64,000 nucleotides of DNA from Photobacterium profundum SS9 (lineage in GTDB: Bacteria; Pseudomonadota; Gammaproteobacteria; Enterobacterales; Vibrionaceae), in NCBI RefSeq assembly GCF_000196255.1, contig NC_006370.1, forward strand, positions 1 to 64,000, in the 5' to 3' direction. Positions 1-64,000 of this stretch are shown piece by piece. The notes under the pieces are model-generated. The model was not told the DNA's origin and did no database searches. It was given only the letters and a program-made list of their open reading frames with translations. The position numbers and the translations under genes are program-made. Each line of letters opens with the position of its first letter. Position 1 is the first letter of the stretch.

Positions 1-138
1 CAAAATAGCTACTTATGCACAGGGGGAGAATGTGGATAAAGTTATTCAATGGATAACTATGGGTTGATCACCGTTTAGATCTATAGTTACCCACAGAAAA
101 TAGTTTCAAATTAGCCTAAATATTGGGTAGTTTTGAAG
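1..138. other. oriC: Right-hand part of the chromosomal replication origin oriC
   Basis: The segment beside mioC carries TTATGCACA (13-21, plus), TTATCCACA on the minus strand (31-39), a weak TTATTCAAT (42-50), TTACCCACA (87-95) and GATC at 66-69 and 78-81. The order (TTATGCACA, then TTATTCAATGGATAACTA, a GATC, then a final box) parallels the R2, R3-side and R4 part of E. coli oriC next to mioC. The AT-rich unwinding region and R1 box would lie left of position 1. The last box differs from TTATCCACA by one base. The origin assignment rests on boxes plus gene context; I am fairly sure. Confidence 0.82.
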
Positions 139-591
139 CTAATTTTTACTACAAAGGTGTTTTTTCCACTCAACGAACCAACTTTCAGCTGCATCTTCAG
201 GTACAGAGTGTTGTGAGATATCGATGTCTAATCGCTCACCAAGCTTCATTGCATGGAGAGAATTAAGTAAATTATCGATGTTAATTCCCGCTGCACAGAA
301 CGTATCGTAGCTACTATCACCCAAGCCTATTACGCCATATTTCAGGGCTGATAAGTCTGGTTTTTGCGCTGTGAGCTGACTAATAAAGGGCTGAATATTG
401 TCTGGGAAATCACCCGCGCCATGTGTTGAACAGACGAATAACCAGATTGAATCGATATTGAGTTCACTCAAATTAGCGTGATTGATGACTTCAGTACTAT
501 GGCCATCTTGCTCTAATAGCTCTGATAAATGGTCAGCGACGTACTCAGCGCCACCTAAGGTGCTGCCTGTGATTAAGGTTATATTGCTCAT
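139..591 (-). CDS. mioC: MioC flavodoxin-like protein
   Basis: 150 residues, close to the 147 of E. coli MioC. It is a short-chain flavodoxin that binds FMN. The phosphate loop TGSTLGGAE is at residues 8-16, and the flavin-contact loops are STHGAGDFPDN (55-65) and GLGDSSYDTF (89-98). MioC has been linked to biotin synthase electron transfer in E. coli; its cellular role remains uncertain. The gene sits directly beside oriC and is transcribed toward it, the usual gammaproteobacterial arrangement in which mioC transcription can enter the origin. The ATG at 591 is preceded by GAGGAC on the minus strand, a suitable ribosome binding site. Confidence 0.95.
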   Translation of the reverse strand: MSNITLITGSTLGGAEYVADHLSELLEQDGHSTEVINHANLSELNIDSIWLFVCSTHGAGDFPDNIQPFISQLTAQKPDLSALKYGVIGLGDSSYDTFCAAGINIDNLLNSLHAMKLGERLDIDISQHSVPEDAAESWFVEWKKHLCSKN

Positions 592-697
592 ACTGTCCTC
601 AGTATTGGAGATAATGACCTTGATTGTACTGTTTAGTGAGGGAGATAAAAGAGACTAAATGTGGGGAATTGAGAGAAGTAACGTATGGAGAAAAGCA

Positions 698-724
698 TCC
701 ACAGGGCAATAAGTACCCTATGGA
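698..724. other. Inverted repeat between mnmE and mioC
   Basis: TCCACAGGG (698-706) and CCCTATGGA (716-724) pair over nine positions with one non-Watson-Crick pair around a nine-base loop. It lies downstream of mnmE and upstream of mioC on the minus strand. No long T-run follows, so it is at best an attenuator. The left arm also resembles a degenerate DnaA box (CATCCACA). Function is not established. Confidence 0.3.
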
Positions 725-745
725 CATGATCGGAGTATGATCGAA

Positions 746-2113
746 TTATTTACCAATACAGAAAGAAGTAAAGATCCTTCCTAGAAGATCATCAGAGGTG
801 AACTCACCGGTGATCTCACTTAAATGTTGCTGAGCAAGACGAAGTTCTTCTGCCAGTATTTCGCCAGCCATAAAACCTTCTAGCTGTTCTTTACCTATTT
901 CTAAGTGTTGAGCGGCTTGTTCCAGTGCTTCGAGGTGACGACGGCGTGCCATAAAGCCCCCTTCAGTTGTACCAGAGAAGCCCATGCAGTCTTTTAAATG
1001 TTCACGTAGGCTATCAATGCCTTCGCCTGTACGGGCTGATAGACGGATAAGGGGAGGGTTGTTGACATGACAAATCCCTGCAGCTTCACCCGTTAATTCC
1101 ACTTTATTGCGAATGACCGTTAAGCCCATGCTTTCTGGTAGGCGTTCAATAAAATCAGGCCAAATATCTTTCGGGTCGGTGTCGTTGGTTGTGGTGCCAT
1201 CGACCATGAACAATACGCGATCAGCTTGTTGAATTTCTTCCCAAGCCCGTTCAATACCAATTCGTTCTACTTCATTAGATGCTTCTCGTAAACCGGCAGT
1301 ATCGATGATGTGCAATGGCATGCCATCGATGTGGATGTGTTCGCGTAGCACATCACGTGTTGTGCCAGCAATATCGGTAACAATCGCGGAATCTTTGCCT
1401 GATAACGCATTCAGTAAGCTCGATTTACCTGCATTAGGGCGACCCGCGATAACCACTTTCATCCCTTCGCGAATAATTGACCCTTGGTTCGCTTCACGAC
1501 GTACAGCTTCGAGGTTATCAATGATGCCGTGTAAGTCATTACTCACTTTTCCATCAGACAAGAAGTCAATTTCTTCTTCTGGAAAGTCGATAGCAGCTTC
1601 AACATAAATACGCAGGTGGATGACGGCTTCCACCAGCTCATTCACTTTGGTTGAAAATGCTCCTTGAAGAGATCTAAAGGCACTTTTAGCCGCTTCCTCT
1701 GAACTGGCATCAATTAAGTCTGCAATAGCCTCTGCTTGGGCTAAATCAAGCTTATCGTTCATGAAGGCGCGTTCTGAGAACTCTCCTGGGCGGGCAGGGC
1801 GAATGCCTTCAAGTTTTAAGATACGACGAATCATCATATCCATCAGTACTGGGCCGCCGTGCCCTTGTAGTTCAAGAACATCTTCGCCAGTGAAGGAGTT
1901 AGGACCTTTAAAAAAGAGTGCGATGCCCTGATCCAGAGCGCTGCCATCTTCATTTTTAAAAGGGAGGTATTCGGCGTAACGGGTTTTTAATTCACGACCA
2001 GCAACAGCAAGAGCAACCTCTTTAGCTTTTGGGCCCGAAACGCGAATGATGCCTACACCGCCTCGACCAGGAGGTGTAGCTTGAGCAACGATGGTATCAG
2101 TATATTCGTTCAT
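746..2113 (-). CDS. mnmE: tRNA-modifying GTPase MnmE (TrmE)
   Basis: 455 residues, the family length. With MnmG it makes the 5-carboxymethylaminomethyl group on U34 of certain tRNAs. The N-terminal formyl-tetrahydrofolate-binding domain (about 1-120) is followed by a helical domain that is interrupted by a Ras-like G domain: G1 GRPNAGKS (224-231), G2 GTTRD (250-254), G3 DTAG (271-274) and a NKVE version of the NKxD motif. The C-terminal CIGK (452-455) holds the conserved catalytic Cys. It lies in the conserved yidC-mnmE-mioC order on the minus strand, separated from yidC by a terminator, so it probably has its own promoter. Confidence 0.97.
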
Positions 2114-2209
2114 ATCTTTGGCTTAGCTTAAAAAATTCGCAGTAATTGTAAACAGAGTCGATAGGAAAGCCCAGTAATTGCTTACTTACCGCATAATGGC
2201 ACAATAAAA

Positions 2210-2233
2210 AAAGGCGACCCTTAGGCCGCCTTT
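2210..2233 (-). terminator. Rho-independent terminator downstream of yidC
   Basis: AAAGGCG (2210-2216) and CGCCTTT (2227-2233) form a stem. Read on the minus strand it is followed by a run of Ts (plus-strand A-run 2204-2211). It closes the rpmH-rnpA-yidD-yidC unit before mnmE. Confidence 0.75.
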
Positions 2234-2253
2234 CGATAACTTAGCTGGTCATG

Positions 2254-3870
2254 CTATTTAGTGTGTAGACCTTTCTTTTCCAGAGAACGATAAATTAACG
2301 TTTGCTGGAGCAAGGTAACTACGTTCGATACTAACCAGTATAGAACGAGACCGGATGGGAAAAATAGGAAGAAGAATGTGAACATAACAGGCATAAATGT
2401 CATGATCTTCTGCTGCATAGGATCCGTTACAGTTGTCGGGCTCATTTTCTGAATCATGAACATCGACACACCCATTAGCAATGGCAGGATGTAGTACGGG
2501 TCTTGTGCTGACAAGTCGTGAATCCAACCGAAGAACGGTGAGTGACGCAGTTCAACTGATTCCATCAGTGACCAGTACAATGCAATGAAAATTGGCATCT
2601 GCAATACAATTGGAAGACAGCCACCCAGTGGGTTCACTTTCTCTTTTTTGTACAGTTCCATCATTTCTTGGCTCATGCGCTGGCGGTCATCGCCTAGACG
2701 CTCACGCATTGCAGTCAGCTTAGGCTGAAGCATGCGCATTTTCGCCATTGAGGTGTACTGCGCTTTAGTCAGCGGGTACATCGCACCACGAACGATGAAA
2801 GTAAGCATCATGATCGCGAGACCCCAGTTACCTACGATGCTCTGAATGAACGACAGTAGTTTATGTAACGGGCTTGCGATAAACCATAACCAACCGTAAT
2901 CAACCGTTAGGTTTAGGTTCGCTGCAGTGGCTTCCATTTCTTTTTGTAGCTTAGGGCCAACCCAAAGTGTTGCTGTAAGGGTTTGCTCTGTGCCAGCTGC
3001 AATTGTTGTGGTTGGAAGACGCACGCCGATGTAACCCAGGCCATTACTAGCACGAGTATATAGGTTTGATGCTTCTTCTGAACGTGGAATCCAAGCCGAT
3101 ACGAAGTAGTGTTGTAGCATTGCTGCCCAGCCGTTTGTCGTTGTCATGTTCAGGCTTTTATCCTGCATGTCATCGAAGCTGTACTTCTTATAGTTGGTTG
3201 TGTCAGTTGAATATGCGCCACCACGGTACGTTGGCATCGTAAGGCTACCACCATCGTCCATCAGGTTCTGGCGAAGCTGCGCATACATTTGTACACTTGC
3301 TGCAGAAGCAGATTGGTTATCAATGGTATATTCAACATCAACGGCATAGCTGTTGCGTTTAAGTACGAATGTTTTGGTGTATGTAATGCCATCTTTTACG
3401 TATGTCATTGGTACACGGAGTTCGTCTTGGCCATCAGCCAGCGTAAAATCTTTTGCTGTTACAGCTAATTGTGCACGACCGTTAGCCGAATCAATACCAT
3501 TAGCACCGATGAGACCTGATTGCGCGATGTAGCTGAGACCAGGTTCGTCCTTAAGAAGGATGAATGAGTCTGCTGAGTCTAACTCGTTATTGTAAGCTAA
3601 TAACTTCGCTTCAATAACATCACCACCTAGCGTATCGACAGAAAGAGCCAGTACATCGGTATTGATAGTGATTAAGTCTTTAGATGTTGTTTCTTGATCA
3701 GGAATTGGTTGACCATCACCTGAATGTGAAGGGACATCACCACTATTGTTAACTTGTTGCTCTGTACCCTGGCCTTGCGGCTGTGGGCTGTTGTCCATAT
3801 TCCACTGTTGGTACAGTAGGAAAGAGACAAACAGTAGGGCAATTAACAGAATATTGCGTTGGGAATCCAT
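2254..3870 (-). CDS. yidC: Membrane protein insertase YidC
   Basis: 538 residues, the gammaproteobacterial Oxa1/YidC type. It inserts and folds inner-membrane proteins with or without SecYEG. There is one N-terminal transmembrane helix (about 6-21), a Pro/Gln-rich linker, a large periplasmic domain (about 60-340), and a conserved C-terminal region with five membrane segments, including the [14 protein letters not shown] and [20 protein letters not shown] segments. The end is basic (LEKKGLHTK). It follows yidD by two bases, so the genes are co-transcribed. This gene order is conserved across gammaproteobacteria. Confidence 0.97.
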
Positions 3871-3872
3871 CG

Positions 3873-4130
3873 TTAATTATCTCTGTCGTTATGCTTGGTT
3901 GGCGGAACGGGGTCAAAACCACCGTTGTTTAAAGGGTGACATCTTAATAGACGTTTCGCCGCGAACCAACAACCTTTTACGACTCCATGCATTTTTATTG
4001 CTTCAATAGCATATTGAGAACATGTAGGAGTAAAACGACAACGCGGTCCAAGTAGCGGACTTATTATCAGTTGGTAAAGGCGGACCAGCCGGATGGCTAG
4101 CCACGCGAAAGGCGAGACAGGCGATGCCAT
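3873..4130 (-). CDS. yidD: Membrane protein insertion efficiency factor YidD
   Basis: 85 residues of the small YidD (UPF0161) family. It has an amphipathic N-terminal segment ([18 protein letters not shown]) followed by the family-defining [14 protein letters not shown] motif with two cysteines, then [13 protein letters not shown]. It is a peripheral inner-membrane protein thought to aid YidC-dependent insertion. Its 5' end overlaps the 3' end of rnpA by 34 bases, and it ends two bases before yidC, which implies translational coupling. Confidence 0.95.
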
Positions 4131-4453
4131 AATTTATCCAACAACTTAAATAACTCTTCGTTGCTCAACTCACTGGCACTTTTCTTTGCAATCACGACGA
4201 AATCGTTTGCTGGCAAATCATGTTGCTTTAAGCGGAAACTTTCTCGAACGATACGTTTGAAATGGTTTCTACCTGGGGCAGTTTTAATTTGTTTTTTGGG
4301 AACAGCAAGACCAAGACGAGGATGATTGAGGTCGTTAGGACGGGCTAGAATAGTTAAATGAGGAGAGCCAGCACGATGAGCTTGCTGGAAGACTTTTTTA
4401 TAATGCTCGGGAGTTAACAAACGTAACTCCCGAGAGAAGGCTAGCTTATTCAA
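4097..4453 (-). CDS. rnpA: Ribonuclease P protein component
   Basis: 118 residues. This is the protein subunit of RNase P, which helps the catalytic RNA mature tRNA 5' ends. The basic RNA-binding signature is [13 protein letters not shown] (62-74), a variant of RNRIKRxxRE with His and Phe at the third and fourth positions. The start is a TTG at 4453, chosen because it puts four residues before AFSREL, as in E. coli and Vibrio RnpA. An 8-bp inverted repeat overlaps this start, which could hold rnpA output below that of rpmH. Confidence 0.93.
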
Positions 4454-4471
4454 AATAATCAGAGATTATTT
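4453..4471. promoter_or_regulatory. Inverted repeat overlapping rpmH end and rnpA start
   Basis: AAATAATC (4453-4460) and GATTATTT (4464-4471) are perfectly complementary around a three-base loop. They span the end of rpmH and reach the first base of the rnpA TTG start. A hairpin here could uncouple or damp rnpA translation relative to the ribosomal protein. This is inference from position only. Confidence 0.4.
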
Positions 4472-4599
4472 AGAAAGGCGCTTACGGCCTTTGCACGACG
4501 TGCATTGATTGTTGCGCGACCGTTCTTAGTTGCCATGCGAGCACGAAATCCGTGGCTGCGCTTGCGCTTTAGAACTGAAGGTTGAAAAGTGCGTTTCAT
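4459..4599 (-). CDS. rpmH: Ribosomal protein bL34, apparently frameshifted near the C-terminus
   Basis: The ATG at 4599 opens a typical L34 ([14 protein letters not shown] at 1-14, then [13 protein letters not shown]). After residue 37 (INARRAK) the frame as given reads AVSAFLNNL and stops at 4459-4461, 46 residues in all. The usual ending GRKRLSK-stop is intact in the next frame (stop at 4466-4468), so one base is missing around 4490-4493, where minus-strand GCAAAGGCC should be GCAAAAGGCC or GCTAAAGGCC. bL34 is a small basic protein of the 50S subunit. The cause is either a sequencing error or a real altered C-terminus. It heads the rpmH-rnpA-yidD-yidC operon. Confidence 0.9.
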
Positions 4600-4689
4600 T
4601 GGTATTACCTTAAATTAACTGATCAGTTTTTAAGTTTGTTATTTAGTTTCGGATATAAAAATATCCTCGACCTCTAACAAAGAGGCGGA

Positions 4690-4718
4690 ATTGTAATCAC
4701 TGACTGCCAAAGAGTCAA
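4690..4718 (-). promoter_or_regulatory. Sigma70 promoter for rpmH operon
   Basis: On the minus strand TTGACT (4713-4718) and TACAAT (4690-4695) are separated by 17 bases, a near-consensus sigma70 promoter. It lies about 90 bases upstream of the rpmH ATG. A strong promoter suits a ribosomal-protein operon. Confidence 0.8.
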
Positions 4719-4725
4719 TAATTAT

Positions 4726-4745
4726 GCCCATATTGTCGTATGGGC
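4726..4745 (-). terminator. Probable terminator of the ABC transporter operon
   Basis: GCCCATA (4726-4732) and TATGGGC (4739-4745) form a perfect 7-bp stem with a six-base loop just downstream of the ATPase gene. On the minus strand it is followed by ATAATTATT rather than a clean T-run. It therefore looks like a modest terminator separating this operon from the rpmH promoter. Confidence 0.5.
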
Positions 4746-4751
4746 GGTGAA

Positions 4752-5522
4752 TTATACTTTTTGTGAGCCAGAGCGCAAGGATCCTTCGTTGATCCCGACC
4801 TGATTTAAGAACTTTTTTAATCTTGGATCGTTTGGTGTGGTGAAGATCTGCTCTGGTTTGCCTTGTTCTACGAATTTACCATCGGCCATAAAGATCACTC
4901 TATCAGCAACTTCGCGTGCAAATTGCATTTCGTGAGTAACCACTAACATGGTTTGATGACGGGTTGCTAATTTTTTCATTAATGTCAGCACTTCACCGAC
5001 CCATTCAGGGTCTAAAGCGGATGTTGGCTCATCAAAGAGCAATAATTCGGCTTCTAATGCCATTGCTCGTCCGATCCCCACCCGTTGCTGCTGACCACCA
5101 GAAAGTGCTGCCGGAAAGGCATCTCCTTTATCACCAAGCCCAATATCATCAAGAATTTGTTGAGCTCGCTGGTAGGCCTCGTCTTTTTTCCAGCCTTTTA
5201 CGGTGATTAAGCCTTCTGCCACGTTTTGCCGCGCCGTTAAATGAGCAAATAACGCATAATTTTGAAAAACAAAGCCTGTTTTACGTCGTAACGCTAAAAT
5301 ATCGTTATTTTTGGCTTGAGTTGTATCAACCGTCACGTCATCAATGGTGATTTTGCCTTGATTCGCGGTCTCTAAAAAATTAATACAGCGCAATAACGTG
5401 GATTTCCCGGTGCCTGATGGGCCAATCACCACCACAATTTCACCCTTGGTGATAGTTAAGTCCAGATCAGAAAAGATGGTGCTATCGCCAAAGCGTTTGG
5501 TGAGTTTTTTTATATCAATCAT
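4752..5522 (-). CDS. Amino-acid ABC transporter, ATP-binding protein (cystine/polar amino acid type)
   Basis: 256 residues. It is the ATPase of a polar amino-acid uptake importer. Walker A is GPSGTGKST (34-42), the Q-loop is near VFQNYALF, the signature is LSGGQQQR (140-147), Walker B with D-loop is LLFDEPTSALD (161-171), and the switch His is in VVTHEM. Its start overlaps the end of the permease gene by four bases. It is the last gene of a solute-binding protein, permease, ATPase operon. The same three-gene unit lies between rpmH and dnaA in V. cholerae. The substrate is inferred from the binding protein. Confidence 0.92.
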   Translation of the reverse strand: MIDIKKLTKRFGDSTIFSDLDLTITKGEIVVVIGPSGTGKSTLLRCINFLETANQGKITIDDVTVDTTQAKNNDILALRRKTGFVFQNYALFAHLTARQNVAEGLITVKGWKKDEAYQRAQQILDDIGLGDKGDAFPAALSGGQQQRVGIGRAMALEAELLLFDEPTSALDPEWVGEVLTLMKKLATRHQTMLVVTHEMQFAREVADRVIFMADGKFVEQGKPEQIFTTPNDPRLKKFLNQVGINEGSLRSGSQKV

Positions 5523-6190
5523 CGTACATACGCCTTATTGAGTTTTGCTTCAGCCCAGTTTTGTACTTGCGTTAGTACAAGCACTAATCCCCAATAAATA
5601 AAGGCAACAGCCAAGAATGCTTCAAAAAATTTAAAACTGGAAGACGCTTCCATTTGTGCTTTTGCCATAATTTCAGCCACCCCAAGCGTAAAGGCGAGTG
5701 AAGTGGATTTAATCATATCGATAAAATAGTTCATTAAAGACGGTAAAGCGATGCGGGTAGCTTGCGGTAAAATAATGCGGCGCATCGCCTGCATTTCTGT
5801 CATGCCAATGGCAAGGCTAGCTTCCCGTTGGCAGCGATCGACCCCAATAATGGCCGCTCGAATACTTTCTGCCATATAGGCCGCGAAGTGTAAGCTCAAC
5901 CCGATAACTGCCGCACTGAAAGCATCCAAACCAATAAATATCGGAAAGACTTGAGGCAAGCCGTAATAAAGCAGGAACAGTTGCACAAGCAAGGGGGTTC
6001 CGCGAAAGAAACTGATGTAAAGTTGGCTCAGTTGGTTTAATACAGGCAGTTTATAAACCCGTACTAATGCCAGCGTTATCGCGATAATTAGTGCAAATCC
6101 TAGTCCCCATACTGCCATCGAAAGTGTTGTACCAAGGTACTTCATCAAGATTGGCATCAGAGAAAGCATATAATCGAAATCGAAACCCAT
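5519..6190 (-). CDS. Amino-acid ABC transporter, permease
   Basis: Inner-membrane permease of the HisM/GlnP type with several hydrophobic segments. The cytoplasmic EAA loop reads EASLAIGMTEMQAMRRIILPQA, the contact site for the ATPase. I prefer the ATG at 6190 (MGFDFDYML, 223 residues). The longer frame from 6244 would begin inside the loop of an inverted repeat (6234-6254) and adds 18 residues with no membrane character. It overlaps the ATPase gene downstream by four bases. Confidence 0.88.
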   Translation of the reverse strand: MGFDFDYMLSLMPILMKYLGTTLSMAVWGLGFALIIAITLALVRVYKLPVLNQLSQLYISFFRGTPLLVQLFLLYYGLPQVFPIFIGLDAFSAAVIGLSLHFAAYMAESIRAAIIGVDRCQREASLAIGMTEMQAMRRIILPQATRIALPSLMNYFIDMIKSTSLAFTLGVAEIMAKAQMEASSSFKFFEAFLAVAFIYWGLVLVLTQVQNWAEAKLNKAYVR

Positions 6191-6233
6191 GATGGCTACT
6201 TGTCCGTTGATTGTGGATGTTTCAGAGACACAA

Positions 6234-6254
6234 AGACTCACCATTGGTGAGTCT
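6234..6254 (-). terminator. Intercistronic hairpin between binding-protein and permease genes
   Basis: AGACTCACC (6234-6242) and GGTGAGTCT (6246-6254) form a perfect 9-bp stem with a three-base loop. On the minus strand it is followed by a short TTTG. Such hairpins after periplasmic binding-protein genes commonly act as partial terminators or RNA stabilisers, giving excess binding protein over permease. That role is inferred here. Confidence 0.6.
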
Positions 6255-6295
6255 TATTAGAGATAAAATGAATTGAAGCTTAACGTCTTTACATG

Positions 6296-7051
6296 TTACT
6301 TGGTGATATCAGTATCAAACCATTTCATTGAAATGTCAGCCAATGTGCCATCTTCACGCATTGCGTTTAGTGCCGTATTGACTTCATTACGTAACTTTTC
6401 ACCTTTTTCATTTTTTACAAAAGGCCAAGCATTTTCAATTGTCTCAAAGGGTTCACCTGCTAATTCTAGTGGTAAATTCGCTTTTTTAATCAATTCAATT
6501 GAAGAAAGGCGATCCATTACAAATGCATCGGTACGACCTAAAGCGACATCGTGCTCGATACCTGCATCGTAGGTTTTGATATTGATTTGTGCGGCATTAT
6601 CAAGTTGACGTAATAGTTGCTCGTAATTAGAGCCTAAGTTTACCCCTACGGTTTTATCTGCAAGGTCAGCTGTTGATTTAATCTCGGTATTACCTTTACG
6701 TACGACCAACTGTGCGCCATCGATGACATAAGGTTCAGCAAAAAGGAATTTAGCTTGGCGTTCGGGTGTGATAGTGATTTGGTTTGAAATGGTATCAATA
6801 CGGCCCGTGTCTAGTAAGCCAAATAGACCAGAGAAGCTGGCGGTAACGTACTCAACGTTATAATCGTTACGTTTACCTATTTCATCCCATAAATCGACTT
6901 CAAAACCCTGAAGCTGATCCATCTTTACAAAAGTAAAAGGGAAATAGCGTCCTGACATACCAACTTTTACATCTGTTGCCGCCATTACTGTTTGGCTTGC
7001 CGCTAAAGTTAGTGCTACCGCTGTCAATGTTGTCTTTACCCAGATTTTCAT
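6296..7051 (-). CDS. Amino-acid ABC transporter, periplasmic binding protein (cystine-like)
   Basis: 251 residues of the SBP family 3 fold. A Sec signal peptide (about 1-24, ending TVMA before ATDVK) exports it to the periplasm. The mature start VKVGMSGRYFPFTFVK, then LQGFEVDLWDEIGKR and SNQITITPER, match the amino-acid-binding family. From memory the sequence resembles cystine-binding (TcyA-like) proteins most closely, but ligand identity is not proven. A good ribosome binding site (GGAG, AACAGG) precedes the ATG. It is the first gene of the operon and faces away from dnaA. Confidence 0.88.
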   Translation of the reverse strand: MKIWVKTTLTAVALTLAASQTVMAATDVKVGMSGRYFPFTFVKMDQLQGFEVDLWDEIGKRNDYNVEYVTASFSGLFGLLDTGRIDTISNQITITPERQAKFLFAEPYVIDGAQLVVRKGNTEIKSTADLADKTVGVNLGSNYEQLLRQLDNAAQINIKTYDAGIEHDVALGRTDAFVMDRLSSIELIKKANLPLELAGEPFETIENAWPFVKNEKGEKLRNEVNTALNAMREDGTLADISMKWFDTDITK

Positions 7052-7231
7052 CCTGTTTACTCCATATATGGCTTACATCATTAGCTATTTCTGCCATCCT
7101 ACTCGGTAGGCTTTGGTTTTTTTAAATAACTTAAAGTTATTTTACATAACGTAGAGTTAGGTTTGATGGATCTTAGCCCAATGTTGATAGTATTGTGGGT
7201 AATATCTGGGTAAATTGTGTTGATCCAATGC

Positions 7232-7319
7232 TTGACTGTGCACTTTATGTGAATAAGTCTGATCTTATTCACCGGATCTGCGATCTCTTTGCTGGTGATC
7301 CAGAGCCAGCAGGTATAAA
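7232..7319 (+). promoter_or_regulatory. dnaA regulatory region: DnaA-box dyad, GATC cluster, promoter candidates
   Basis: GTGAATAAG (7249-7257) and CTTATTCAC (7264-7272) form a perfect dyad. The left arm contains a consensus DnaA box on the minus strand (TGTGAATAA, 7248-7256). The right arm is a one-mismatch box (TTATTCACC, 7265-7273). GATC occurs at 7222, 7261, 7275, 7282 and 7297, which suggests Dam/SeqA control. TATAAA (7314-7319) with TTGCTG (7289-7294, 19-base spacer) is a possible promoter; TTGACT at 7232-7237 has no convincing -10. Autoregulation by DnaA is inferred from known dnaA promoters. The 7052-7363 gap holds nothing else I can support. Confidence 0.65.
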
Positions 7320-7363
7320 ATTACATCCCTTTTTGTGTTTTGTTATTCAGTGTGGAGTCGAAC

Positions 7364-8788
7364 TTGTCATCTTCGCTATGGTTGCAGTGCCTTCAACGCC
7401 TTCAAGAAGAGTTACCTGCGACAGAATTCAGTATGTGGGTTCGACCCCTACAAGCCGAGTTAAAAGATAATACGCTGACCCTTTTTGCACCTAATCGTTT
7501 TGTACTCGATTGGGTAAGGGATAAGTACCTTAATAATATTAACCGTCTACTGAATGAATTCTGTGGGACGGATATACCGATCTTGCGTTTTGAAGTGGGC
7601 AGCCGACAAGTTGTTGTACCATCTTCTCAGATCATAGCACCAGCCGCACCGGCAGTGACGTTAGCGCCAAGGCCATTACCTGCAACTAGAATATTGCAAG
7701 ATGATGCGCCATCACGCTCATGGGAGCCAGCACCATCACCCGTACAACCTGAATCGAAATCAGGTTATCGTTCGAATGTGAACCCTAAACATAATTTTAA
7801 TAATTTTGTTGAAGGTAAATCGAATCAACTGGGTTTGGCTGCTTGTCGTCAAGTGTCAGATAATCCTGGTGCTGCGTATAACCCATTGTTTCTTTATGGT
7901 GGGACGGGGTTAGGTAAAACGCATTTATTACATGCGGTCGGAAATGCGATCGCTGATCGTAAACCCAATGCGCGCGTGGTTTACATGCACTCTGAACGTT
8001 TTGTTCAAGATATGGTGAAAGCACTGCAAAATAACGCGATTGAAGAATTTAAGCGTTATTACCGCAGTGTCGATGCATTATTGATTGATGACATTCAATT
8101 CTTTGCTAATAAAGAACGTTCACAAGAAGAATTTTTTCATACTTTTAATGCTTTGCTTGAAGGTAACCAACAGATCATTTTGACATCCGATCGCTACCCT
8201 CGAGAAATCAATGGGGTAGAAGATCGTTTGAAATCACGCTTTGGTTGGGGATTAACCGTTGCGATTGAGCCTCCAGAGTTAGAAACTCGAGTCGCTATCT
8301 TAATGAAGAAAGCAGAAAATCATAATATTCGATTGCCCGATGAAGTCGCGTTCTTCATTGCTAAGCGTTTACGTTCAAATGTACGTGAGCTTGAAGGCGC
8401 ATTGAATCGTGTTATCGCCAATGCCAACTTCACGGGTCGTGCAATTACGATAGATTTTGTGCGTGAAGCCTTACGTGATTTGCTCGCGCTGCAAGAAAAG
8501 CTTGTTACTATTGATAATATTCAGAAGACTGTTGCTGAATACTATAAAATAAAGATGTCTGACATGCTGTCGAAGCGTCGTTCACGTTCCGTGGCGCGAC
8601 CGCGCCAAATGGCGATGGCACTGGCGAAAGAATTAACAAACCACAGTCTTCCTGAAATTGGTGATGCTTTTGGTGGTCGAGATCACACCACAGTCTTACA
8701 TGCTTGCCGAAAAATAGTGCAGTTGCGTGAAGAAAGCCACGATATAAAAGAAGATTATTCAAACCTAATAAGAACATTATCGACCTGA
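7364..8788 (+). CDS. dnaA: Chromosomal replication initiator DnaA
   Basis: 474 residues from a TTG start at 7364. The start was chosen because TTG-TCA-TCT-TCG gives MSSSLW, the N-terminus of Vibrio DnaA, and GGAG lies eight bases upstream. A longer reading from 7340 adds eight residues with no ribosome binding site. Domain I (1-90) is followed by a Pro-rich linker, the AAA+ domain with Walker [10 protein letters not shown] (179-187) and Walker [10 protein letters not shown], and a C-terminal DNA-binding domain with [15 protein letters not shown]. It binds DnaA boxes in ATP form to open oriC. First gene of dnaA-dnaN-recF-gyrB. Confidence 0.97.
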
Positions 8789-8789
8789 T

Positions 8790-9890
8790 ATGAAATTTAC
8801 CGTCGAACGCGAACATTTATTAAAGCCTTTGCAGCAGGTATCTGGTGCTTTAGGCGGTCGTCCTTCTTTACCTATCTTAGGTAACATTCTGCTTAAAGTA
8901 GAAGAGGGATACCTGTCGATGACAGGAACCGATTTAGAAGTCGAACTGATTGCAAAATTAGCACTAGAAGCTGATTTTGAAGTCGGGGCAGTGACTGTGC
9001 CTTCTCGTAAGTTTCTCGACATCTGTCGTGGCTTACCTGATGGTGCCAAGATTGCTGTTACGCTAGAAGGCGATCGTATTTTAATCCGTTCTGGTCGTAG
9101 TCGTTACTCACTATCGACATTGCCTGCCGCTGATTTTCCTAATATCGAAGATTGGCAGAGTGACGTTGAGTTCACGTTACCGCAAGGTCGCATGAGTCAG
9201 CTTATCCAAAGCACGCAATTTTCAATGGCACACCAAGATGTACGCTATTACTTAAATGGTATGTTGTTTGAAACCGACGGCAGCCATTTACGATCGGTCG
9301 CGACAGATGGCCACCGTATGGCGGTGTGCGCAATCGATTTAGCGCAAGAACTGACAACAAAGCAGATCATTGTACCGCGTAAAGGTGTCTTAGAACTGGT
9401 GCGCTTGCTTGATAACGCCGAAGCGATGGTTGATATCCAAATCGGTAATTCAAATATTCGAGCAACCGTGAATAATTTTGTATTCACCTCGAAGCTAGTC
9501 GATGGACGTTTTCCTGATTACCGCCGTGTTATGCCACAAAGCAGCAATAAGTTTGTTGAAGCGAGTTGTGACGAATTGCGTAAAGCGTTTTCACGTGCCG
9601 CGATCTTATCAAACGAAAAATTCCGAGGTGTGCGCGTTAACTTATCAAAAGGCGAAATGCGTATAACCGCCAATAACCCTGAGCAAGAAGAAGCGGAAGA
9701 GTTTCTTGATGTCGATTATCAGGGGGATGATCTAGAAATCGGATTTAACGTTAGTTATGTATTGGATGTGCTTAACACCTTAAAATGTGACCAAGTACGT
9801 TTGTCGCTAACCGATGCTAATGCCAGTGCATTAGTTGAAGATTGCGCCAATGATGAAGCGATGTATGTTGTGATGCCAATTAGATTATAA
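8790..9890 (+). CDS. dnaN: DNA polymerase III beta sliding clamp
   Basis: 366 residues, exactly the usual length. Three repeated clamp folds dimerise into a ring that tethers DNA polymerases. It has the conserved N-terminus (MKFTVEREHLLKPLQQV) and ends in the standard YVVMPIRL, which forms part of the peptide-binding cleft. It begins one base after the dnaA stop and is probably translated by coupling and from promoters within dnaA, as in E. coli (inference). Confidence 0.98.
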   Translation: MKFTVEREHLLKPLQQVSGALGGRPSLPILGNILLKVEEGYLSMTGTDLEVELIAKLALEADFEVGAVTVPSRKFLDICRGLPDGAKIAVTLEGDRILIRSGRSRYSLSTLPAADFPNIEDWQSDVEFTLPQGRMSQLIQSTQFSMAHQDVRYYLNGMLFETDGSHLRSVATDGHRMAVCAIDLAQELTTKQIIVPRKGVLELVRLLDNAEAMVDIQIGNSNIRATVNNFVFTSKLVDGRFPDYRRVMPQSSNKFVEASCDELRKAFSRAAILSNEKFRGVRVNLSKGEMRITANNPEQEEAEEFLDVDYQGDDLEIGFNVSYVLDVLNTLKCDQVRLSLTDANASALVEDCANDEAMYVVMPIRL

Positions 9891-9893
9891 GGT

Positions 9894-10973
9894 ATGGCAC
9901 TTACTCGTTTAATCGTTAAAGACTTCAGAAACATTGAAGCGTGTGACTTAGCTTTGTCACCACGCTTTAATTTTTTGGTTGGCGCGAATGGCAGTGGAAA
10001 AACCAGTGTATTGGAAGCAATCCATTATCTGGGGCATGGTCGTTCGTTCCGAAGCCACCTTACCAGTCGTGTTATTCGCCATGAGCAACAAGAGTTGTTT
10101 ATTCATGGGCGAGTACTGACTAATAACCAATTAGAACTTCCGCTGGGCATCAATAAAAAACGAGATGGTACAACGGAAGTGAAAGTCTCTGGTGAAAGCG
10201 GTCAAAAGCTATCGCAATTAGCCCAAGTATTGCCCCTACAATTGATCACACCCGAAGGGTTTGAGCTTTTGATTGGTGGGCCTAAATATCGTCGATCTTT
10301 TATTGATTGGGGTGTATTTCATATAGAGCCGAAGTTCTATAATGCTTGGAGCCGCATTAAGCGACTCACCAAACAACGCAATGCACTGTTAAAAACAGCA
10401 CGCAGCTACCGTGAACTCAGTTATTGGGATCAAGAGTTAGCAGTGTTAGCTGAAGAAATCAGTGTATGGCGAGACGAATACCTTATTGCGGTAAAACAAA
10501 AAGCGGCTGAAATCTGCCAAGGTTTTTTACCTGAGTATGAAATCCAGTTGTCTTATTACCGTGGTTGGGAAAAAGAAACCCCTTATGCTGAGCTGCTAAA
10601 ACGCAATTTTGAGCGTGATTGTCAGCTTGGCTATACCGTAAATGGTCCACATAAGGCTGATTTACGAATGAAGGTGTCTGGTACGCCTGTTGAAGATGTG
10701 TTGTCGCGTGGACAACTTAAACTGATGGTATGTGCATTGCGTCTAGCGCAAGGACTTCATCTAACAGAAGCAACGGGCAAACAGTGTATTTACCTTATTG
10801 ATGATTTTGCTTCCGAGCTGGATAGCCATCGGCGTGCGCTGTTAGCGCAACGGTTAAAAGAAACCAACGCCCAGGTTTTCATTAGTGCGATCAGTAATGA
10901 ACAAATTGCAGATATGCATGATGAAAATGGCAAGATGTTTCATGTGGAACACGGTAAAATAACCGCAGGATAA
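9894..10973 (+). CDS. recF: Recombination mediator RecF
   Basis: 359 residues. It is an SMC-like ATPase that helps load RecA at gaps with RecO and RecR. Walker A is GANGSGKTS (30-38), the ABC-type signature is VLSRGQLKL near residue 268, and Walker B is [12 protein letters not shown] near 300. It starts four bases after dnaN and precedes gyrB, the canonical replication operon order. Translation is probably coupled to dnaN. Confidence 0.97.
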
Positions 10974-10977
10974 TTAA

Positions 10978-13410
<2,433 letters not shown>

Positions 13411-13441
13411 AACGTTCGGTTTTAGCCTCGTAACAGCGCAA

Positions 13442-13468
13442 AACGCCACTTTGATAGTGGCGTTTTTT
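13442..13468 (+). terminator. Rho-independent terminator after gyrB
   Basis: AACGCCACT (13442-13450) and AGTGGCGTT (13456-13464) form a 9-bp stem followed by TTTT. It separates the replication operon from the convergent flhA gene. On the minus strand the same stem is followed by TTTTG, so it may also serve the flagellar export operon. Confidence 0.88.
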
Positions 13469-13496
13469 ATTACTTAAAATTCAAATTCTTCTGGGG

Positions 13497-15599
13497 TTAT
13501 CCCATATTACCAACGACAGCTACGCCTCTGTCATCAGGAATTTCATTAAACGATAAGACCTGCAGACCACGCGCACAGACCCTTGAATAACGGGCTAGCA
13601 GTGGGCGCAATTGTGGCAACACCAATAAGATTGGGGTGTGGCCATTAATGCGCATGTTGTCTAGCACTTCAGGTAAGCTGCGTTGTAATTTCTCAATTAC
13701 CGTTGGCTCTAAGGCAAAGCCGTCTAACTGGACGTGTCCTCCTGATTGTGCTTGGCTTAATGCCCCTAGTAGCATATTTTCTAATTCCGAAGAAAGAGTA
13801 ATAGCTGGGACTTCGGTTTTCATGCCAATTAAATTATTGAGCAGTACGCGGCGTAAAATACAACGAACATCTGCGGCTAATAGAATGGGATCTTTGGATA
13901 GCTCTGCTGACTCGACAATTGAATTTGCAATGCTGACGATGTCAGACAGTGATACGCCATCAACTGTTAACTGACGGAATACACGCAGTAATTGTTGAGG
14001 GGTCAATTTTTGTTGCAGATCGTCAGCTAACTTACTGTTCAGTGTCGCAAGGCGTTCAATAATACCGGCGACTTCTTCGGGGCTAAGAATGTCTTCAATG
14101 TAATCATTAATTACCTTGCTGACATGGGTCGAGATAATGGTTGCATGATCAACAACGGTATAGCCGAGATTTACCGCTTTGTCTTTTTCTTGCGCCGCTA
14201 TCCAGACTGCTTCCATGCCATAAGCCGGGTCTTTGGTGAGAATACCATCGACATTGCCGTACACTTGGCCGGGGTTAATTGCCAGTAGGCGATCTATTTC
14301 AAGCTCAGCCTGAACAATCGTCGCGCCTCTTACTGCAATTTGGTACTGGCTTGCTTCTAATGCCAGATCATCTTTGACATGAATTTTCGGGATCACAAAG
14401 CCACGTTGTTCGGTTAATGTCTTACGGATACCCACTAAGCGGCTTAGCAGCTCAGCCCCCTGACGGCGATCAATTAAACTTACTAAGCGGAAACCGACAT
14501 TTAAACTCATGGCATGAATGAGGGGGATGTCACTAACAATCAGTTCTTTATTTTCTGTTTGGCCGTGCTGCTCAACAATCTCTTCGGCGCGGACTAGGTC
14601 ATCGTCATTATCTGTTGAGTGTTCTTTTTTTGTCATTCGCCAGCCAGTAAAAGCAACTATGGCAGAAAAACATAAGAATGCAAGGTGCGGCATGCCCGGG
14701 ATCAAACCCAGAATTAACATGATGCCCGCAACCACAAACAGCACGACTGGCGATGCTAGCATCTGCTTACTGATTTGCTGTGACAGATCGTTACTGTCAC
14801 TTACTCTGGTAACAATGATTGCAGCCGCTGTTGCCAATAACAATGATGGGATCTGGGCGACAAGACCATCACCAATGGTTAATAACGCATAGGTTTGGAA
14901 GGCGTCAGAAAATGATAGTCCGTATTCGAACACACCAATGCTGATACCACCGATGATGTTAATAAACAGGATCAGCATCCCGGCAATGGCATCACCCCGA
15001 ACAAACTTTGACGCACCATCCATCGAACCGTAGAAATCGGCTTCTTGTGCAACATCTTCGCGGCGTTGTTTCGCTTGAAGGTGATCGATAATTCCGGCAT
15101 TTAAGTCCGCATCGATGGCCATCTGCTTACCTGGCATCGCATCAAGAGTAAAGCGGGCACTTACTTCGGAAATACGCTCCCCACCTTTGGTAACCACTAC
15201 AAAGTTAATGATTATCAAGATGACAAAGACCACCATACCGACAACATAGTTACCGCCGATCACCACATCACCAAAGGCTTGGATCACTTTACCAGCAGCA
15301 TCGCCCCCGTTTTGACCGTTCAGCAATACCACTCGGGTAGAGGCAACGTTCAGTGCTAGACGTAGCAAGGTTGCAATCAGCAAAATACTCGGGAATACCG
15401 AAAAATCAAGAGATCGCTTACTGTATACGCTGACCAGCATCACGAGCAGTGAAAGTACGATATTGAAGGTAAACAACATATCCAGCACCAGCGGTGGGAT
15501 AGGCAGCATGATCATCGCCAAGATGATCATAAGGACCAATGGGATCCCCAGTTGTCCTTTAGCTAATAGCGTTAGTAGTGGGGCTAGTTTCTGTTTCAT
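13497..15599 (-). CDS. flhA: Lateral flagellar export gate protein FlhA
   Basis: 700 residues, FHIPEP family. Eight membrane segments lie in the first half. The conserved cytoplasmic loop (GGERISEVSARFTLDAMPG, then KQMAIDADLNAGIID) follows the proton-coupling region. The C-terminal cytosolic domain forms the nonameric substrate-docking ring. It is the last gene of the fliM-fliN-fliP-fliQ-fliR-flhB-flhA operon on the minus strand, which in Vibrio lateral systems encodes switch and export components. It lies 16 bases downstream of flhB. Confidence 0.95.
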   Translation of the reverse strand: MKQKLAPLLTLLAKGQLGIPLVLMIILAMIMLPIPPLVLDMLFTFNIVLSLLVMLVSVYSKRSLDFSVFPSILLIATLLRLALNVASTRVVLLNGQNGGDAAGKVIQAFGDVVIGGNYVVGMVVFVILIIINFVVVTKGGERISEVSARFTLDAMPGKQMAIDADLNAGIIDHLQAKQRREDVAQEADFYGSMDGASKFVRGDAIAGMLILFINIIGGISIGVFEYGLSFSDAFQTYALLTIGDGLVAQIPSLLLATAAAIIVTRVSDSNDLSQQISKQMLASPVVLFVVAGIMLILGLIPGMPHLAFLCFSAIVAFTGWRMTKKEHSTDNDDDLVRAEEIVEQHGQTENKELIVSDIPLIHAMSLNVGFRLVSLIDRRQGAELLSRLVGIRKTLTEQRGFVIPKIHVKDDLALEASQYQIAVRGATIVQAELEIDRLLAINPGQVYGNVDGILTKDPAYGMEAVWIAAQEKDKAVNLGYTVVDHATIISTHVSKVINDYIEDILSPEEVAGIIERLATLNSKLADDLQQKLTPQQLLRVFRQLTVDGVSLSDIVSIANSIVESAELSKDPILLAADVRCILRRVLLNNLIGMKTEVPAITLSSELENMLLGALSQAQSGGHVQLDGFALEPTVIEKLQRSLPEVLDNMRINGHTPILLVLPQLRPLLARYSRVCARGLQVLSFNEIPDDRGVAVVGNMG

Positions 15600-15615
15600 T
15601 GATGCTCAGTTCCAA

Positions 15616-16743
15616 TTAGCGGTGCAATTCTTTGGGAATAGAGACCTGTGGGAATTCAGGTTTACTAGGTTGTCGACCCTGCTTGTATTGTTCCATCTGA
15701 AAGACAAAAGTCAGTATATGGGCAACGGCGACATATAAGGGGGCTGGGATTTCCTGCCATTCATTTGTCGAATAATAAACAGCACGTGTCAGAGCCGGAA
15801 TTTCGACGATCGGGCAATTGTGATGACGGGCAATCTTTCGCATCTCTAGTGCCATCTGATCGGTTCCTTTAGCCAAAACAAAAGGGGCGCTGGCTTTATC
15901 TAAATCGTATTTTAAAGCAATAGCATAATGGGTCGGGTTAGTGATCACTACGTCTGCTTGCGGCACGGTTTTATGCATTTGCCGTTGCGACATTTGTTGC
16001 TGTAGCTGTCTGATCTTGGCTTTGACCTCAGGCTTACCTTCGCTGTTTTTATGTTCTTCTTTTACTTCCTGCTTAGTCATTTTGAGCTGCTTGGTGTAGT
16101 CCCACCCTGCATAAGGCAACTCTAATACTGCAATCAGCAGCAGCGCTAAGCCAAAACTAAATAGCCCCTGCCATAAAATATCGACTGTTTGCAAAATCGC
16201 TTCGGTCATCGGTAAGCGTTGCAGGGCAATAATTTGCGTCAGGTGGTTGCTCAGTAACCAATACAAGGTGCCGCCAATCAGGCTGACTTTTAGAATGCTT
16301 TTAACCAGTTCGACGAGCGATTTGGTAGAAAACATTCTTTTGATCCCCGACAGAGGGTTCAGTTTTGAGAGTTTGGGTTGGGCGGCAGTGACAGAAATAT
16401 TCCATCCCCCCCGAATAATGTTGGCTAAAATAGTGACCAGTAACAGCAGACCGAAAATGGGACTGATGGTAAATATCATCGATGTTAAACTGAATGATAA
16501 ATGCTTCAGCATGAACTCAGGTTCAAATGCTGCTTTTTTAGGAAGCGCCAGATTCAAGGTGGCGACTTCGTCGAACATATGCGCCAAATCACTGGAAAAG
16601 GCACTTAACAGTAATGCTGCACCTAAGGTCATCAAGGCCGTAACCAACTCTTTTGAGCGCGGAAGGTTACCTTCTTCGCGGGCTTTGCGAAGCTTCTGCT
16701 GACTGGGCTGTTCAGTTTTATCTTGGCTACTGTTCTCACTCAT
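15616..16743 (-). CDS. flhB: Lateral flagellar export specificity switch protein FlhB
   Basis: 375 residues. Four membrane helices lie in the first 215 residues, followed by a cytoplasmic domain with the self-cleavage motif NPTH (in VVITNPTHYAIAL). Cleavage between Asn and Pro lets the exporter change from rod/hook to filament substrates when FliK signals. The N-terminus SENSSQDKTEQPSQQKLRKAREEG is typical of the family. It overlaps the fliR stop by four bases, so translation is coupled. Confidence 0.95.
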   Translation of the reverse strand: MSENSSQDKTEQPSQQKLRKAREEGNLPRSKELVTALMTLGAALLLSAFSSDLAHMFDEVATLNLALPKKAAFEPEFMLKHLSFSLTSMIFTISPIFGLLLLVTILANIIRGGWNISVTAAQPKLSKLNPLSGIKRMFSTKSLVELVKSILKVSLIGGTLYWLLSNHLTQIIALQRLPMTEAILQTVDILWQGLFSFGLALLLIAVLELPYAGWDYTKQLKMTKQEVKEEHKNSEGKPEVKAKIRQLQQQMSQRQMHKTVPQADVVITNPTHYAIALKYDLDKASAPFVLAKGTDQMALEMRKIARHHNCPIVEIPALTRAVYYSTNEWQEIPAPLYVAVAHILTFVFQMEQYKQGRQPSKPEFPQVSIPKELHR

Positions 16744-17519
16744 GGTTGAACGGCCTCCAAATTCGCCATCATGGCCAATGTTTCACTGCATAACCGAGTG
16801 AAGTTTTCCGGAATACTTGAAGTGGTAATGAGCAGGCACATCAGGCCGAGTAGCATGGTCATCGGAAAGCCGAGTGCAAAAACATTTAGCTGAGGGGCGG
16901 CGCGGTTCATCATGCCGAAAGCACCGTTCACCAGTAGCATCGCGCATACAGCGGGAAGTGCTAATAGAAAGGCAGCCGCAATCAGCCAGCCTAACCGCAT
17001 TACCACTGAATATAGCGCATCTTGGCTCGGCATTTCGCCAACGGGCCACACATTAAAGCTTTGCACTACCACATCGAGTGCCACTAAATGACCATCTAGC
17101 GCGAGAAACAACAGCAATATGTAGAGCTGGTAGTATTTGCCAAGTGTTGGAATGCTAACGCCATTAATAGGGTCATTGCTCATCGCCATGCCTAGCCCCA
17201 TTTGCATTGATAATATCTGCCCCATAGTGGTAAACACCCCAAAGAGTAATTCCAGCATTAATCCCATGATGCCACCAATAATCATTTGCTGGACACCCAG
17301 AATTAATGCATCTAGCGATAAGGGATCAACACTGGGCATGGGGGGCATCAGGGGGGCTGCGAGAAGGCTGATACAAAACGCCAGCCCAACTCGAACTTGA
17401 GTCGGAATGGTTGAGCCACCAAATACTGGCATCATTAGCATGGCGGCACCTAAACGGAAAAAGGGCCACCAGATTTGGCCTAGCCAAGCGGTAAGCTGAG
17501 CCGCAGAAATATCAAGCAT
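16740..17519 (-). CDS. fliR: Lateral flagellar export protein FliR
   Basis: 259 residues of the FliR/SpaR family, with about six hydrophobic segments. It contributes one subunit to the FliP5-FliQ4-FliR1 export gate. Conserved features include PVFGGSTIPTQVRVGLAF and the QMGLGMAMSNDPINGVSIPTLG segment. It sits between fliQ (three-base gap) and flhB (four-base overlap). Confidence 0.94.
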   Translation of the reverse strand: MLDISAAQLTAWLGQIWWPFFRLGAAMLMMPVFGGSTIPTQVRVGLAFCISLLAAPLMPPMPSVDPLSLDALILGVQQMIIGGIMGLMLELLFGVFTTMGQILSMQMGLGMAMSNDPINGVSIPTLGKYYQLYILLLFLALDGHLVALDVVVQSFNVWPVGEMPSQDALYSVVMRLGWLIAAAFLLALPAVCAMLLVNGAFGMMNRAAPQLNVFALGFPMTMLLGLMCLLITTSSIPENFTRLCSETLAMMANLEAVQP

Positions 17520-17522
17520 GTA

Positions 17523-17792
17523 TTAGCCGATTAGGTGAGGGATGTTTAAAAATAAGCGTGTGAATAGGTCGCTTAACGTGCGCAATAACCATGGACCGGC
17601 AAAGCCGAGCATGGCAAACGTCATCAGCAGGCGAGGCAGAAAACTAAGGGTTTGCTCGTTAATCTGAGTTGCGGCCTGGAAAATACTGACCACCAAGCCA
17701 ACCAGCAGGCTTGGTACAATTAATACACAAACCATGCTTACGATGATCATTAACGCATCACCAAAAAAAGTCGCGACAAATTCAGAATTCAT
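17523..17792 (-). CDS. fliQ: Lateral flagellar export protein FliQ
   Basis: 89 residues from the ATG at 17792 (MNSEFVATFFGDAL), the standard FliQ length. An upstream frame to 17837 adds 15 residues that overlap fliP and have no family match. Two membrane helices are visible, with the conserved PSLLVGLVVSIFQAATQINEQTLSFLPR between and within them. It is part of the export gate with FliP and FliR and starts two bases after the fliP stop. Confidence 0.94.
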   Translation of the reverse strand: MNSEFVATFFGDALMIIVSMVCVLIVPSLLVGLVVSIFQAATQINEQTLSFLPRLLMTFAMLGFAGPWLLRTLSDLFTRLFLNIPHLIG

Positions 17793-17794
17793 AA

Positions 17795-18523
17795 TTAGCC
17801 AAAGCTCGCACTTAATGTACCCACGGTCATCGACCAACCATCAACCATCACAAACACCATTAGCTTAAACGGCAATGAGATAATCAAGGGTGATAGCATC
17901 ATCATACCCATCGCCATTAAGACACTGGCAACGACCATATCGATGATCAAAAATGGAATGAATAACATAAATCCAATTTGAAAAGCTGTTTTTAATTCAC
18001 TCAGAATGAAGGCTGGCATTACGAGCAAGAAGTCTAGGTCATCAACATTGTCTGGTGTCGGTTCATCAGCAATCCGTAATATTTGTTCTAAATCGGTTTC
18101 TCGGGTCTGCTGTAGCATAAACTGACGCAATGGCTGTTCAGCAACTTTAGCGGCCTCGAACATCGTCATTTCACCTTTCTGGTAAGGTACAACGGCATTG
18201 TCGTGAATGTCGTAGATCACTGGTCGCATAATAAACAGTGATAATGTCAGTGCAATGCCAACCAATACTCGGTTCGGGGGGCTTTGCTGTAAGCCCATCG
18301 CTTGGCGCAAGATACCGAGCACAATGATGATGCGGGTAAAACTGGTCGTCATCAGTAACATCGCAGGCAAAAATGCCAGCGCGGTCATAAGCAGGAATAT
18401 TTGCAGTTTGACGCTATATTCCTCTTGGCCGTTAGGCCCATTGATGGTCAAAAGAGGGAGATCTTGTGCAAAAGCTGGGTGACTAAATAACAGAAGTGTC
18501 AGCAATATTCCGAGTAAGCGCAT
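17795..18523 (-). CDS. fliP: Lateral flagellar export protein FliP
   Basis: 242 residues. A cleavable signal peptide (about 1-19, ending AFA) is followed by four membrane helices and the family motifs FTRIIIVLGILRQAMGLQQSPPNRV and PFKLMVFVMVDGW. It is the main subunit of the export gate. Its start shares one base with the fliN stop (TAATG). Confidence 0.95.
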   Translation of the reverse strand: MRLLGILLTLLLFSHPAFAQDLPLLTINGPNGQEEYSVKLQIFLLMTALAFLPAMLLMTTSFTRIIIVLGILRQAMGLQQSPPNRVLVGIALTLSLFIMRPVIYDIHDNAVVPYQKGEMTMFEAAKVAEQPLRQFMLQQTRETDLEQILRIADEPTPDNVDDLDFLLVMPAFILSELKTAFQIGFMLFIPFLIIDMVVASVLMAMGMMMLSPLIISLPFKLMVFVMVDGWSMTVGTLSASFG

Positions 18524-18876
18524 TACTTGGTTAAACCTTTTAGCATGTCGTTATCATCAACAACACTTACTAAGCGCAGGCCGTATTTATTGTTCACAAT
18601 AACGACTTCAGCGTGGCCGAGTAGGGTACCATTCACTTTGACATCCATGGCTTCACCACTGATTTTATCTAACTCGATAACTGTTCCTAAACCGATATTC
18701 ATCAAATCACCCACCATTAACTCGGTACTGGCGACTTCAAGTGTCAGGTTAACCGGAATATTGCGAATGAAGTTCATGTCTTGTGATGATGTGGCTTCGG
18801 GGGCCTGGACTTGGCCCAAAGTACCTAAATCCAGATCATCCAGGTCAAGACTCAAATCATTATTTTTTTCAGACAT
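18523..18876 (-). CDS. fliN: Lateral flagellar switch protein FliN
   Basis: 117 residues. An acidic N-terminal tail (LSLDLDDLDLGTL) is followed by a SpoA (surface presentation of antigens) domain from about residue 36: IPVNLTLEVASTELMVGDLMNIG and the conserved DVKVNGTLLGHAEVVIVNNKYGLRLV. It forms the lower C-ring with FliM and also docks the FliH-FliI complex. It lies between fliM and fliP in the operon. Confidence 0.94.
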   Translation of the reverse strand: MSEKNNDLSLDLDDLDLGTLGQVQAPEATSSQDMNFIRNIPVNLTLEVASTELMVGDLMNIGLGTVIELDKISGEAMDVKVNGTLLGHAEVVIVNNKYGLRLVSVVDDNDMLKGLTK

Positions 18877-18887
18877 ATTGGTTCTTC

Positions 18888-19778
18888 CTACTGCTTGATA
18901 ATGCTTTGAATTTGAAGCACTAAACTTGCGTTGTGTTCGGCAATCCGTGCTGTAAATAGCGATGTTTTTCCAGCCCTTACTGTGACTTCACTGGGCAGTT
19001 CCACGGGAATAATATCGCCTGTCTTTAAATCCATGACTTTTCCCAGAGCTAAACTACGTTCACATAACGTGGTGGTTAATCGCATTGGGGTTTGACAAAT
19101 TTTGGTTTGGATCTTTGCTTGAAGCTCCGGGTCTGTTTCTATGTCAGCAGCTTTACATTGTTGATCGCGTAAAAAATCTAACCCGGCAAAGGGTAAGGCG
19201 ATCTCAAACCAGCCTTTATGACCGCAAACATCAATCGTAAAACGACAAACCTGATACAACTGATTATTTTGCATTGGGTTGCCAAGTCGAAGCGTATTCT
19301 TTTCGGTCAAGTGGTTATGCCAGCTGGTAATGCTGTGCCAACCATGTGCAAATTGTTCCAGTGCCAGATTGAAAAAGCGCTCAACTAGGCGTAATTCAGT
19401 ATCACTCATATCATTGTTGCGGCGGATGTTATTACCGTTGCCGCCAAAAAACAGATCAACCATGAAAAACAACAACTCGCCATCAATTGAGACGGTGCCA
19501 TGTAAATCATGCGGGCTAACCGTAAACTCACGATATAAACAGGGTTTTTTAAGCTGCTGTAAGTAGTCTTGTAATTTTAAGGTGTCTTGTTGATCAAAAC
19601 TAAACTCGACAGGGTGACGCAAAAGGTGATGAAAAGACTGTCGTGCAGAACGTTCAAATTGCTTGCAAACATTGTCGATGATCGCTTGTAATGCACCAAT
19701 ACGGTGTTCAGGACTTGCGAGATCAAAATCACGGACCTCTGTCTGATCAAGGTTTGAAATGATTTTGCTCTTTTTCAT
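18888..19778 (-). CDS. fliM: Lateral flagellar switch protein FliM, lacking the CheY-binding N-terminus
   Basis: About 296 residues, some 35 shorter than E. coli FliM. The middle domain (VSIDGELLFFMVDLFFGGNGNN, with the GGxG motif) binds FliG, and a C-terminal SpoA domain (VMDLKTGDIIPVELPSEVTVRAG) binds FliN. The usual N-terminal EIDALL peptide that captures phospho-CheY, and the linker after it, are absent; the protein begins near the position matching residue 40 of the E. coli protein. The second of two adjacent ATGs (19778) is better spaced from AAGG. First gene of the minus-strand switch/export operon. Confidence 0.92.
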   Translation of the reverse strand: MKKSKIISNLDQTEVRDFDLASPEHRIGALQAIIDNVCKQFERSARQSFHHLLRHPVEFSFDQQDTLKLQDYLQQLKKPCLYREFTVSPHDLHGTVSIDGELLFFMVDLFFGGNGNNIRRNNDMSDTELRLVERFFNLALEQFAHGWHSITSWHNHLTEKNTLRLGNPMQNNQLYQVCRFTIDVCGHKGWFEIALPFAGLDFLRDQQCKAADIETDPELQAKIQTKICQTPMRLTTTLCERSLALGKVMDLKTGDIIPVELPSEVTVRAGKTSLFTARIAEHNASLVLQIQSIIKQ

Positions 19779-20483
19779 CATGACCTTATTTTAAATAATG
19801 AGTTTAAATAATAAAAATATGGAATCAGCATCACACGAAACCTATGGCTATTATTAACTGTATACAATTTTTAATTGAGTGTAATTCAACTTATGTAATC
19901 GTAAATAATGATAAATAATGATAAATAATATAACTATATTAATAGCGTTATTTAGAATTGTCGTGGTTGTTAATTGTTTTGTTTAATTTTTATGCTTTTG
20001 TGAAAAAAGACATTGTCTAAAAAACAAGAAAATATGTAACTGATTACTAATATAATTCATTTAAGCCACATGATGCGGGCGAGACTACCTTTTGACCACT
20101 AGGTTTGTCAATCCAAATGTGCCATTACATAAACCGTCAAAATATTATCATATTTCACTATATATCCATCTCATTATATTGACGCTTGACATATTGTTAT
20201 GGATGGTTTCTTATTCAGCTAAATAATAAGAGTGAAAAAGCCGTACTATTAGCAATTAACAATATTAACAATACTGGCAATAATGGCAATTGCACCCCCT
20301 ATTTTGTATGTTTTTTATTCTAATGCGTTTTATTTTTTCGTTTTGAGATGACATATAAACATCATCAAAAATAATGATTAATTAATTGAAGTTATTAATT
20401 GTTCGCTCTGTCGTAATTAGATTCTTTAAAATAAAAAAACAGCGTTTTACAATTTTCTATTGTTGATTAAGGCTTTGAATATA
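19779..20483. promoter_or_regulatory. AT-rich divergent control region between fliM and motY-lafK
   Basis: About 700 bases without a gene. It must hold the promoters for the leftward fliM operon and the rightward motY-lafK genes. I looked for sigma54 elements (GG-N10-GC) on both strands and found only mis-spaced versions, such as TGGCAATAATGGCAATTGC around 20273-20292. A tandem 10-bp AT repeat lies at 19902-19929. The strong AT richness would suit H-NS-type silencing, which is inference. Confidence 0.45.
19902..19929. repeat. Tandem 10-bp AT repeat
   Basis: The unit TAAATAATGA occurs at 19902-19911 and 19912-19921, with a partial third copy at 19922-19929. A period close to one helical turn of A/T tracts would favour curvature. 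It lies in the control region between the divergent lateral flagellar operons. Confidence 0.6.
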
Positions 20484-21356
20484 ATGGTTATAAAAAGCAT
20501 TATTACAATATTAGCACTGGTTGTTTCTTGTACCGTATGTGCAGGTGATAATGTTTGGATATCACCATTGGATAGTAGTACTTGGGTGTTTTTCGGCAGT
20601 AAAACGGAGTGTGTTATCTCTCATGATGTCGAGGGTTTTGGTGTTGTTAAAATAATCGCCGAAGCAGGAATGGGCACACGCTTAGAAATAATATCGAAAG
20701 AACTAAAAAATCTAACGGATGATCATTCTGTTGATTCAATGCCCGCATTCTGGGCTGTTGAAAAAGTAAACAATATTAACTATCAAGGTAATGTGTCTTT
20801 TTCCTTATTGACCAGCGAGCTTGTTTTTAATAACGCCGATGAAATTTTTGAGCGTTTAGATCAAGGCGAATGGATTAAAATTGGCTTAAATCGGAACGGT
20901 CAAAAAAATGACACTGTTGTTATTTCTAATGTGAATTTTGAATTACCAGCAAAACAATTTCTATCGTGTAAAAACGATTTGATATTACTCAATTATCAGC
21001 AGGTTAGATCTTCTGAATTTTATTACCCATCAGGTTCAACCTTAGTTTCTAAATTAGATGTTAGAACGGCATACGGTATAGCTGAGTATGTGAAAGTTAT
21101 TCGGTCAATTAAGAAAGTCTTGATTGATGGTTATTCAGACAGCCAAGGACGATCGACGGTGAACTTACGAATTTCACGTGAGCGGGCTGAAGAAGTGGCT
21201 GCACTCCTTATTGAATTTGGTGTTCCCCAGAAAATGATTCAAATTCGCTCTCATGGCGATCGTTACCCAATCGCTGATAATGCGTTAGCTGATGGGCGAA
21301 AGAAAAATCGACGTGTCACGGTACGCTTAATCAAGAACTCTGCGGCAGGTGTGTAA
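20484..21356 (+). CDS. motY: Lateral flagellar T-ring / sodium-type motor protein MotY homologue
   Basis: 290 residues from the ATG at 20484 ([14 protein letters not shown]). The start gives a clean Sec signal peptide ending VCAG; a TTG-initiated reading from 20460 only adds residues ahead of it. The N-terminal MotY-type domain (about 25-150) starts with [20 protein letters not shown]. The C-terminal OmpA-like domain has [28 protein letters not shown] and [12 protein letters not shown], which binds peptidoglycan. MotY forms the T-ring that anchors stators; a lateral copy beside lafK is known in V. parahaemolyticus. Its stop overlaps the lafK start (TAATG). Confidence 0.85.
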
Positions 21357-22795
21357 TGGTAAATGAGTGGCAAGTATTGATGTTCCAACCGCAAAACCCT
21401 GCGCTTGAACAAGCCTTATCTGCTGGTAAAACAAAGGGTTACCATTTAACTCGCACGACCAACGTGTTCGATTGCCTGAATCTGGTGGCTCAAAAAGAGT
21501 GGGACTTATTGCTCTTACCGGCTAGCTTGAGTGACGGTACTGAAGCCGCTGACATGATTAAATTGTTTCAGCGTCATGGGTATCATGGCGCCGTTGTCGT
21601 GCTGTCTGAACTTCAACATGCTGCGGAAGTTACTCGAGCCTTGCAACAAGGAGCGATGGATTACCTGTTGATCCCTTTTGGTCATACTCATTTAGCGCAA
21701 CTTGTCCAACGTTTGGTACAGACACAGCAGCAACAAAACATGGTTGCTGAATCTTGCAAAAGTAAGCAGATGTTTCAATTGGCACAACGTGTTGCACAGA
21801 CGGATGCCTCTGTTCTGATCACTGGTGAAAGTGGTAGTGGCAAAGAAGTATTGGCACAGTTTATTCATGACTCATCTCCGCGTGCAGCAGGGCCGTTTAT
21901 TGCCATCAATTGCGCTGCTATTCCAGAATCGATGATTGAATCAATTTTATTTGGCCATACCAAAGGGGCATTTACCGGAGCCACTTCAGCACAGGCGGGT
22001 AAATTAGAGGTTGCCAATGGCGGTACTCTTTTACTGGATGAAATCGGTGAGTTGCCACTTGCTCTGCAAACCAAATTATTAAGGGTGTTGCAGGAACGTG
22101 AAGTTGAGCGTTTAGGCAGTCATCAAAAAATTAAGCTAGATATCCATGTGCTAGCTGCAACCAATCAAGACTTAGAAAAAGCCATTGCCGCTGGTCGTTT
22201 CCGGGCTGATCTGTATTACCGTCTGAATGTTTTTCCTCTTCACTGCGCGTCATTGAAAGATCGCCGAGACGACATTATTCCGTTAGCAAATAACTTACTT
22301 CGTCGTCATATGCCGCCAGGGCAAGCGAGCACGGAGTTTACCAAAGCCGCCCAAAAGGTATTGTGTAGCTACGATTGGCCGGGCAATGTCCGCGAACTGG
22401 AAAATGTTATTCAGCGCGCCTTAGTCATGAGCCGTGGTTGTTTGATCCGTGAAGAAGATTTGATGTTACCAACGTTCGAAAATATAACGAGTGAGCGGAT
22501 CACGGGCGTGCCGACATCAGCTTCATTGAGTGTGGTAAGGCCTACTCGCAAGTCAATGACCTCTAGCACTAAGCCCGACTTACAAAAAAGCCGTAAGCTT
22601 GCTGAATTTGACACTATCATTGAGACTTTGCGTCGTTTTGATGGTCATCGCAGCAAGACGGCAGAAGAGCTGGGCGTATCAACCCGGGCACTACGCTATA
22701 AAATTCAAACCATGCGCGAGCAAGGGCTGGATATCGAAAAAATCCTAACGGGGCAAAATGCAAATTTAGTCCCAACAAACTTTAATTTTTCCTAA
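21356..22795 (+). CDS. lafK: LafK, sigma54-dependent activator of lateral flagellar genes
   Basis: 479 residues. An N-terminal receiver-like domain (1-120) is followed by an AAA+ sigma54-activator domain with Walker A GESGSGKE (157-164), GAFTGA (204-209, the sigma54 contact loop) and Walker [11 protein letters not shown], and a Fis-type helix-turn-helix ([20 protein letters not shown]). The receiver-like domain has Pro55 where the phospho-accepting Asp should be and Ile106 in place of the conserved Lys (DYLLIPF). It is thus likely phosphorylation-independent, like FlrA/FleQ. Known LafK proteins switch on the early lateral genes. Co-transcribed with motY and followed by fliE. Confidence 0.93.
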
Positions 22796-22815
22796 CCGTT
22801 ATTACGAGAGCTGTC

Positions 22816-23160
22816 ATGCAAGATAATGTGATGAGCATGAATCTGCCATTAAGTCAGATGAGCGAAATTCAAGCGCAAATGAAAACGCTAGAACCTATTC
22901 AGATCGCCCCAAACCCAATGACGGTTAATCAAGCGAACTCTGTCAATTTTACCGATGTTATTTCTCAGACACTCAATAATGTCGATCTGCAAGGCAAAGA
23001 AGCATCGGCTTTAATGACCGCGGTAGATACGGGCAAAAGTGATGATTTGGTTGGTGCTATGGTTGCCAGTCAAAAAGCGAGCCTCTCTTTTTCTGCTCTT
23101 GTGCAAGTACGAAACAAGCTGCTAACCGCCTATGACGATGTCATGAAAATGCCAGTTTAA
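22816..23160 (+). CDS. fliE: Lateral flagellar rod adaptor FliE
   Basis: 114 residues. The C-terminal two-thirds hold the FliE signature (FTDVISQTLNNVDLQGKEASALMTAVDTGKSDDLVGAMVASQKASLSFSALVQVRNKLLTAYDDVMKMPV in summary: helical, Asn/Gln-rich, ending DVMKMPV). FliE joins the MS-ring to the proximal rod and is exported. It lies 21 bases after lafK and 13 before fliF, so it starts the fliEFGHIJ block. Confidence 0.92.
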   Translation: MQDNVMSMNLPLSQMSEIQAQMKTLEPIQIAPNPMTVNQANSVNFTDVISQTLNNVDLQGKEASALMTAVDTGKSDDLVGAMVASQKASLSFSALVQVRNKLLTAYDDVMKMPV

Positions 23161-23173
23161 TGGGAACATTTAA

Positions 23174-24856
23174 GTGACTGAATTAATGAAACAACGGCTG
23201 TCGAATATGGCGAGTCCTTCTGCGATGGGACGACTGCTTACGGGCACTCGGCTTATTGTGCTATTAGGCCTTATTGCTGCGTTAGTGACAACCGCCGTAG
23301 TGATTGGTTTGTGGCAAGGTAATAGCCAGTACCGTCCATTGTATGGCGAACAAGAAAAATTTGACCGTAGTCAGGTGATTTCAGTTCTTGAGCAACAAGG
23401 AATGGATTACTACATCGAGCCTCAGCAAGGCAACGTGATGGTTGATCGCGATAGTGTAGGTAAAGCGCGTTTAGCACTAGCAGCGGCAGGTATTGAAGCC
23501 CAATTACCTGCTGGGCTTGACATTTTATCGCAAGATTCAAGTTTAGGAACCAGTCAGTTTATTGAAAGTGCCCGTTACCGCCATGGTTTAGAAGGCGAGC
23601 TGGCATTGAGCATTATGGCGCTTGATGCCATCAGCAATGTGCGTGTTCATCTGGCTATTCCTAAGAAAACCTTATTTGTGCGCCGAGAGAAAGAGCAGCC
23701 ATCGGCATCGGTTGTTTTATCGTTAAGTTCGGGGCGTGAACTGACGACCGAGCAAGTGACTGCCATTGTTAATTTAGTGGCAGGCAGTGTGCCTGATTTA
23801 AATGCTGAACGAGTGAATGTTATCGATCAGAAAGGCCGGTTATTGTCATCGGTGATTAACCGCGAGGGTAAGCATAGCCGTAACAGCAGCAGTTATTTGG
23901 AATACGTCCAAAAGCTAGAACAAAGCTATATCAAACGTGCGGCGCGCATGCTGCGACCAATGGTGGGTATTGATAACTTCCAAGTGGAAGTGGCTGCCGA
24001 TATTAATTATGACCGCACTGAAGCAACAGAAGAAAGCTATGCGCCTGATGGTTCGGTTCGCAATGAATTTAGCACAATAGATCGTCGTATCGGCAAAGCG
24101 GCCCAAGGTGTGCCTGGTGCATTAAGTAACCGTCCACCGGAAGATGGGGAAGAGGAAGATCCAAATGCTGGTAATGAACGCAGTGAATCATCCCGTGATT
24201 ACGCCTTAGATCGCGTACTTAAACATACCCTATACCAGCAAGGACAGGTGAAGAGTTTAAGCGTCTCTATCTTATTGAATGGTCAGCCAGATACCTTTCC
24301 TCCAGAGCAACTGGCAAACATCAAGCAAATGTTAGCTGATGCGATTGGGATCAATGAAGTACGTGGCGATCAGTTCAGTATCTTGGTCTACCCATTCACC
24401 AAAGCAGAAGCCAACTTATTGGCTGACGAGCCAGTATGGTGGATGCAGTTAATCTGGTTAGATTACTTACGCTATATATTATCTGCCGTTGTGGCATTGG
24501 TGATTTTGTTAGTGCTTGTACGTCCAGCGATTCGTCAGCTGTCTGGCAGTAACAAGTCGACAGCATTAACAGCACCTAATGATAAGTTAGTCGCCATCAC
24601 GGGTGAATCAGTCAGTGAAAATACAGCGCTGAACAATGATACTAGCCCAGAAATTGAAGCTGTACCCGCGACCGAAAAAACAGAAACCACAAGCTTAAGC
24701 TCGGTTGTAACGAGTGAAAATTATCTAGAATTGCCAAGCCCTGAAACGGGGTTAGAAGTGCAATCATCTTACCTTCAGATGTTATCTGAAAAAGAACCAG
24801 AGCGTGTTGCTCACGTCGTAAAACAATGGATTACGCCCAAAGATGATGACAAATGA
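23174..24856 (+). CDS. fliF: Lateral flagellar MS-ring protein FliF
   Basis: 560 residues from a GTG start with GGGA upstream. Two membrane helices (about 26-46 and 430-450) flank a large periplasmic region with ring-building motifs (RYRHGLEGELALSIMALDAISNVRVHLAIPK). The cytoplasmic C-terminus (LQMLSEKEPERVAHVVKQWI) binds FliG. It forms the inner-membrane MS-ring on which the motor is built. Its end overlaps fliG by 14 bases. Confidence 0.95.
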   Translation: MTELMKQRLSNMASPSAMGRLLTGTRLIVLLGLIAALVTTAVVIGLWQGNSQYRPLYGEQEKFDRSQVISVLEQQGMDYYIEPQQGNVMVDRDSVGKARLALAAAGIEAQLPAGLDILSQDSSLGTSQFIESARYRHGLEGELALSIMALDAISNVRVHLAIPKKTLFVRREKEQPSASVVLSLSSGRELTTEQVTAIVNLVAGSVPDLNAERVNVIDQKGRLLSSVINREGKHSRNSSSYLEYVQKLEQSYIKRAARMLRPMVGIDNFQVEVAADINYDRTEATEESYAPDGSVRNEFSTIDRRIGKAAQGVPGALSNRPPEDGEEEDPNAGNERSESSRDYALDRVLKHTLYQQGQVKSLSVSILLNGQPDTFPPEQLANIKQMLADAIGINEVRGDQFSILVYPFTKAEANLLADEPVWWMQLIWLDYLRYILSAVVALVILLVLVRPAIRQLSGSNKSTALTAPNDKLVAITGESVSENTALNNDTSPEIEAVPATEKTETTSLSSVVTSENYLELPSPETGLEVQSSYLQMLSEKEPERVAHVVKQWITPKDDDK

Positions 24857-25850
24857 GAATAACCTGAACATTGAGCAAGCTGCGATCCTATTGTTGAGCA
24901 TGGGTGAAAATGCGGCAGCTAATGTCTTAAAACAACTTGATCGCGAGCAAGTGCGCCAACTATCGATTGTTATGGCGGGTATTCCTGCGGTGAAAAAAGA
25001 TCAGGCTGAACAAGTTTTCCAGCGTTTTTTTACTGACTTTCAAAGTGAATCCGGTATTTCAGGTGCTTCGCGTTCCTACCTTGAGCGAACGTTAAACAAG
25101 GCGTTAGGTCAATCATTATCTCAGCCATTGCTGGATTCGATCTATGGCGATTCATTGAAGCATAACTTGCAACGTTTGCAGTGGTTAGAGCCTGCAAAAT
25201 TAGCGGAATTGATCTCCGGTGAACACCCACAGATGCAAGCTGTTTTTCTTGCTTATTTAGATCCTGACGTTGCCACTAATCTGCTGGACAGATTGCCCCC
25301 AGAGAACCTTGATGACTTGCTATACCGCTTAGCGAACCTGAAAGAAATTCACCCTAATATGATTGACGAAGTTCATGTCTTATTAGAGAAGTTCTTAGCG
25401 CAGGTTGGGCAGCAAAATAGTACGATTGTTGATGGTTCACAGAAAGCGAGTGAAATCATCAACCGCCTGAAAGGTGAGCAAAGCCAGAAAGTAATGACTG
25501 GGCTAAAAGCACTTGATCCTGAATTGGTTGCGAAGCTTGAATCGCAAATGTACAACTTCAGTATCTTGGTTCGCCAGACGGAAGAAACCCTTGAGCGCTT
25601 GGTTGAAGAAGTCGATCAAGAACTATTGGCAACGGCATTGAAAGGTTGCGAGCAAGCACTGCAAGATAAAATTTTCGCCACCATGCCAAAACGTGCCGCA
25701 CAATACTTACGTGAAGCAATGGAAGGCAAAGGCCGTGTGCGTCTTAGTGCGGTGGAAGATGCGAGAGAGCAACTTATTATTGCATTGCGTCAGCTGGCTG
25801 AAGCTGGTGAGGTTGAATTACAACTATTTAGCGAACCTGTTGTGGAGTAG
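24843..25850 (+). CDS. fliG: Lateral flagellar switch protein FliG
   Basis: 335 residues. It has the N-terminal FliF-binding domain (NIEQAAILLLSMGENAAANVLKQLDRE), the middle domain with the EHPQ motif (ISGEHPQMQAVFLAYLDP) and the C-terminal torque helix with alternating charges (LKGCEQALQDKIFATMPKRAAQYLREAMEGKGRVRLSAVEDAREQL summarised: charged residues facing the stator). It transmits torque from the stator. It is translationally coupled to fliF by a 14-base overlap. Confidence 0.95.
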   Translation: MMTNENNLNIEQAAILLLSMGENAAANVLKQLDREQVRQLSIVMAGIPAVKKDQAEQVFQRFFTDFQSESGISGASRSYLERTLNKALGQSLSQPLLDSIYGDSLKHNLQRLQWLEPAKLAELISGEHPQMQAVFLAYLDPDVATNLLDRLPPENLDDLLYRLANLKEIHPNMIDEVHVLLEKFLAQVGQQNSTIVDGSQKASEIINRLKGEQSQKVMTGLKALDPELVAKLESQMYNFSILVRQTEETLERLVEEVDQELLATALKGCEQALQDKIFATMPKRAAQYLREAMEGKGRVRLSAVEDAREQLIIALRQLAEAGEVELQLFSEPVVE

Positions 25851-25852
25851 TT

Positions 25853-26554
25853 ATGAAGAAACCAGCAATGAATATTATTCATCCGCAATCGGGCCAATAT
25901 CGCTCGTATCATTTTCCACCATTAGTTGAGCCGGAAGAAGATCTGTTTGGTGATGAAGGTGGTGGTTCATATCAAGATGAATTTCATAATGGCTTTCAAG
26001 AAGGTCAACAAAAAGGTCATGAACAGGGCTATCAAGAAGGATTAGCACAGGGGCTGCAAGCGGGTCAGCAGCAAGGTATCGAGCAGGGACGCCAGCAAGG
26101 TGCCCGTGAAGGTGTCGAGCAAGTCAGGCAGGAAATAGGTGGAACAGTGAGTTCAGTGGATGGCCTAATGCAGCAGGTTCAGCAGGTATTTCATCAACAT
26201 GTTCGTCTGCAAAGCGAAATGATTTGTGATTTGGTGCAGAAGGTTGCTCGTCAGGTTATTCGCGCTGAACTGACCTTAAAACCAAGTCAGATGGTGCATT
26301 TAATTGAAGAAACCCTCGCGCAAATGCCAGAACAAAAGCCAGATCTTGTGATTTACCTTAACCCCCAAGATTGCCAACGATTGGTTGATTTAGTGCCTGA
26401 GCACGTTGCAACTTGGAACTTAACCCCAGATGATAGTCTCGCCATCGGTAGTTGCCGTGTGGTGACGAATGATTCTGAAGCCTTTTCTGATAGTGAAGAG
26501 CGTCTAGAGGCGTGTATGGACTCAGTTAAAGATAACTTGTTAACTAATGCGTGA
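25853..26554 (+). CDS. fliH: Lateral flagellar export ATPase regulator FliH
   Basis: 233 residues. It has the typical Gly/Gln-rich GxxxG helix (EGQQKGHEQGYQEG and on to about residue 85) followed by a globular C-terminal domain. It binds and restrains the FliI ATPase and links it to the C-ring. The start lies two bases after the fliG stop and the end overlaps fliI by eight bases. Confidence 0.92.
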   Translation: MKKPAMNIIHPQSGQYRSYHFPPLVEPEEDLFGDEGGGSYQDEFHNGFQEGQQKGHEQGYQEGLAQGLQAGQQQGIEQGRQQGAREGVEQVRQEIGGTVSSVDGLMQQVQQVFHQHVRLQSEMICDLVQKVARQVIRAELTLKPSQMVHLIEETLAQMPEQKPDLVIYLNPQDCQRLVDLVPEHVATWNLTPDDSLAIGSCRVVTNDSEAFSDSEERLEACMDSVKDNLLTNA

Positions 26555-27887
26555 TTTATTCCAAGAGCTAAATGCTCGCCTATCTTTAGCTGTTGAGCAT
26601 GTGCCTGATGTGCCTATCGCCCGAACCTACGGGCGATTAACACGCATGGCTGGGTTAACATTGGAAGCGGTTGGTTGCCGTTTATGTACTGGTCAACGTT
26701 GTATGATTGAAACCGATCATGGCACCTTAGTGGAAGCTGAAGTAGTTGGTTTTGATCGTAATGCATCGGTATTAATGCCGATCCGCCATACCACCGGGTT
26801 ACGCCCTGGTAGCCGAGTATTTCCATTACACGGTGACAGCAAAATTAACGTTGGTTATAGCATGCTTGGCCGAGTCTTAAATGGCTTAGGTGAGCCATTA
26901 GATAGTCGTGGACCCATTACTGCCGATCAGCGGATAAATCTGCAAGGTGAAACGATTAATCCATTACAACGCTTACCTATTTCAACTCAGTTGGATGTTG
27001 GTGTCCGTGTCATTAACAGCATGCTCAGCGTAGGCAAAGGCCAACGCATGGGGTTGTTTGCCGGCAGTGGTGTCGGTAAGAGTGTGCTGTTGGGCATGAT
27101 GACCCGCAACACCACCGCAGAAATTACCGTGGTTGGGTTAATCGGTGAGCGTGGTCGAGAAGTGCGGGAATTTATTGAGCATTCCTTGGGCCCTGAAGGG
27201 ATGAAGAATGCGGTCGTGATAGCATCGCCTGCCGATGATCCACCATTAATGCGTTTACGTGCCTCAATGCTTTGTCATCGTATTGCCGAGTTTTTCCGCG
27301 ACCAAGGCCATGATGTGTTGTTGCTAATGGATTCGTTAACCCGTTATGCCCAAGCTCAGCGTGAGATCGCCTTGGCTGTTGGTGAGCCACCCGCAACCAA
27401 AGGGTATCCGCCATCGGTATTTAGTATGTTGCCACAACTTGTCGAGCGAGCAGGCAATGGTGCCACGGAAAAAGGCTCTATTACTGCGTTTTATACCGTG
27501 CTATCAGAAGGCGATGATCAGCAAGACCCGATAGCTGATGCAGCCCGAGCTATTTTGGACGGTCATATCGTATTGAACCGTGAATTAGCCGAACAAGGTC
27601 ATTACCCTGCAATCGATATTGAACAATCAATCAGTCGAGCAATGCCGCAAGTCGTTACTCCTGAGCAGTTACAAAAAGCGCAACAAGTAAAGCAGTTGTA
27701 TGCCCGTTATCGCCAGGTACAAGATTTGATATCGCTGGGCGGATACCAGCAAGGGCAAGATCAAAACCTCGATATGGCGGTACATTATTATCCTGAAATT
27801 TGTGATTTCTTGCAGCAAGGGATGAACGAACGGGTACTTTTGGCTGATAGTCAGCAGCAATTAATGCAATTGACTGGCGGGCAATAA
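26547..27887 (+). CDS. fliI: Lateral flagellar export ATPase FliI
   Basis: 446 residues, related to the F1 beta subunit. Walker A is GLFAGSGVGKSVLLGMM (around 168-184), the catalytic region is VVGLIGERGREVREFIEH, and Walker B is VLLLMDSLTRYAQAQREIALAVGEPP. It energises loading of export substrates with chaperones. It overlaps fliH by eight bases and precedes fliJ by three. Confidence 0.96.
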   Translation: MRDLFQELNARLSLAVEHVPDVPIARTYGRLTRMAGLTLEAVGCRLCTGQRCMIETDHGTLVEAEVVGFDRNASVLMPIRHTTGLRPGSRVFPLHGDSKINVGYSMLGRVLNGLGEPLDSRGPITADQRINLQGETINPLQRLPISTQLDVGVRVINSMLSVGKGQRMGLFAGSGVGKSVLLGMMTRNTTAEITVVGLIGERGREVREFIEHSLGPEGMKNAVVIASPADDPPLMRLRASMLCHRIAEFFRDQGHDVLLLMDSLTRYAQAQREIALAVGEPPATKGYPPSVFSMLPQLVERAGNGATEKGSITAFYTVLSEGDDQQDPIADAARAILDGHIVLNRELAEQGHYPAIDIEQSISRAMPQVVTPEQLQKAQQVKQLYARYRQVQDLISLGGYQQGQDQNLDMAVHYYPEICDFLQQGMNERVLLADSQQQLMQLTGGQ

Positions 27888-27890
27888 CCG

Positions 27891-28325
27891 ATGATGAAGC
27901 GGGTCAAAATAGTTCAAAGTTGGCGTGATCAACAGCAGCGAAAATTTGACGAGTTGCAACAGCAACAGGGACAGATCAATCAGCAAATGAATGCCCATCA
28001 GCAACGTTTAACCCTGTTAGAAGATCTGTCGGGGCAGTATTCTGTCGCCAGTGGTAGTCAGGCTTCGGCTTTATTATTGAAAGGCATAGGCCGGTTCCGG
28101 CATCAACTCGATAACCTGACTAACCTTCAGCGTCAAGAGCTTGCGTTATCGCAGGTTGAATTGCGCAGTATGAATGAGCGCTTGGTCAAGCAGCATTGCC
28201 AAGTTCAAATGGGCAATAAGATCATTGATAAGCGGTTAACAAAAATTCAAAATCAGCGTGATAAGCAAGAGCAAAAAGTGCTCGATGAATTATCGATAAT
28301 CCGCTTCTTTCACCGCCGCTCTTGA
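27891..28325 (+). CDS. fliJ: Lateral flagellar export chaperone FliJ
   Basis: 144 residues, mostly coiled-coil and Gln/Lys/Arg-rich, as expected of the FliJ stalk that sits in the FliI ring. Sequence identity across this family is low, so the call rests on size, coiled coil and position three bases after fliI at the end of the block. It converges on flgN, 31 bases away. Confidence 0.85.
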   Translation: MMKRVKIVQSWRDQQQRKFDELQQQQGQINQQMNAHQQRLTLLEDLSGQYSVASGSQASALLLKGIGRFRHQLDNLTNLQRQELALSQVELRSMNERLVKQHCQVQMGNKIIDKRLTKIQNQRDKQEQKVLDELSIIRFFHRRS

Positions 28326-28356
28326 TCGGTATAGGCAGATGATTCGCACATGAACA

Positions 28357-28791
28357 TTAAATGTTTGGACTATAGCTGTATTGTTGTTGTGGTTTTAGCA
28401 GTTTATCCATCATTTGTTTTTGTTGTGCCAATAAACGGCCATTAGCATTATTCTGCTCTTGGCATTGCAGCGTAACGTCATACAGTTGCTGCCATAATTG
28501 GCGAGCTTGCTGACTATATTGGGTCGGTAAAGCGGCGAGTAAACACTTCATTCCTGCGTCATCGGCTGTCATACCTAATGCGATAAGGTGCTCACCACGG
28601 TGTTGTGCATGGTTATTTAATTGCTGCATTAGCTGCTGTAGTTCGGCGTTGTGCGTTAGCAAGGCTTTACTGTCACTATTTTGTAATAGCAGCTGTTGAT
28701 GTTTCAGTTGTTGAGCCAGCTGTTGATAGCTTTTCACATCCTGTGCCAGCTCAGTGATAAGTGCTTTAACCCGTTCAGCTTGAGTAGCCAT
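28357..28791 (-). CDS. flgN: Lateral flagellar chaperone FlgN
   Basis: 144 residues, helical and Gln-rich, matching the FlgN family of chaperones for the hook-filament junction proteins FlgK and FlgL. It lies 38 bases after flgM on the minus strand, the normal flgM-flgN pair. The call rests largely on neighbourhood and length because FlgN proteins diverge strongly. Confidence 0.82.
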   Translation of the reverse strand: MATQAERVKALITELAQDVKSYQQLAQQLKHQQLLLQNSDSKALLTHNAELQQLMQQLNNHAQHRGEHLIALGMTADDAGMKCLLAALPTQYSQQARQLWQQLYDVTLQCQEQNNANGRLLAQQKQMMDKLLKPQQQYSYSPNI

Positions 28792-28829
28792 GCATTGTTA
28801 CCTTTATTAACGTTTGTATTGTGTCGCTA

Positions 28830-29111
28830 TTATTTGTTGTCTTGGTAAAAGTCGAGCATGCTGCCAGCCAGATCATCAAGGTTAATTGAGACCTTCCCTG
28901 CATTTAGCATTGCTTTCATTTCAGCCACTTTATTCATATCGACATCACTGGTTTTATCCATTGATTCTTTTGCCGACTGTAGCGATTTTAACTCACTGCT
29001 TAGCTCAACCTGCGCGACATTTGAAGTGCTAGGTTTTGCTGTTTTGTTAGTCACTTCCGGTGGTAAAGCCATCGGCTGTGAATGCGATATTTTTCCAATC
29101 ATAGGGTTCAC
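28830..29111 (-). CDS. flgM: Anti-sigma28 factor FlgM (lateral)
   Basis: 93 residues. The C-terminal half (VELSSELKSLQSAKESMDKT through AEMKAMLNAGKVSINLDDLAGSMLDFYQ) has the FlgM pattern of short helices ending in the sigma-binding region. It would hold LafS inactive until it is secreted through the finished hook. It is separated from flgA by a 264-bp palindromic element and followed by flgN. Confidence 0.88.
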   Translation of the reverse strand: MNPMIGKISHSQPMALPPEVTNKTAKPSTSNVAQVELSSELKSLQSAKESMDKTSDVDMNKVAEMKAMLNAGKVSINLDDLAGSMLDFYQDNK

Positions 29112-29198
29112 ATAAAACAGTAGTTGCGGTTATAGAGATAAGAGCGACCAGTGATAGGAACTCTTAAATTATTTTTCATTGTACGAAGAGGGGGAAAT

Positions 29199-29462
29199 AT
29201 ACCCAAACCACCTCAAGATGCGAGATTCAGAGCTTCCTCTGGGAACTCAATTCGAACGAAATGTGTGTAGGAATGGTATTCCCTTTCAAACACATTTTGT
29301 GAAGAAATGATTTTCCAGAGACGCTCCCAAAGGGCGAGTTTCATTGGCTTTTATTCTGTGTTAGCCATTATTTAAATAGAACCACTATTCACTCAAATGG
29401 CTGCCTTGACTAAAAGCCAATGAATTCTCGCTGAACTCTGCATTTTGAGGTGGTTTGGGTAT
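29199..29462. repeat. Structured intergenic element, copy A (MITE-like, multi-hairpin)
   Basis: A 264-bp element with ends ATACCCAAACCACCTCAAG (from 29199) and its near-perfect complement (to 29462), a terminal stem of about 23 bp. Inside are two arms: CTCTGG (29237-29242)/CCAGAG (29315-29320) with AAATGTGT (29259-29266)/ACACATTT (29290-29297); and TTCATTGGCTTTTA (29340-29353)/TAAAAGCCAATGAA (29411-29424) with AGCCATT (29363-29369)/AATGGCT (29396-29402). The conserved GGGCGAG pairs with CTCGC. Copy B at 61010 has the same fold with different bases. It separates flgA from flgM. No ORF is inside. Confidence 0.85.
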
Positions 29463-29469
29463 ACTAGCA

Positions 29470-30231
29470 TCAAAAGTTGGTTCGGACTTTTTGAGGACCC
29501 ACAATGATGGCATAAATTTCTTTTTGGGAAGACAGATTACGGACTCGAATCGAATCACCTTTCACGCCTGACTCCAAGGCTACCCCTTTCATTGTTGCAT
29601 TCATTTTGCCAAATTTAGCCTCAATAAGCACTCCATCATTACGTTGCACGAGTTTCGGCTGTTCGACCATTCTTGGGCTAATGATTTTACCTGCAACAAT
29701 CTTTCGTCGGCTCGTTAGTCCGGTCAGCGCTTGTTTTGAGGTGAAATACCCGTGGCGTAAATATGCCACATTACTACGCTTCATACTGAGCATTAGTGGG
29801 GTGATCTCTTGGTGACGATTTAAGGTCATTTTCGCTACAACTAACTGCCGATAAATCGCCACCTCGGCTTTTGCTCGGGCTTTCCAATAAGTAGGTTTCT
29901 GGCATTCCAATGTGATGGTTAATCGCCCTGCAGGTTGTTGTGGATCGCTCAAGGATTGACTAACCGGAGTATCACAAGCGGGAATATCGGATAGCGGCTG
30001 CAAGGTTATTTTGTAATCTTGGCTACCTAATGTTGCGGCATAACGACGAACATTTTTTTTCAGGTAACGCTTAACCGCGCGTTCGGTCTTGGCGGTTGCT
30101 TCGGTGACTTGCTCGATGTGGTTGGTGGCAGCTTGCACTGTAGACGTGAGGAAACCGCCGCCCATGATTAAGCTTGCAATGAGTACTATTTCCGATCGGA
30201 AGTGACACTTCCGCTTTATTGTTGGCCGCAC
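29470..30231 (-). CDS. flgA: Flagellar P-ring assembly chaperone FlgA (lateral)
   Basis: 253 residues. An N-terminal signal sequence (about 13-34, ending VQAA) directs it to the periplasm. The C-terminal SAF-type domain includes LNRHQEITPLMLSMKRSNVAYL, LTGLTSRRKIVAGKIISPRMVEQPKLVQRNDGV (in part) and VRVRNLSSQKEIYAIIVGP-like ending (DSIRVRNLSSQKEIYAIIVG). It assists P-ring assembly by FlgI. It is transcribed divergently from flgB and its 3' end abuts the structured element at 29199-29462. Confidence 0.92.
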   Translation of the reverse strand: MRPTIKRKCHFRSEIVLIASLIMGGGFLTSTVQAATNHIEQVTEATAKTERAVKRYLKKNVRRYAATLGSQDYKITLQPLSDIPACDTPVSQSLSDPQQPAGRLTITLECQKPTYWKARAKAEVAIYRQLVVAKMTLNRHQEITPLMLSMKRSNVAYLRHGYFTSKQALTGLTSRRKIVAGKIISPRMVEQPKLVQRNDGVLIEAKFGKMNATMKGVALESGVKGDSIRVRNLSSQKEIYAIIVGPQKVRTNF

Positions 30232-30275
30232 GTTTTTTGTACCGTTAAGTTGCTAATATTAAACAAGTAAAGTAT

Positions 30276-30290
30276 TGGCATGATTATTGC
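30276..30290 (+). promoter_or_regulatory. Sigma54 promoter for the flgB operon
   Basis: TGGCA (30276-30280) and TTGC (30287-30290) place GG and GC exactly ten bases apart, matching the -24/-12 consensus TGGCACG-N4-TTGCT at all key positions. It lies about 40 bases upstream of the flgB ATG. LafK is the likely activator, consistent with early-class hook genes. A TTG at 30287 lies within the -12 element and so cannot be the flgB start. Confidence 0.85.
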
Positions 30291-30328
30291 TTTTATTGAT
30301 TGGATTTCACTATCATGCGGTTTGTAGT

Positions 30329-30706
30329 ATGGCAATAAATTTTGAGCAAGCATTAGGGGTACACCCTAATACATTGGCGTTTCGAACACAACGCGCAAAA
30401 GTACTGGCAAGTAACCTCGCCAATGTTGACACCCCTAATTATAAGGCTCGTGATATCAGTTTTGAAGATGCGATGAGCCAAATCGCGGGTGAAGCAAGAG
30501 CGAAACATCAAGCTCGCTTCCGCTCACAACCACCAAAGATTGAATTGCTGTACCGCAATCCACAACAACCAGCGCAAGATGGTAATACGGTCGAACTGGG
30601 TATTGAACAAGCCAAATTTGCCTCAAATGCGATGGCATTTGAAACCAGCATGAGCTTTTTGAATATGAAGATTAGCGGCTTAAAGCAGGCCATTAAAGGA
30701 CAATAA
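30329..30706 (+). CDS. flgB: Lateral flagellar proximal rod protein FlgB
   Basis: 125 residues from the ATG at 30329 (MAINFEQALGVHP). It has the flagellar rod N-terminal motif (RAKVLASNLANVDTPNYKARDISF) and the helical C-terminus (ETSMSFLNMKISGLKQAIKGQ). It forms the proximal rod with FlgC, FlgF and FliE. First gene of the flgBCDEFGHIJKL operon, behind a sigma54 promoter. Confidence 0.94.
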   Translation: MAINFEQALGVHPNTLAFRTQRAKVLASNLANVDTPNYKARDISFEDAMSQIAGEARAKHQARFRSQPPKIELLYRNPQQPAQDGNTVELGIEQAKFASNAMAFETSMSFLNMKISGLKQAIKGQ

Positions 30707-30711
30707 TAACG

Positions 30712-31128
30712 ATGTCATTTTCCACGATATACGACATTGCAGGTTCTGCGATGTCGGCTCAAACCATTCGCCTGAACACCGTGGCAAGTAACTTAGCCAA
30801 TGCCGATGTTGTTTCTGGCTCAGATAAAACGGGCTATCACGCCAAGCGTCCTGTTTTTTCGACCGTGATGATTGATATGGACAGCCCGGTACCCGGTGCG
30901 AAAGTACAGATTGATGATGTCATTGAAAGTACAGAGCCGTTGCGTCGCCGTTATGAGCCAAATCATCCGAAAGCAAATAATGAGGGTTATGTGTTTCATT
31001 CCACGGTGAATGTAGTTGAAGAAATGGCTGACATGATGGCCGCCTCACGTAACTTTGAAACCAACGTTAATGTGATGAGCCGAGCGCGCAGCATGCAGCA
31101 AAGTATTTTACGTCTAGGCCAAAGTTAG
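30712..31128 (+). CDS. flgC: Lateral flagellar proximal rod protein FlgC
   Basis: 138 residues. The N-terminal rod/hook motif is IRLNTVASNLANADVVSG. The C-terminal motif is VNVVEEMADMMAASRNFETNVNVM (helical). It lies five bases after flgB and forms part of the proximal rod. Confidence 0.95.
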   Translation: MSFSTIYDIAGSAMSAQTIRLNTVASNLANADVVSGSDKTGYHAKRPVFSTVMIDMDSPVPGAKVQIDDVIESTEPLRRRYEPNHPKANNEGYVFHSTVNVVEEMADMMAASRNFETNVNVMSRARSMQQSILRLGQS

Positions 31129-31137
31129 GAGCCATAA

Positions 31138-31812
31138 ATGAGTTTGCCCCACGTTAATACCGTTAACCAATACAGCCATGGTTCGACTGAACAAAACAGC
31201 CAGCAAGTGGCTGGTAATGGCATGAACCCATCAAGTAATCAGTTTCTTACCATGATGGTGGCACAGATCCAAAACCAGAACCCCCTTGAGCCAGCTGATG
31301 GTACGCAGTTCCTCACCCAGCTTGGCATGATGTCGGCGGTGGAAAGTTTGGAAGGCGTCAAAACGGGCATGATGAACATGAACATCGGCATTACTAATCT
31401 TGAAATGCTTCAAGCCACCAATTTAGTGGGCAAGAAAGTATTAATGGAAGCAAATCAAGGCGTGGATGTTTCAGAAGGTCAAATCATTGATGGTCGTGTG
31501 CAATTTGATCAACCGGCAGATACCGCCAAAGTCATGGTTTATGACGAAGAAGGTAAAGTGGTTGATGAAATTAAATTAGGACCACAGGCTACTGGCATGG
31601 CTGAATTTAAAATTGATGGCGACAAGCTAGGAAAGGGTACTTATACCTTTGAAGTGGTTGCTGAAAAAGGTGATGACGCTTGGACCCAGAAAATGATGAT
31701 TGCTGCCGACGTTGAATCGGTCAGCATCCCTGCTGATGGTGGCACGATCATGCTGAGCTTAAAAGGCCTTGGCAAGATGTCTATGTTCGATATGCGTGAA
31801 ATTACAGCTTAA
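31138..31812 (+). CDS. flgD: Lateral flagellar hook cap FlgD
   Basis: 224 residues. The N-terminal FlgD segment (NQFLTMMVAQIQNQNPLEPADGTQFLTQLGMMS) is followed by Ig-like/FlgD-Tudor sheets. It is a scaffold that caps the growing hook and is discarded at completion. It lies between flgC and flgE. Confidence 0.95.
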   Translation: MSLPHVNTVNQYSHGSTEQNSQQVAGNGMNPSSNQFLTMMVAQIQNQNPLEPADGTQFLTQLGMMSAVESLEGVKTGMMNMNIGITNLEMLQATNLVGKKVLMEANQGVDVSEGQIIDGRVQFDQPADTAKVMVYDEEGKVVDEIKLGPQATGMAEFKIDGDKLGKGTYTFEVVAEKGDDAWTQKMMIAADVESVSIPADGGTIMLSLKGLGKMSMFDMREITA

Positions 31813-31865
31813 AATCATTTAAAAAATCAAAATAACTAAAATAATTAAAAAAGGTAACAACGGTT

Positions 31866-33284
31866 ATGTCTATGAATATCGGTATGAGTGGTCTGATAGC
31901 GACCTCTGAACAAATGAACTCTATCAGTCACAATATTGCGAACGTTGGTACGGCTGGTTATAAATCGTCACGTACTGAGTTCCAAGATATCTATGCGCCT
32001 GAGTTTGGTGGCGGTGAGATGAACGGTGTAGAAGTTGCCGCTATTCGTCAGAGCTTCAAAAATGGCACCACCACCCCGACAGGCCGTAACGGTGATTTGG
32101 CAATTAACGGTGAAGGTTTCTTCATGGTTGAAAATAAGGGCCAGCAGATGTTTACCCGTAATGGCGTATTTAACCTTGATAAAGATGGCAATTTAGTCGC
32201 AAGTGACGGCAGCCATCTGCAAGGTTATGGCGTGACTGGCACAGGTCAAATTCAAACCGGCACTATTACTGACCTCACGGTTGAGACGGGAGATATGCCG
32301 GCGCGAAGTTCAACAAAAGTGAATATGGAGGTGAATTTAGATGCAAATTCCCTAGCCATTGTTCCAAAAACACCATTTGATCCGGAAGACCCTTCGACAT
32401 TTACCTCAAGTGCAACCACGACGGTGTATGACTCGTTAGGTGCCGAGCATGAAGTGACGCAGTATTACGTTAAGACCGCAGATAACGCGTGGGATGTTCA
32501 CTATTTGATTGATGATGAAAAAACAGCAACGAAGACGGCCTCTATGGCGTTTGACTCTGAAGGTAAACTTTCAGCTATTTATGATCCTGCAAATCCAGTT
32601 GTTGCAACGTACCTAAATGCATCGACAAAGGCGAGAGAAGCGGTAGCTGCTTCTACAGTTGCTGATGCGGCATTGGCTGCAAATCCAACAGATAAGGTAT
32701 TAATCGATGCCGCAGCAACTGCTAAAGTAGCAGCGAAAACGGCGACGGATGCAGCTGCATTAGCGAAGGTTAGCGCCGATCCAATTGCAGCCGCGACAGT
32801 GGCGGTAGATTTAGCATTCACGCCAAATAATGGTTCAGCTAATCAGACAATTAAGTTTGATGTGGCAGAAACTACCCAGTTTGGCAAGGAATTTGCCATC
32901 ACCAAAAACAGCCAAGATGGTCACGCACCAGGTCAGGTTGCGGGTTGGTATTTTGAAGGCGATGGCCGCGTATTTGCCCGTTATTCTAACGGCCAGACCA
33001 AAGTGCAAGGCCAGGTTTCGCTTGCTCGATTCCCGAACCAAGAAGGTTTGCAACAAGCGGGCAATACCCGTTGGACCCAAAGTTTCTCTTCAGGTGCAGC
33101 ACTGGTGGGTGCAGCAGGTACCGGTCAGCTCGGTAATGTTCGTACTGGTATGTATGAAAACTCGAACGTTGATTTGAGTAGTGAAATGGTCAATTTGATG
33201 TCGGCACAAAGTAACTATCAAGCGAATGCCAAAACCATCAAAGTGGCTCAGGAAATGACTCAAATTCTGTTCCAGAACCTGTAA
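31866..33284 (+). CDS. flgE: Lateral hook protein FlgE with an Ala-rich insertion
   Basis: 472 residues, roughly 70 longer than typical lateral FlgE. The N-terminus (SMNIGMSGLIATSEQMNSISHNIANVGTAGYKSSRTEF) and C-terminus (VDLSSEMVNLMSAQSNYQANAKTIKVAQEMTQILFQNL) are standard, summarised here. Between about residues 243 and 315 is a stretch dominated by Ala, Thr, Lys and Asp (for example AAATAKVAAKTATDAAALAK), predicted helical, inside the surface-exposed D2 region. It polymerises into the hook. Expected to be otherwise normal. Confidence 0.94.
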   Translation: MSMNIGMSGLIATSEQMNSISHNIANVGTAGYKSSRTEFQDIYAPEFGGGEMNGVEVAAIRQSFKNGTTTPTGRNGDLAINGEGFFMVENKGQQMFTRNGVFNLDKDGNLVASDGSHLQGYGVTGTGQIQTGTITDLTVETGDMPARSSTKVNMEVNLDANSLAIVPKTPFDPEDPSTFTSSATTTVYDSLGAEHEVTQYYVKTADNAWDVHYLIDDEKTATKTASMAFDSEGKLSAIYDPANPVVATYLNASTKAREAVAASTVADAALAANPTDKVLIDAAATAKVAAKTATDAAALAKVSADPIAAATVAVDLAFTPNNGSANQTIKFDVAETTQFGKEFAITKNSQDGHAPGQVAGWYFEGDGRVFARYSNGQTKVQGQVSLARFPNQEGLQQAGNTRWTQSFSSGAALVGAAGTGQLGNVRTGMYENSNVDLSSEMVNLMSAQSNYQANAKTIKVAQEMTQILFQNL

Positions 33285-33298
33285 TCGGAGCCTAGCAA

Positions 33299-34033
33299 AT
33301 GGATAAGATGTTATTTACTGCCATGTCAGGCGCGAGCCGCGTAATGATGGCGCAACAGGTGCATGCTAATAATCTGGCTAACGTCAACACTGCGGGCTTT
33401 CGTGCCGATATTGAACAAGCTGAAAGTGTGGCAGTAAAAGGTAATGGTTTTGAGACCCGAACTCTGGTCGCAGCGCGAGCGGGGGGTACCGACTTTTCAC
33501 ATGGCGCCTTACAGCATACTGATAATCCATTTGATATGGCGATTCGTGGTGACGGTTTTTTTGCGGTTGAAGCCGGAGACAATGATGAAGCGTATACCCG
33601 CACAGGTAACTTCCACTTAGACGCCGAAGGCACATTGCTGTTGGGCGACCGCCCTGTTTTGAGCACGGGTGGCCCGATAGTGATCCCTGAATATCAACAG
33701 TTAGATATCGGCGCTGATGGCACCATTTCTATCGTACCGTTAGGTAGCAGCTTGGTTCAGGAAGTAGGTCAATTAAAGCTGGTGAAGCCAGATTTAGCGA
33801 ATTTGCATAAAAGCGAAGATGGTTTATTCCGTGTCGCTGGGCAAGGGGGCCAGGCCGAAGCGGATGAGAACGTAACTGTCGCCTCTGGTTACATTGAAAC
33901 CAGTAACGTCAATGCGGTTGAATCGATGATTAACAACATGTCTTTGTCTCGAAATTTTGAGTTTCAAATCAAAATGATGAAAACCGCGGAAGACTTAGCG
34001 AGTGCGGGTAACCGGCTTGTTCGCGGTAGTTAA
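33299..34033 (+). CDS. flgF: Lateral flagellar proximal rod protein FlgF
   Basis: 244 residues. It has the rod motif QVHANNLANVNTAGFRADIEQ, the central GDGFFAVEAGD segment, and the C-terminal VNAVESMINNMSLSRNFEFQIKMM. It lies 14 bases after flgE. Confidence 0.95.
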   Translation: MDKMLFTAMSGASRVMMAQQVHANNLANVNTAGFRADIEQAESVAVKGNGFETRTLVAARAGGTDFSHGALQHTDNPFDMAIRGDGFFAVEAGDNDEAYTRTGNFHLDAEGTLLLGDRPVLSTGGPIVIPEYQQLDIGADGTISIVPLGSSLVQEVGQLKLVKPDLANLHKSEDGLFRVAGQGGQAEADENVTVASGYIETSNVNAVESMINNMSLSRNFEFQIKMMKTAEDLASAGNRLVRGS

Positions 34034-34092
34034 TTTATCGCCGTTAATAAAACAGTTCGTAGAGAAAATAATACTTTTCAGGAGTTACACAC

Positions 34093-34878
34093 ATGCACGC
34101 AGCTCTTTGGATCAGTAAAACTGGTCTGGCGGCACAAGATACCCAAATGCAGGTTATTTCAAATAACCTAGCAAACGTCAATACGGTTGGCTTTAAACAA
34201 GATCGCGCTGTATTTGAAGATCTGTTTTATCAAATGAAAAAACAGCCGGGTGCAATGACCGATCAGCAAAATGAAAATCCGGGCGGTCTTCAGTTAGGTA
34301 ATGGCGTACGTGTTGTTGGTACCCAAAAGCTGATGAAAACGGGGGCTTACCAAAATACCGAACAAGCAACCGATTTAGCGGTGCTGGGTTCTGGTTTTTT
34401 CCAAATTGAGCTGGCCGATGGTAATACTGGTTATACCCGTAATGGCCAGTTCCACCGCAATTCAGAAGGGATGATGGTGACGGCTGCGGGTTTACCGTTA
34501 ATGCCAAACATCGAAATCCCGGAAAATGCGACTAACTTCAGTGTGGGTACCGATGGCATGGTTACCATCTCAACCGCTGATGATCCAGAACCGCAGGAAA
34601 TCGGTCAGATTACATTAGCAAACTTTGCCAACGCCGCGGGCTTACAGTCGCTGGGCGGTAACTTGTTTAAAGAAACAGGCGCGTCGGGTGCACCAATAGA
34701 AGGTGTGGGTGGTGAAGATGGATTAGGCCAAATTAGTCAGTTTAGCCTCGAAGGTTCAAACGTTAACGTTGTTGAAGAAATGGTTAATATGATCACGACT
34801 CAGCGTGCGTATGAAATGAATGCCAAAGTGGTCTCAAGTGCCGATCAAATGCTGAAATTTGTCAGTCAATCAATGTGA
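34093..34878 (+). CDS. flgG: Lateral flagellar distal rod protein FlgG
   Basis: 261 residues, the usual length. It has QMQVISNNLANVNTVGFKQDR near the N-terminus, LGSGFFQIELADG in the middle and VNVVEEMVNMITTQRAYEMNAKV near the C-terminus. It forms the distal rod that passes through the P and L rings. A GGAG ribosome binding site precedes the ATG. Confidence 0.96.
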   Translation: MHAALWISKTGLAAQDTQMQVISNNLANVNTVGFKQDRAVFEDLFYQMKKQPGAMTDQQNENPGGLQLGNGVRVVGTQKLMKTGAYQNTEQATDLAVLGSGFFQIELADGNTGYTRNGQFHRNSEGMMVTAAGLPLMPNIEIPENATNFSVGTDGMVTISTADDPEPQEIGQITLANFANAAGLQSLGGNLFKETGASGAPIEGVGGEDGLGQISQFSLEGSNVNVVEEMVNMITTQRAYEMNAKVVSSADQMLKFVSQSM

Positions 34879-34888
34879 GTATAGCGGC

Positions 34889-35548
34889 ATGTTACGCGTT
34901 ATTTTTTTACTCGGTATGTTATTTTTGACAGGTTGTGCGCCGGTTTCAAGCTTTGTTGATGTGCAGCCGAAAGAGAATGTGCCTGCCATGGAGCTCCCCG
35001 AATATATTATTGATCCTGACGGCAGTTTATTCAGTGCCAACTATAGCATGGCACTGTTTCAGGACCGCCGGGCCTTTCGTATCGGAGATATCTTAACAGT
35101 TGATCTCTCTGAGCAGACTCGCTCCAGTAAGAAAGCAGATACCAGTTATGGTAAAGACAGTAACCTCGGGATTGCCGCGCCAATGATTGCTGGCAAATTA
35201 CAACCGAAAGGGCAATTTTCCATAGATGCTGAGCGTGACTTTAAAGGGTCTTCATCAAGCACACAGCAAAACTCACTTTCGGGCAGTATTACCGTGATGG
35301 TGGTAGACGTATTGCCTAATGGAGTACTGCGGATCCGTGGTGAAAAATGGCTGAAGCTCAATCAGGGCGATGAATATATTCGCTTGTCGGGTCTTGTGCG
35401 TGTCGATGATATCGACGGTACGAACCGGGTGACTTCCCAACGTTTGGGTGATGCCCGAATTACCTATTCTGGCCGAGGTGCACTCGCGGATGCGAATGAA
35501 GCTGGCTGGTTATCTCGATTCTTTAATAGCTCTTGGTTCCCAATTTAA
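34889..35548 (+). CDS. flgH: Lateral flagellar L-ring lipoprotein FlgH
   Basis: 219 residues from the ATG at 34889 (MLRVIFLLGMLFLTGC). A lipoprotein signal peptide ends in the lipobox LTGC, so the mature protein is lipidated and sits in the outer membrane. The FlgH core includes DRRAFRIGDILTVDLSEQT and ITVMVVDVLPNGVLRIRGEKWLKLNQGDEYIRLSG in part. It forms the L-ring bushing. Its stop overlaps the flgI start. Confidence 0.95.
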   Translation: MLRVIFLLGMLFLTGCAPVSSFVDVQPKENVPAMELPEYIIDPDGSLFSANYSMALFQDRRAFRIGDILTVDLSEQTRSSKKADTSYGKDSNLGIAAPMIAGKLQPKGQFSIDAERDFKGSSSSTQQNSLSGSITVMVVDVLPNGVLRIRGEKWLKLNQGDEYIRLSGLVRVDDIDGTNRVTSQRLGDARITYSGRGALADANEAGWLSRFFNSSWFPI

Positions 35549-36657
35549 TGGTTATAAAAAAACACCTTATTGGTTTACTCCTTATTCTGTGTCCGTTATC
35601 GCTTCAAGCGCAACCATTGTTCAGTGTGGTTGATATTCAGGGGATCCGTGAGAACCAACTCGTCGGTTATGGCTTGGTGGTGGGCTTAAGTGGCACCGGG
35701 GACAAAAGTCAGACCAAATTCACCTCACAGTCGGTTAAAAACATGCTGAGCCAGTTTGGTGTTCAGTTACCGGCGAATGTCAATCCAAAATTAAAGAACG
35801 TTGCAGCGGTGGCGGTTAATGCCACTCTGCCAGCCCTTGCCAGTAAAGGTCAGTCACTGGATATCACCGTGTCATCGATTGGTGATGCGAAAAGCTTGCG
35901 CGGCGGTACGTTGTTGCTTACTCCGTTAAAAGGGGCCGATGGTCAGATCTATGCCATTGCACAAGGTAATTTAGTTGTCGGTGGTGTCGTAGCGCAAGGC
36001 AATAGTGGTAGCGGTATCACCATCAATATTCCCACCGCGGGCTTAATTCCCAATGGTGGTATTATTGAACGTGAAGTTACATCTTCGTTTTTAACTGCTT
36101 CAACGGTTGTTCTTAACTTGAAGAAACCGGGGTTTAACACCGCCCGAAATATCGAAAAAGAGATCAACGAACTCTTTGGTCCCGATGTCGCTTTAGCGCA
36201 AAGCCACGCGCGTATTCATGTTCGTGCCCCGCATGATCCGAGTCAGCGGGTGACATTTTTGGCGATGCTTGAAAATTTAGACATTGAAACTGGCCCTCGA
36301 CCAGCACGGGTAGTGTTTAATGCCCGAACCGGTACCATCGTGGTAGGGAAAAATGTCAAAGTACATACCGCTGCAGTAAGCCACGGCAACCTGACGGTGA
36401 GTGTGATGGAAAGCTTCAATGTTAGCCAACCTAATGCGTTTGGCCGTGGCAATACAGCGGTAACACCTGAAACGGATGTGTCGATCGATCAAGAGCGCGG
36501 CAAAGTATTTATCTGGCCTGACAGTGATGAAGGTACCTCGCTGCAAACGATTGTTGATGCAGTTAACAGCCTTGGCGCTACCCCCAACGATCTAATGGCT
36601 ATTTTGATCGCATTAGATGAAGCGGGTGCATTAGATGGTGAGTTGGTGGTGTTGTAA
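35548..36657 (+). CDS. flgI: Lateral flagellar P-ring protein FlgI
   Basis: 369 residues from the ATG at 35548, which shares a base with the flgH stop. A TTG reading from 35533 would add five residues ahead of the signal peptide. The Sec signal peptide ends SLQA before QPLFSVVDIQG. The conserved NQLVGYGLVVGLSGTGDKSQTKFT and C-terminal TPNDLMAILIALDEAGAL are present. It forms the periplasmic P-ring with help from FlgA. Confidence 0.96.
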   Translation: MVIKKHLIGLLLILCPLSLQAQPLFSVVDIQGIRENQLVGYGLVVGLSGTGDKSQTKFTSQSVKNMLSQFGVQLPANVNPKLKNVAAVAVNATLPALASKGQSLDITVSSIGDAKSLRGGTLLLTPLKGADGQIYAIAQGNLVVGGVVAQGNSGSGITINIPTAGLIPNGGIIEREVTSSFLTASTVVLNLKKPGFNTARNIEKEINELFGPDVALAQSHARIHVRAPHDPSQRVTFLAMLENLDIETGPRPARVVFNARTGTIVVGKNVKVHTAAVSHGNLTVSVMESFNVSQPNAFGRGNTAVTPETDVSIDQERGKVFIWPDSDEGTSLQTIVDAVNSLGATPNDLMAILIALDEAGALDGELVVL

Positions 36658-37181
36658 TGAAAATTATTGATAGTGGAAACAACCCCACGCTGTATAACGA
36701 CTTAACCAGTATTCAGAACATCAAAGCCAATGCCAATAAGCAAGAAGCGTTAGAACAGGCCGCAGGGCAGTTTGAAGCGGTGTTTTTACAAACGGTATTG
36801 AAGCGAATGCGTCAGGCATCTGATGCGATGCAAGATGAAGAAGATGGCTTATTTAATAGCCGTCAGCAAAAGTTTTATCGTTCGATGCACGACAGCCAGA
36901 TTGCGGTTGAAATGAGCCATCAGCAGAGCTTAGGCATTGCAGACATGTTGATTAAGCAACTGGGTCAACATGAAGCATTTAAGCCACAGCAACAACTGGT
37001 CGCTGTTAATCTACAGGGTGAGGCGCTGCTTTCAGATGCCCATTTACCGTCAGCGGCGGTGAGTCCGGTATTCAATGAAACCGATCGCCCTTACAGTAAA
37101 GTATCGCAGCCACATTGGTGGAGAGATAGCACGCCCTTGTCTGTGCAACTTAATAACCATTTTGATGACGAAGAATTATGA
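36657..37181 (+). CDS. flgJ: Lateral rod-cap protein FlgJ without muramidase domain
   Basis: 174 residues. Only the N-terminal rod-scaffold domain is present (EQAAGQFEAVFLQTVLKRMRQASDAM, and QKFYRSMHDSQIAVEMSHQQSLGIADMLIKQL in part). The C-terminal peptidoglycan hydrolase domain of E. coli FlgJ (total about 313 residues) is missing. Another lytic enzyme must open the cell wall for the lateral rod. It overlaps flgI by one base and flgK by four. Confidence 0.92.
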   Translation: MKIIDSGNNPTLYNDLTSIQNIKANANKQEALEQAAGQFEAVFLQTVLKRMRQASDAMQDEEDGLFNSRQQKFYRSMHDSQIAVEMSHQQSLGIADMLIKQLGQHEAFKPQQQLVAVNLQGEALLSDAHLPSAAVSPVFNETDRPYSKVSQPHWWRDSTPLSVQLNNHFDDEEL

Positions 37182-38584
37182 GCTTAATTAATATCGGTTT
37201 ATCAGGCTTGAATGCCGCCAATGCGGGGCTTTCAGTCACATCACATAACATTGCTAACGCGATGACGCCCGGTTTCAGCCGCCAGCGTGTCGGCTTTGGC
37301 GCCCAGGTGAGTGCGGGCTCTCAGGGGGCAGGCGTCGGTGTCAGCAGTGTCGAGCGTATGGCCGATAATTATCTGAATCAGCAGATCTATAAACAGAACG
37401 GCTCATGGGGATTCAACAAAATCAGCTCTCAATATATGCAGAAAACCGAGAGCCTGCTAAATAATGCCAGCACCAATCTTAATACCGGTCTCGACCGTTT
37501 TTACGCGGCATTAAGTGAAGCGTCAGCTGCCCCGCAAGATATCGCATTTCGCCAGACCATTGTTAGCCAAAGCGAATCGATGGTGCAGCGTTTCAATAAC
37601 CTGAGCTCGCAGCTTGATGGCCAGACCAAGCAAGTAAGCGGGCAGTTAGATGCCACCGTCTCTGAAGCCAATACCTTAATGGCGGGCATTGCCAGCATGA
37701 ACGAAAGTATTCGTGATGCCGGTGCCAGTGGTAAAAGCATGACTGACTTGCTCGATGCGAGAGACGAATCTGTTCGCCAGCTATCGGCACTGGTGGACGT
37801 GAATACGACTTACAATGACGACGGCACAATTAGTCTCACCTTAGACAAAGGGCAACCATTAGTCAGCGGTAGCAGTGCCAGCGTGCTGAAAAAAGACAAT
37901 GACGGTTTATTATCATTGCAACGTGGTAATGGCACTTTAGCGCTCGATGGTAATATCGGCGGCACCATTGGTGGTTTGGTTGACTATCGTGATGGTGAGC
38001 TGAACGAGCTGCAACGTGAATTAGATGTGATGGCATACAGTTTTGCCGCTCAGTTTAATGAAGCACACCAGGCGGGTTTTGATCTTAATGGTGATCCGGG
38101 TAAGGCGTTATTTGGTGGGGTTGATAGCATTGACGGTGCCGCTAAGAATTTAACGTTATTGGTTGATGATCCCAATCAACTGGCTTTTGCCTCAAAGGCT
38201 GGCGAGCCTGGCAACAGTGAAAATCTGCAGCAGCTGATTGATCTGAAAAATGCGCCAGTATCGATTGATCAGACCAAACTCAGTATTGAAGATGCTGAAA
38301 CCTACCAAGTAGCGATCGCGAAATTTGAGGGTAAGTCTCTCAATAACGGGTACACCGGTTTAACCGGTGACTGGGCGATCAAAACCGCACAGATTGAAGC
38401 CGATACCGAAGCCTCAAAAGCATTGGTGGGGCAAGCTCAGGGTGAACGCGATAGCATTAGCGGGGTAAACCTCGATGAAGAAGCCGCGAGTATCATGACC
38501 TATACCCAGATGTATCAGGCCAATGCGAAAGTAATTTCAACTGCGCAACAGTTGTTTGATGTCACCCTAGCGATGTTTCGTTAA
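37178..38584 (+). CDS. flgK: Lateral hook-filament junction protein FlgK (HAP1)
   Basis: 468 residues. The N-terminus SLINIGLSGLNAANAGLSV followed by TSHNIANAMTPGFSRQRV is the hook-associated motif. The C-terminus (LDEEAASIMTYTQMYQANAKVISTAQQLFDVTL) is the matching helix. It is the first adaptor between hook and filament. Its start overlaps flgJ. Confidence 0.95.
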   Translation: MSLINIGLSGLNAANAGLSVTSHNIANAMTPGFSRQRVGFGAQVSAGSQGAGVGVSSVERMADNYLNQQIYKQNGSWGFNKISSQYMQKTESLLNNASTNLNTGLDRFYAALSEASAAPQDIAFRQTIVSQSESMVQRFNNLSSQLDGQTKQVSGQLDATVSEANTLMAGIASMNESIRDAGASGKSMTDLLDARDESVRQLSALVDVNTTYNDDGTISLTLDKGQPLVSGSSASVLKKDNDGLLSLQRGNGTLALDGNIGGTIGGLVDYRDGELNELQRELDVMAYSFAAQFNEAHQAGFDLNGDPGKALFGGVDSIDGAAKNLTLLVDDPNQLAFASKAGEPGNSENLQQLIDLKNAPVSIDQTKLSIEDAETYQVAIAKFEGKSLNNGYTGLTGDWAIKTAQIEADTEASKALVGQAQGERDSISGVNLDEEAASIMTYTQMYQANAKVISTAQQLFDVTLAMFR

Positions 38585-38611
38585 TCGGCATTAAAGTAAA
38601 AGGAAAGAGAG

Positions 38612-39526
38612 ATGCGTTTAAGTACAGCTCAACTTAATACCGTTATGCTAACCAGCATGCAAAGTTCGACAACCGGGGTGAACAAATCATTTATGCAGCT
38701 GAACTCGGGCGAAAAGATGCTTAAACCATCTGATGATCCGCTGGGTTCTGTACAGTTAATGATGCTAGATCGCGAACAGGCCAATATCAGTCAGTTCCAG
38801 AAAAACATTACCAACCTTGAAGCGCAACTGGGTAAGACTGAATCACATCTTGATGCGTCAAATAATGCGGTATTGCGCGTACAAGAGTTGGTCATCAGTG
38901 TATCAAATGCCAGCAACAGTACAGTGGAAGGGCGTGAAGCCATTGCGACCGAATTAGAATCGTTGCTTGATCAACTAGCCGATACTGCAAACAGTAAAAA
39001 CCCCAATGGTGATTACATTTTTGCGGGCACCAAGACAGATACCCAGCCAATCACTAAAGATCCGGCAACCGGTAAGTATGTTTACAATGGCAATGGTGAT
39101 CAACGGATGGTAAAAGTGGCCGAATCGATGAGCATTCCGGCCAACCAGACCGCAGAAGATATTTTCTTTAACGGTGGAAGTGATATATTCAATGCCCTTA
39201 ATAAAACCATCACTGATTTACGTAACCCGGCAATTGAAGGTGCCAGCTTAACGGCCAGCGTAACCGCGGCTCAACGTGATATTGATGGCACATTAAAATC
39301 AATCAACCAAGTCTGGACAGAAGTCGGTGGTCAGCGTAATGCCTTGACCATGGTGCAAGGTTCTCATGAAGATAACAAACTGGTGAACAGTAAGTTGATC
39401 GGTGATGTAAAAGATTTGGACTACAGCGAAGCTATTTTAGAATTGAACTCTCAAATGGCCGCGTTGCAAGCCACACAGATGACCTACAGCAAAGTCCAGA
39501 ATTTATCCCTGTTTAAATTGATGTAA
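38612..39526 (+). CDS. flgL: Lateral hook-filament junction protein FlgL (HAP3)
   Basis: 304 residues, flagellin-related. The N-terminus includes NSGEKMLKPSDDPLGSVQLMMLDRE. A flagellin-like C-terminus has KLIGDVKDLDYSEAILELNSQMAALQATQMTYSKVQNLSLFKLM in part. It joins FlgK to flagellin. A good AAGGAAAGAG ribosome binding site precedes it. Confidence 0.94.
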   Translation: MRLSTAQLNTVMLTSMQSSTTGVNKSFMQLNSGEKMLKPSDDPLGSVQLMMLDREQANISQFQKNITNLEAQLGKTESHLDASNNAVLRVQELVISVSNASNSTVEGREAIATELESLLDQLADTANSKNPNGDYIFAGTKTDTQPITKDPATGKYVYNGNGDQRMVKVAESMSIPANQTAEDIFFNGGSDIFNALNKTITDLRNPAIEGASLTASVTAAQRDIDGTLKSINQVWTEVGGQRNALTMVQGSHEDNKLVNSKLIGDVKDLDYSEAILELNSQMAALQATQMTYSKVQNLSLFKLM

Positions 39527-39581
39527 CTGGGGTCACCCGAATGAGCTAGAACAGGCTCCGCCAACCGAAGATGAGGCCACC

Positions 39582-40667
39582 TTGGTTAATCAAATAACCT
39601 CCAGTCATAGTACGCTGCGCAGTAGTGATAGTACCCAAACCGATCGCATTGCGAAGCAACAGCCCGTTGCTGCTGTCGCGAAAGTTGTCGAAAAAAAAGC
39701 CAAACAAGAACAACAGCACTCGGTAAAAAGCGGTAAGAAGCGCAGCTTATTGGTGCAAACCAGCGAGGCGCACCAGCAAGCTGCGCAAGCACAAAGTGCG
39801 CAAAAAGCCCTGCAAAATGCCAATGATATGCTGGGCCAGTTACGCCAGTTAGCGCGCCGTTCGCTGAATACGCAAGAAGGTAAAAAAGATCAGCTGCAGC
39901 AGTCGCTTCATCAGTTGAAAAATAAACTGACTAAGCTTACCCGTGAAGCCAAATATGAAGGCGAGCCGGTATTGCATCATGATCTTACTCCACGCTTGAG
40001 TGGCGAACAGCACAAAGAAGAATTTTCTTTTAAAGGCATGCGCTTAAATACCCTGCGCCAACAAGATGAAGTCTTACGCTTTCAGTTTGATTCCGGTACA
40101 CCAAGTTCAGTTCGCAGCCGCATTGATAATGATGAAAACAATCATGAAATTGCCGAGAAGCTTAATAAAGCATTTGCGCCGCGCAGTATTCAGGTAGAAG
40201 TCGATAAATACGGCGATTTGGCCTTCAATGTACCCAAGGCGCAGTGGCCAGAAATCAAAAAAGGCATTTGGATGTCTGGTGGCGGGCAAATTTTACCGGC
40301 AGGCAATCCCATAAAAGCCAAGCTTGAACAGCGTGATAAAACCGCGGTCGAACCGCAAGACTTAGAGTTTGGCAAACCGCAATCAACCCGCAAGGCGCTG
40401 GCTGATATTGAACGCATGATGCAAAAAGTGCAGCAATCACTGGCACATATCACTAAGGTACAACAGCAGGTGAGCCAAGACTTAGAACGATTGGTGGCAA
40501 CCAATATGATGAAGTCTGGGGTGATAAACGACGAAGGGGTAATTGAAGCCAGCTGGCTAGTTGCGCCAAATAATGTCTCTTTGCAGCTGCTTGATAACGC
40601 AGTACCGACCTTGCTCGCTCAGGCCAATGCCTCGCGCCATAATGTGGTAGCCCTGTTGGAACCCTAG
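39582..40667 (+). CDS. lafW: Flagellin-like protein in the LafW position
   Basis: 361 residues, probably from the TTG at 39582 (GAGG five bases upstream; no ATG or GTG in frame earlier). Residues about 75-130 (NANDMLGQLRQLARRSLNTQEGKKDQLQQSLHQL and EAKYEGEPVLH) mimic the flagellin D1 segment with its QxELxxLxxE...T..NG pattern. The C-terminus does not show the standard flagellin ending. E. coli Flag-2 and related lateral clusters carry lafW, a putative hook-associated protein, between flgL and lafA, so the symbol is assigned by position and this resemblance. The N-terminal 60 residues are Lys/Gln-rich. Role unproven. Confidence 0.6.
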   Translation: MVNQITSSHSTLRSSDSTQTDRIAKQQPVAAVAKVVEKKAKQEQQHSVKSGKKRSLLVQTSEAHQQAAQAQSAQKALQNANDMLGQLRQLARRSLNTQEGKKDQLQQSLHQLKNKLTKLTREAKYEGEPVLHHDLTPRLSGEQHKEEFSFKGMRLNTLRQQDEVLRFQFDSGTPSSVRSRIDNDENNHEIAEKLNKAFAPRSIQVEVDKYGDLAFNVPKAQWPEIKKGIWMSGGGQILPAGNPIKAKLEQRDKTAVEPQDLEFGKPQSTRKALADIERMMQKVQQSLAHITKVQQQVSQDLERLVATNMMKSGVINDEGVIEASWLVAPNNVSLQLLDNAVPTLLAQANASRHNVVALLEP

Positions 40668-40723
40668 CCATTATTTACCTGACATCTACTTAACGTCCTC
40701 ACTACGACATCAGTCGTGACATA

Positions 40724-40750
40724 AAAAAGCGAGCCTCTGGTTCGCTTTTT
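40724..40750 (+). terminator. Terminator between lafW and lafA
   Basis: AAAAAGCGA (40724-40732) and TCGCTTTTT (40742-40750) form a 9-bp stem with a T-rich 3' side, followed by more Ts. It ends the flgB-to-lafW transcript. The rest of the 40668-41028 gap carries only the lafA leader and promoter. Confidence 0.8.
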
Positions 40751-40938
40751 GCTTTTTGCCTTTTAGGACTAGACAGACTGACAGACAAAAACGTCGTTAG
40801 ACAGTTGTCAGCCACTCGCCAATAAGCGCTCAGCCTTGAACCTTGGCAGTAATGTCACTCTTACTCAGGTTTATTATCAATAAAGTGAGAAAAAGTGTTT
40901 AAGCAATTAAAAAATGGGTCGCATTAAAATGATAACAA

Positions 40939-40969
40939 CAAAGCGGTAATGTCTTCATCGCCCCGATAG
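40939..40969 (+). promoter_or_regulatory. Possible sigma28 (LafS) promoter of lafA
   Basis: CCCGATAG (40962-40969) resembles the sigma28 -10 element GCCGATAA. A CAAAG lies at 40939-40943, but the spacing is about four bases too long for the E. coli consensus. LafS may accept different spacing. This is the best candidate in the gap ahead of lafA, about 60 bases before the start codon. Confidence 0.3.
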
Positions 40970-41028
40970 AGATGTTGCTTGTTAAATTAAAAATAACATT
41001 TTTATATCGAATTAAAGGAAGACTTATC

Positions 41029-42309
41029 ATGGCGATGTCCATCAATACTAACTTTGCATCAATGAATGCTCAGCGTAACCTGCAAACTACTCAGGGTTCA
41101 CTAAACGGCTCACTAGAGCGCCTATCGACTGGCCTGCGTATTAACAGTGCAAAAGATGATGCCGCGGGGATGCAGATTGCTAACCGTATGACTTCTCAAG
41201 TTAACGGTCTTAAAGTAGCGCAGCGTAACGCCAACGATGGCATCTCTATGTCACAAACGGCTGAAGGCTCTCTGCAAGAGTTCACCAACATCCTGCAGCG
41301 TCAGCGTGATCTGGCGGTTCAGTCTAAAAATGGCACTAACTCAGACTCTGACCGTACTGCACTGAACAAAGAATTCCAGGCGCTGAGCAAAGAGCTGGAT
41401 CGTATCGTAGACACGACTACCTTCGGTAAAGGTGAGAAGCTGTTTGACAAGCTGAATACCGGTGTTGATTTCCAGGTGGGCGCTGATGTTGATCCAAAAG
41501 ATGGGACTAAACTGTCTCTGTCTGATGCGACGACAGTGATGACAGACGCATTGGCTGCGCTAGGCGTTACACCGTCAGCGACCGCACTGACGGATGTTAC
41601 AGCCGTTGAAACTAAGCTAGCTGCAGTATCCGCTCTTGCTGATGGTACGAAGTCGGGTGATCTTACCGCTCTTGGTGGTGATGTGGCAGTAGCTCAACAA
41701 TTCTTGGACGATATGGGGATTGAGGGAACTGTCGAAGAAGGTGGTACTCCAGGTACTAATGTAACAATCACATTAGCAACGGGTGGGAAACAAGCAGCAA
41801 CAGATCTTGAAGCACTAGCTACAACGGCTAAGACTACTACTGAGGATGCCGGTACTGGTATTAAGTTACCAGCAGTTGGAGCTGATGGCTACGATATGAG
41901 TGCAATGGCTACAGCAATGAAAGCGGCGGGCGTTTCATCTTTACCAATATCTGATCCAAACGTTATTAACGTAAAAGTAGACAGCGCATCACTAGATACG
42001 GCTGCGCTAGGCAAAATTGATACTATGGCTGGTTCTGAAACGGCAATTCAAGAAATTGATAAAATGATTGATAATGTCGGTTCAGTTCGTGCTGACCTAG
42101 GTGCAACTCAAAACCGTTTCGCTTCTACTATCAACAACCTTGGCAATATCGCAGAGAATATGTCTGTTGCTAAAGGCCGTATTATGGATGCCGATATCGC
42201 GGCAGAATCTGCCAACATGACTAAGCAAAACACCATGATGCAAGCGGGTATTACGGTGCTTTCACAAGCAAACCAGATGCCAAGTATGGTTTCTCAGCTA
42301 CTACGTTAA
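41029..42309 (+). CDS. lafA: Lateral flagellin LafA with an enlarged variable domain
   Basis: 426 residues from the ATG at 41029 ([18 protein letters not shown]), with AAGGAAG eight bases upstream. The longer frame from 40972 lacks a ribosome binding site. Conserved D0/D1 regions are [23 protein letters not shown] at the N-terminus and [32 protein letters not shown] at the C-terminus (both shown in part). Residues about 150-345 are Ala/Thr/Gly-rich and variable; typical LafA is about 284 residues. It is the only complete flagellin gene in the window. Likely LafS-dependent. Confidence 0.94.
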
Positions 42310-42356
42310 TTGTTGTAGTCAGCCAGTGGTAAGCATCGGTTTGCCATACCTACCAG

Positions 42357-42385
42357 AGCGGAAGTATTACTTCCGCTTTCTTTTT
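42357..42385 (+). terminator. Strong terminator after lafA
   Basis: AGCGGAAGT (42357-42365) and ACTTCCGCT (42369-42377) form a perfect 9-bp stem with a three-base loop, followed by TTCTTTTT. It gives lafA a monocistronic transcript. Confidence 0.92.
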
Positions 42386-42495
42386 ATCTGGCCTTTATAA
42401 AACCGATCACACCCTTTAAAATCAATAAATTAAATGTGGTATGTTTTTTGCTTGTTGTCGTTAACGTAATGACCTGTGCACTATATCGCGCAGCA

Positions 42496-42522
42496 TACGC
42501 TATAGGCGATTAAAGCTGATAT
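42496..42522 (+). promoter_or_regulatory. Possible sigma28 promoter ahead of fliD
   Basis: GCTGATAT (42515-42522) matches GCCGATAA at six of eight positions. The correctly spaced -35 would be TACGCTAT (42496), which matches TAAA only at TA. It is a weak candidate for LafS control of the fliD-to-lafU operon. Confidence 0.3.
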
Positions 42523-42570
42523 AGGTAAATATTCTCCTTGGCGGAGATTTAAGTTGGCGGAGAGTAAATC

Positions 42571-44121
42571 ATGTTAATGACAGGATTAGGTTCAGGTATT
42601 GATTACGAAAGTATGATTGCCGCAATTGTGGGTGCCGAGCGTGCTCCGAAAGAGAATCAGCTTGCACGCCAAGAGGGCATGAACCATGCCGAGAAGAATG
42701 CGCTGCAAGAAATTCAGTTCACCCTCAACAGCTTTCGCGACAAAGTCGAAGATCTGAATTCCAGCCGCGAGCTCCAAAAATTAAAGGCGGAGTTAAGCAA
42801 CGATGATGTGCTATCCGCGTCGGTCGACAGCAATGCGGTGCCGGGCGAATACAGCTTCGAAGTTACCCAGCTGGCGCAAACCCAGCGCGATCAGCTGTTC
42901 AAGACGAGTGAAGGAAGTACGTTCTCTAAGGGCACCATCAGCTTTGGTGCGGTCAGCATAGATATTGCGACCGTGAAAGGCGATTTGATCTCTGCTGAGG
43001 GGGGTAAGAAAACTGCTCACCACGATCAGGTTTACCAAGATATTGCTGATAAGCACGGCTTAGATGTGGTGGCCGATGCGGCGGCAATCAAAGATATTCT
43101 GGAGACATCGACCAATCCGGATTTTGACCAAGCTCGGTTGGATAGCTATACCAGCCAGCAGCAAGGCTACCAGAATACGATCGATCGTCTGACCAGTGAT
43201 GGCGTGACCGTCGAAGAGTTACAATCGGCAATCAATAGCGATCCGGCCAATGATGGCGTGAAAGCCACTCTGGTGCGCTCTGGTGACGGTATCAGCATGG
43301 TGCTGAACGGCAAAGATACCGGAGTGACGAATGCCATAGGGGCAATCACGGTGGCGATAGCGCCAGCAGATATCAAAGGTAATACCCTGGATCTTGCTTT
43401 GCCTGTGAATGGTCAGAAATCGCTGCAGACTGCCGAAGATGCCACGGTGCAGTTCGGTTCGATGACCCTGACCTCGGCCACCAACAAAATGGAAAACGTG
43501 ATCGATGGCATCACCCTAAATATCAAGGAAAAGGGAACGGTTAACGTCAAGGTCGAGCGTGATGAGGCATCGGTCAACAGCACCATCAAGTCGTTTGTTG
43601 CTGACTATAACAAGATTATCGAAACCGTTAATACCTACACCAAGTCGAGTGAAGATAAGGCCGCTGCGCTGTCGGGTGATTCTGCAACCCGCAGCATGGT
43701 TAGCCGCTTGCGAGGCGTGATTGGTGCAGAATACGGTTCTTCAACCTATAACACCCTGTCTCAGCTGGGCATTACGACTACCCGCCAGGGTACGCTGGAA
43801 ATTGACCAGAAGAAGCTGGATAAAGCACTGGAAGATGATTTCGATGCTGTTTCCAAGTTGTTTATAGGTGACGGTGTTCAGACCGGCATGATGGATAAAA
43901 TGATGGTGGTACTGGATGACTACCACAAAAATGGTGGTACCTACGATCGCCGTATTGATCAGCTGGAGTACAACAATAAGCAGATTGCAGAAGATCGTGA
44001 AAAATTAGATTCACGTATGGAAGCCAAAACGCTGTCGTTACGTGCCTATTACGCGCGAATGGACAGCCAGATAGCCCGAATGAACCAGACACAGAGCATG
44101 CTGGTCAGCATGCTGATGTAG
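42571..44121 (+). CDS. fliD: Lateral filament cap protein FliD (LafB, HAP2)
   Basis: 516 residues. The N-terminus (LMTGLGSGIDYESMIAAIVGAERAP) and the FliD_C region (STYNTLSQLGITTTRQGTLEIDQKKLDKALEDDFDAVSKLF, in part) define it. The C-terminal coiled coil has MDSQIARMNQTQSMLVSML. It caps the filament and guides flagellin folding. The central part is enlarged and diverges, as in other lateral FliDs. GGAGAG lies eight bases before the ATG. Confidence 0.93.
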   Translation: MLMTGLGSGIDYESMIAAIVGAERAPKENQLARQEGMNHAEKNALQEIQFTLNSFRDKVEDLNSSRELQKLKAELSNDDVLSASVDSNAVPGEYSFEVTQLAQTQRDQLFKTSEGSTFSKGTISFGAVSIDIATVKGDLISAEGGKKTAHHDQVYQDIADKHGLDVVADAAAIKDILETSTNPDFDQARLDSYTSQQQGYQNTIDRLTSDGVTVEELQSAINSDPANDGVKATLVRSGDGISMVLNGKDTGVTNAIGAITVAIAPADIKGNTLDLALPVNGQKSLQTAEDATVQFGSMTLTSATNKMENVIDGITLNIKEKGTVNVKVERDEASVNSTIKSFVADYNKIIETVNTYTKSSEDKAAALSGDSATRSMVSRLRGVIGAEYGSSTYNTLSQLGITTTRQGTLEIDQKKLDKALEDDFDAVSKLFIGDGVQTGMMDKMMVVLDDYHKNGGTYDRRIDQLEYNNKQIAEDREKLDSRMEAKTLSLRAYYARMDSQIARMNQTQSMLVSMLM

Positions 44122-44141
44122 CAAAGAGTGAAGCACAATAA

Positions 44142-44549
44142 ATGATGAATCAAGAAGGCCTAGGCGCCTACCAACACTCGCAAAACCATGCCCAAGCTGC
44201 GGCTGCTAGCCCGCACCGTCTGATCCAGATGTTGTTAGAAGGCCTGCTGGATAATTTAAGCCGTGCCCGTGGTTTTATGGAGCGCGGCCAGGTTGCCGAT
44301 AAAGGCATGATGATTTCAAAATGTCTCGACATTTTAAATGGCCTTAGCTCGGTCTTAGACGAAGAAAAAGGCGGCGATGTTACCGTCGAACTGTTTCGTT
44401 TATATGATTATTGTGGCAGACGCCTGTTTGAAGCCAATATCAATGATGAGCTCGAAGGGATTGATGAAGTGACCCGCTTAATTACCGATATTCTTGAAGG
44501 CTGGGTGGTTCTTAAGCCAAACCGGGTGCAGGTCGGTAATGAGTCTTGA
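44142..44549 (+). CDS. fliS: Lateral flagellin chaperone FliS (LafC)
   Basis: 135 residues. The FliS motif is AYQHSQNHAQAAAASPHRLIQMLLEGLLDNL, followed by helices ending ITDILEGWVVLKP. It prevents flagellin from polymerising in the cytoplasm. It overlaps fliT by 11 bases. Confidence 0.94.
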   Translation: MMNQEGLGAYQHSQNHAQAAAASPHRLIQMLLEGLLDNLSRARGFMERGQVADKGMMISKCLDILNGLSSVLDEEKGGDVTVELFRLYDYCGRRLFEANINDELEGIDEVTRLITDILEGWVVLKPNRVQVGNES

Positions 44550-44826
44550 ACAGCAACTTCAGGGCATTATGGGCAGTTTTGAAAAGGCCTTGGCCGAGCA
44601 AGACTGGCAAGCTCTTGGAGTGCTAGACAGCAAGTTGCAGCACGCGATTCCCAAAATTAAACAACAGCCACTGACGGTAGCCGATAAACAGCAGCTACAG
44701 CGGTTGAATATGTTGTATAGCACCATGATTGCAGCAGGGGAGCGCGAAAAAGCGCACACCCAGCAGCAGATCCAGCAGCAAGAATGCAATAAAGAAGGCG
44801 TACTTGCGTACTTGCAAAACAGTTAA
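44539..44826 (+). CDS. fliT: Lateral flagellar chaperone FliT (LafD)
   Basis: 95 residues from the ATG at 44539 (MSLEQQLQGIMGSF). An upstream reading to 44494 is inside fliS without a ribosome binding site. It is a short helical protein, Gln-rich at the end, matching the size of FliT chaperones for FliD. Identification rests mainly on position between fliS and fliK. Confidence 0.8.
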   Translation: MSLEQQLQGIMGSFEKALAEQDWQALGVLDSKLQHAIPKIKQQPLTVADKQQLQRLNMLYSTMIAAGEREKAHTQQQIQQQECNKEGVLAYLQNS

Positions 44827-44838
44827 TGAACGAGTGAC

Positions 44839-46113
44839 ATGAATATTTCAGCCACTATCACAGCGCAACAAAGCGCGACAAGCAATGTAAAAACCAGCTA
44901 TGTTGCAGAAAAAAGCGTCAGCTCAAATAAAGCGTCGTCATCGACAGCAACGTCTGATGTTAAGCCTAACGAGCTGGATGGCGACCCGGTGAGTTTTGCT
45001 CAGTTTGAGCAAAAGATCAAACAACAGCCAGAGCCTGAGCAACAAGAAAATCTCGCGCAAGCCGATGGTGAAATATTACCGACAGCCGAAGAGCTGGCAC
45101 TGCAAATCGAGCAGTTGTTAGCGCAAGTTGCCGATCCCGCTGCACAGCCACAAGCGGCGTTGTTAGAGAATGGTCAGCTAGAGAATAGTCAGTTAGCAAA
45201 TGGTCAGTTAGCAAATGGTCAGGCGGAAGCCGCTGGATCTGAAGCGTTGGCCCAGCAAGTGCTGACGGCTTCAGCGTTGGAATCAACAGCGATGCCCGTT
45301 GCTCAACCGTTATCGGCGATGAACCCATTCGGCCAAGTGTTGCCAACAGGGACAGATAAAGCGGCTCTGCTGGAAAGCGCACAGCAATTTCTGACTCAGA
45401 ACCCGGGTTCTTTTGCTCAGGCAAAAGCGGGGGACGTTTCTTTTGCGTTGGCGAAACATGCCGTGATGTCGAGAGATGGATCGCTATTGTCTGCAGATAA
45501 CCCAATGGCGATGAATGAGACTGCACTGATGGATAAGTTAGCCAGTACGCTGCTGTCTACCTCATCCGCCTCGCCATTAGCGATGAATGTGGCGAATAAT
45601 ATCAATACCAGCCATGCGCTTAACGGCCAGAGCCCGTCACAATTGGTTGCCGCTTCTTCAAGTGTCAGCCAGCAGCTGCAGGCGAGTGTAGATATTACCA
45701 AGCCCGAATGGGGGCGCGATCTTGTTGAGCAGCTTCGTTCTCGACTACAGCTGAGCAAAAGTGATCAAATTCAACATGCTCATATACGTTTAGACCCGCC
45801 TGAATTGGGGCGTTTAGATGTTAGCCTGCGCATGGATGGAGACAAAGTCTCGGTGCATTTTACCGCGGCACACCCGCAGCTACGCGAAGCATTGGCTGCT
45901 AATGCCGATCGCCTTCGGTTTGATTTTGACGGTAGCCAGATGCAGTTAACCGATGTTTCGGTTTCAAGTGGTATGTACCAACAGTCGCAACAGCAATCAG
46001 GTCAAAGTGATGAACCAGAAATCATGACTAACCAGTTTATAACTGCCAGTGAAAAAACAGATCAGAGGTCAGCAATGGCGACATCTGTTGGCCGTTATGA
46101 ATCCATGATTTAA
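44839..46113 (+). CDS. fliK: Lateral hook-length control protein FliK (LafE)
   Basis: 424 residues. A long Gln/Ala-rich N-terminal ruler is followed by the C-terminal FliK domain (LRLSKSDQIQHAHIRLDPPELGRLDVSLRMDGDKVSVHFTAAHPQLREALAANADRLR, in part), which acts on FlhB. A four-unit repeat of five residues (L-E/A-N-G/S-Q) lies at about residues 109-128. It is in the late operon between fliT and fliL. Confidence 0.92.
   Translation: MNISATITAQQSATSNVKTSYVAEKSVSSNKASSSTATSDVKPNELDGDPVSFAQFEQKIKQQPEPEQQENLAQADGEILPTAEELALQIEQLLAQVADPAAQPQAALLENGQLENSQLANGQLANGQAEAAGSEALAQQVLTASALESTAMPVAQPLSAMNPFGQVLPTGTDKAALLESAQQFLTQNPGSFAQAKAGDVSFALAKHAVMSRDGSLLSADNPMAMNETALMDKLASTLLSTSSASPLAMNVANNINTSHALNGQSPSQLVAASSSVSQQLQASVDITKPEWGRDLVEQLRSRLQLSKSDQIQHAHIRLDPPELGRLDVSLRMDGDKVSVHFTAAHPQLREALAANADRLRFDFDGSQMQLTDVSVSSGMYQQSQQQSGQSDEPEIMTNQFITASEKTDQRSAMATSVGRYESMI
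45163..45222 (+). repeat. Four tandem 15-bp repeats inside fliK
   Basis: TTAGAGAATGGTCAG (45163-45177), CTAGAGAATAGTCAG (45178-45192) and two identical TTAGCAAATGGTCAG units (45193-45222) encode LENGQ, LENSQ, LANGQ, LANGQ. Units are in frame, so copy-number change would alter ruler length in steps of five residues. Confidence 0.9.
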
Positions 46114-46133
46114 ATAAATTTAAAGGTTTTGCT

Positions 46134-46628
46134 ATGACAGCAACAAAAGAACAAGAGAAGACAAGTCAAAAAATTCCACTGATTATTGCTGCGGTCGTAT
46201 TGGTTATTGCTTTAGCGGGTGCTGGCGGCTGGTGGTATTTCCAGCAACAAGCAAAGAGCATGGTAATGGCAGTAGACGTTGAGCCACAAGTGCCAGTTGC
46301 CGCGCGGGTTAAAAAACCGGTATTCCTCGAACTGAAAAAATTTGTGGTGAGCGTACCGGGTGACGATCGTCTTCATTATTTAATGATGGAAATGTCAGTA
46401 ATGAGCTACAACCAAGATGAGCTTGATAAGCTACAAGACTTCCTGCCAGTTATTCGTAATGCGGTGGTCACGTTATTGAGTGAGCAACACTACAATGATT
46501 TCGCGCAACCGGGGGTGATGAAACCATTGCAAATCGCATTGCGCGATAAGCTACGCAGAGTCATGAATGATATGGCGAGCAGTAATGGTATCGATCAAGT
46601 GCTGATCACCAAAATGGTGATCCAGTAA
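46134..46628 (+). CDS. fliL: Lateral stator-associated protein FliL (LafF)
   Basis: 164 residues. One membrane helix (about 14-34, IPLIIAAVVLVIALAGAGGW) is followed by a periplasmic FliL domain (PVFLELKKFVVSVPGDDRLHYLMMEMSVM, and ALRDKLRRVMNDM). It forms rings around stator units and supports torque. It lies between fliK and lafS. Confidence 0.93.
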   Translation: MTATKEQEKTSQKIPLIIAAVVLVIALAGAGGWWYFQQQAKSMVMAVDVEPQVPVAARVKKPVFLELKKFVVSVPGDDRLHYLMMEMSVMSYNQDELDKLQDFLPVIRNAVVTLLSEQHYNDFAQPGVMKPLQIALRDKLRRVMNDMASSNGIDQVLITKMVIQ

Positions 46629-46639
46629 AGGAGACGGAT

Positions 46640-47395
46640 GTGCACAGTGCAGCAATGTCTTATGACGCGCAAGGGCTTCATGCTTATCAAAAAAGCCATC
46701 AGCTTGGCCAGAAGGCGCGTGAACAGCGGTTAGTGAACAAACATGCAAGCTTAGTTAAGCGTGTGGTTCGCCACCTTACCGCGCAAGTCACAACGGTGAT
46801 GTCGCTAGAAGACATGGAGCAAATCGGCCTAATGGCACTGCTCGATGTTATTCGTCGTTATTCTGATGAAAATGATGCGTCATTAGAGCGTCTGGCTGTG
46901 CAACGGATCCGCGGTGCGATTCTTGATGAATTGCGTCGTATGGATTGGCGTTCGCGACGTTCACGCCAGAAAAGCCATGAATTGCGAGATACCGAGCGGG
47001 CTTTAGGTCGTCAGCTAGGGCGTATGCCAACTGATCAAGAAGTTGCCGCTGAATTGGATATAGAGCTGGGAGATGTTAAACAACGTCGTGTTGATACCCA
47101 GGCCGAAAGCCTTACCAGTATGGATGCCTTACAAGAAGATGGTGAGCAATTCTTCGGTTTGAGTTTTCAATGTAACAGCTACGAGCGCGTGGCATTGAAA
47201 AAAGCAATGGCTCAGGCCTTAGCGCGATTATCAAAACGAGAACAAGTCATGTTGAGTTTTTACTACGAACATGAAATGAATTTAAAAGAGATCGGCTTAG
47301 TGTTTGAGTTAACCGAGGCGCGTGTTAGTCAGATCCATAAGAAAGCCCTGAAAAGTTTAAACAGTATGTTAACGGATTGGCGAGAGTCAGTTTAG
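46640..47395 (+). CDS. lafS: LafS, sigma28 for late lateral flagellar genes
   Basis: 251 residues from a GTG at 46640, six bases after AAGGAG. Region 2 has SLVKRVVRHLTAQVTTVMSLEDMEQIGLMALLDVIRRYSD (in part) and ERLAVQRIRGAILDELRRMDW; region 4 has LSKREQVMLSFYYEHEMNLKEIG and LTEARVSQIHKKAL. FliA-type sigma factor. FlgM (28830-29111) is its expected anti-sigma. It should direct lafA and the operon from fliD onward. Confidence 0.94.
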   Translation: MHSAAMSYDAQGLHAYQKSHQLGQKAREQRLVNKHASLVKRVVRHLTAQVTTVMSLEDMEQIGLMALLDVIRRYSDENDASLERLAVQRIRGAILDELRRMDWRSRRSRQKSHELRDTERALGRQLGRMPTDQEVAAELDIELGDVKQRRVDTQAESLTSMDALQEDGEQFFGLSFQCNSYERVALKKAMAQALARLSKREQVMLSFYYEHEMNLKEIGLVFELTEARVSQIHKKALKSLNSMLTDWRESV

Positions 47396-47407
47396 CGGAG
47401 TTGTCAC

Positions 47408-48256
47408 ATGCAAATTATTATTGGTTTCATTATTGTATTCGGAAGCATTGTCTATGGTTACACCCATGCATCTGGACGGTTATTAGCGCTCTGGCAGCCC
47501 GCTGAATATATTATTATTCTTGGTGCGGGCTTTGGTGCAATGGTGATCTCAAATCCTACTTATGTACTAAAAAATATCCTGACCCGACTTAAGATGATGT
47601 TTGGTAAAGGATATACCGAAGCGTATTTCAAATCCGTATTAGAGCTGATGTTTGAGTTGCTCGAAATCATCCGTAAAGACGGTATAAAAAAGCTCGATGA
47701 TCATATTGAGAATCCACAAAACAGTAGCATCTTTAATAAATACCCGGAAGCGACGCGTTCTAATGTGTTGGTCAGTTTTATTACCGATAATTTACGCATG
47801 ATGGCAATGAGTAAAATGAACCATCATGATCTGGAAGCGGTATTAGAGTTAGAGCTGCATGCCTTAGAAGACGATTTAATGCGCCCTTCGAAAGCTTTGG
47901 GTAAAGTGGGGGAGGCAATGCCGGGTTTTGGTATTGTTGCTGCGGTACTCGGTATTGTCGTGACCATGCAAAGTATTGGTGGTGACTTAGCCTTAATCGG
48001 GGTAAAAGTAGCTGCCGCTTTGGTGGGTACATTTTTCGGTATTTTAATGTGTTATGCGGTTTTTGAACCCATAGCTGCGAGCATTGCTAACCAAGTAAAA
48101 AAAGAAATGATGGCAATGCATATGGTGTCTGCAATTTTGGTTTCACAGGCACAAGGAAAGCCAACATTATTGGCTTTAGATGCTGGTAGAAAAGTATTGC
48201 ATAGCGAATTTAAACCCTCTTTTGCGACGATGGAAAACTGGATGACAGGGCAATAG
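47408..48256 (+). CDS. lafT: LafT, lateral stator protein (MotA type)
   Basis: 282 residues with four predicted membrane segments. It has the MotA signature GKVGEAMPGFGIVAAVLGIVVTMQSIGGD and a cytoplasmic loop between helices 2 and 3 that contacts FliG. With LafU it forms the ion-conducting stator. It overlaps none of its neighbours and starts 13 bases after lafS. Confidence 0.95.
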   Translation: MQIIIGFIIVFGSIVYGYTHASGRLLALWQPAEYIIILGAGFGAMVISNPTYVLKNILTRLKMMFGKGYTEAYFKSVLELMFELLEIIRKDGIKKLDDHIENPQNSSIFNKYPEATRSNVLVSFITDNLRMMAMSKMNHHDLEAVLELELHALEDDLMRPSKALGKVGEAMPGFGIVAAVLGIVVTMQSIGGDLALIGVKVAAALVGTFFGILMCYAVFEPIAASIANQVKKEMMAMHMVSAILVSQAQGKPTLLALDAGRKVLHSEFKPSFATMENWMTGQ

Positions 48257-48262
48257 TCAATC

Positions 48263-49255
48263 ATGAGTAAAGAACCCCATATTATTATCGTTAAAAAAAG
48301 GGCGCGACGCCATCATGATGAGCATCATGGTGGAGCTTGGAAGGTCGCTTTTGCCGATTTTGCTATCGCGATGATGGCGTTTTTTATGGTGTTGTGGTTG
48401 ATGGGAATTACAACCCAGGAAGAGCGGATAGAAATTGAGCAGCGGCTGCAAACCGCCTCTATTTTTGATAATATTTTCGAAATCACCAACAGCCCACACC
48501 CCATTGATTTTGATGGTAATGCTTCTCCATTTGAAAATCCTATCAATAGTAGTACCAATAGTAAAAGAAAGAGGGATACGTCTGTTGCGCAGCAAACTCC
48601 TCAGGGTGATGACAAGGCGAGTGCGGGGCGCGGGCCTAAATTAAATTCGATGTTGGCTGGCAAACATCTTTCAACCGCCCAGTTGACGATATTAGCTAAA
48701 GGGCTGAAAGAGATGGCGGAAGCACTGTCGGCGTCTAATAATATTGTATTGGAAATTGTACCGCAAGGTCTGCGAATTTTGATCCAAGATGATGACGATC
48801 ATTTCATGTTTCAGCGTGGTGGCATTGAAATGACCCCTTTCTTTGAAGATATGCTGTACAACCTTGCCCCAGTGCTGGGCCAGATAAAAAATCGGATGGT
48901 GATCAGTGGGCATACAGACAGTATCCCTTTTCATCGCCGTGATTACAGTAACTGGGACTTATCGGGATCTCGGGCATTGAAAGCGCGTCAGGTGCTAGTC
49001 GATTCCGGCCTTCCGGTTGCGAATATCCTGCAAGTGGCAGCGATGGCCGCACGTATGCCAGTAAATAAACAATATCCTAAAAGTGGTAAGAACCGTCGCA
49101 TTGAAATGATGGTTTTAACCAAGAACGCTGATGATCAACTTGCGCAACTCTTTGGTAAAGAACAGTTAGAGGCGAAAGGCCCTGCTGTTAGCAAAGCACG
49201 AAGTTATGCCGAGTCTAACCGGCCAGTGTCACGCCTTGATGTGATGGTGAACTAG
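48263..49255 (+). CDS. lafU: LafU, lateral stator protein (MotB type)
   Basis: 330 residues. The single membrane helix (WKVAFADFAIAMMAFFMVLWLM) carries Asp32, the ion-binding residue, at the same number as in E. coli MotB, and the flanking sequence resembles proton-type MotB. The C-terminal OmpA-like domain (VISGHTDSIPFHRRDYSNWDLSGSRALKARQVL, and GKNRRIEMMVL) anchors to peptidoglycan. Last gene of the late operon. Confidence 0.95.
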   Translation: MSKEPHIIIVKKRARRHHDEHHGGAWKVAFADFAIAMMAFFMVLWLMGITTQEERIEIEQRLQTASIFDNIFEITNSPHPIDFDGNASPFENPINSSTNSKRKRDTSVAQQTPQGDDKASAGRGPKLNSMLAGKHLSTAQLTILAKGLKEMAEALSASNNIVLEIVPQGLRILIQDDDDHFMFQRGGIEMTPFFEDMLYNLAPVLGQIKNRMVISGHTDSIPFHRRDYSNWDLSGSRALKARQVLVDSGLPVANILQVAAMAARMPVNKQYPKSGKNRRIEMMVLTKNADDQLAQLFGKEQLEAKGPAVSKARSYAESNRPVSRLDVMVN

Positions 49256-49286
49256 CCATAGAGTTTTTATTTTATGCGAGACCTGA

Positions 49287-49460
49287 GTTGTCATTGCTTC
49301 TCAGCGTCTGCTACAAGATAATGACCTGATTCTGGCAGTACAGACTTACCACAGATCACGAAGCCATGGCGCAACATTTGGGCTGGGAATTGAAGGCATT
49401 CGCAAGTTATTAAATGTGGATGACCAGATGTTTCCGTTGATGTTGCTGAAAGTATTATAA
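49287..49460 (+). pseudogene. Unidentified open frame, possible gene remnant after lafU
   Basis: A frame open for 57 codons (stop 49458-49460) lacks a start codon at its head, which follows a stop at 49284-49286. It encodes a plausible protein-like end with NDLILAVQTYHRSRS, HGATFGLGIEGIRKLL and DDQMFPLMLLKVL. An ATG at 49274 (MRDLS...) leads into it only through a +1 shift. I do not recognise it. It may be the C-terminal leftover of a lost gene or chance coding in 368 bases of otherwise gene-free sequence. Confidence 0.3.
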
Positions 49461-49466
49461 TTTTTT

Positions 49467-49493
49467 AAGGAAGACTCGTGCTTCCTTATTTTT
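49467..49493 (+). terminator. Terminator closing the laf late operon
   Basis: AAGGAAG (49467-49473) and CTTCCTT (49481-49487) form a perfect 7-bp stem with a seven-base loop followed by ATTTTT. It separates the lafU region from the ParM gene. Confidence 0.8.
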
Positions 49494-49532
49494 ATTGGGT
49501 TTTTATTGTTTAAATATAACCTTTTGCATTGT
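49489..49532. repeat. Period-11 AT-rich repeats upstream of parM (candidate parC)
   Basis: TTTTTATTG occurs at 49489-49497 and again at 49500-49508, exactly 11 bases apart, and a related TTTTGCATTG lies at 49522-49531 in the same phase. Plasmid R1 parC is built of 11-bp direct repeats upstream of parM. The match here is weak and the sequence is AT-rich, so it could be chance. A separate 13-bp repeat, TTATGACGGTATC, occurs at 49555-49567 and 49622-49634. Confidence 0.3.
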
Positions 49533-49623
49533 TTTTTTTAAAGTAATTAACTTTTTATGACGGTATCACCATTTGGATATTGTTATAAAAAGGGCGTTAC
49601 TAATTATTATTGTGAGTGAAGTT

Positions 49624-50670
49624 ATGACGGTATCGGCGTTTAAAATTGCGGTTGACGATGGTTCAACAAATGTAAAAGTAAGCTGGATTGAAAACAACCA
49701 GCTAAAAACCATCGTTTCTCCAAATTCTTTCCGTAAAGATTGGAAAAGTGCAGCGCTGCGACGCGATAAAAAAGTTTATAACTACACCATTGGTACAACG
49801 AAATACACTTACGATGCAACGTCAGATAAAGCATTAGCAACGACGCATGTTGATTATCAATACGATGATCTGAATCTGCTTGCTGTGCATCATGCATTAA
49901 TGCAAACCGGCCTAAAACCATGCACCGTTACTTTAGTAGTCACCCTGCCAATTACTGAGTTTTATAACTCAGAAGACTGCCAGCGTAATGAAGAAAAAAT
50001 CACCAAGAAACGTGCGAACTTAATGCGTGAAATTAGCTTAAATAAAGGCGAGTTATTTGAAGTTGCCGATGTTGAAGTCATGCCAGAGAGCTTACCTGCA
50101 GTGCTATCAACCTTGATAAACTCAGATTGTAATGAATTCTCACGATCACTGGTTGTTGACTGTGGCGGTACAACGCTAGATATGGGTATTATTGTTGGTC
50201 CGTTTGATGATGTTTCCGCTGTATATGGCAATAACGAAATTGGTGTATCAATGGTTACTGATGCTGCGCGTAAGGCACTGGCCTCGGCAGATAGCGACTC
50301 TAGCTACTTAGTGGCAAATGAACTCATTAAACGCCGCCATGATTTAGACTTCGTTAAAGAAGTCGTTAACGACGAATCACAGATAAATAACATTCTTGAT
50401 AAGATTGAAATTAAGATCCAAGAACTGGGTTCAGCGGTTGCTTATGAAGCAAAGAAATTTGCCAAAAACCCTAACCGTGTTTATCTGGTTGGTGGTGGTG
50501 CGCCGCTGGTATATGATGCGATTCAAGCTGCTTATGAAGTATTAGGCGATCGTGTGGTGCTGATTAAAGATGCACAGTCAGCATTGGCTCGTGAATTATG
50601 CCTATACAATACCGATGTTAAAGAGGTTCACATTGAGCGTGAAACCTTAGTTGAGGTCGAAGATGAGTAG
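49624..50670 (+). CDS. parM: ParM/StbA-family actin-like segregation ATPase
   Basis: 348 residues from the ATG at 49624 (MTVSAFKIAVDDGSTNVKV). The longer TTG reading from 49573 adds 17 hydrophobic residues with no family match. Actin-fold motifs: phosphate 1 DDGSTN (11-16), then SPNSFRKDW and VVAVHHAL-like LLAVHHALM, phosphate 2 VVDCGGTTLDMGI, adenosine VYLVGGGAP. Order and sequence closely parallel R1 plasmid ParM (for example ISPNSFKREW, DLGGTTLD). ParM filaments push plasmid copies apart when capped by ParR on parC. It overlaps the next gene by eight bases. Confidence 0.9.
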   Translation: MTVSAFKIAVDDGSTNVKVSWIENNQLKTIVSPNSFRKDWKSAALRRDKKVYNYTIGTTKYTYDATSDKALATTHVDYQYDDLNLLAVHHALMQTGLKPCTVTLVVTLPITEFYNSEDCQRNEEKITKKRANLMREISLNKGELFEVADVEVMPESLPAVLSTLINSDCNEFSRSLVVDCGGTTLDMGIIVGPFDDVSAVYGNNEIGVSMVTDAARKALASADSDSSYLVANELIKRRHDLDFVKEVVNDESQINNILDKIEIKIQELGSAVAYEAKKFAKNPNRVYLVGGGAPLVYDAIQAAYEVLGDRVVLIKDAQSALARELCLYNTDVKEVHIERETLVEVEDE

Positions 50671-51361
50671 TCGTCCGTTAAAGCGAGTTAACTACTCAAT
50701 TTATCTGGATCCTGTCAATTCTAATGCTGACCGCTATGCGGTTGGCGTTATGCAGGGCTGGGCGAAAGATCGTAAAGAGATGATGTCAGATCCAAGTGCA
50801 GGCGTAGCCCTGCATTACAGTCTGCATATGCATAAGAATATTTATCTAGCAGGAATGTTTCTTTACTTACTTAGCCCCGCACTTAGTAATGCCCTTGCGG
50901 GATCGCTAACTGAAGAAAGAATTAAGATAGACACGCTAGAGCAGCAGTTAGAAAACTGTGGGCTAGCATTACCCTCTACCAAGCCGTCATTGCCAGCGCT
51001 TGATACTCATGCATTGATTGATGAGTTGAAGGCTGCGGTAAATATGAAATCGTTGATGGATGAAATTCAACAGATCAAAGCAGGGTTAGTTGAATCCAAT
51101 ACCGTAACTGCAGCGGTACAAAATGGACTATCAGAAAGTGATATAGCGGCATTGCAGCAGAATTTGGCAGCTGAAATAAAAGCGCATAGTCAGCATCGAG
51201 AAATCGCTGAATTAAAAGCGCTACTGAAAACACAAAATCAGCTGATTAAGTCGCTTTCAAATGGGCAACCATTACCTGAAGTTGAAAAGTCTGAACCTGA
51301 ACTGGATTTATCACAACAAATTGCGAATATTCAGAAGGTGAAAAAGAAAGGTATTTTTTAA
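50663..51361 (+). CDS. ParR-like partner of ParM with extended coiled-coil tail
   Basis: 232 residues from the ATG at 50663, overlapping parM by eight bases. The first 80 residues (RPLKRVNYSIYLDPVNSNADRYAVGVM, in part, then SAGVALHYSLHMHKNIYLAGMFLYLLS) resemble R1 ParR (KRRTIAFKLNP..NQTDK....AALTAGLALY), a ribbon-helix-helix DNA binder. Unlike ParR (117 residues) it continues with about 150 residues rich in Glu, Gln, Leu and Lys that look like coiled coil, ending KKKGIF. Function as centromere binder is inferred from position and the N-terminal resemblance. Confidence 0.65.
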   Translation: MSSRPLKRVNYSIYLDPVNSNADRYAVGVMQGWAKDRKEMMSDPSAGVALHYSLHMHKNIYLAGMFLYLLSPALSNALAGSLTEERIKIDTLEQQLENCGLALPSTKPSLPALDTHALIDELKAAVNMKSLMDEIQQIKAGLVESNTVTAAVQNGLSESDIAALQQNLAAEIKAHSQHREIAELKALLKTQNQLIKSLSNGQPLPEVEKSEPELDLSQQIANIQKVKKKGIF

Positions 51362-51685
51362 TTGTTATCAATAAAACCGCAGCTTCTGAGAAAGCGGTTT
51401 TGAGTAGATCCCCCCTCGAAGGCTTTATTGCAAATAATGGTTCTGGAGTTCCTTCCATATCCAGCATTAATCGCGTCAAAGCGCATGCTCTGCCAACCGA
51501 TAATGCCTAGGGCGAAGTAACCTATCAGGTTGCTCATCCATCGTGTTTTTATCGGTGAGTACTGCGCTTTGAATGAGGTGACCCGCATCAACAACAAGGC
51601 GTCGATTCACAGTGTGGGTATTGATGGGATCTAGGCGATAACAAATTAAGTATGATCGTTCTACAACAGTTTGCTCAGACATAGC
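51362..51685. other. Gene-free interval after the ParR-like gene
   Basis: No gene can be supported. AAAACCGC (51373-51380) and GCGGTTTT (51394-51401) form an 8-bp stem followed by GAGT, a weak terminator for the parM pair. Two overlapping minus-strand frames (to 51597 and 51781) have no recognisable family, no good ribosome binding site and no start support. They may be shadows or leftovers of a degraded insertion. Confidence 0.45.
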
Positions 51686-51712
51686 CTTGAAAAATACCTT
51701 TCTTCCCCTTAT
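51686..51712 (+). promoter_or_regulatory. Sigma32 (heat-shock) promoter of ibpA
   Basis: CTTGAA (51686-51691) and CCCCTTAT (51705-51712) are separated by 13 bases, matching the RpoH consensus CTTGAAA-N11-16-CCCCATNT with one mismatch in the -10. It sits about 105 bases before the ATG, leaving room for a structured leader. Confidence 0.8.
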
Positions 51713-51803
51713 ATCTATTAATGAAGAGCAAGACGCCTCAAGTAGGGTTATGTGTTTGGTTTGTCCTTTCAGGAAAATCACTTCATTACTGATATTATTT
51801 ATA

Positions 51804-51820
51804 TTGCTTCATTAGAAGGA
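51804..51820 (+). promoter_or_regulatory. ROSE-like RNA thermometer hairpin in the ibpA leader
   Basis: TTGCTTC (51804-51810), loop ATTA, and GAAGGA (51815-51820) fold so that UUGC-UUC pairs with the Shine-Dalgarno sequence AAGGA. G51806 faces G51819 as a G-G pair, with C-G, U-A, U-A, C-G on one side and U-A on the other. This is the signature of ROSE elements in E. coli ibpA and rhizobial small heat-shock genes. Heat would melt it and free the ribosome binding site eight bases before the ATG. Confidence 0.8.
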
Positions 51821-51828
51821 TAGGTATT

Positions 51829-52266
51829 ATGCGCAACGTAGATTTCACTCCTCTTTATCGTTCAGCTATTGGCTTTGATCGTCTATTCAATCAAATGGAA
51901 AAAAATGTGAGTAACGCAAATACTGGTTACCCGCCATATAACATTGAGCAACAAGATGATAATCACTACCGTATAACCATGGCTGTTGCAGGTTTTGCTG
52001 AAGAACAACTCGATATTACACAGCAACAGAATAAACTGATTGTGCGCGGTATTCGCGAAAGTGAAAAAGAAGAACGCCAATATTTATACCAAGGTATTGC
52101 TGAACGTGATTTTGAGCGTAAGTTCCAGCTCGCTGATTATGTCAAAGTTATCGATGCTCAAATGGTGAATGGTTTACTTCATATTGATCTTGAACGTGAG
52201 ATCCCAGAAGAGCAGCAACCAAGAAAAATCGCCATTAATGGTCGTCGTATCGTTGAGGGTGAATAA
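51829..52266 (+). CDS. ibpA: Small heat-shock protein IbpA/IbpB (Hsp20 family)
   Basis: 145 residues. The start [24 protein letters not shown] is IbpA-like. The alpha-crystallin domain spans about 35-125 ([52 protein letters not shown]). The C-terminal RKIAI supplies the IxI-type tail motif. It binds aggregated proteins during heat stress for DnaK/ClpB rescue. It has its own sigma32 promoter and ROSE-type leader, and is followed by a terminator. Confidence 0.95.
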
Positions 52267-52304
52267 AGACTAAGTCACTTTATTCATAAAAGAAAAGAGT
52301 AGTG

Positions 52305-52332
52305 AAGGTCAGCTTATGCTGACCTTTTTTGT
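52305..52332 (+). terminator. Terminator after ibpA
   Basis: AAGGTCAGC (52305-52313) and GCTGACCTT (52318-52326) form a perfect 9-bp stem with a four-base loop and a T-run. Confidence 0.92.
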
Positions 52333-52387
52333 ATTTGGTGGTTTGGTTTGCAAGCTGACCTGCCATTGCTAAAAGATCTGCTATCAA

Positions 52388-52403
52388 TGTTTCATGTGAA
52401 ACA
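52388..52403. other. parS: parS-like site 1 (ParB binding)
   Basis: TGTTTCATGTGAAACA differs from the chromosomal parS consensus TGTTTCACGTGAAACA by one base. It lies between ibpA and avtA. Confidence 0.8.
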
Positions 52404-52469
52404 TAGCGAAAGGGAATCGTTGATCTTTAGAAAAATAGGCGGTATTTCTATCACCTATTATTCGATTAA

Positions 52470-53720
52470 TTAGCCTTCAGCATACGCCTTGGCAACTTCC
52501 TCAGCGATAACCGCAATGCCTTTTTGCATATCTTTGCTACTTTGAACATAGTTCATTCGCAAGCATTCATGACCGTGTTGCCAGTCATCATCTAAGCCAA
52601 TAAAAAAGTATTCGCCTGGAACAATTAATACTCCACGTGCTTTTAAGCGACGGTAGAGCTCCATTGTCGTAATCGGTAACCCTTTAAACCATAACCATAA
52701 GAACATCGCGCCTTCGGGTTTATGAATACGAAAACGTGGATCTGTAATCGCGGTTTGTAACAGCTTTACCGCATCCTGTGATTTTTGTAAGTAAAAAGGC
52801 TTGATGACTTTTTCACTTAAAGTCAGTAAATCATTTCTCTCCATCATTTTATTGACGATGGCCGGACCAACGCTCCCTGGCGCTAAACTGAGCACGCCAT
52901 TCATATTGGTTATTGCTGTGGTGATTTCTTCACTCGCTATTACAATGCCACAGCGAACACCTGGTAACCCTAGTTTTGAAAGGCTCATACATAGAATGGT
53001 ATTTTCATTCCAGAAAGGAGTGACATCAGCAAAAATAATATCAGGAAACGGCATGCCGTAAGCGTTATCAATGATCAATGGAATCTTGTGTTCTTGAGCA
53101 AGCTGATCTAAATGGTGAATTTCTTCATCGGTGAGTACATTACCAGTTGGATTTGTTGGGCGAGAGGCACAAATAACCCCGATACTGCTATCGACTTTTA
53201 ACTCTTTAAAGTCGATGTGGTATTTGAATTGACCATTTTCCAGTAAGGTAATTTCAGGATGATAAGAAATAAACATATCTTCGCTTAACCCTGAATCGCC
53301 ATAGCCGATATATTCAGGTGCCAACGGGAGTAAAACTTTCTTCTTGCTGCCGTCTGGGAATTCTCCCGCCAGTAAATTGAAGAGGTTAAAGAACGCACTT
53401 TGGCTACCGTTTGTCAGCGCAATATTTTTTGCACTAATATCCCAGCCATACGTGTCACTGAGCAAATCGGCGAGGGCATTGATGAAGGTGTTTTTCCCTT
53501 GAGGGCCATCATAATTTGTCATTGCCGCTGCGAGTTCACCCGTGCTAACCATCTCTTTGGCTATGTCGTTAAAGTAATCCACCATGAAGGGAATTTGTGC
53601 GGGATTACCGCCACCTAACATGATTGCGTCTGGATTTCTTAAACCATCATTCAAGTCATCCATCAATTGGGTGATACCTGAATAACGAGCAAACTTGTCT
53701 CCGAATGTAGAAAACTCCAT
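52470..53720 (-). CDS. avtA: Valine-pyruvate aminotransferase AvtA
   Basis: 416 residues; E. coli AvtA has 417. PLP-dependent fold-type I enzyme that interconverts valine and pyruvate with 2-oxoisovalerate and alanine. It has TNGSQSAFFNLFNLLAG, the ASRPTNPTGNVLTDEE segment, the DNAYG Asp/Tyr that contact PLP, and Lys249 in SLSKLGLPGVR as the expected Schiff-base residue. It stands alone on the minus strand between parS-like sites. Identity as AvtA rather than another aminotransferase is by overall resemblance. Confidence 0.88.
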   Translation of the reverse strand: MEFSTFGDKFARYSGITQLMDDLNDGLRNPDAIMLGGGNPAQIPFMVDYFNDIAKEMVSTGELAAAMTNYDGPQGKNTFINALADLLSDTYGWDISAKNIALTNGSQSAFFNLFNLLAGEFPDGSKKKVLLPLAPEYIGYGDSGLSEDMFISYHPEITLLENGQFKYHIDFKELKVDSSIGVICASRPTNPTGNVLTDEEIHHLDQLAQEHKIPLIIDNAYGMPFPDIIFADVTPFWNENTILCMSLSKLGLPGVRCGIVIASEEITTAITNMNGVLSLAPGSVGPAIVNKMMERNDLLTLSEKVIKPFYLQKSQDAVKLLQTAITDPRFRIHKPEGAMFLWLWFKGLPITTMELYRRLKARGVLIVPGEYFFIGLDDDWQHGHECLRMNYVQSSKDMQKGIAVIAEEVAKAYAEG

Positions 53721-53853
53721 GTGTACTACCGACCTCAGTGTATTGTTCTAATCATTATTTGTTAAATAACTGTATAAGTTGTATTCATATTTCAACATAC
53801 ATGATTGTACTGCAGAGGGAAAGAACAAGAAGCAACCAATGTTTCTGGTCTGA

Positions 53854-53869
53854 TGTTTCATGTGAAACA
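53854..53869. other. parS: parS-like site 2
   Basis: TGTTTCATGTGAAACA, identical to the site at 52388, one base from consensus. It lies in the 287-bp gap between avtA and glyS. Confidence 0.8.
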
Positions 53870-53936
53870 ATGGGCTTTATATTAAAAGTACCTAGATTTT
53901 ACTGAATTGCTGGTGGTTGTATTTTACTGTCATGCT

Positions 53937-53952
53937 GTTTCACGTGAAACAC
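53937..53952. other. parS: parS site 3, perfect consensus
   Basis: TGTTTCACGTGAAACA, an exact 16-bp parS palindrome, 68 bases from site 2 and just beside the glyS terminator. Confidence 0.93.
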
Positions 53953-53962
53953 AGGCATAAAA

Positions 53963-53989
53963 AAACCCCACACCAAAGTGTAGGGTTTA
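53963..53989 (-). terminator. Terminator after glyS
   Basis: On the minus strand AAACCCTACAC (53979-53989) pairs with GTGTGGGGTTT (53963-53973) around a short loop, followed by a T-run (plus-strand As 53958-53965). It ends the glyQ-glyS transcript. Confidence 0.88.
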
Positions 53990-54007
53990 TATTCTTTTTA
54001 CGGCGAG

Positions 54008-56077
54008 TTATTTCTGAACTAAAGAAATATCTGCAACTTTTAAGAATTCGTTACGTAAAAGGTTAAGCATCGTTAGACGATTAACTTTCAGTTTTTCGTC
54101 ATCTGCCATAACCATTACGTTATCGAAGAATGCGTCTACTGGTTCACGTAGCGTTGCTAGCTCTGATAATGCTTGTTGGTAGTTACCTTCGGCAAATACC
54201 GGCGCAAGCGTCGCAATCATAGCTTCTACTTTTTCAGCTAACGCTTTTTCGGCATCTTCAAGCAGTAGTGAGCTATCTACAGCTAATGGCAATTCGCCAT
54301 CAAATTTAGCCAAGATATTACCAACACGTTTATTGGCTGCGGCTAATGATTCAGCGGCATCTAATGAACGGAAATGGCTAACGGCTTTAACACGCTTATC
54401 GAAATCAGCTGGCTGTGTTGGGCGTAATGCTAATACTGCTAGAATTACGTCGACACTATGACCTTCATCTTGATACCAAGCACGGAAGCGACCTAGCATA
54501 AAGTCGATCACTTCATCTTCCACGTTAGCATTTGTCAGCTTGTCACCAAACTGAGCGCGTGCCTTCGCGATAAGATCAACTAAGTCTAGGCTGTAATCTT
54601 TTTCTACGATAATGCGTAGCACACCGAGTGCTGCACGGCGTAGGGCGAATGGATCGCTACCTTTTGGTGCTTGACCAATACCGAAGATACCCACTAGCGT
54701 ATCAATCTTATCTGCCATCGCAACAGCAGCTGAAACACCAGTGCTTGGTAGTTTGTCACCTGCAAAGCGTGGCATATACTGTTCATATAACGCTAATGCT
54801 ACATCTTCAGCTTCACCATCATGGCGAGCGTAATGCATGCCCATCACACCTTGGGTATCGGTAAACTCGAATACCATTGATGTCATTAGGTCACATTTGG
54901 CCAATAGGCCAGCGCGTTTAGCATTCGTTACGTCTGCACCGATTTGCTCTGCAATGTAACCAGCAAGCTCAGTAATACGATCGGTCTTATCTTTAATCGT
55001 ACCAAGTTGCTTTTGGAAGATAGCCTTTTCTAGTTCAGGAAGGCGATCAACCAATGGGCGTTTACGGTCTGTTTTAAAGAAGAATTCAGCATCCGCTAGG
55101 CGAGGGCGAACAACCTTTTCATTACCTTCGATGATCTGACGTGGGTCTTTCGACTCAATGTTTGTCACGAAAATAAACTTAGGTATTAGGTTGCCTTCAG
55201 CATCGTAAACCGGGAAGTACTTCTGGTCACCTTTCATGGTGTAAACCAGCGCTTCAGTCGGTACGTTTAGGAAGTTTTCTTCAAATGATGCTGTTAATAC
55301 AACAGGCCATTCAACTAAAGATGTTACTTCTTCAACGAGCTCATCTTCAAGATCAGCAATGCCACCCACTTCCAGTGCCGCTTTCTTAGCACCTTCAAGA
55401 ATGATTGCTTTACGTGCTTCGTAATTTGCCATTACTTTGCCACGTTCTTCAAGAATAGCAGGGTACTGATCTGCATTATCAATCGTAAATTCTGCTTCAC
55501 CCATGAAACGGTGACCACGAATGATGCGTGCTGAGTCAGCACCTAGAATATTGCCTTCGATGAGTTCGTCACCTAACAGCATGGTTAGGGTTTTAACTGG
55601 GCGAATAAATTGTATTTCGTTGTTACCCCAACGCATAGGCTTAGGGATCGGCAATTTAGCCAGTGCTGCTGCTGCAAGACCACTGAGTAGTTCTTGAGCT
55701 GGCTTACCTTTCACTTCTTGCTTGTACAGTAACCATTCGCCTTTCTCTGTTTTCAGAGTATCAGCTTGCTCGACAGTAATACCATTACCACGTGCCCAGC
55801 CTTGAGCGGCTTTGGTTGGGTTACCTTCTGCATCAAAAGCGGCAGAGATAGCAGGTCCACGTTTTTCAACGACGCTATCAGCTTGACCTGTAGCCAGTGC
55901 TGTTACTTTAAGCGCTAAACGACGAGGCGTTGCAAACCATTCGATACCTTGGTGTACAAGCGCTGCAGTTTTTAACTCTGCTTCAAAGTTTGATGAAAAT
56001 GCTTCAGCAAGTGTGCGAAGAGCTTTAGGTGGTAGCTCTTCAGTACCTAATTCGATAAGGAAATTTCTTTCAGTCAT
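54008..56077 (-). CDS. glyS: Glycyl-tRNA synthetase beta subunit
   Basis: 689 residues, the same as E. coli GlyS. It is the large subunit of the alpha2beta2 bacterial enzyme and supplies tRNA binding. The N-terminus is [18 protein letters not shown]-domain-like and anticodon-binding regions follow ([28 protein letters not shown] in part; [16 protein letters not shown]). It starts nine bases after the glyQ stop, so the two are co-translated. Confidence 0.97.
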
Positions 56078-56086
56078 GCGACGTCC

Positions 56087-56998
56087 TTACTTATCTTTTT
56101 TGCACATCGGGAAGCCAAGTGCTTCACGAGACGCGTAGTAAGCTTCAGCAACTTGTTTAGTCAGGTTGCGAATACGTAAGATGTAACGCTGACGCTCGGT
56201 AACCGAGATCGCTTTACGTGCATCAAGCAAGTTAAACGCATGACCTGCTTTTAGAATACGTTCGTAGGCTGGAAGAGATAACGGAGTCTCTAGTGCCAAT
56301 AGTTCCTTACATTCTTTCTCGCACTGGTCGAAGAAAGTGAATAAGAAATCTACGTCTGCGTGTTCAAAGTTATACGTTGATTGCTCAACTTCATTTTGGT
56401 GAAAGATATCGCCATAGGTTACTTTACCTAGTGGACCATCAGTCCAAACGAGGTCGTAAACTGAGTCAACGTTTTGGATGTACATCGCCAAACGTTCGAT
56501 ACCGTAAGTGATTTCACCTGTTACAGGTTTACACTCAATACCACCAACCTGCTGGAAGTAAGTAAACTGTGTTACTTCCATACCGTTTAGCCAAACTTCC
56601 CAGCCAAGACCCCAGGCACCCAGTGTTGGGTTTTCCCAGTTATCTTCAACGAAGCGGATGTCATGTACCTGAGTATCAACACCCAGTACTTCAAGTGAGC
56701 CAAGGTATAGTTCCTGAATATTGTCAGGAGATGGTTTTAGCATTACTTGGAACTGGTAGTAGTGCTGTAGGCGGTTTGGATTTTCACCGTAACGGCCATC
56801 AGTAGGACGGCGTGATGGTTGTACATATGCTGCTGCAATTGGCTCTGGACCTAAAGCGCGAAGACATGTCATTGGGTGAGAAGTACCAGCACCAACTTCC
56901 ATGTCTAGAGGTTGAACTATTGTACAACCCTGCTTGCCCCAGTAATCCTGCAGTGCGAGGATCATACCCTGAAAGGTTTTAATATCGTAATTCTGCAT
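56087..56998 (-). CDS. glyQ: Glycyl-tRNA synthetase alpha subunit
   Basis: 303 residues from the ATG at 56998 ([20 protein letters not shown]), matching the E. coli length and start. A longer reading to 57052 adds 18 unrelated residues. It is a class II catalytic subunit with motifs around [46 protein letters not shown] (in part) and [10 protein letters not shown]. First gene of glyQ-glyS. Confidence 0.97.
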
Positions 56999-57288
56999 TG
57001 TGAACTTCGCGAGATTAGTGGATGAAAAGTAATATTCCAGTATACCTCGCATGGCTTTTACCGAGTAGGGTTAGTGTGTGTTTTTTATTCGTCTTTGGCT
57101 ATTTTGCAGGACTATTTTTTTAAACATCGATGTGTTTATATCTCCACTGTGTTTTTTTGACATTATCTTGATGTGCAAAAAATCAGTGTTCATTATAATA
57201 GAAGCAGTTTCTGGCTTATTATCTTTAAAATAATGAGTGCGTGGTAGTGATTAGACATCGATCATAAATCGAGAATATGGAGTAAAAA

Positions 57289-58014
57289 ATGGCGAAGACA
57301 ATGGATTTTTCAGTGGTATCCAATCAAACATTAACAAAGAATAAAGTATCCAATAAGTGGGTACGTACGGCGGTATTTGCAGTGATGACATCTGTTGTTG
57401 CTACCGGCTGTACAACGGTAAATCCATACTCGCGTGAAGAGCAAACTGCGAAATCAACCAGTGGGGCACTTATCGGTGCTATTTCTGGTGCTGTTATTGG
57501 TGTGGCTTCTTCAAGTAAAAGTGACCGTGGTAAAGGTGCATTAATTGGCGCTGCATCAGGTGCTGCACTTGGTGGTGGTATCGGTTATTACATGGACGTG
57601 CAAGAAACCAAATTACGTCAGCAATTAGAATCTACGGGTATTAGCGTTACCCGTGATGGCGATAATATTGTATTAAATATGCCGAACGAAATTACATTTG
57701 GCTTTGATCAGTCTGATCTAAGTTCACGCGCTGTTGCCGCGTTAAAGAATGTTGCTCTTGTCGCGAAAGAGTACGACAAGACGCTTATTAATGTTTACGG
57801 CTTCACTGATAGCACTGGCTCTGCATCGTATAACCAACGTTTATCGCAGGTTCGCGCAAGTGAAGTGAGTAGTAACTTAATGCGTGGTGGTGTTGCGGCT
57901 AATCGTGTTATTACCAAAGGTATGGGTGAAGCAAACCCAATTGCCTCAAATAAAACTGAGCAAGGCCGTGCTGAAAATCGCCGTGTAGAAATTGTGTTAA
58001 GCCCAACGTCTTAA
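57289..58014 (+). CDS. OmpA-like lipoprotein (YiaD type)
   Basis: 241 residues. A long N-terminal region precedes a lipoprotein signal (VMTSVVATGC, Cys41). A glycine-zipper region (GALIGAISGAVIGVASS, GALIGAASGAALGGGIGYYM) is followed by a C-terminal OmpA domain (VYGFTDSTGSASYNQRLSQVRASEVSSNL and GRAENRRVEIVL) that should bind peptidoglycan. It probably links the outer membrane to the wall, as E. coli YiaD does. The start has GGAG nine bases upstream. The 24 residues before the signal helix are unusually many for a lipoprotein. Confidence 0.88.
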   Translation: MAKTMDFSVVSNQTLTKNKVSNKWVRTAVFAVMTSVVATGCTTVNPYSREEQTAKSTSGALIGAISGAVIGVASSSKSDRGKGALIGAASGAALGGGIGYYMDVQETKLRQQLESTGISVTRDGDNIVLNMPNEITFGFDQSDLSSRAVAALKNVALVAKEYDKTLINVYGFTDSTGSASYNQRLSQVRASEVSSNLMRGGVAANRVITKGMGEANPIASNKTEQGRAENRRVEIVLSPTS

Positions 58015-58128
58015 TCTCGATGCTTATCTGATTGCCAACTGTTAGCTTAACGGTTGGTAATCTTCTTGCCTTAATCTTCTCTTTTATTCTTGTATCCTTT
58101 TATCTCTCTCGTTATTATGCCGTTTCCT

Positions 58129-58243
58129 TTGGGGAGTAGCCTCTCGATCTATCGAGATAATCGTCAACATACTTGAAGCAAAATCTTCATGGCGATTATG
58201 ACTCACACTAATCCTACTTTAGTGAGTTTGGCGAGACCATTGG
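58129..58243 (+). ncRNA. yybP-ykoY manganese riboswitch
   Basis: The leader has the conserved blocks of the yybP-ykoY aptamer: GGGGAGTAGCC (58131-58141), a hairpin CTCGATCTATCGAG (58143-58156), TCGTCAACATACTTG (58161-58175) and TTTGGCGAGACCATTGG (58227-58243). This class senses Mn2+ and turns on exporters. Downstream, GGGGTGGGG (58259-58267) can partly pair with the CCTCGCCCC just before the start, a possible expression platform. The gap 58015-58321 holds nothing else. Confidence 0.9.
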
Positions 58244-58321
58244 TAAACCAGCATGAACCGGGGTGGGGCATGTGCGTTTACCTGTGGTTTTTATAAATAT
58301 CCTCGCCCCCAAGAGCATGTC

Positions 58322-58879
58322 GTGAGCGTATTAGCTGTATCCATTACTACTGTTGCCTTAGCTGAAATTGGCGATAAAACCCAACTACTATCTCTACTGT
58401 TAGCGAGTCGCTATCGTAAACCTGTACCCATTATTCTGGCTATTTTCCTTGCGACGATTGCTAATCACGCACTGGCTGCTTGGCTTGGTGTCGTCGTTGC
58501 TGACTATCTAACGCCTGATGTATTGAAGTGGGTACTTGTCGTGAGTTTTGTGGTGATGGCGGGTTGGATCCTCATTCCCGATAAACTGGATGATGATGAA
58601 AACATTTCTAATCGTGGTCCGTTTGTCGCCAGTTTTATTGCTTTTTTTATTGCGGAGATCGGGGACAAAACCCAAGTCGCGACAACCATGTTAGGGGCTA
58701 AATACAGTGATGCGTTATTACTTGTCGTACTAGGAACAACGATAGGCATGTTATTAGCGAATGTACCGGTGGTGTTGATTGGTAAATTATCAGCAGATAA
58801 AATGCCGCTAGCGTTGATCCGTAAAGTGACAGCAACCTTGTTTACTGGTCTTGCTTTGGCTGCTGCATTTGGTTTGTAA
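58322..58879 (+). CDS. mneA: Manganese exporter MneA (UPF0016/GDT1 family)
   Basis: 185 residues from a GTG at 58322 (MSVLAVSITTVALAEIGDKTQ), with AAGAG upstream. An ATG at 58253 would put the first 23 residues inside the riboswitch leader and gives no membrane or family signal. Two copies of the EIGDKTQ motif (15-21 and 112-118) in a repeated three-helix fold define the family, which exports Mn2+ (or Ca2+) in bacteria and yeast. The manganese riboswitch directly upstream supports Mn2+ export. Confidence 0.88.
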   Translation: MSVLAVSITTVALAEIGDKTQLLSLLLASRYRKPVPIILAIFLATIANHALAAWLGVVVADYLTPDVLKWVLVVSFVVMAGWILIPDKLDDDENISNRGPFVASFIAFFIAEIGDKTQVATTMLGAKYSDALLLVVLGTTIGMLLANVPVVLIGKLSADKMPLALIRKVTATLFTGLALAAAFGL

Positions 58880-58889
58880 TTTCTGATTA

Positions 58890-58905
58890 TGTTTCACGTG
58901 AAACG
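58890..58905. other. parS: parS-like site 4
   Basis: TGTTTCACGTGAAACG matches the parS consensus except for the last base. It lies 10 bases after the mneA stop. Confidence 0.85.
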
Positions 58906-59029
58906 CGCCATTATCATGTTAACTACCAGATAGTATGACTGTTTTGTGAATTGTGATACTGATTGCTATGTGGAAAAAAACGCCATGGTACAGTGATATC
59001 ACTAGCATGGTGTTTAGTTGGAGGAAGGT

Positions 59030-59281
59030 ATGAACCGGTTTCTCGCTATATCTACACAGAGTCAGTTTTGGTTGTTTAACACTGCACTTATTCTTAATAT
59101 TTTAGGAATGGTACTAACGGATATGTGGCTACCGATGGTGGTTGGTGCCATTGTGACAACCTACTTATCGGTCGATGCGCTTGTTCGGCTGCGTTATGTG
59201 ATCCCAATGAAAAAGGAGATCCGTGACTTACGGCATGAATTAGAAAGTGTGCGCAAAGAAGTAAACGAAAGCTACGAGTAG
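59030..59281 (+). CDS. Small membrane protein with coiled-coil tail, unknown
   Basis: 83 residues from the ATG at 59030 (MNRFLAISTQSQFWLF), with GGAGGAAGG just upstream; an alternative start at 59018 lies before that site. Two hydrophobic segments (about 13-31 and 34-52) are followed by a charged helix (KKEIRDLRHELESVRKEVNESYE). I do not recognise the family. It sits between a parS-like site and a bidirectional terminator. Confidence 0.75.
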   Translation: MNRFLAISTQSQFWLFNTALILNILGMVLTDMWLPMVVGAIVTTYLSVDALVRLRYVIPMKKEIRDLRHELESVRKEVNESYE

Positions 59282-59307
59282 GCGATGGTAATCAGATTTT
59301 AAATACT

Positions 59308-59336
59308 AAAAAGGCAGCTCTTAGAGCTGCCTTTTT
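59308..59336. terminator. Bidirectional terminator between the small gene and tusA
   Basis: AAAAAGGCAGCTC (59308-59320) and GAGCTGCCTTTTT (59324-59336) form a perfect 13-bp stem with a three-base loop. A/T runs on both sides let it serve both convergent genes. Confidence 0.93.
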
Positions 59337-59584
59337 TAATTTGAACCTTTACGGATTAGAAAACGGTATGGCAGAGTTTCTGTATCAGCGGCAACAAGTG
59401 TGTGATCCATAAAGCGACAAAAGCTAGGGATGTCTCTTGTTGTCGATGGATCATCTGCAAGTATCAGTAATGTCTCGCCTTCTTCCATTTTCCTAACTGT
59501 TTTACGTACCATCATTACAGGTTCTGGACAGCGCAATCCTTGTGCTTCCAAGTTATGTGTGGGGTTTTCAAATAATGCTGTCAT
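59336..59584 (-). CDS. tusA: Sulfur carrier protein TusA
   Basis: 82 residues. Cys19 in [15 protein letters not shown] is the persulfide-carrying residue. TusA takes sulfur from IscS and passes it to TusBCD for 2-thiouridine of tRNA. Length and fold match E. coli TusA (81). It is a single gene on the minus strand. Confidence 0.95.
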
Positions 59585-59734
59585 AACGATTTCATTCCGG
59601 TTTCGAAGCCTTGATCATACTTATGGATAAGAATTAATCAATAAGGGTTGGCAAATAAGAATAAATTGTGTAACTTATTTAACAGGTATTTAACAGGTAT
59701 CTAACATTTCTTCTGAAGGATTAGGAGGTATCAA

Positions 59735-59917
59735 ATGCTGACACAGATTGATCGATTAACTATTTATTGTGTGCTGTGCTTTATAACTTTTTGCTCTCTC
59801 GTTTTACGCAGCCCTAATGATATGAGTATTTTTGCGCTGGGTGGTTTAATTGCCGCCGCGATCGGACTTTGGCTTGAATTAACCAATTCACCAGAACTCG
59901 AAGAGGAAGATGGTTAA
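59735..59917 (+). CDS. Small membrane protein, unknown
   Basis: 60 residues with two hydrophobic segments (about 9-24 and 31-47) and an acidic tail (SPELEEEDG). GGAGG lies seven bases before the ATG. No family is recognised. A terminator follows at 59972. Confidence 0.7.
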   Translation: MLTQIDRLTIYCVLCFITFCSLVLRSPNDMSIFALGGLIAAAIGLWLELTNSPELEEEDG

Positions 59918-59971
59918 CTTTTACCTCTTACACTATACATCTACTACACTCCCCCTAGTTTTCTTGGGCTT

Positions 59972-59998
59972 CCCCGCTTTTTTGCGGGATTTTTTTTA
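59972..59998 (+). terminator. Terminator after the 60-residue gene
   Basis: CCCCGC (59972-59977) and GCGGG (59984-59988) form a short GC-rich stem with a T6 loop, followed by ATTTTTTTT. Confidence 0.85.
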
Positions 59999-60064
59999 TC
60001 TGTCCCTTCATAATCTAATTGTCTTGGTAACGGTGCTGTTATCGCTAAGTAAGTGAAGCTTGAT

Positions 60065-61006
60065 ATGGAATTAGAAGAAGTCTACCGCCGTGATTTAAAT
60101 TTATTGGTGGCATTGAAGGTATTACTTGATGAATGCAGCGTCAGCCGGGCGGCTATACGGTTGAACTTGAGTCAATCGGCGATGAGTCGGGTTTTAGGTC
60201 GCCTACGTGATTTATTGGCTGATCCGCTATTTACTCGGCAAGGGCAGCATTTGATTCCGACACAACGTGCATTAGAAATAAATGAATCATTAGATGATCC
60301 CTTGGAAGCACTGCGTATTTTACTTACACCAAGTGACTTTCGACCAGAGTTGTGCGATCAACGGTTTGTTATCGCGACCACCGATTATGCGATGCAAACC
60401 ATTTTGCCTTTTGCCTTACCGCGTATTTATGAAGAAGCCCCCAATATTTCATTAAAATTTGAGCCGTTGCAGCATGATCATTTACTTACTCAGCTCACAA
60501 CAGACGGGTGCGATATGGCAATATGTCGCCCAACCAGTATCGATACTTCATTATGTCGAGATCATCTTGGCTTAGTGAGTGTTTTTTGCTTGCTTTCAAG
60601 AAACCACCCAATGGCTGATAAAGATCTTACCCTTGATGATTATCTGTCGTTTCCTCATGCAATGATTGCGATAAGCGATGGGGTGAAAGCGTTAATTGAT
60701 GAAGCATTACGTGGCTACCCCGAGCGGAAAATGGCCTTACGTGCATCGCATTTAGAAGCCGCCCTAGCGATAGTGGATAAGATGCCACTGATCATTACGG
60801 TGCCTGCTGATTTAGCGTATTTAGTTGCAGATAAATATGATGTCGTCGTGAAGTCATTACCCTTTGAATTTGAGCCGTTTGATTATTCACTTTTATGGCA
60901 TCCACGTTGTGAACATTCGGCCTCTCAGGTGTGGTTGCGGAATCTAATAAAGGAAGAATGCGGCCGCCTTATTGGTCAGCGCATTCGCGATATGGGACTA
61001 GCATGA
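60065..61006 (+). CDS. LysR-type transcriptional regulator
   Basis: 313 residues from the ATG at 60065 (a GTG at 60053 adds four). The N-terminal winged helix (RDLNLLVALKVLLDECSVSRAAIRLNLSQSAMSRVLGRLRDLLADPLFTR, in part) is the LysR DNA-binding domain. The C-terminal half is a periplasmic-binding-like effector domain. The effector and targets are unknown; the nearby acuI runs in the opposite direction 400 bases away. It is closest in style to the NodD/LeuO/NahR branch. Element copy B begins three bases after its stop. Confidence 0.85.
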   Translation: MELEEVYRRDLNLLVALKVLLDECSVSRAAIRLNLSQSAMSRVLGRLRDLLADPLFTRQGQHLIPTQRALEINESLDDPLEALRILLTPSDFRPELCDQRFVIATTDYAMQTILPFALPRIYEEAPNISLKFEPLQHDHLLTQLTTDGCDMAICRPTSIDTSLCRDHLGLVSVFCLLSRNHPMADKDLTLDDYLSFPHAMIAISDGVKALIDEALRGYPERKMALRASHLEAALAIVDKMPLIITVPADLAYLVADKYDVVVKSLPFEFEPFDYSLLWHPRCEHSASQVWLRNLIKEECGRLIGQRIRDMGLA

Positions 61007-61009
61007 GTG

Positions 61010-61274
61010 ATACCAATTCCATTAATTATCTGACCATTCAGAATACCACTGGGAGTCGAGTTCAAGGATAGTGTTTGATAGAAGAGTGGTTCTCTTTTGA
61101 AATCGCTAGACACAGAAGTTGGCTTCCAGTGGTGTTCCCTTTGGGCGAGTTTAAAATACTTTTATCCTGCGTTAATAAATTTCAATTTAGAGCCACTAGA
61201 TCCTCAATTTATCTCCTTGCCTAAAAGCATTTTAACTCTCGCTGAACTGATTAGATAATTAATGGATTTGGTAT
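61010..61274. repeat. Structured intergenic element, copy B
   Basis: 265 bp. Ends ATACCAATTCCATTAATTAT (from 61010) and the complement ending GGATTTGGTAT at 61274 pair at 24 of 27 positions. Internal helices: CCACTGG (61046-61052)/CCAGTGG (61126-61132), AAGAG (61082-61086)/CTCTT (61092-61096), TTTAAAATACTTTTA (61150-61164)/TAAAAGCATTTTAA (61222-61235), ATAAATT (61175-61181)/AATTTAT (61206-61212). The GGGCGAG and CTCGCTGAACT blocks and AGAGCCACTA loop are shared with copy A (29199-29462); most stem sequence is not. It fills most of 61007-61411. Confidence 0.85.
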
Positions 61275-61321
61275 GTTCAATGAGGGGCTTGTTATTTTTT
61301 ATCTTGTATCGATAAAAAAAG

Positions 61322-61339
61322 GGCCAGCATAAGCTGGCC
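61322..61339 (-). terminator. Terminator after acuI
   Basis: GGCCAGC (61322-61328) and GCTGGCC (61333-61339) form a perfect stem with a four-base loop. On the minus strand it is followed by CTTTTTTT (plus-strand As 61314-61320). Confidence 0.9.
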
Positions 61340-61411
61340 AAGGTAGTCTTACTTTTTTCTGATTTGTTGCTTGGCTTTGTCTGAATAAGCCAGTATTAAT
61401 TGCGGTACTGT

Positions 61412-62392
61412 TTACAGTTTAATAACTACACGACCCGTTATCTGACCGTTGGTGATGTCTTCTGCGCACTCGGCTACTTCTTCTAAACTTACTTCGCGAC
61501 AAGCTTGTTGATAGTAGCTTGCTGGCAATAGTTCAGTCAGCTTCTTCCATGCTTGTTGGCGTTTTTCGAATGGGCAAGATACAGAGTCAACACCTTGTAG
61601 TCTTACATTTCGTAGAATGAATGGCATAACAGTTGTAGGCAGGTCAAAACCACCGGCTAGGCCGCACGCAGCAACAGCTCCGTTATAGTCCATTTGTGCC
61701 AGTACTTTAGTGAGCACTTTGCTGCCTACAGTATCCACAGCACCTGCCCATAATTGCTTTTCTAGCGGGCGTGCTGGTTCTTCAAACTCGCTGCGTTCAA
61801 TTATGCGGCTTGCACCAAGCTTTTTTAGCAATGGTCCATTTACTTCGCTTCGTCCAGTAACTGCTGCTACTTGATAGCCAAGTTGAGCGAGTAGAGTTAC
61901 AGCAACAGAGCCCACACCACCACTTGCACCTGTGACGACAACTTCACCCGACTCAGGTGTTACGCCTGCATCAATAAGTGCCTGCACACATAGCATTGAT
62001 GTTAGACCAGCAGTACCAATCATCATTGCTTGTTTACCATCAAGATTTTCAGGTAGTGGTACTAGCCAATCAGCGTTAAGGCGTGCTTTTTCTGCCATGC
62101 CGCCCCAATGTCCTTCACCAACTCCCCAGCCTGTTAGCACAACAGCGTCACCAACTTGGTAGCGATCATCGCTTGATTCGAGTACTCGACCTGTTAAATC
62201 GATACCTGGAACCATTGGGAATTGACGAACAATTCGACCTTTGCCCGTAATCGCTAGACCATCTTTGTAGTTTAATGAAGAGTAATCTACATCGATTAAT
62301 ACATCACCTTCAGGCAGCTCAGATTCATCAACTTGACGAATGCCTGCAATAGTTTTTTTCTCTTCTTGATCAAGAACAAGTGCCTTAAACAT
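61412..62392 (-). CDS. acuI: Acryloyl-CoA reductase AcuI/YhdH
   Basis: 326 residues from the ATG at 62392 (MFKALVLDQEEKKTIAGIRQ), eight bases after GGAG. A longer reading to 62491 lacks family match. It is a zinc-independent medium-chain dehydrogenase/reductase. The nucleotide-binding motif GASGGVGSVAVTLLAQLG is near residue 155. It reduces acryloyl-CoA to propionyl-CoA with NADPH, which detoxifies acrylate and matters in DMSP-using marine bacteria. Confidence 0.92.
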   Translation of the reverse strand: MFKALVLDQEEKKTIAGIRQVDESELPEGDVLIDVDYSSLNYKDGLAITGKGRIVRQFPMVPGIDLTGRVLESSDDRYQVGDAVVLTGWGVGEGHWGGMAEKARLNADWLVPLPENLDGKQAMMIGTAGLTSMLCVQALIDAGVTPESGEVVVTGASGGVGSVAVTLLAQLGYQVAAVTGRSEVNGPLLKKLGASRIIERSEFEEPARPLEKQLWAGAVDTVGSKVLTKVLAQMDYNGAVAACGLAGGFDLPTTVMPFILRNVRLQGVDSVSCPFEKRQQAWKKLTELLPASYYQQACREVSLEEVAECAEDITNGQITGRVVIKL

Positions 62393-62548
62393 AGGTGTGC
62401 TCCGAGTATTAATGAAAGGGGGCGTTGAATATGTGCAGAGTGTAGCTTTGATATAACTATGAATGAAATGAAACATTGTCATTTTATACATGCTTTTTTT
62501 GCATAGATTGGTATTTAGTACTCAATAGTGTGTTTTATATTTATAAAA

Positions 62549-62572
62549 AAAGCCCGTATCGTCACGGGCTTT
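62549..62572 (-). terminator. Terminator after fadA
   Basis: AAAGCCCGT (62549-62557) and ACGGGCTTT (62564-62572) form a 9-bp stem. On the minus strand it is followed by TTTTTTA, ending the fadB-fadA transcript. Confidence 0.9.
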
Positions 62573-62598
62573 GTGGATTGATTGCTGTTTATGTTGAG

Positions 62599-64000
<1,402 letters not shown>

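Follow-up and report, generated by a model that had tools for sequence, protein, structure and literature searches.

The two copies, A and B, of an intergenic element in Photobacterium profundum SS9 represent two subfamilies of one non-autonomous mobile element. Elements of this family have inserted into the genome, have reached a high copy number, share one branched fold and show paired changes in all nine helices of that fold. As a whole, the observations are best explained, with moderate confidence, by an old and widespread MITE family of about 264 bp, in which DNA hairpin arms would act as a signal for a transposase. The conserved form is the fold, which has been upheld by covariation while most of the paired letters changed. 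On limited statistical support, the fold seems to matter for the multiplication of the element rather than at the individual site.

The window (the whole stretch of DNA that was analysed) comprises bases 1-64000 of a contig of 4,085,304 bp, in a genome of 6,403,280 bp. Direct reading of the sequence placed both copies at the positions given in a preliminary description of this DNA: copy A (264 bp) at 29199-29462 and copy B (265 bp) at 61010-61274, both intergenic. Copy A lies between flgM (28830-29111, minus strand), which is adjoined by flgN, and flgA (29470-30231, minus strand). Copy B begins 4 bases past the stop codon of a gene for a LysR-type regulator (60053-61006, plus strand) and is faced from downstream by a zinc-dependent alcohol-dehydrogenase-like gene (61412-62491, minus strand). 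The copies are 58% identical when aligned, and as expected of MITEs they contain no ORF of 80 aa or more, and thus no transposase gene, and have terminal inverted repeats. In copy A, the element proper (TACCC...GGGTA; 29200-29461, plus strand) is enclosed by a TA on the left (29198-29199) and on the right (29462-29463). The two sides of its outer stem, the terminal inverted repeats, span 29198-29230 and 29431-29463 (33 nt, 85% complementary). Within it follow the left hairpin arm (29230-29326; consensus helices 2-5), a central mini-hairpin CCC AAA GGG (29326-29334) and the right hairpin arm (29333-29432; consensus helices 6-9), all given for the plus strand. In copy B, the element proper (TACC...GGTA; 61011-61273, plus strand) lies between TGA (61008-61010) and TGT (61274-61276). 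The sides of its outer stem are found at 61010-61036 and 61248-61274 (27 nt, 89% complementary) and the consensus helices place its left and right arms at 61041-61137 and 61144-61243, again on the plus strand.

A comparison with related genomes revealed the empty sites. At the position of copy A, where TA-element-TA stands in the window, two relatives (G015 and G009) show just one TA between the flanks. For copy B, the empty site in G015 reads GAGTGATCAATG and the window TGA-element-TGT, which amounts to a 3-bp duplication with one base changed; the B element is also absent between matching flanks in G009 and G028, at a resolution short of the single base. The flanks of the other copies in the genome are in line with these sites. 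Copies with A-type ends (ATACCC...GGGTAT) are flanked by T and A in 94 of 98 cases, which corresponds to a duplicated TA, and those with B-type ends (ATACCA...TGGTAT) have an identical base on either side in 24 of 25 cases and an exact duplication of TTA or TAA in 18 of the 25. The target-site duplication expected of MITEs is thus apparent from both the empty sites and the flank statistics, the two duplicates of copy B itself differing by one base. The A type inserts at TA, of which 2 bp are duplicated, and in other genera often at CTAG; the B type inserts at TNA and duplicates 3 bp. This difference in duplication length hints at two mobilising enzymes or modes, and suggests more than one transposase. 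In a Thiotrichaceae bin, two elements stand in tandem only two bases apart (L327, 6596-7125), an arrangement that would result from insertion of one at the TA next to the other.

The family is much bigger than the two copies first described. A covariance model built from 15 own-genome copies (R1) gave at least 150 matches in the genome. A DNA search with copy A, in which the best 40 of 259 candidates were scored, returned 40 full-length matches of 71-100% identity, with one match of 67% and two partial ones additionally among the matches listed. The search with copy B returned 20 full copies at 93-100% and shorter deletion forms, as well as an intermediate copy at 77% (L056); one locus that was left unoriented (L024) was dropped. 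The empty sites, the high copy number and the terminal inverted repeats together identify a MITE-like mobile family, as had been suspected. The length is close to fixed: of the 147 own-genome copies extracted that measure 140 bp or more, a length of exactly 264 bp was counted in 75, of exactly 265 bp in 22 and of 280 bp in 10. One subfamily (L196-L206), at 280-281 bp, exceeds the main one by about 16 bp. In end-to-end miniatures (about 50-125 bp; L128-L147) the outer stem has been kept and both arms lost, and two copies have been interrupted by other insertion sequences (L125, 688-2012, and L139, 1039-3073), which we take to be IS1595-like and IS66-like. Moreover, one copy is a chimera (L054, C2:2813968-2814232; 82% identical to B), with the ends and left arm of the B type and a right arm of the main A-type subfamily (fam1); here an entire hairpin arm was swapped in one step.

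The fold itself is highly stable. Copy A folded as DNA reaches -69.3 kcal/mol (z -13.6) and copy B folded as RNA -99.3 kcal/mol (z -9.6), in both cases against dinucleotide-preserving shuffles. In the consensus, the terminal inverted repeats form the outer stem, which encloses a left and a right arm with a CCCnnnGGG mini-hairpin at the centre between them. The stems named in the preliminary description are real and covary, both among the 15 own-genome copies, where 45 of the 82 consensus pairs have kept pairing with both sides changed, and in an alignment of 30 sequences from 20 genomes (82 consensus pairs, 2458 cells). In this larger alignment, named beforehand as the comparison on which the proposal hung, 64 of the 82 pairs have changed on both sides. 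The cells pair in 95.4% of cases versus 72.9% after shuffling, 528 of them are double-changed versus a shuffle mean of 139, and the covariation score of 0.619 (0.183 when shuffled) was reached in none of 500 shuffles. When the partners were slid by 1-3 columns merely 31-43% of the cells paired. Because the 30 rows were fitted to the model from the own-genome copies, and include 7 of the 15 sequences behind it, the alignment leans toward structure; nevertheless, the slid and shuffled controls are far off. Double changes are present in every one of the nine helices, including 10 of the 16 pairs of the outer stem. The earlier contrast with 'just a shared transposon end' was right by half: the outermost helix is the transposon end, and it covaries too.

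The covariance-model search that had been proposed for the genome and its relatives found the family in both, and further out in the class and the phylum. With R1 at E 0.001, matches were obtained in 39 of 60 near genomes (12 of 25 genera). R2, a second model that was built from the 30 sequences, had matches in 89 of the 369 genomes surveyed across the class at E 1e-6 (71 of 272 genera) and, across the phylum, in 57 of 398 at E 1e-8 (33 of 213 genera), the latter including genomes of four families outside the class. In these figures the own genome is counted in each of the three surveys and a few others recur, and the strict filters applied to surveys of more than 40 genomes lose weak matches. 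An exact motif scan of named genomes listed, among others, Pseudomonas, Stutzerimonas, Acinetobacter puyangensis, Thiohalomonas, Sedimenticola, Candidatus Thiodiazotropha, Nitrosomonas and Thiotrichaceae; part of its hits are metagenome bins, and one Aquificaceae bin may be contamination. The scan yielded at least 120 stretches, of which 80 were tabulated and 67 of those searched with R2, which located elements in most of them; 57 of these R2 sites were carried forward, and 65 loci in all were compared on both strands. Elements were found in plasmid records as well (Vibrio, Photobacterium, Pseudoalteromonas, Halomonas, Azotobacter and Pseudomonas; three queries matched 4, 1 and 5 records), and only one of the listed plasmid matches (H11) falls under an annotated feature, a hypothetical protein, in a gene table that is incomplete.

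From 35 to 65% G+C the layout of the elements is unchanged. In a non-redundant set of 47 elements (mutual identity below 80%) the length is 252-271 bp with a median of 264, under a model that favours that length and permits indels, and CCC(N2-5)GGG is found at the centre of 43. Single-arm forms of 155-173 bp occur in the same genus and elsewhere, including another family of the order, and possibly form a bridge to ERIC-like elements with a single hairpin. Six such single-arm elements measure 158-162 bp and have mostly B-type ends (L097, L098, L101, L107, L108 and L110; genomes G004, G032 and G051). In distant genomes the unpaired parts of the left arm are of the type CAAGGC ... GCAGGCAATGGTNNTTCCCTTGTCAAG ... 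CAACGC and those of the right arm come close to their reverse complement, while the intervening stems of the two arms differ. Allowing at most one mismatch, CAAGGC is present in 39 of the 47 left arms and, inverted, in 41 of the right arms, and AACGC in 44 of either; the looser apical word was found in 29 left and 33 right arms. In 26 of the 47 elements the left arm compared with the inverted right arm scored above all 60 shuffles. It is thereby extremely improbable that we are dealing with the ordinary decay of several unrelated inverted-repeat MITEs, alike only through palindromic folding. Although the ends differ in sequence and in duplication length, the arm motifs, the central hairpin, the near-fixed length and the specific model scores across genera point to one family, and the covariation, the class-wide matches and the motifs shared by the 47 elements largely rule out such a mixture already.

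The arms also differ in the strand on which mismatches are tolerated. Single mismatches between Watson-Crick pairs were counted in folds made without GU pairs, so that GT and AC are treated alike. On the plus strand of the 47 elements GT and AC occur 45:10 in the left arm, 17:38 in the right arm and 20:23 in the outer stem. Read on the CAAGGC strand of each arm the mismatches number 83:27 (P 8e-8; 69:21 without the apical loops) and read on one strand throughout 62:48 (P 0.21), for elements that are related by descent and not fully independent. The asymmetry is partly a positional motif: pair spans 60-71, which border the internal loop on its outer side, account for 26 of the 45 GT cells of the left arm (with 0 AC) and for 17 of the 38 AC cells of the right arm (with 3 GT). 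At spans 84-89 the left arm has no GT preference (8:6). The opposite signs in the two arms argue against one full-length RNA, or one functional strand throughout the element. Most simply, each arm would be read as a hairpin formed by the strand coming in from the end on its side.

A structured RNA was one of two alternatives offered at the outset, the other being a DNA-hairpin element, and the latter is the better one. Indeed, that the elements encode a full-length structured RNA on one strand, such as a non-coding RNA or ribozyme that is mobilised as a small transposon, has become very improbable. Such an RNA would account for the very stable multi-helix fold, the conserved loops and the excess on the plus strand of GT (142) over AC (43) in the 30 sequences, 30 of the GT belonging to one invariant pair. 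The covariation of the helices agrees with it as well, but is predicted equally by a DNA fold. A tolerance of GU over AC throughout one strand, as a structured RNA should have, is not seen in the 47 elements, in which the two arms are opposite in sign, and certain distant elements score nearly alike on both strands (for example L308, with 156.6 and 156.1 bits). In addition, an Rfam search of seven loci at E 0.1 gave zero matches. The sole Rfam match in the window lies elsewhere, at 58126-58229 on the plus strand, and is a manganese (yybP-ykoY) riboswitch (56.3 bits, cutoff 45).

The variation among recent copies provides an indication of where selection acts. The counts within the family were restricted to full-length copies whose length is exactly 264 or 265 bp (36 and 20, later 74 and 20). 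We relied on a pair-level recount of the 74 copies of the main subfamily, because counting by site tallies double changes twice; single changes whose product is a Watson-Crick pair (1, 1 and 4 for the three classes that follow) are omitted from the recount. States present in one copy comprise 8 double Watson-Crick changes versus 79 broken pairs, those in 2-3 copies 4 versus 35, and those in four or more copies 8 versus 16. Variants that have spread to four or more copies retain pairing more often than those confined to one copy (P 0.006 by Fisher's test; with all variants in at least two copies pooled, P 0.09), so that spreading seems to be what selection acts on. Between spread and private variants of the 20 full B copies there is no significant contrast (P 0.31). 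Since private variants mostly break pairs, individual insertions look unconstrained, which tells against the domestication that had been considered in the preliminary description. The observations agree, as modest evidence, with a constraint that is lost after insertion and acts on the lineages that are still spreading.

Covariation could in principle arise unselected, if mutation itself maintains the palindromes through template switching or conversion between the sides of a hairpin, together with the exchange of arms. We consider this doubtful as the main source. The chimera described above demonstrates the exchange of a whole arm in a single event, one of 15 elements examined in another genome (G181) combines the common ends with other arm stems, and the 8 double Watson-Crick changes even among single copies allow for some copying between arms. 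However, upkeep of this kind should erase internal loops and mismatches, but these are shared across the class. Moreover, 79 of the 87 private changes stay unpaired, and the opposite GT strand preference of the arms is left unexplained. It is unlikely, too, that the elements persist because the near arm folds in RNA transcribed from either flank and blocks read-through or recruits an RNase, so that copies that fold are tolerated. In support of such a bidirectional shield, the GT-tolerant strand of each arm is the one transcribed inwards from the nearer flank, none of the 67 own-genome loci with genes called on both sides falls within an ORF of at least 80 aa (by a simple ORF caller), and transcripts of MITEs that affect neighbouring mRNAs are on record (PMC2229807, in its accessible part). 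Yet tolerance would select at the resident site, where the private variants mostly break pairs, and among the flanking gene pairs the convergent ones are not in excess (14, against 42 tandem and 11 divergent).

With respect to the favoured reading, in which the arms serve mobilisation by a transposase, we searched for an autonomous partner that shares the ends of the elements. The A-type end pattern has 431 sites in the own genome, about 100 of which were listed, and no autonomous partner was found in the 20 regions examined; 11 of these contain miniatures (13 in total), and the remaining copies have mostly been truncated or have lost arms. The 58 sites of the B-type end pattern (up to 3 mismatches) in the own genome likewise led to no autonomous partner, and solitary B-type ends in six regions (L118-L123) remained unpaired within 4-5 kb. 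The two apparent insertion sequences with element ends (L125 and L139) were rejected as partners, being the interrupted copies mentioned above. A BLAST search with element ends from the named genomes over the loci from L230 onwards gave neighbouring elements, pairs lacking a recognisable transposase-like ORF, and one form of 724 bp with an insertion. This form (L346, 4901-5624) consists of element ends, part of a left arm and, inside, several hundred bases of other DNA; it holds no ORF of transposase size. Among the ORFs between three neighbouring pairs of elements no transposase was recognised by eye.

In the genome G181 (2.96 Mb in one contig), all 44 perfect copies of a 21-bp end belong to the 22 elements; tolerating 2 mismatches adds no further end site and tolerating 3 adds two solitary ones, and 14 of the 15 elements examined are nearly identical. 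The one that differs (L431/L432, C1:1140525-1140784) has the common 21-bp ends and different arm stems. As all the perfect ends lie within elements and nearly all the elements examined are alike, this represents a recent burst for which no partner with shared ends is visible. A partner that has only a few terminal bases in common would be missed by searches of this type. All 15 elements examined sit between C-TA and TA-G, and such CTAG-type targets are a point of likeness to IS630, for which CTAG is a target.

Within the accessible parts of the papers cited here, several known systems resemble the family. Bacterial MITEs include short TA-flanked palindromes with stable stem-loops (PMC10969869, PMC6382973, PMC2229807), their autonomous partners are often unknown, and for most bacterial repeats matching IS ends had not been sought or not been found according to a 2007 review (PMC2229807). 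The closest likeness is to ERIC (IRU, RU-1 or MITEEc1) and MITEPlu5, palindromic non-coding repeats of Gammaproteobacteria with ends TATAC... and a duplicated TA; ERIC-like (RU-1-like) repeats have been noted in Vibrio (PMC2759123). The 27-bp end of the A type (fam1) agrees with ERIC at 19 of 27 bp, a score that 31 of 100,000 TATAC-preserving shuffles attained, and R2 placed its own two ends exactly on those of an E. coli ERIC (11 bits, E 0.003 in a 688-base search). The match is confined to the ends and does not extend to the arms. The E. coli copy of ERIC is 127 bp long with one main, central hairpin, whereas the elements described here have a median of 264 bp with two arms and a mini-hairpin; the duplicated TA and ERIC-like ends are found in the A type only, the B type having other ends and a 3-bp duplication.

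According to a 2018 paper, which implicates IS630 in one ERIC-like repeat, the CCC-type ends of MITEPlu5, an ERIC-like MITE of Photorhabdus with TA duplication, are shared with IS630 transposons (PMC6267812, accessible part). The IS630/Tc1-mariner elements with CCC-type ends (ISPlu3, ISPlu8 and ISPlu19) and their MITEs likewise duplicate TA and have CCC near the end, as far as the same text is accessible; our family differs in that it lacks a transposase gene and an end-sharing partner was not found. From the ERIC-like A-type ends, taken together with those of MITEPlu5, mobilisation in trans by an IS630-type enzyme appears most likely for the A type, which shows the TA duplication, with the arms probably providing a further, structural signal. 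Mobilisation of this kind is less certain for the B type, given its 3-bp duplication.

Other families are less close. The Correia/NEMIS, RUP and other TA-flanked MITEs share terminal inverted repeats, TA ends, stem-loops and a mostly intergenic location, but their contiguous terminal repeats measure 4-24 bp and their sizes about 100-200 bp, and a fold kept by covariation across genera is not reported for them in the accessible part of the review (PMC2229807). A Pseudomonas MITE duplicates the 4 nt CTAG or YTAA (PMC3189936, accessible part), and hairpin MITEs have been described from Thiomargarita (PMC4853749, likewise). In the literature on bacterial MITEs, as far as accessible and with subscription papers mostly outside its coverage, we found no account of the present fold or range. 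Folded single-strand hairpins are mobility signals in the REPIN-RAYT system and in the attC sites of integrons. To our knowledge a target duplication is not expected in these, whereas the present family has target duplications of 2 and 3 bp.

The way in which a transposase might recognise the family can be pictured as follows. The two arms would be extruded from the DNA as putative hairpins and would be read in the same sense from each end, on the top strand at the left and on the bottom strand at the right. They may then act as a recognition or assembly signal for a transposase provided in trans, most likely of the IS630/Tc1-mariner kind, perhaps with the help of a host DNA-bending protein. 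The outer stem would need only self-complementarity and the right few starting bases, because of which it could change wholesale between subfamilies. A more general form of this proposal, which we put forward tentatively, is that these gene-less elements are recognised throughout the phylum by their shape, with arms and outer stem forming a cruciform for a single-copy, trans-acting transposase or host factor. Fold and length would in that case be kept while nearly all paired letters turn over, the inverted repeats included, and the gene for the transposase need not be flanked by matching ends.

MITEs are usually described as sequence families inside one genus. Unexpectedly, a single fold and length are retained here across a phylum, with inverted repeats that turn over freely and arms that carry a signature on opposite strands. 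The family is united by its fold in many Proteobacteria and displays a covariation like that of RNA, yet there are signs that DNA is the functional form, and this serves as a warning that covariation by itself is no proof of RNA. A covariance model detects such elements where sequence searches fail. If the fold is indeed a mobility signal, transposon ends may be recognisable by shape, which would bear on the spread of ERIC-like repeats.
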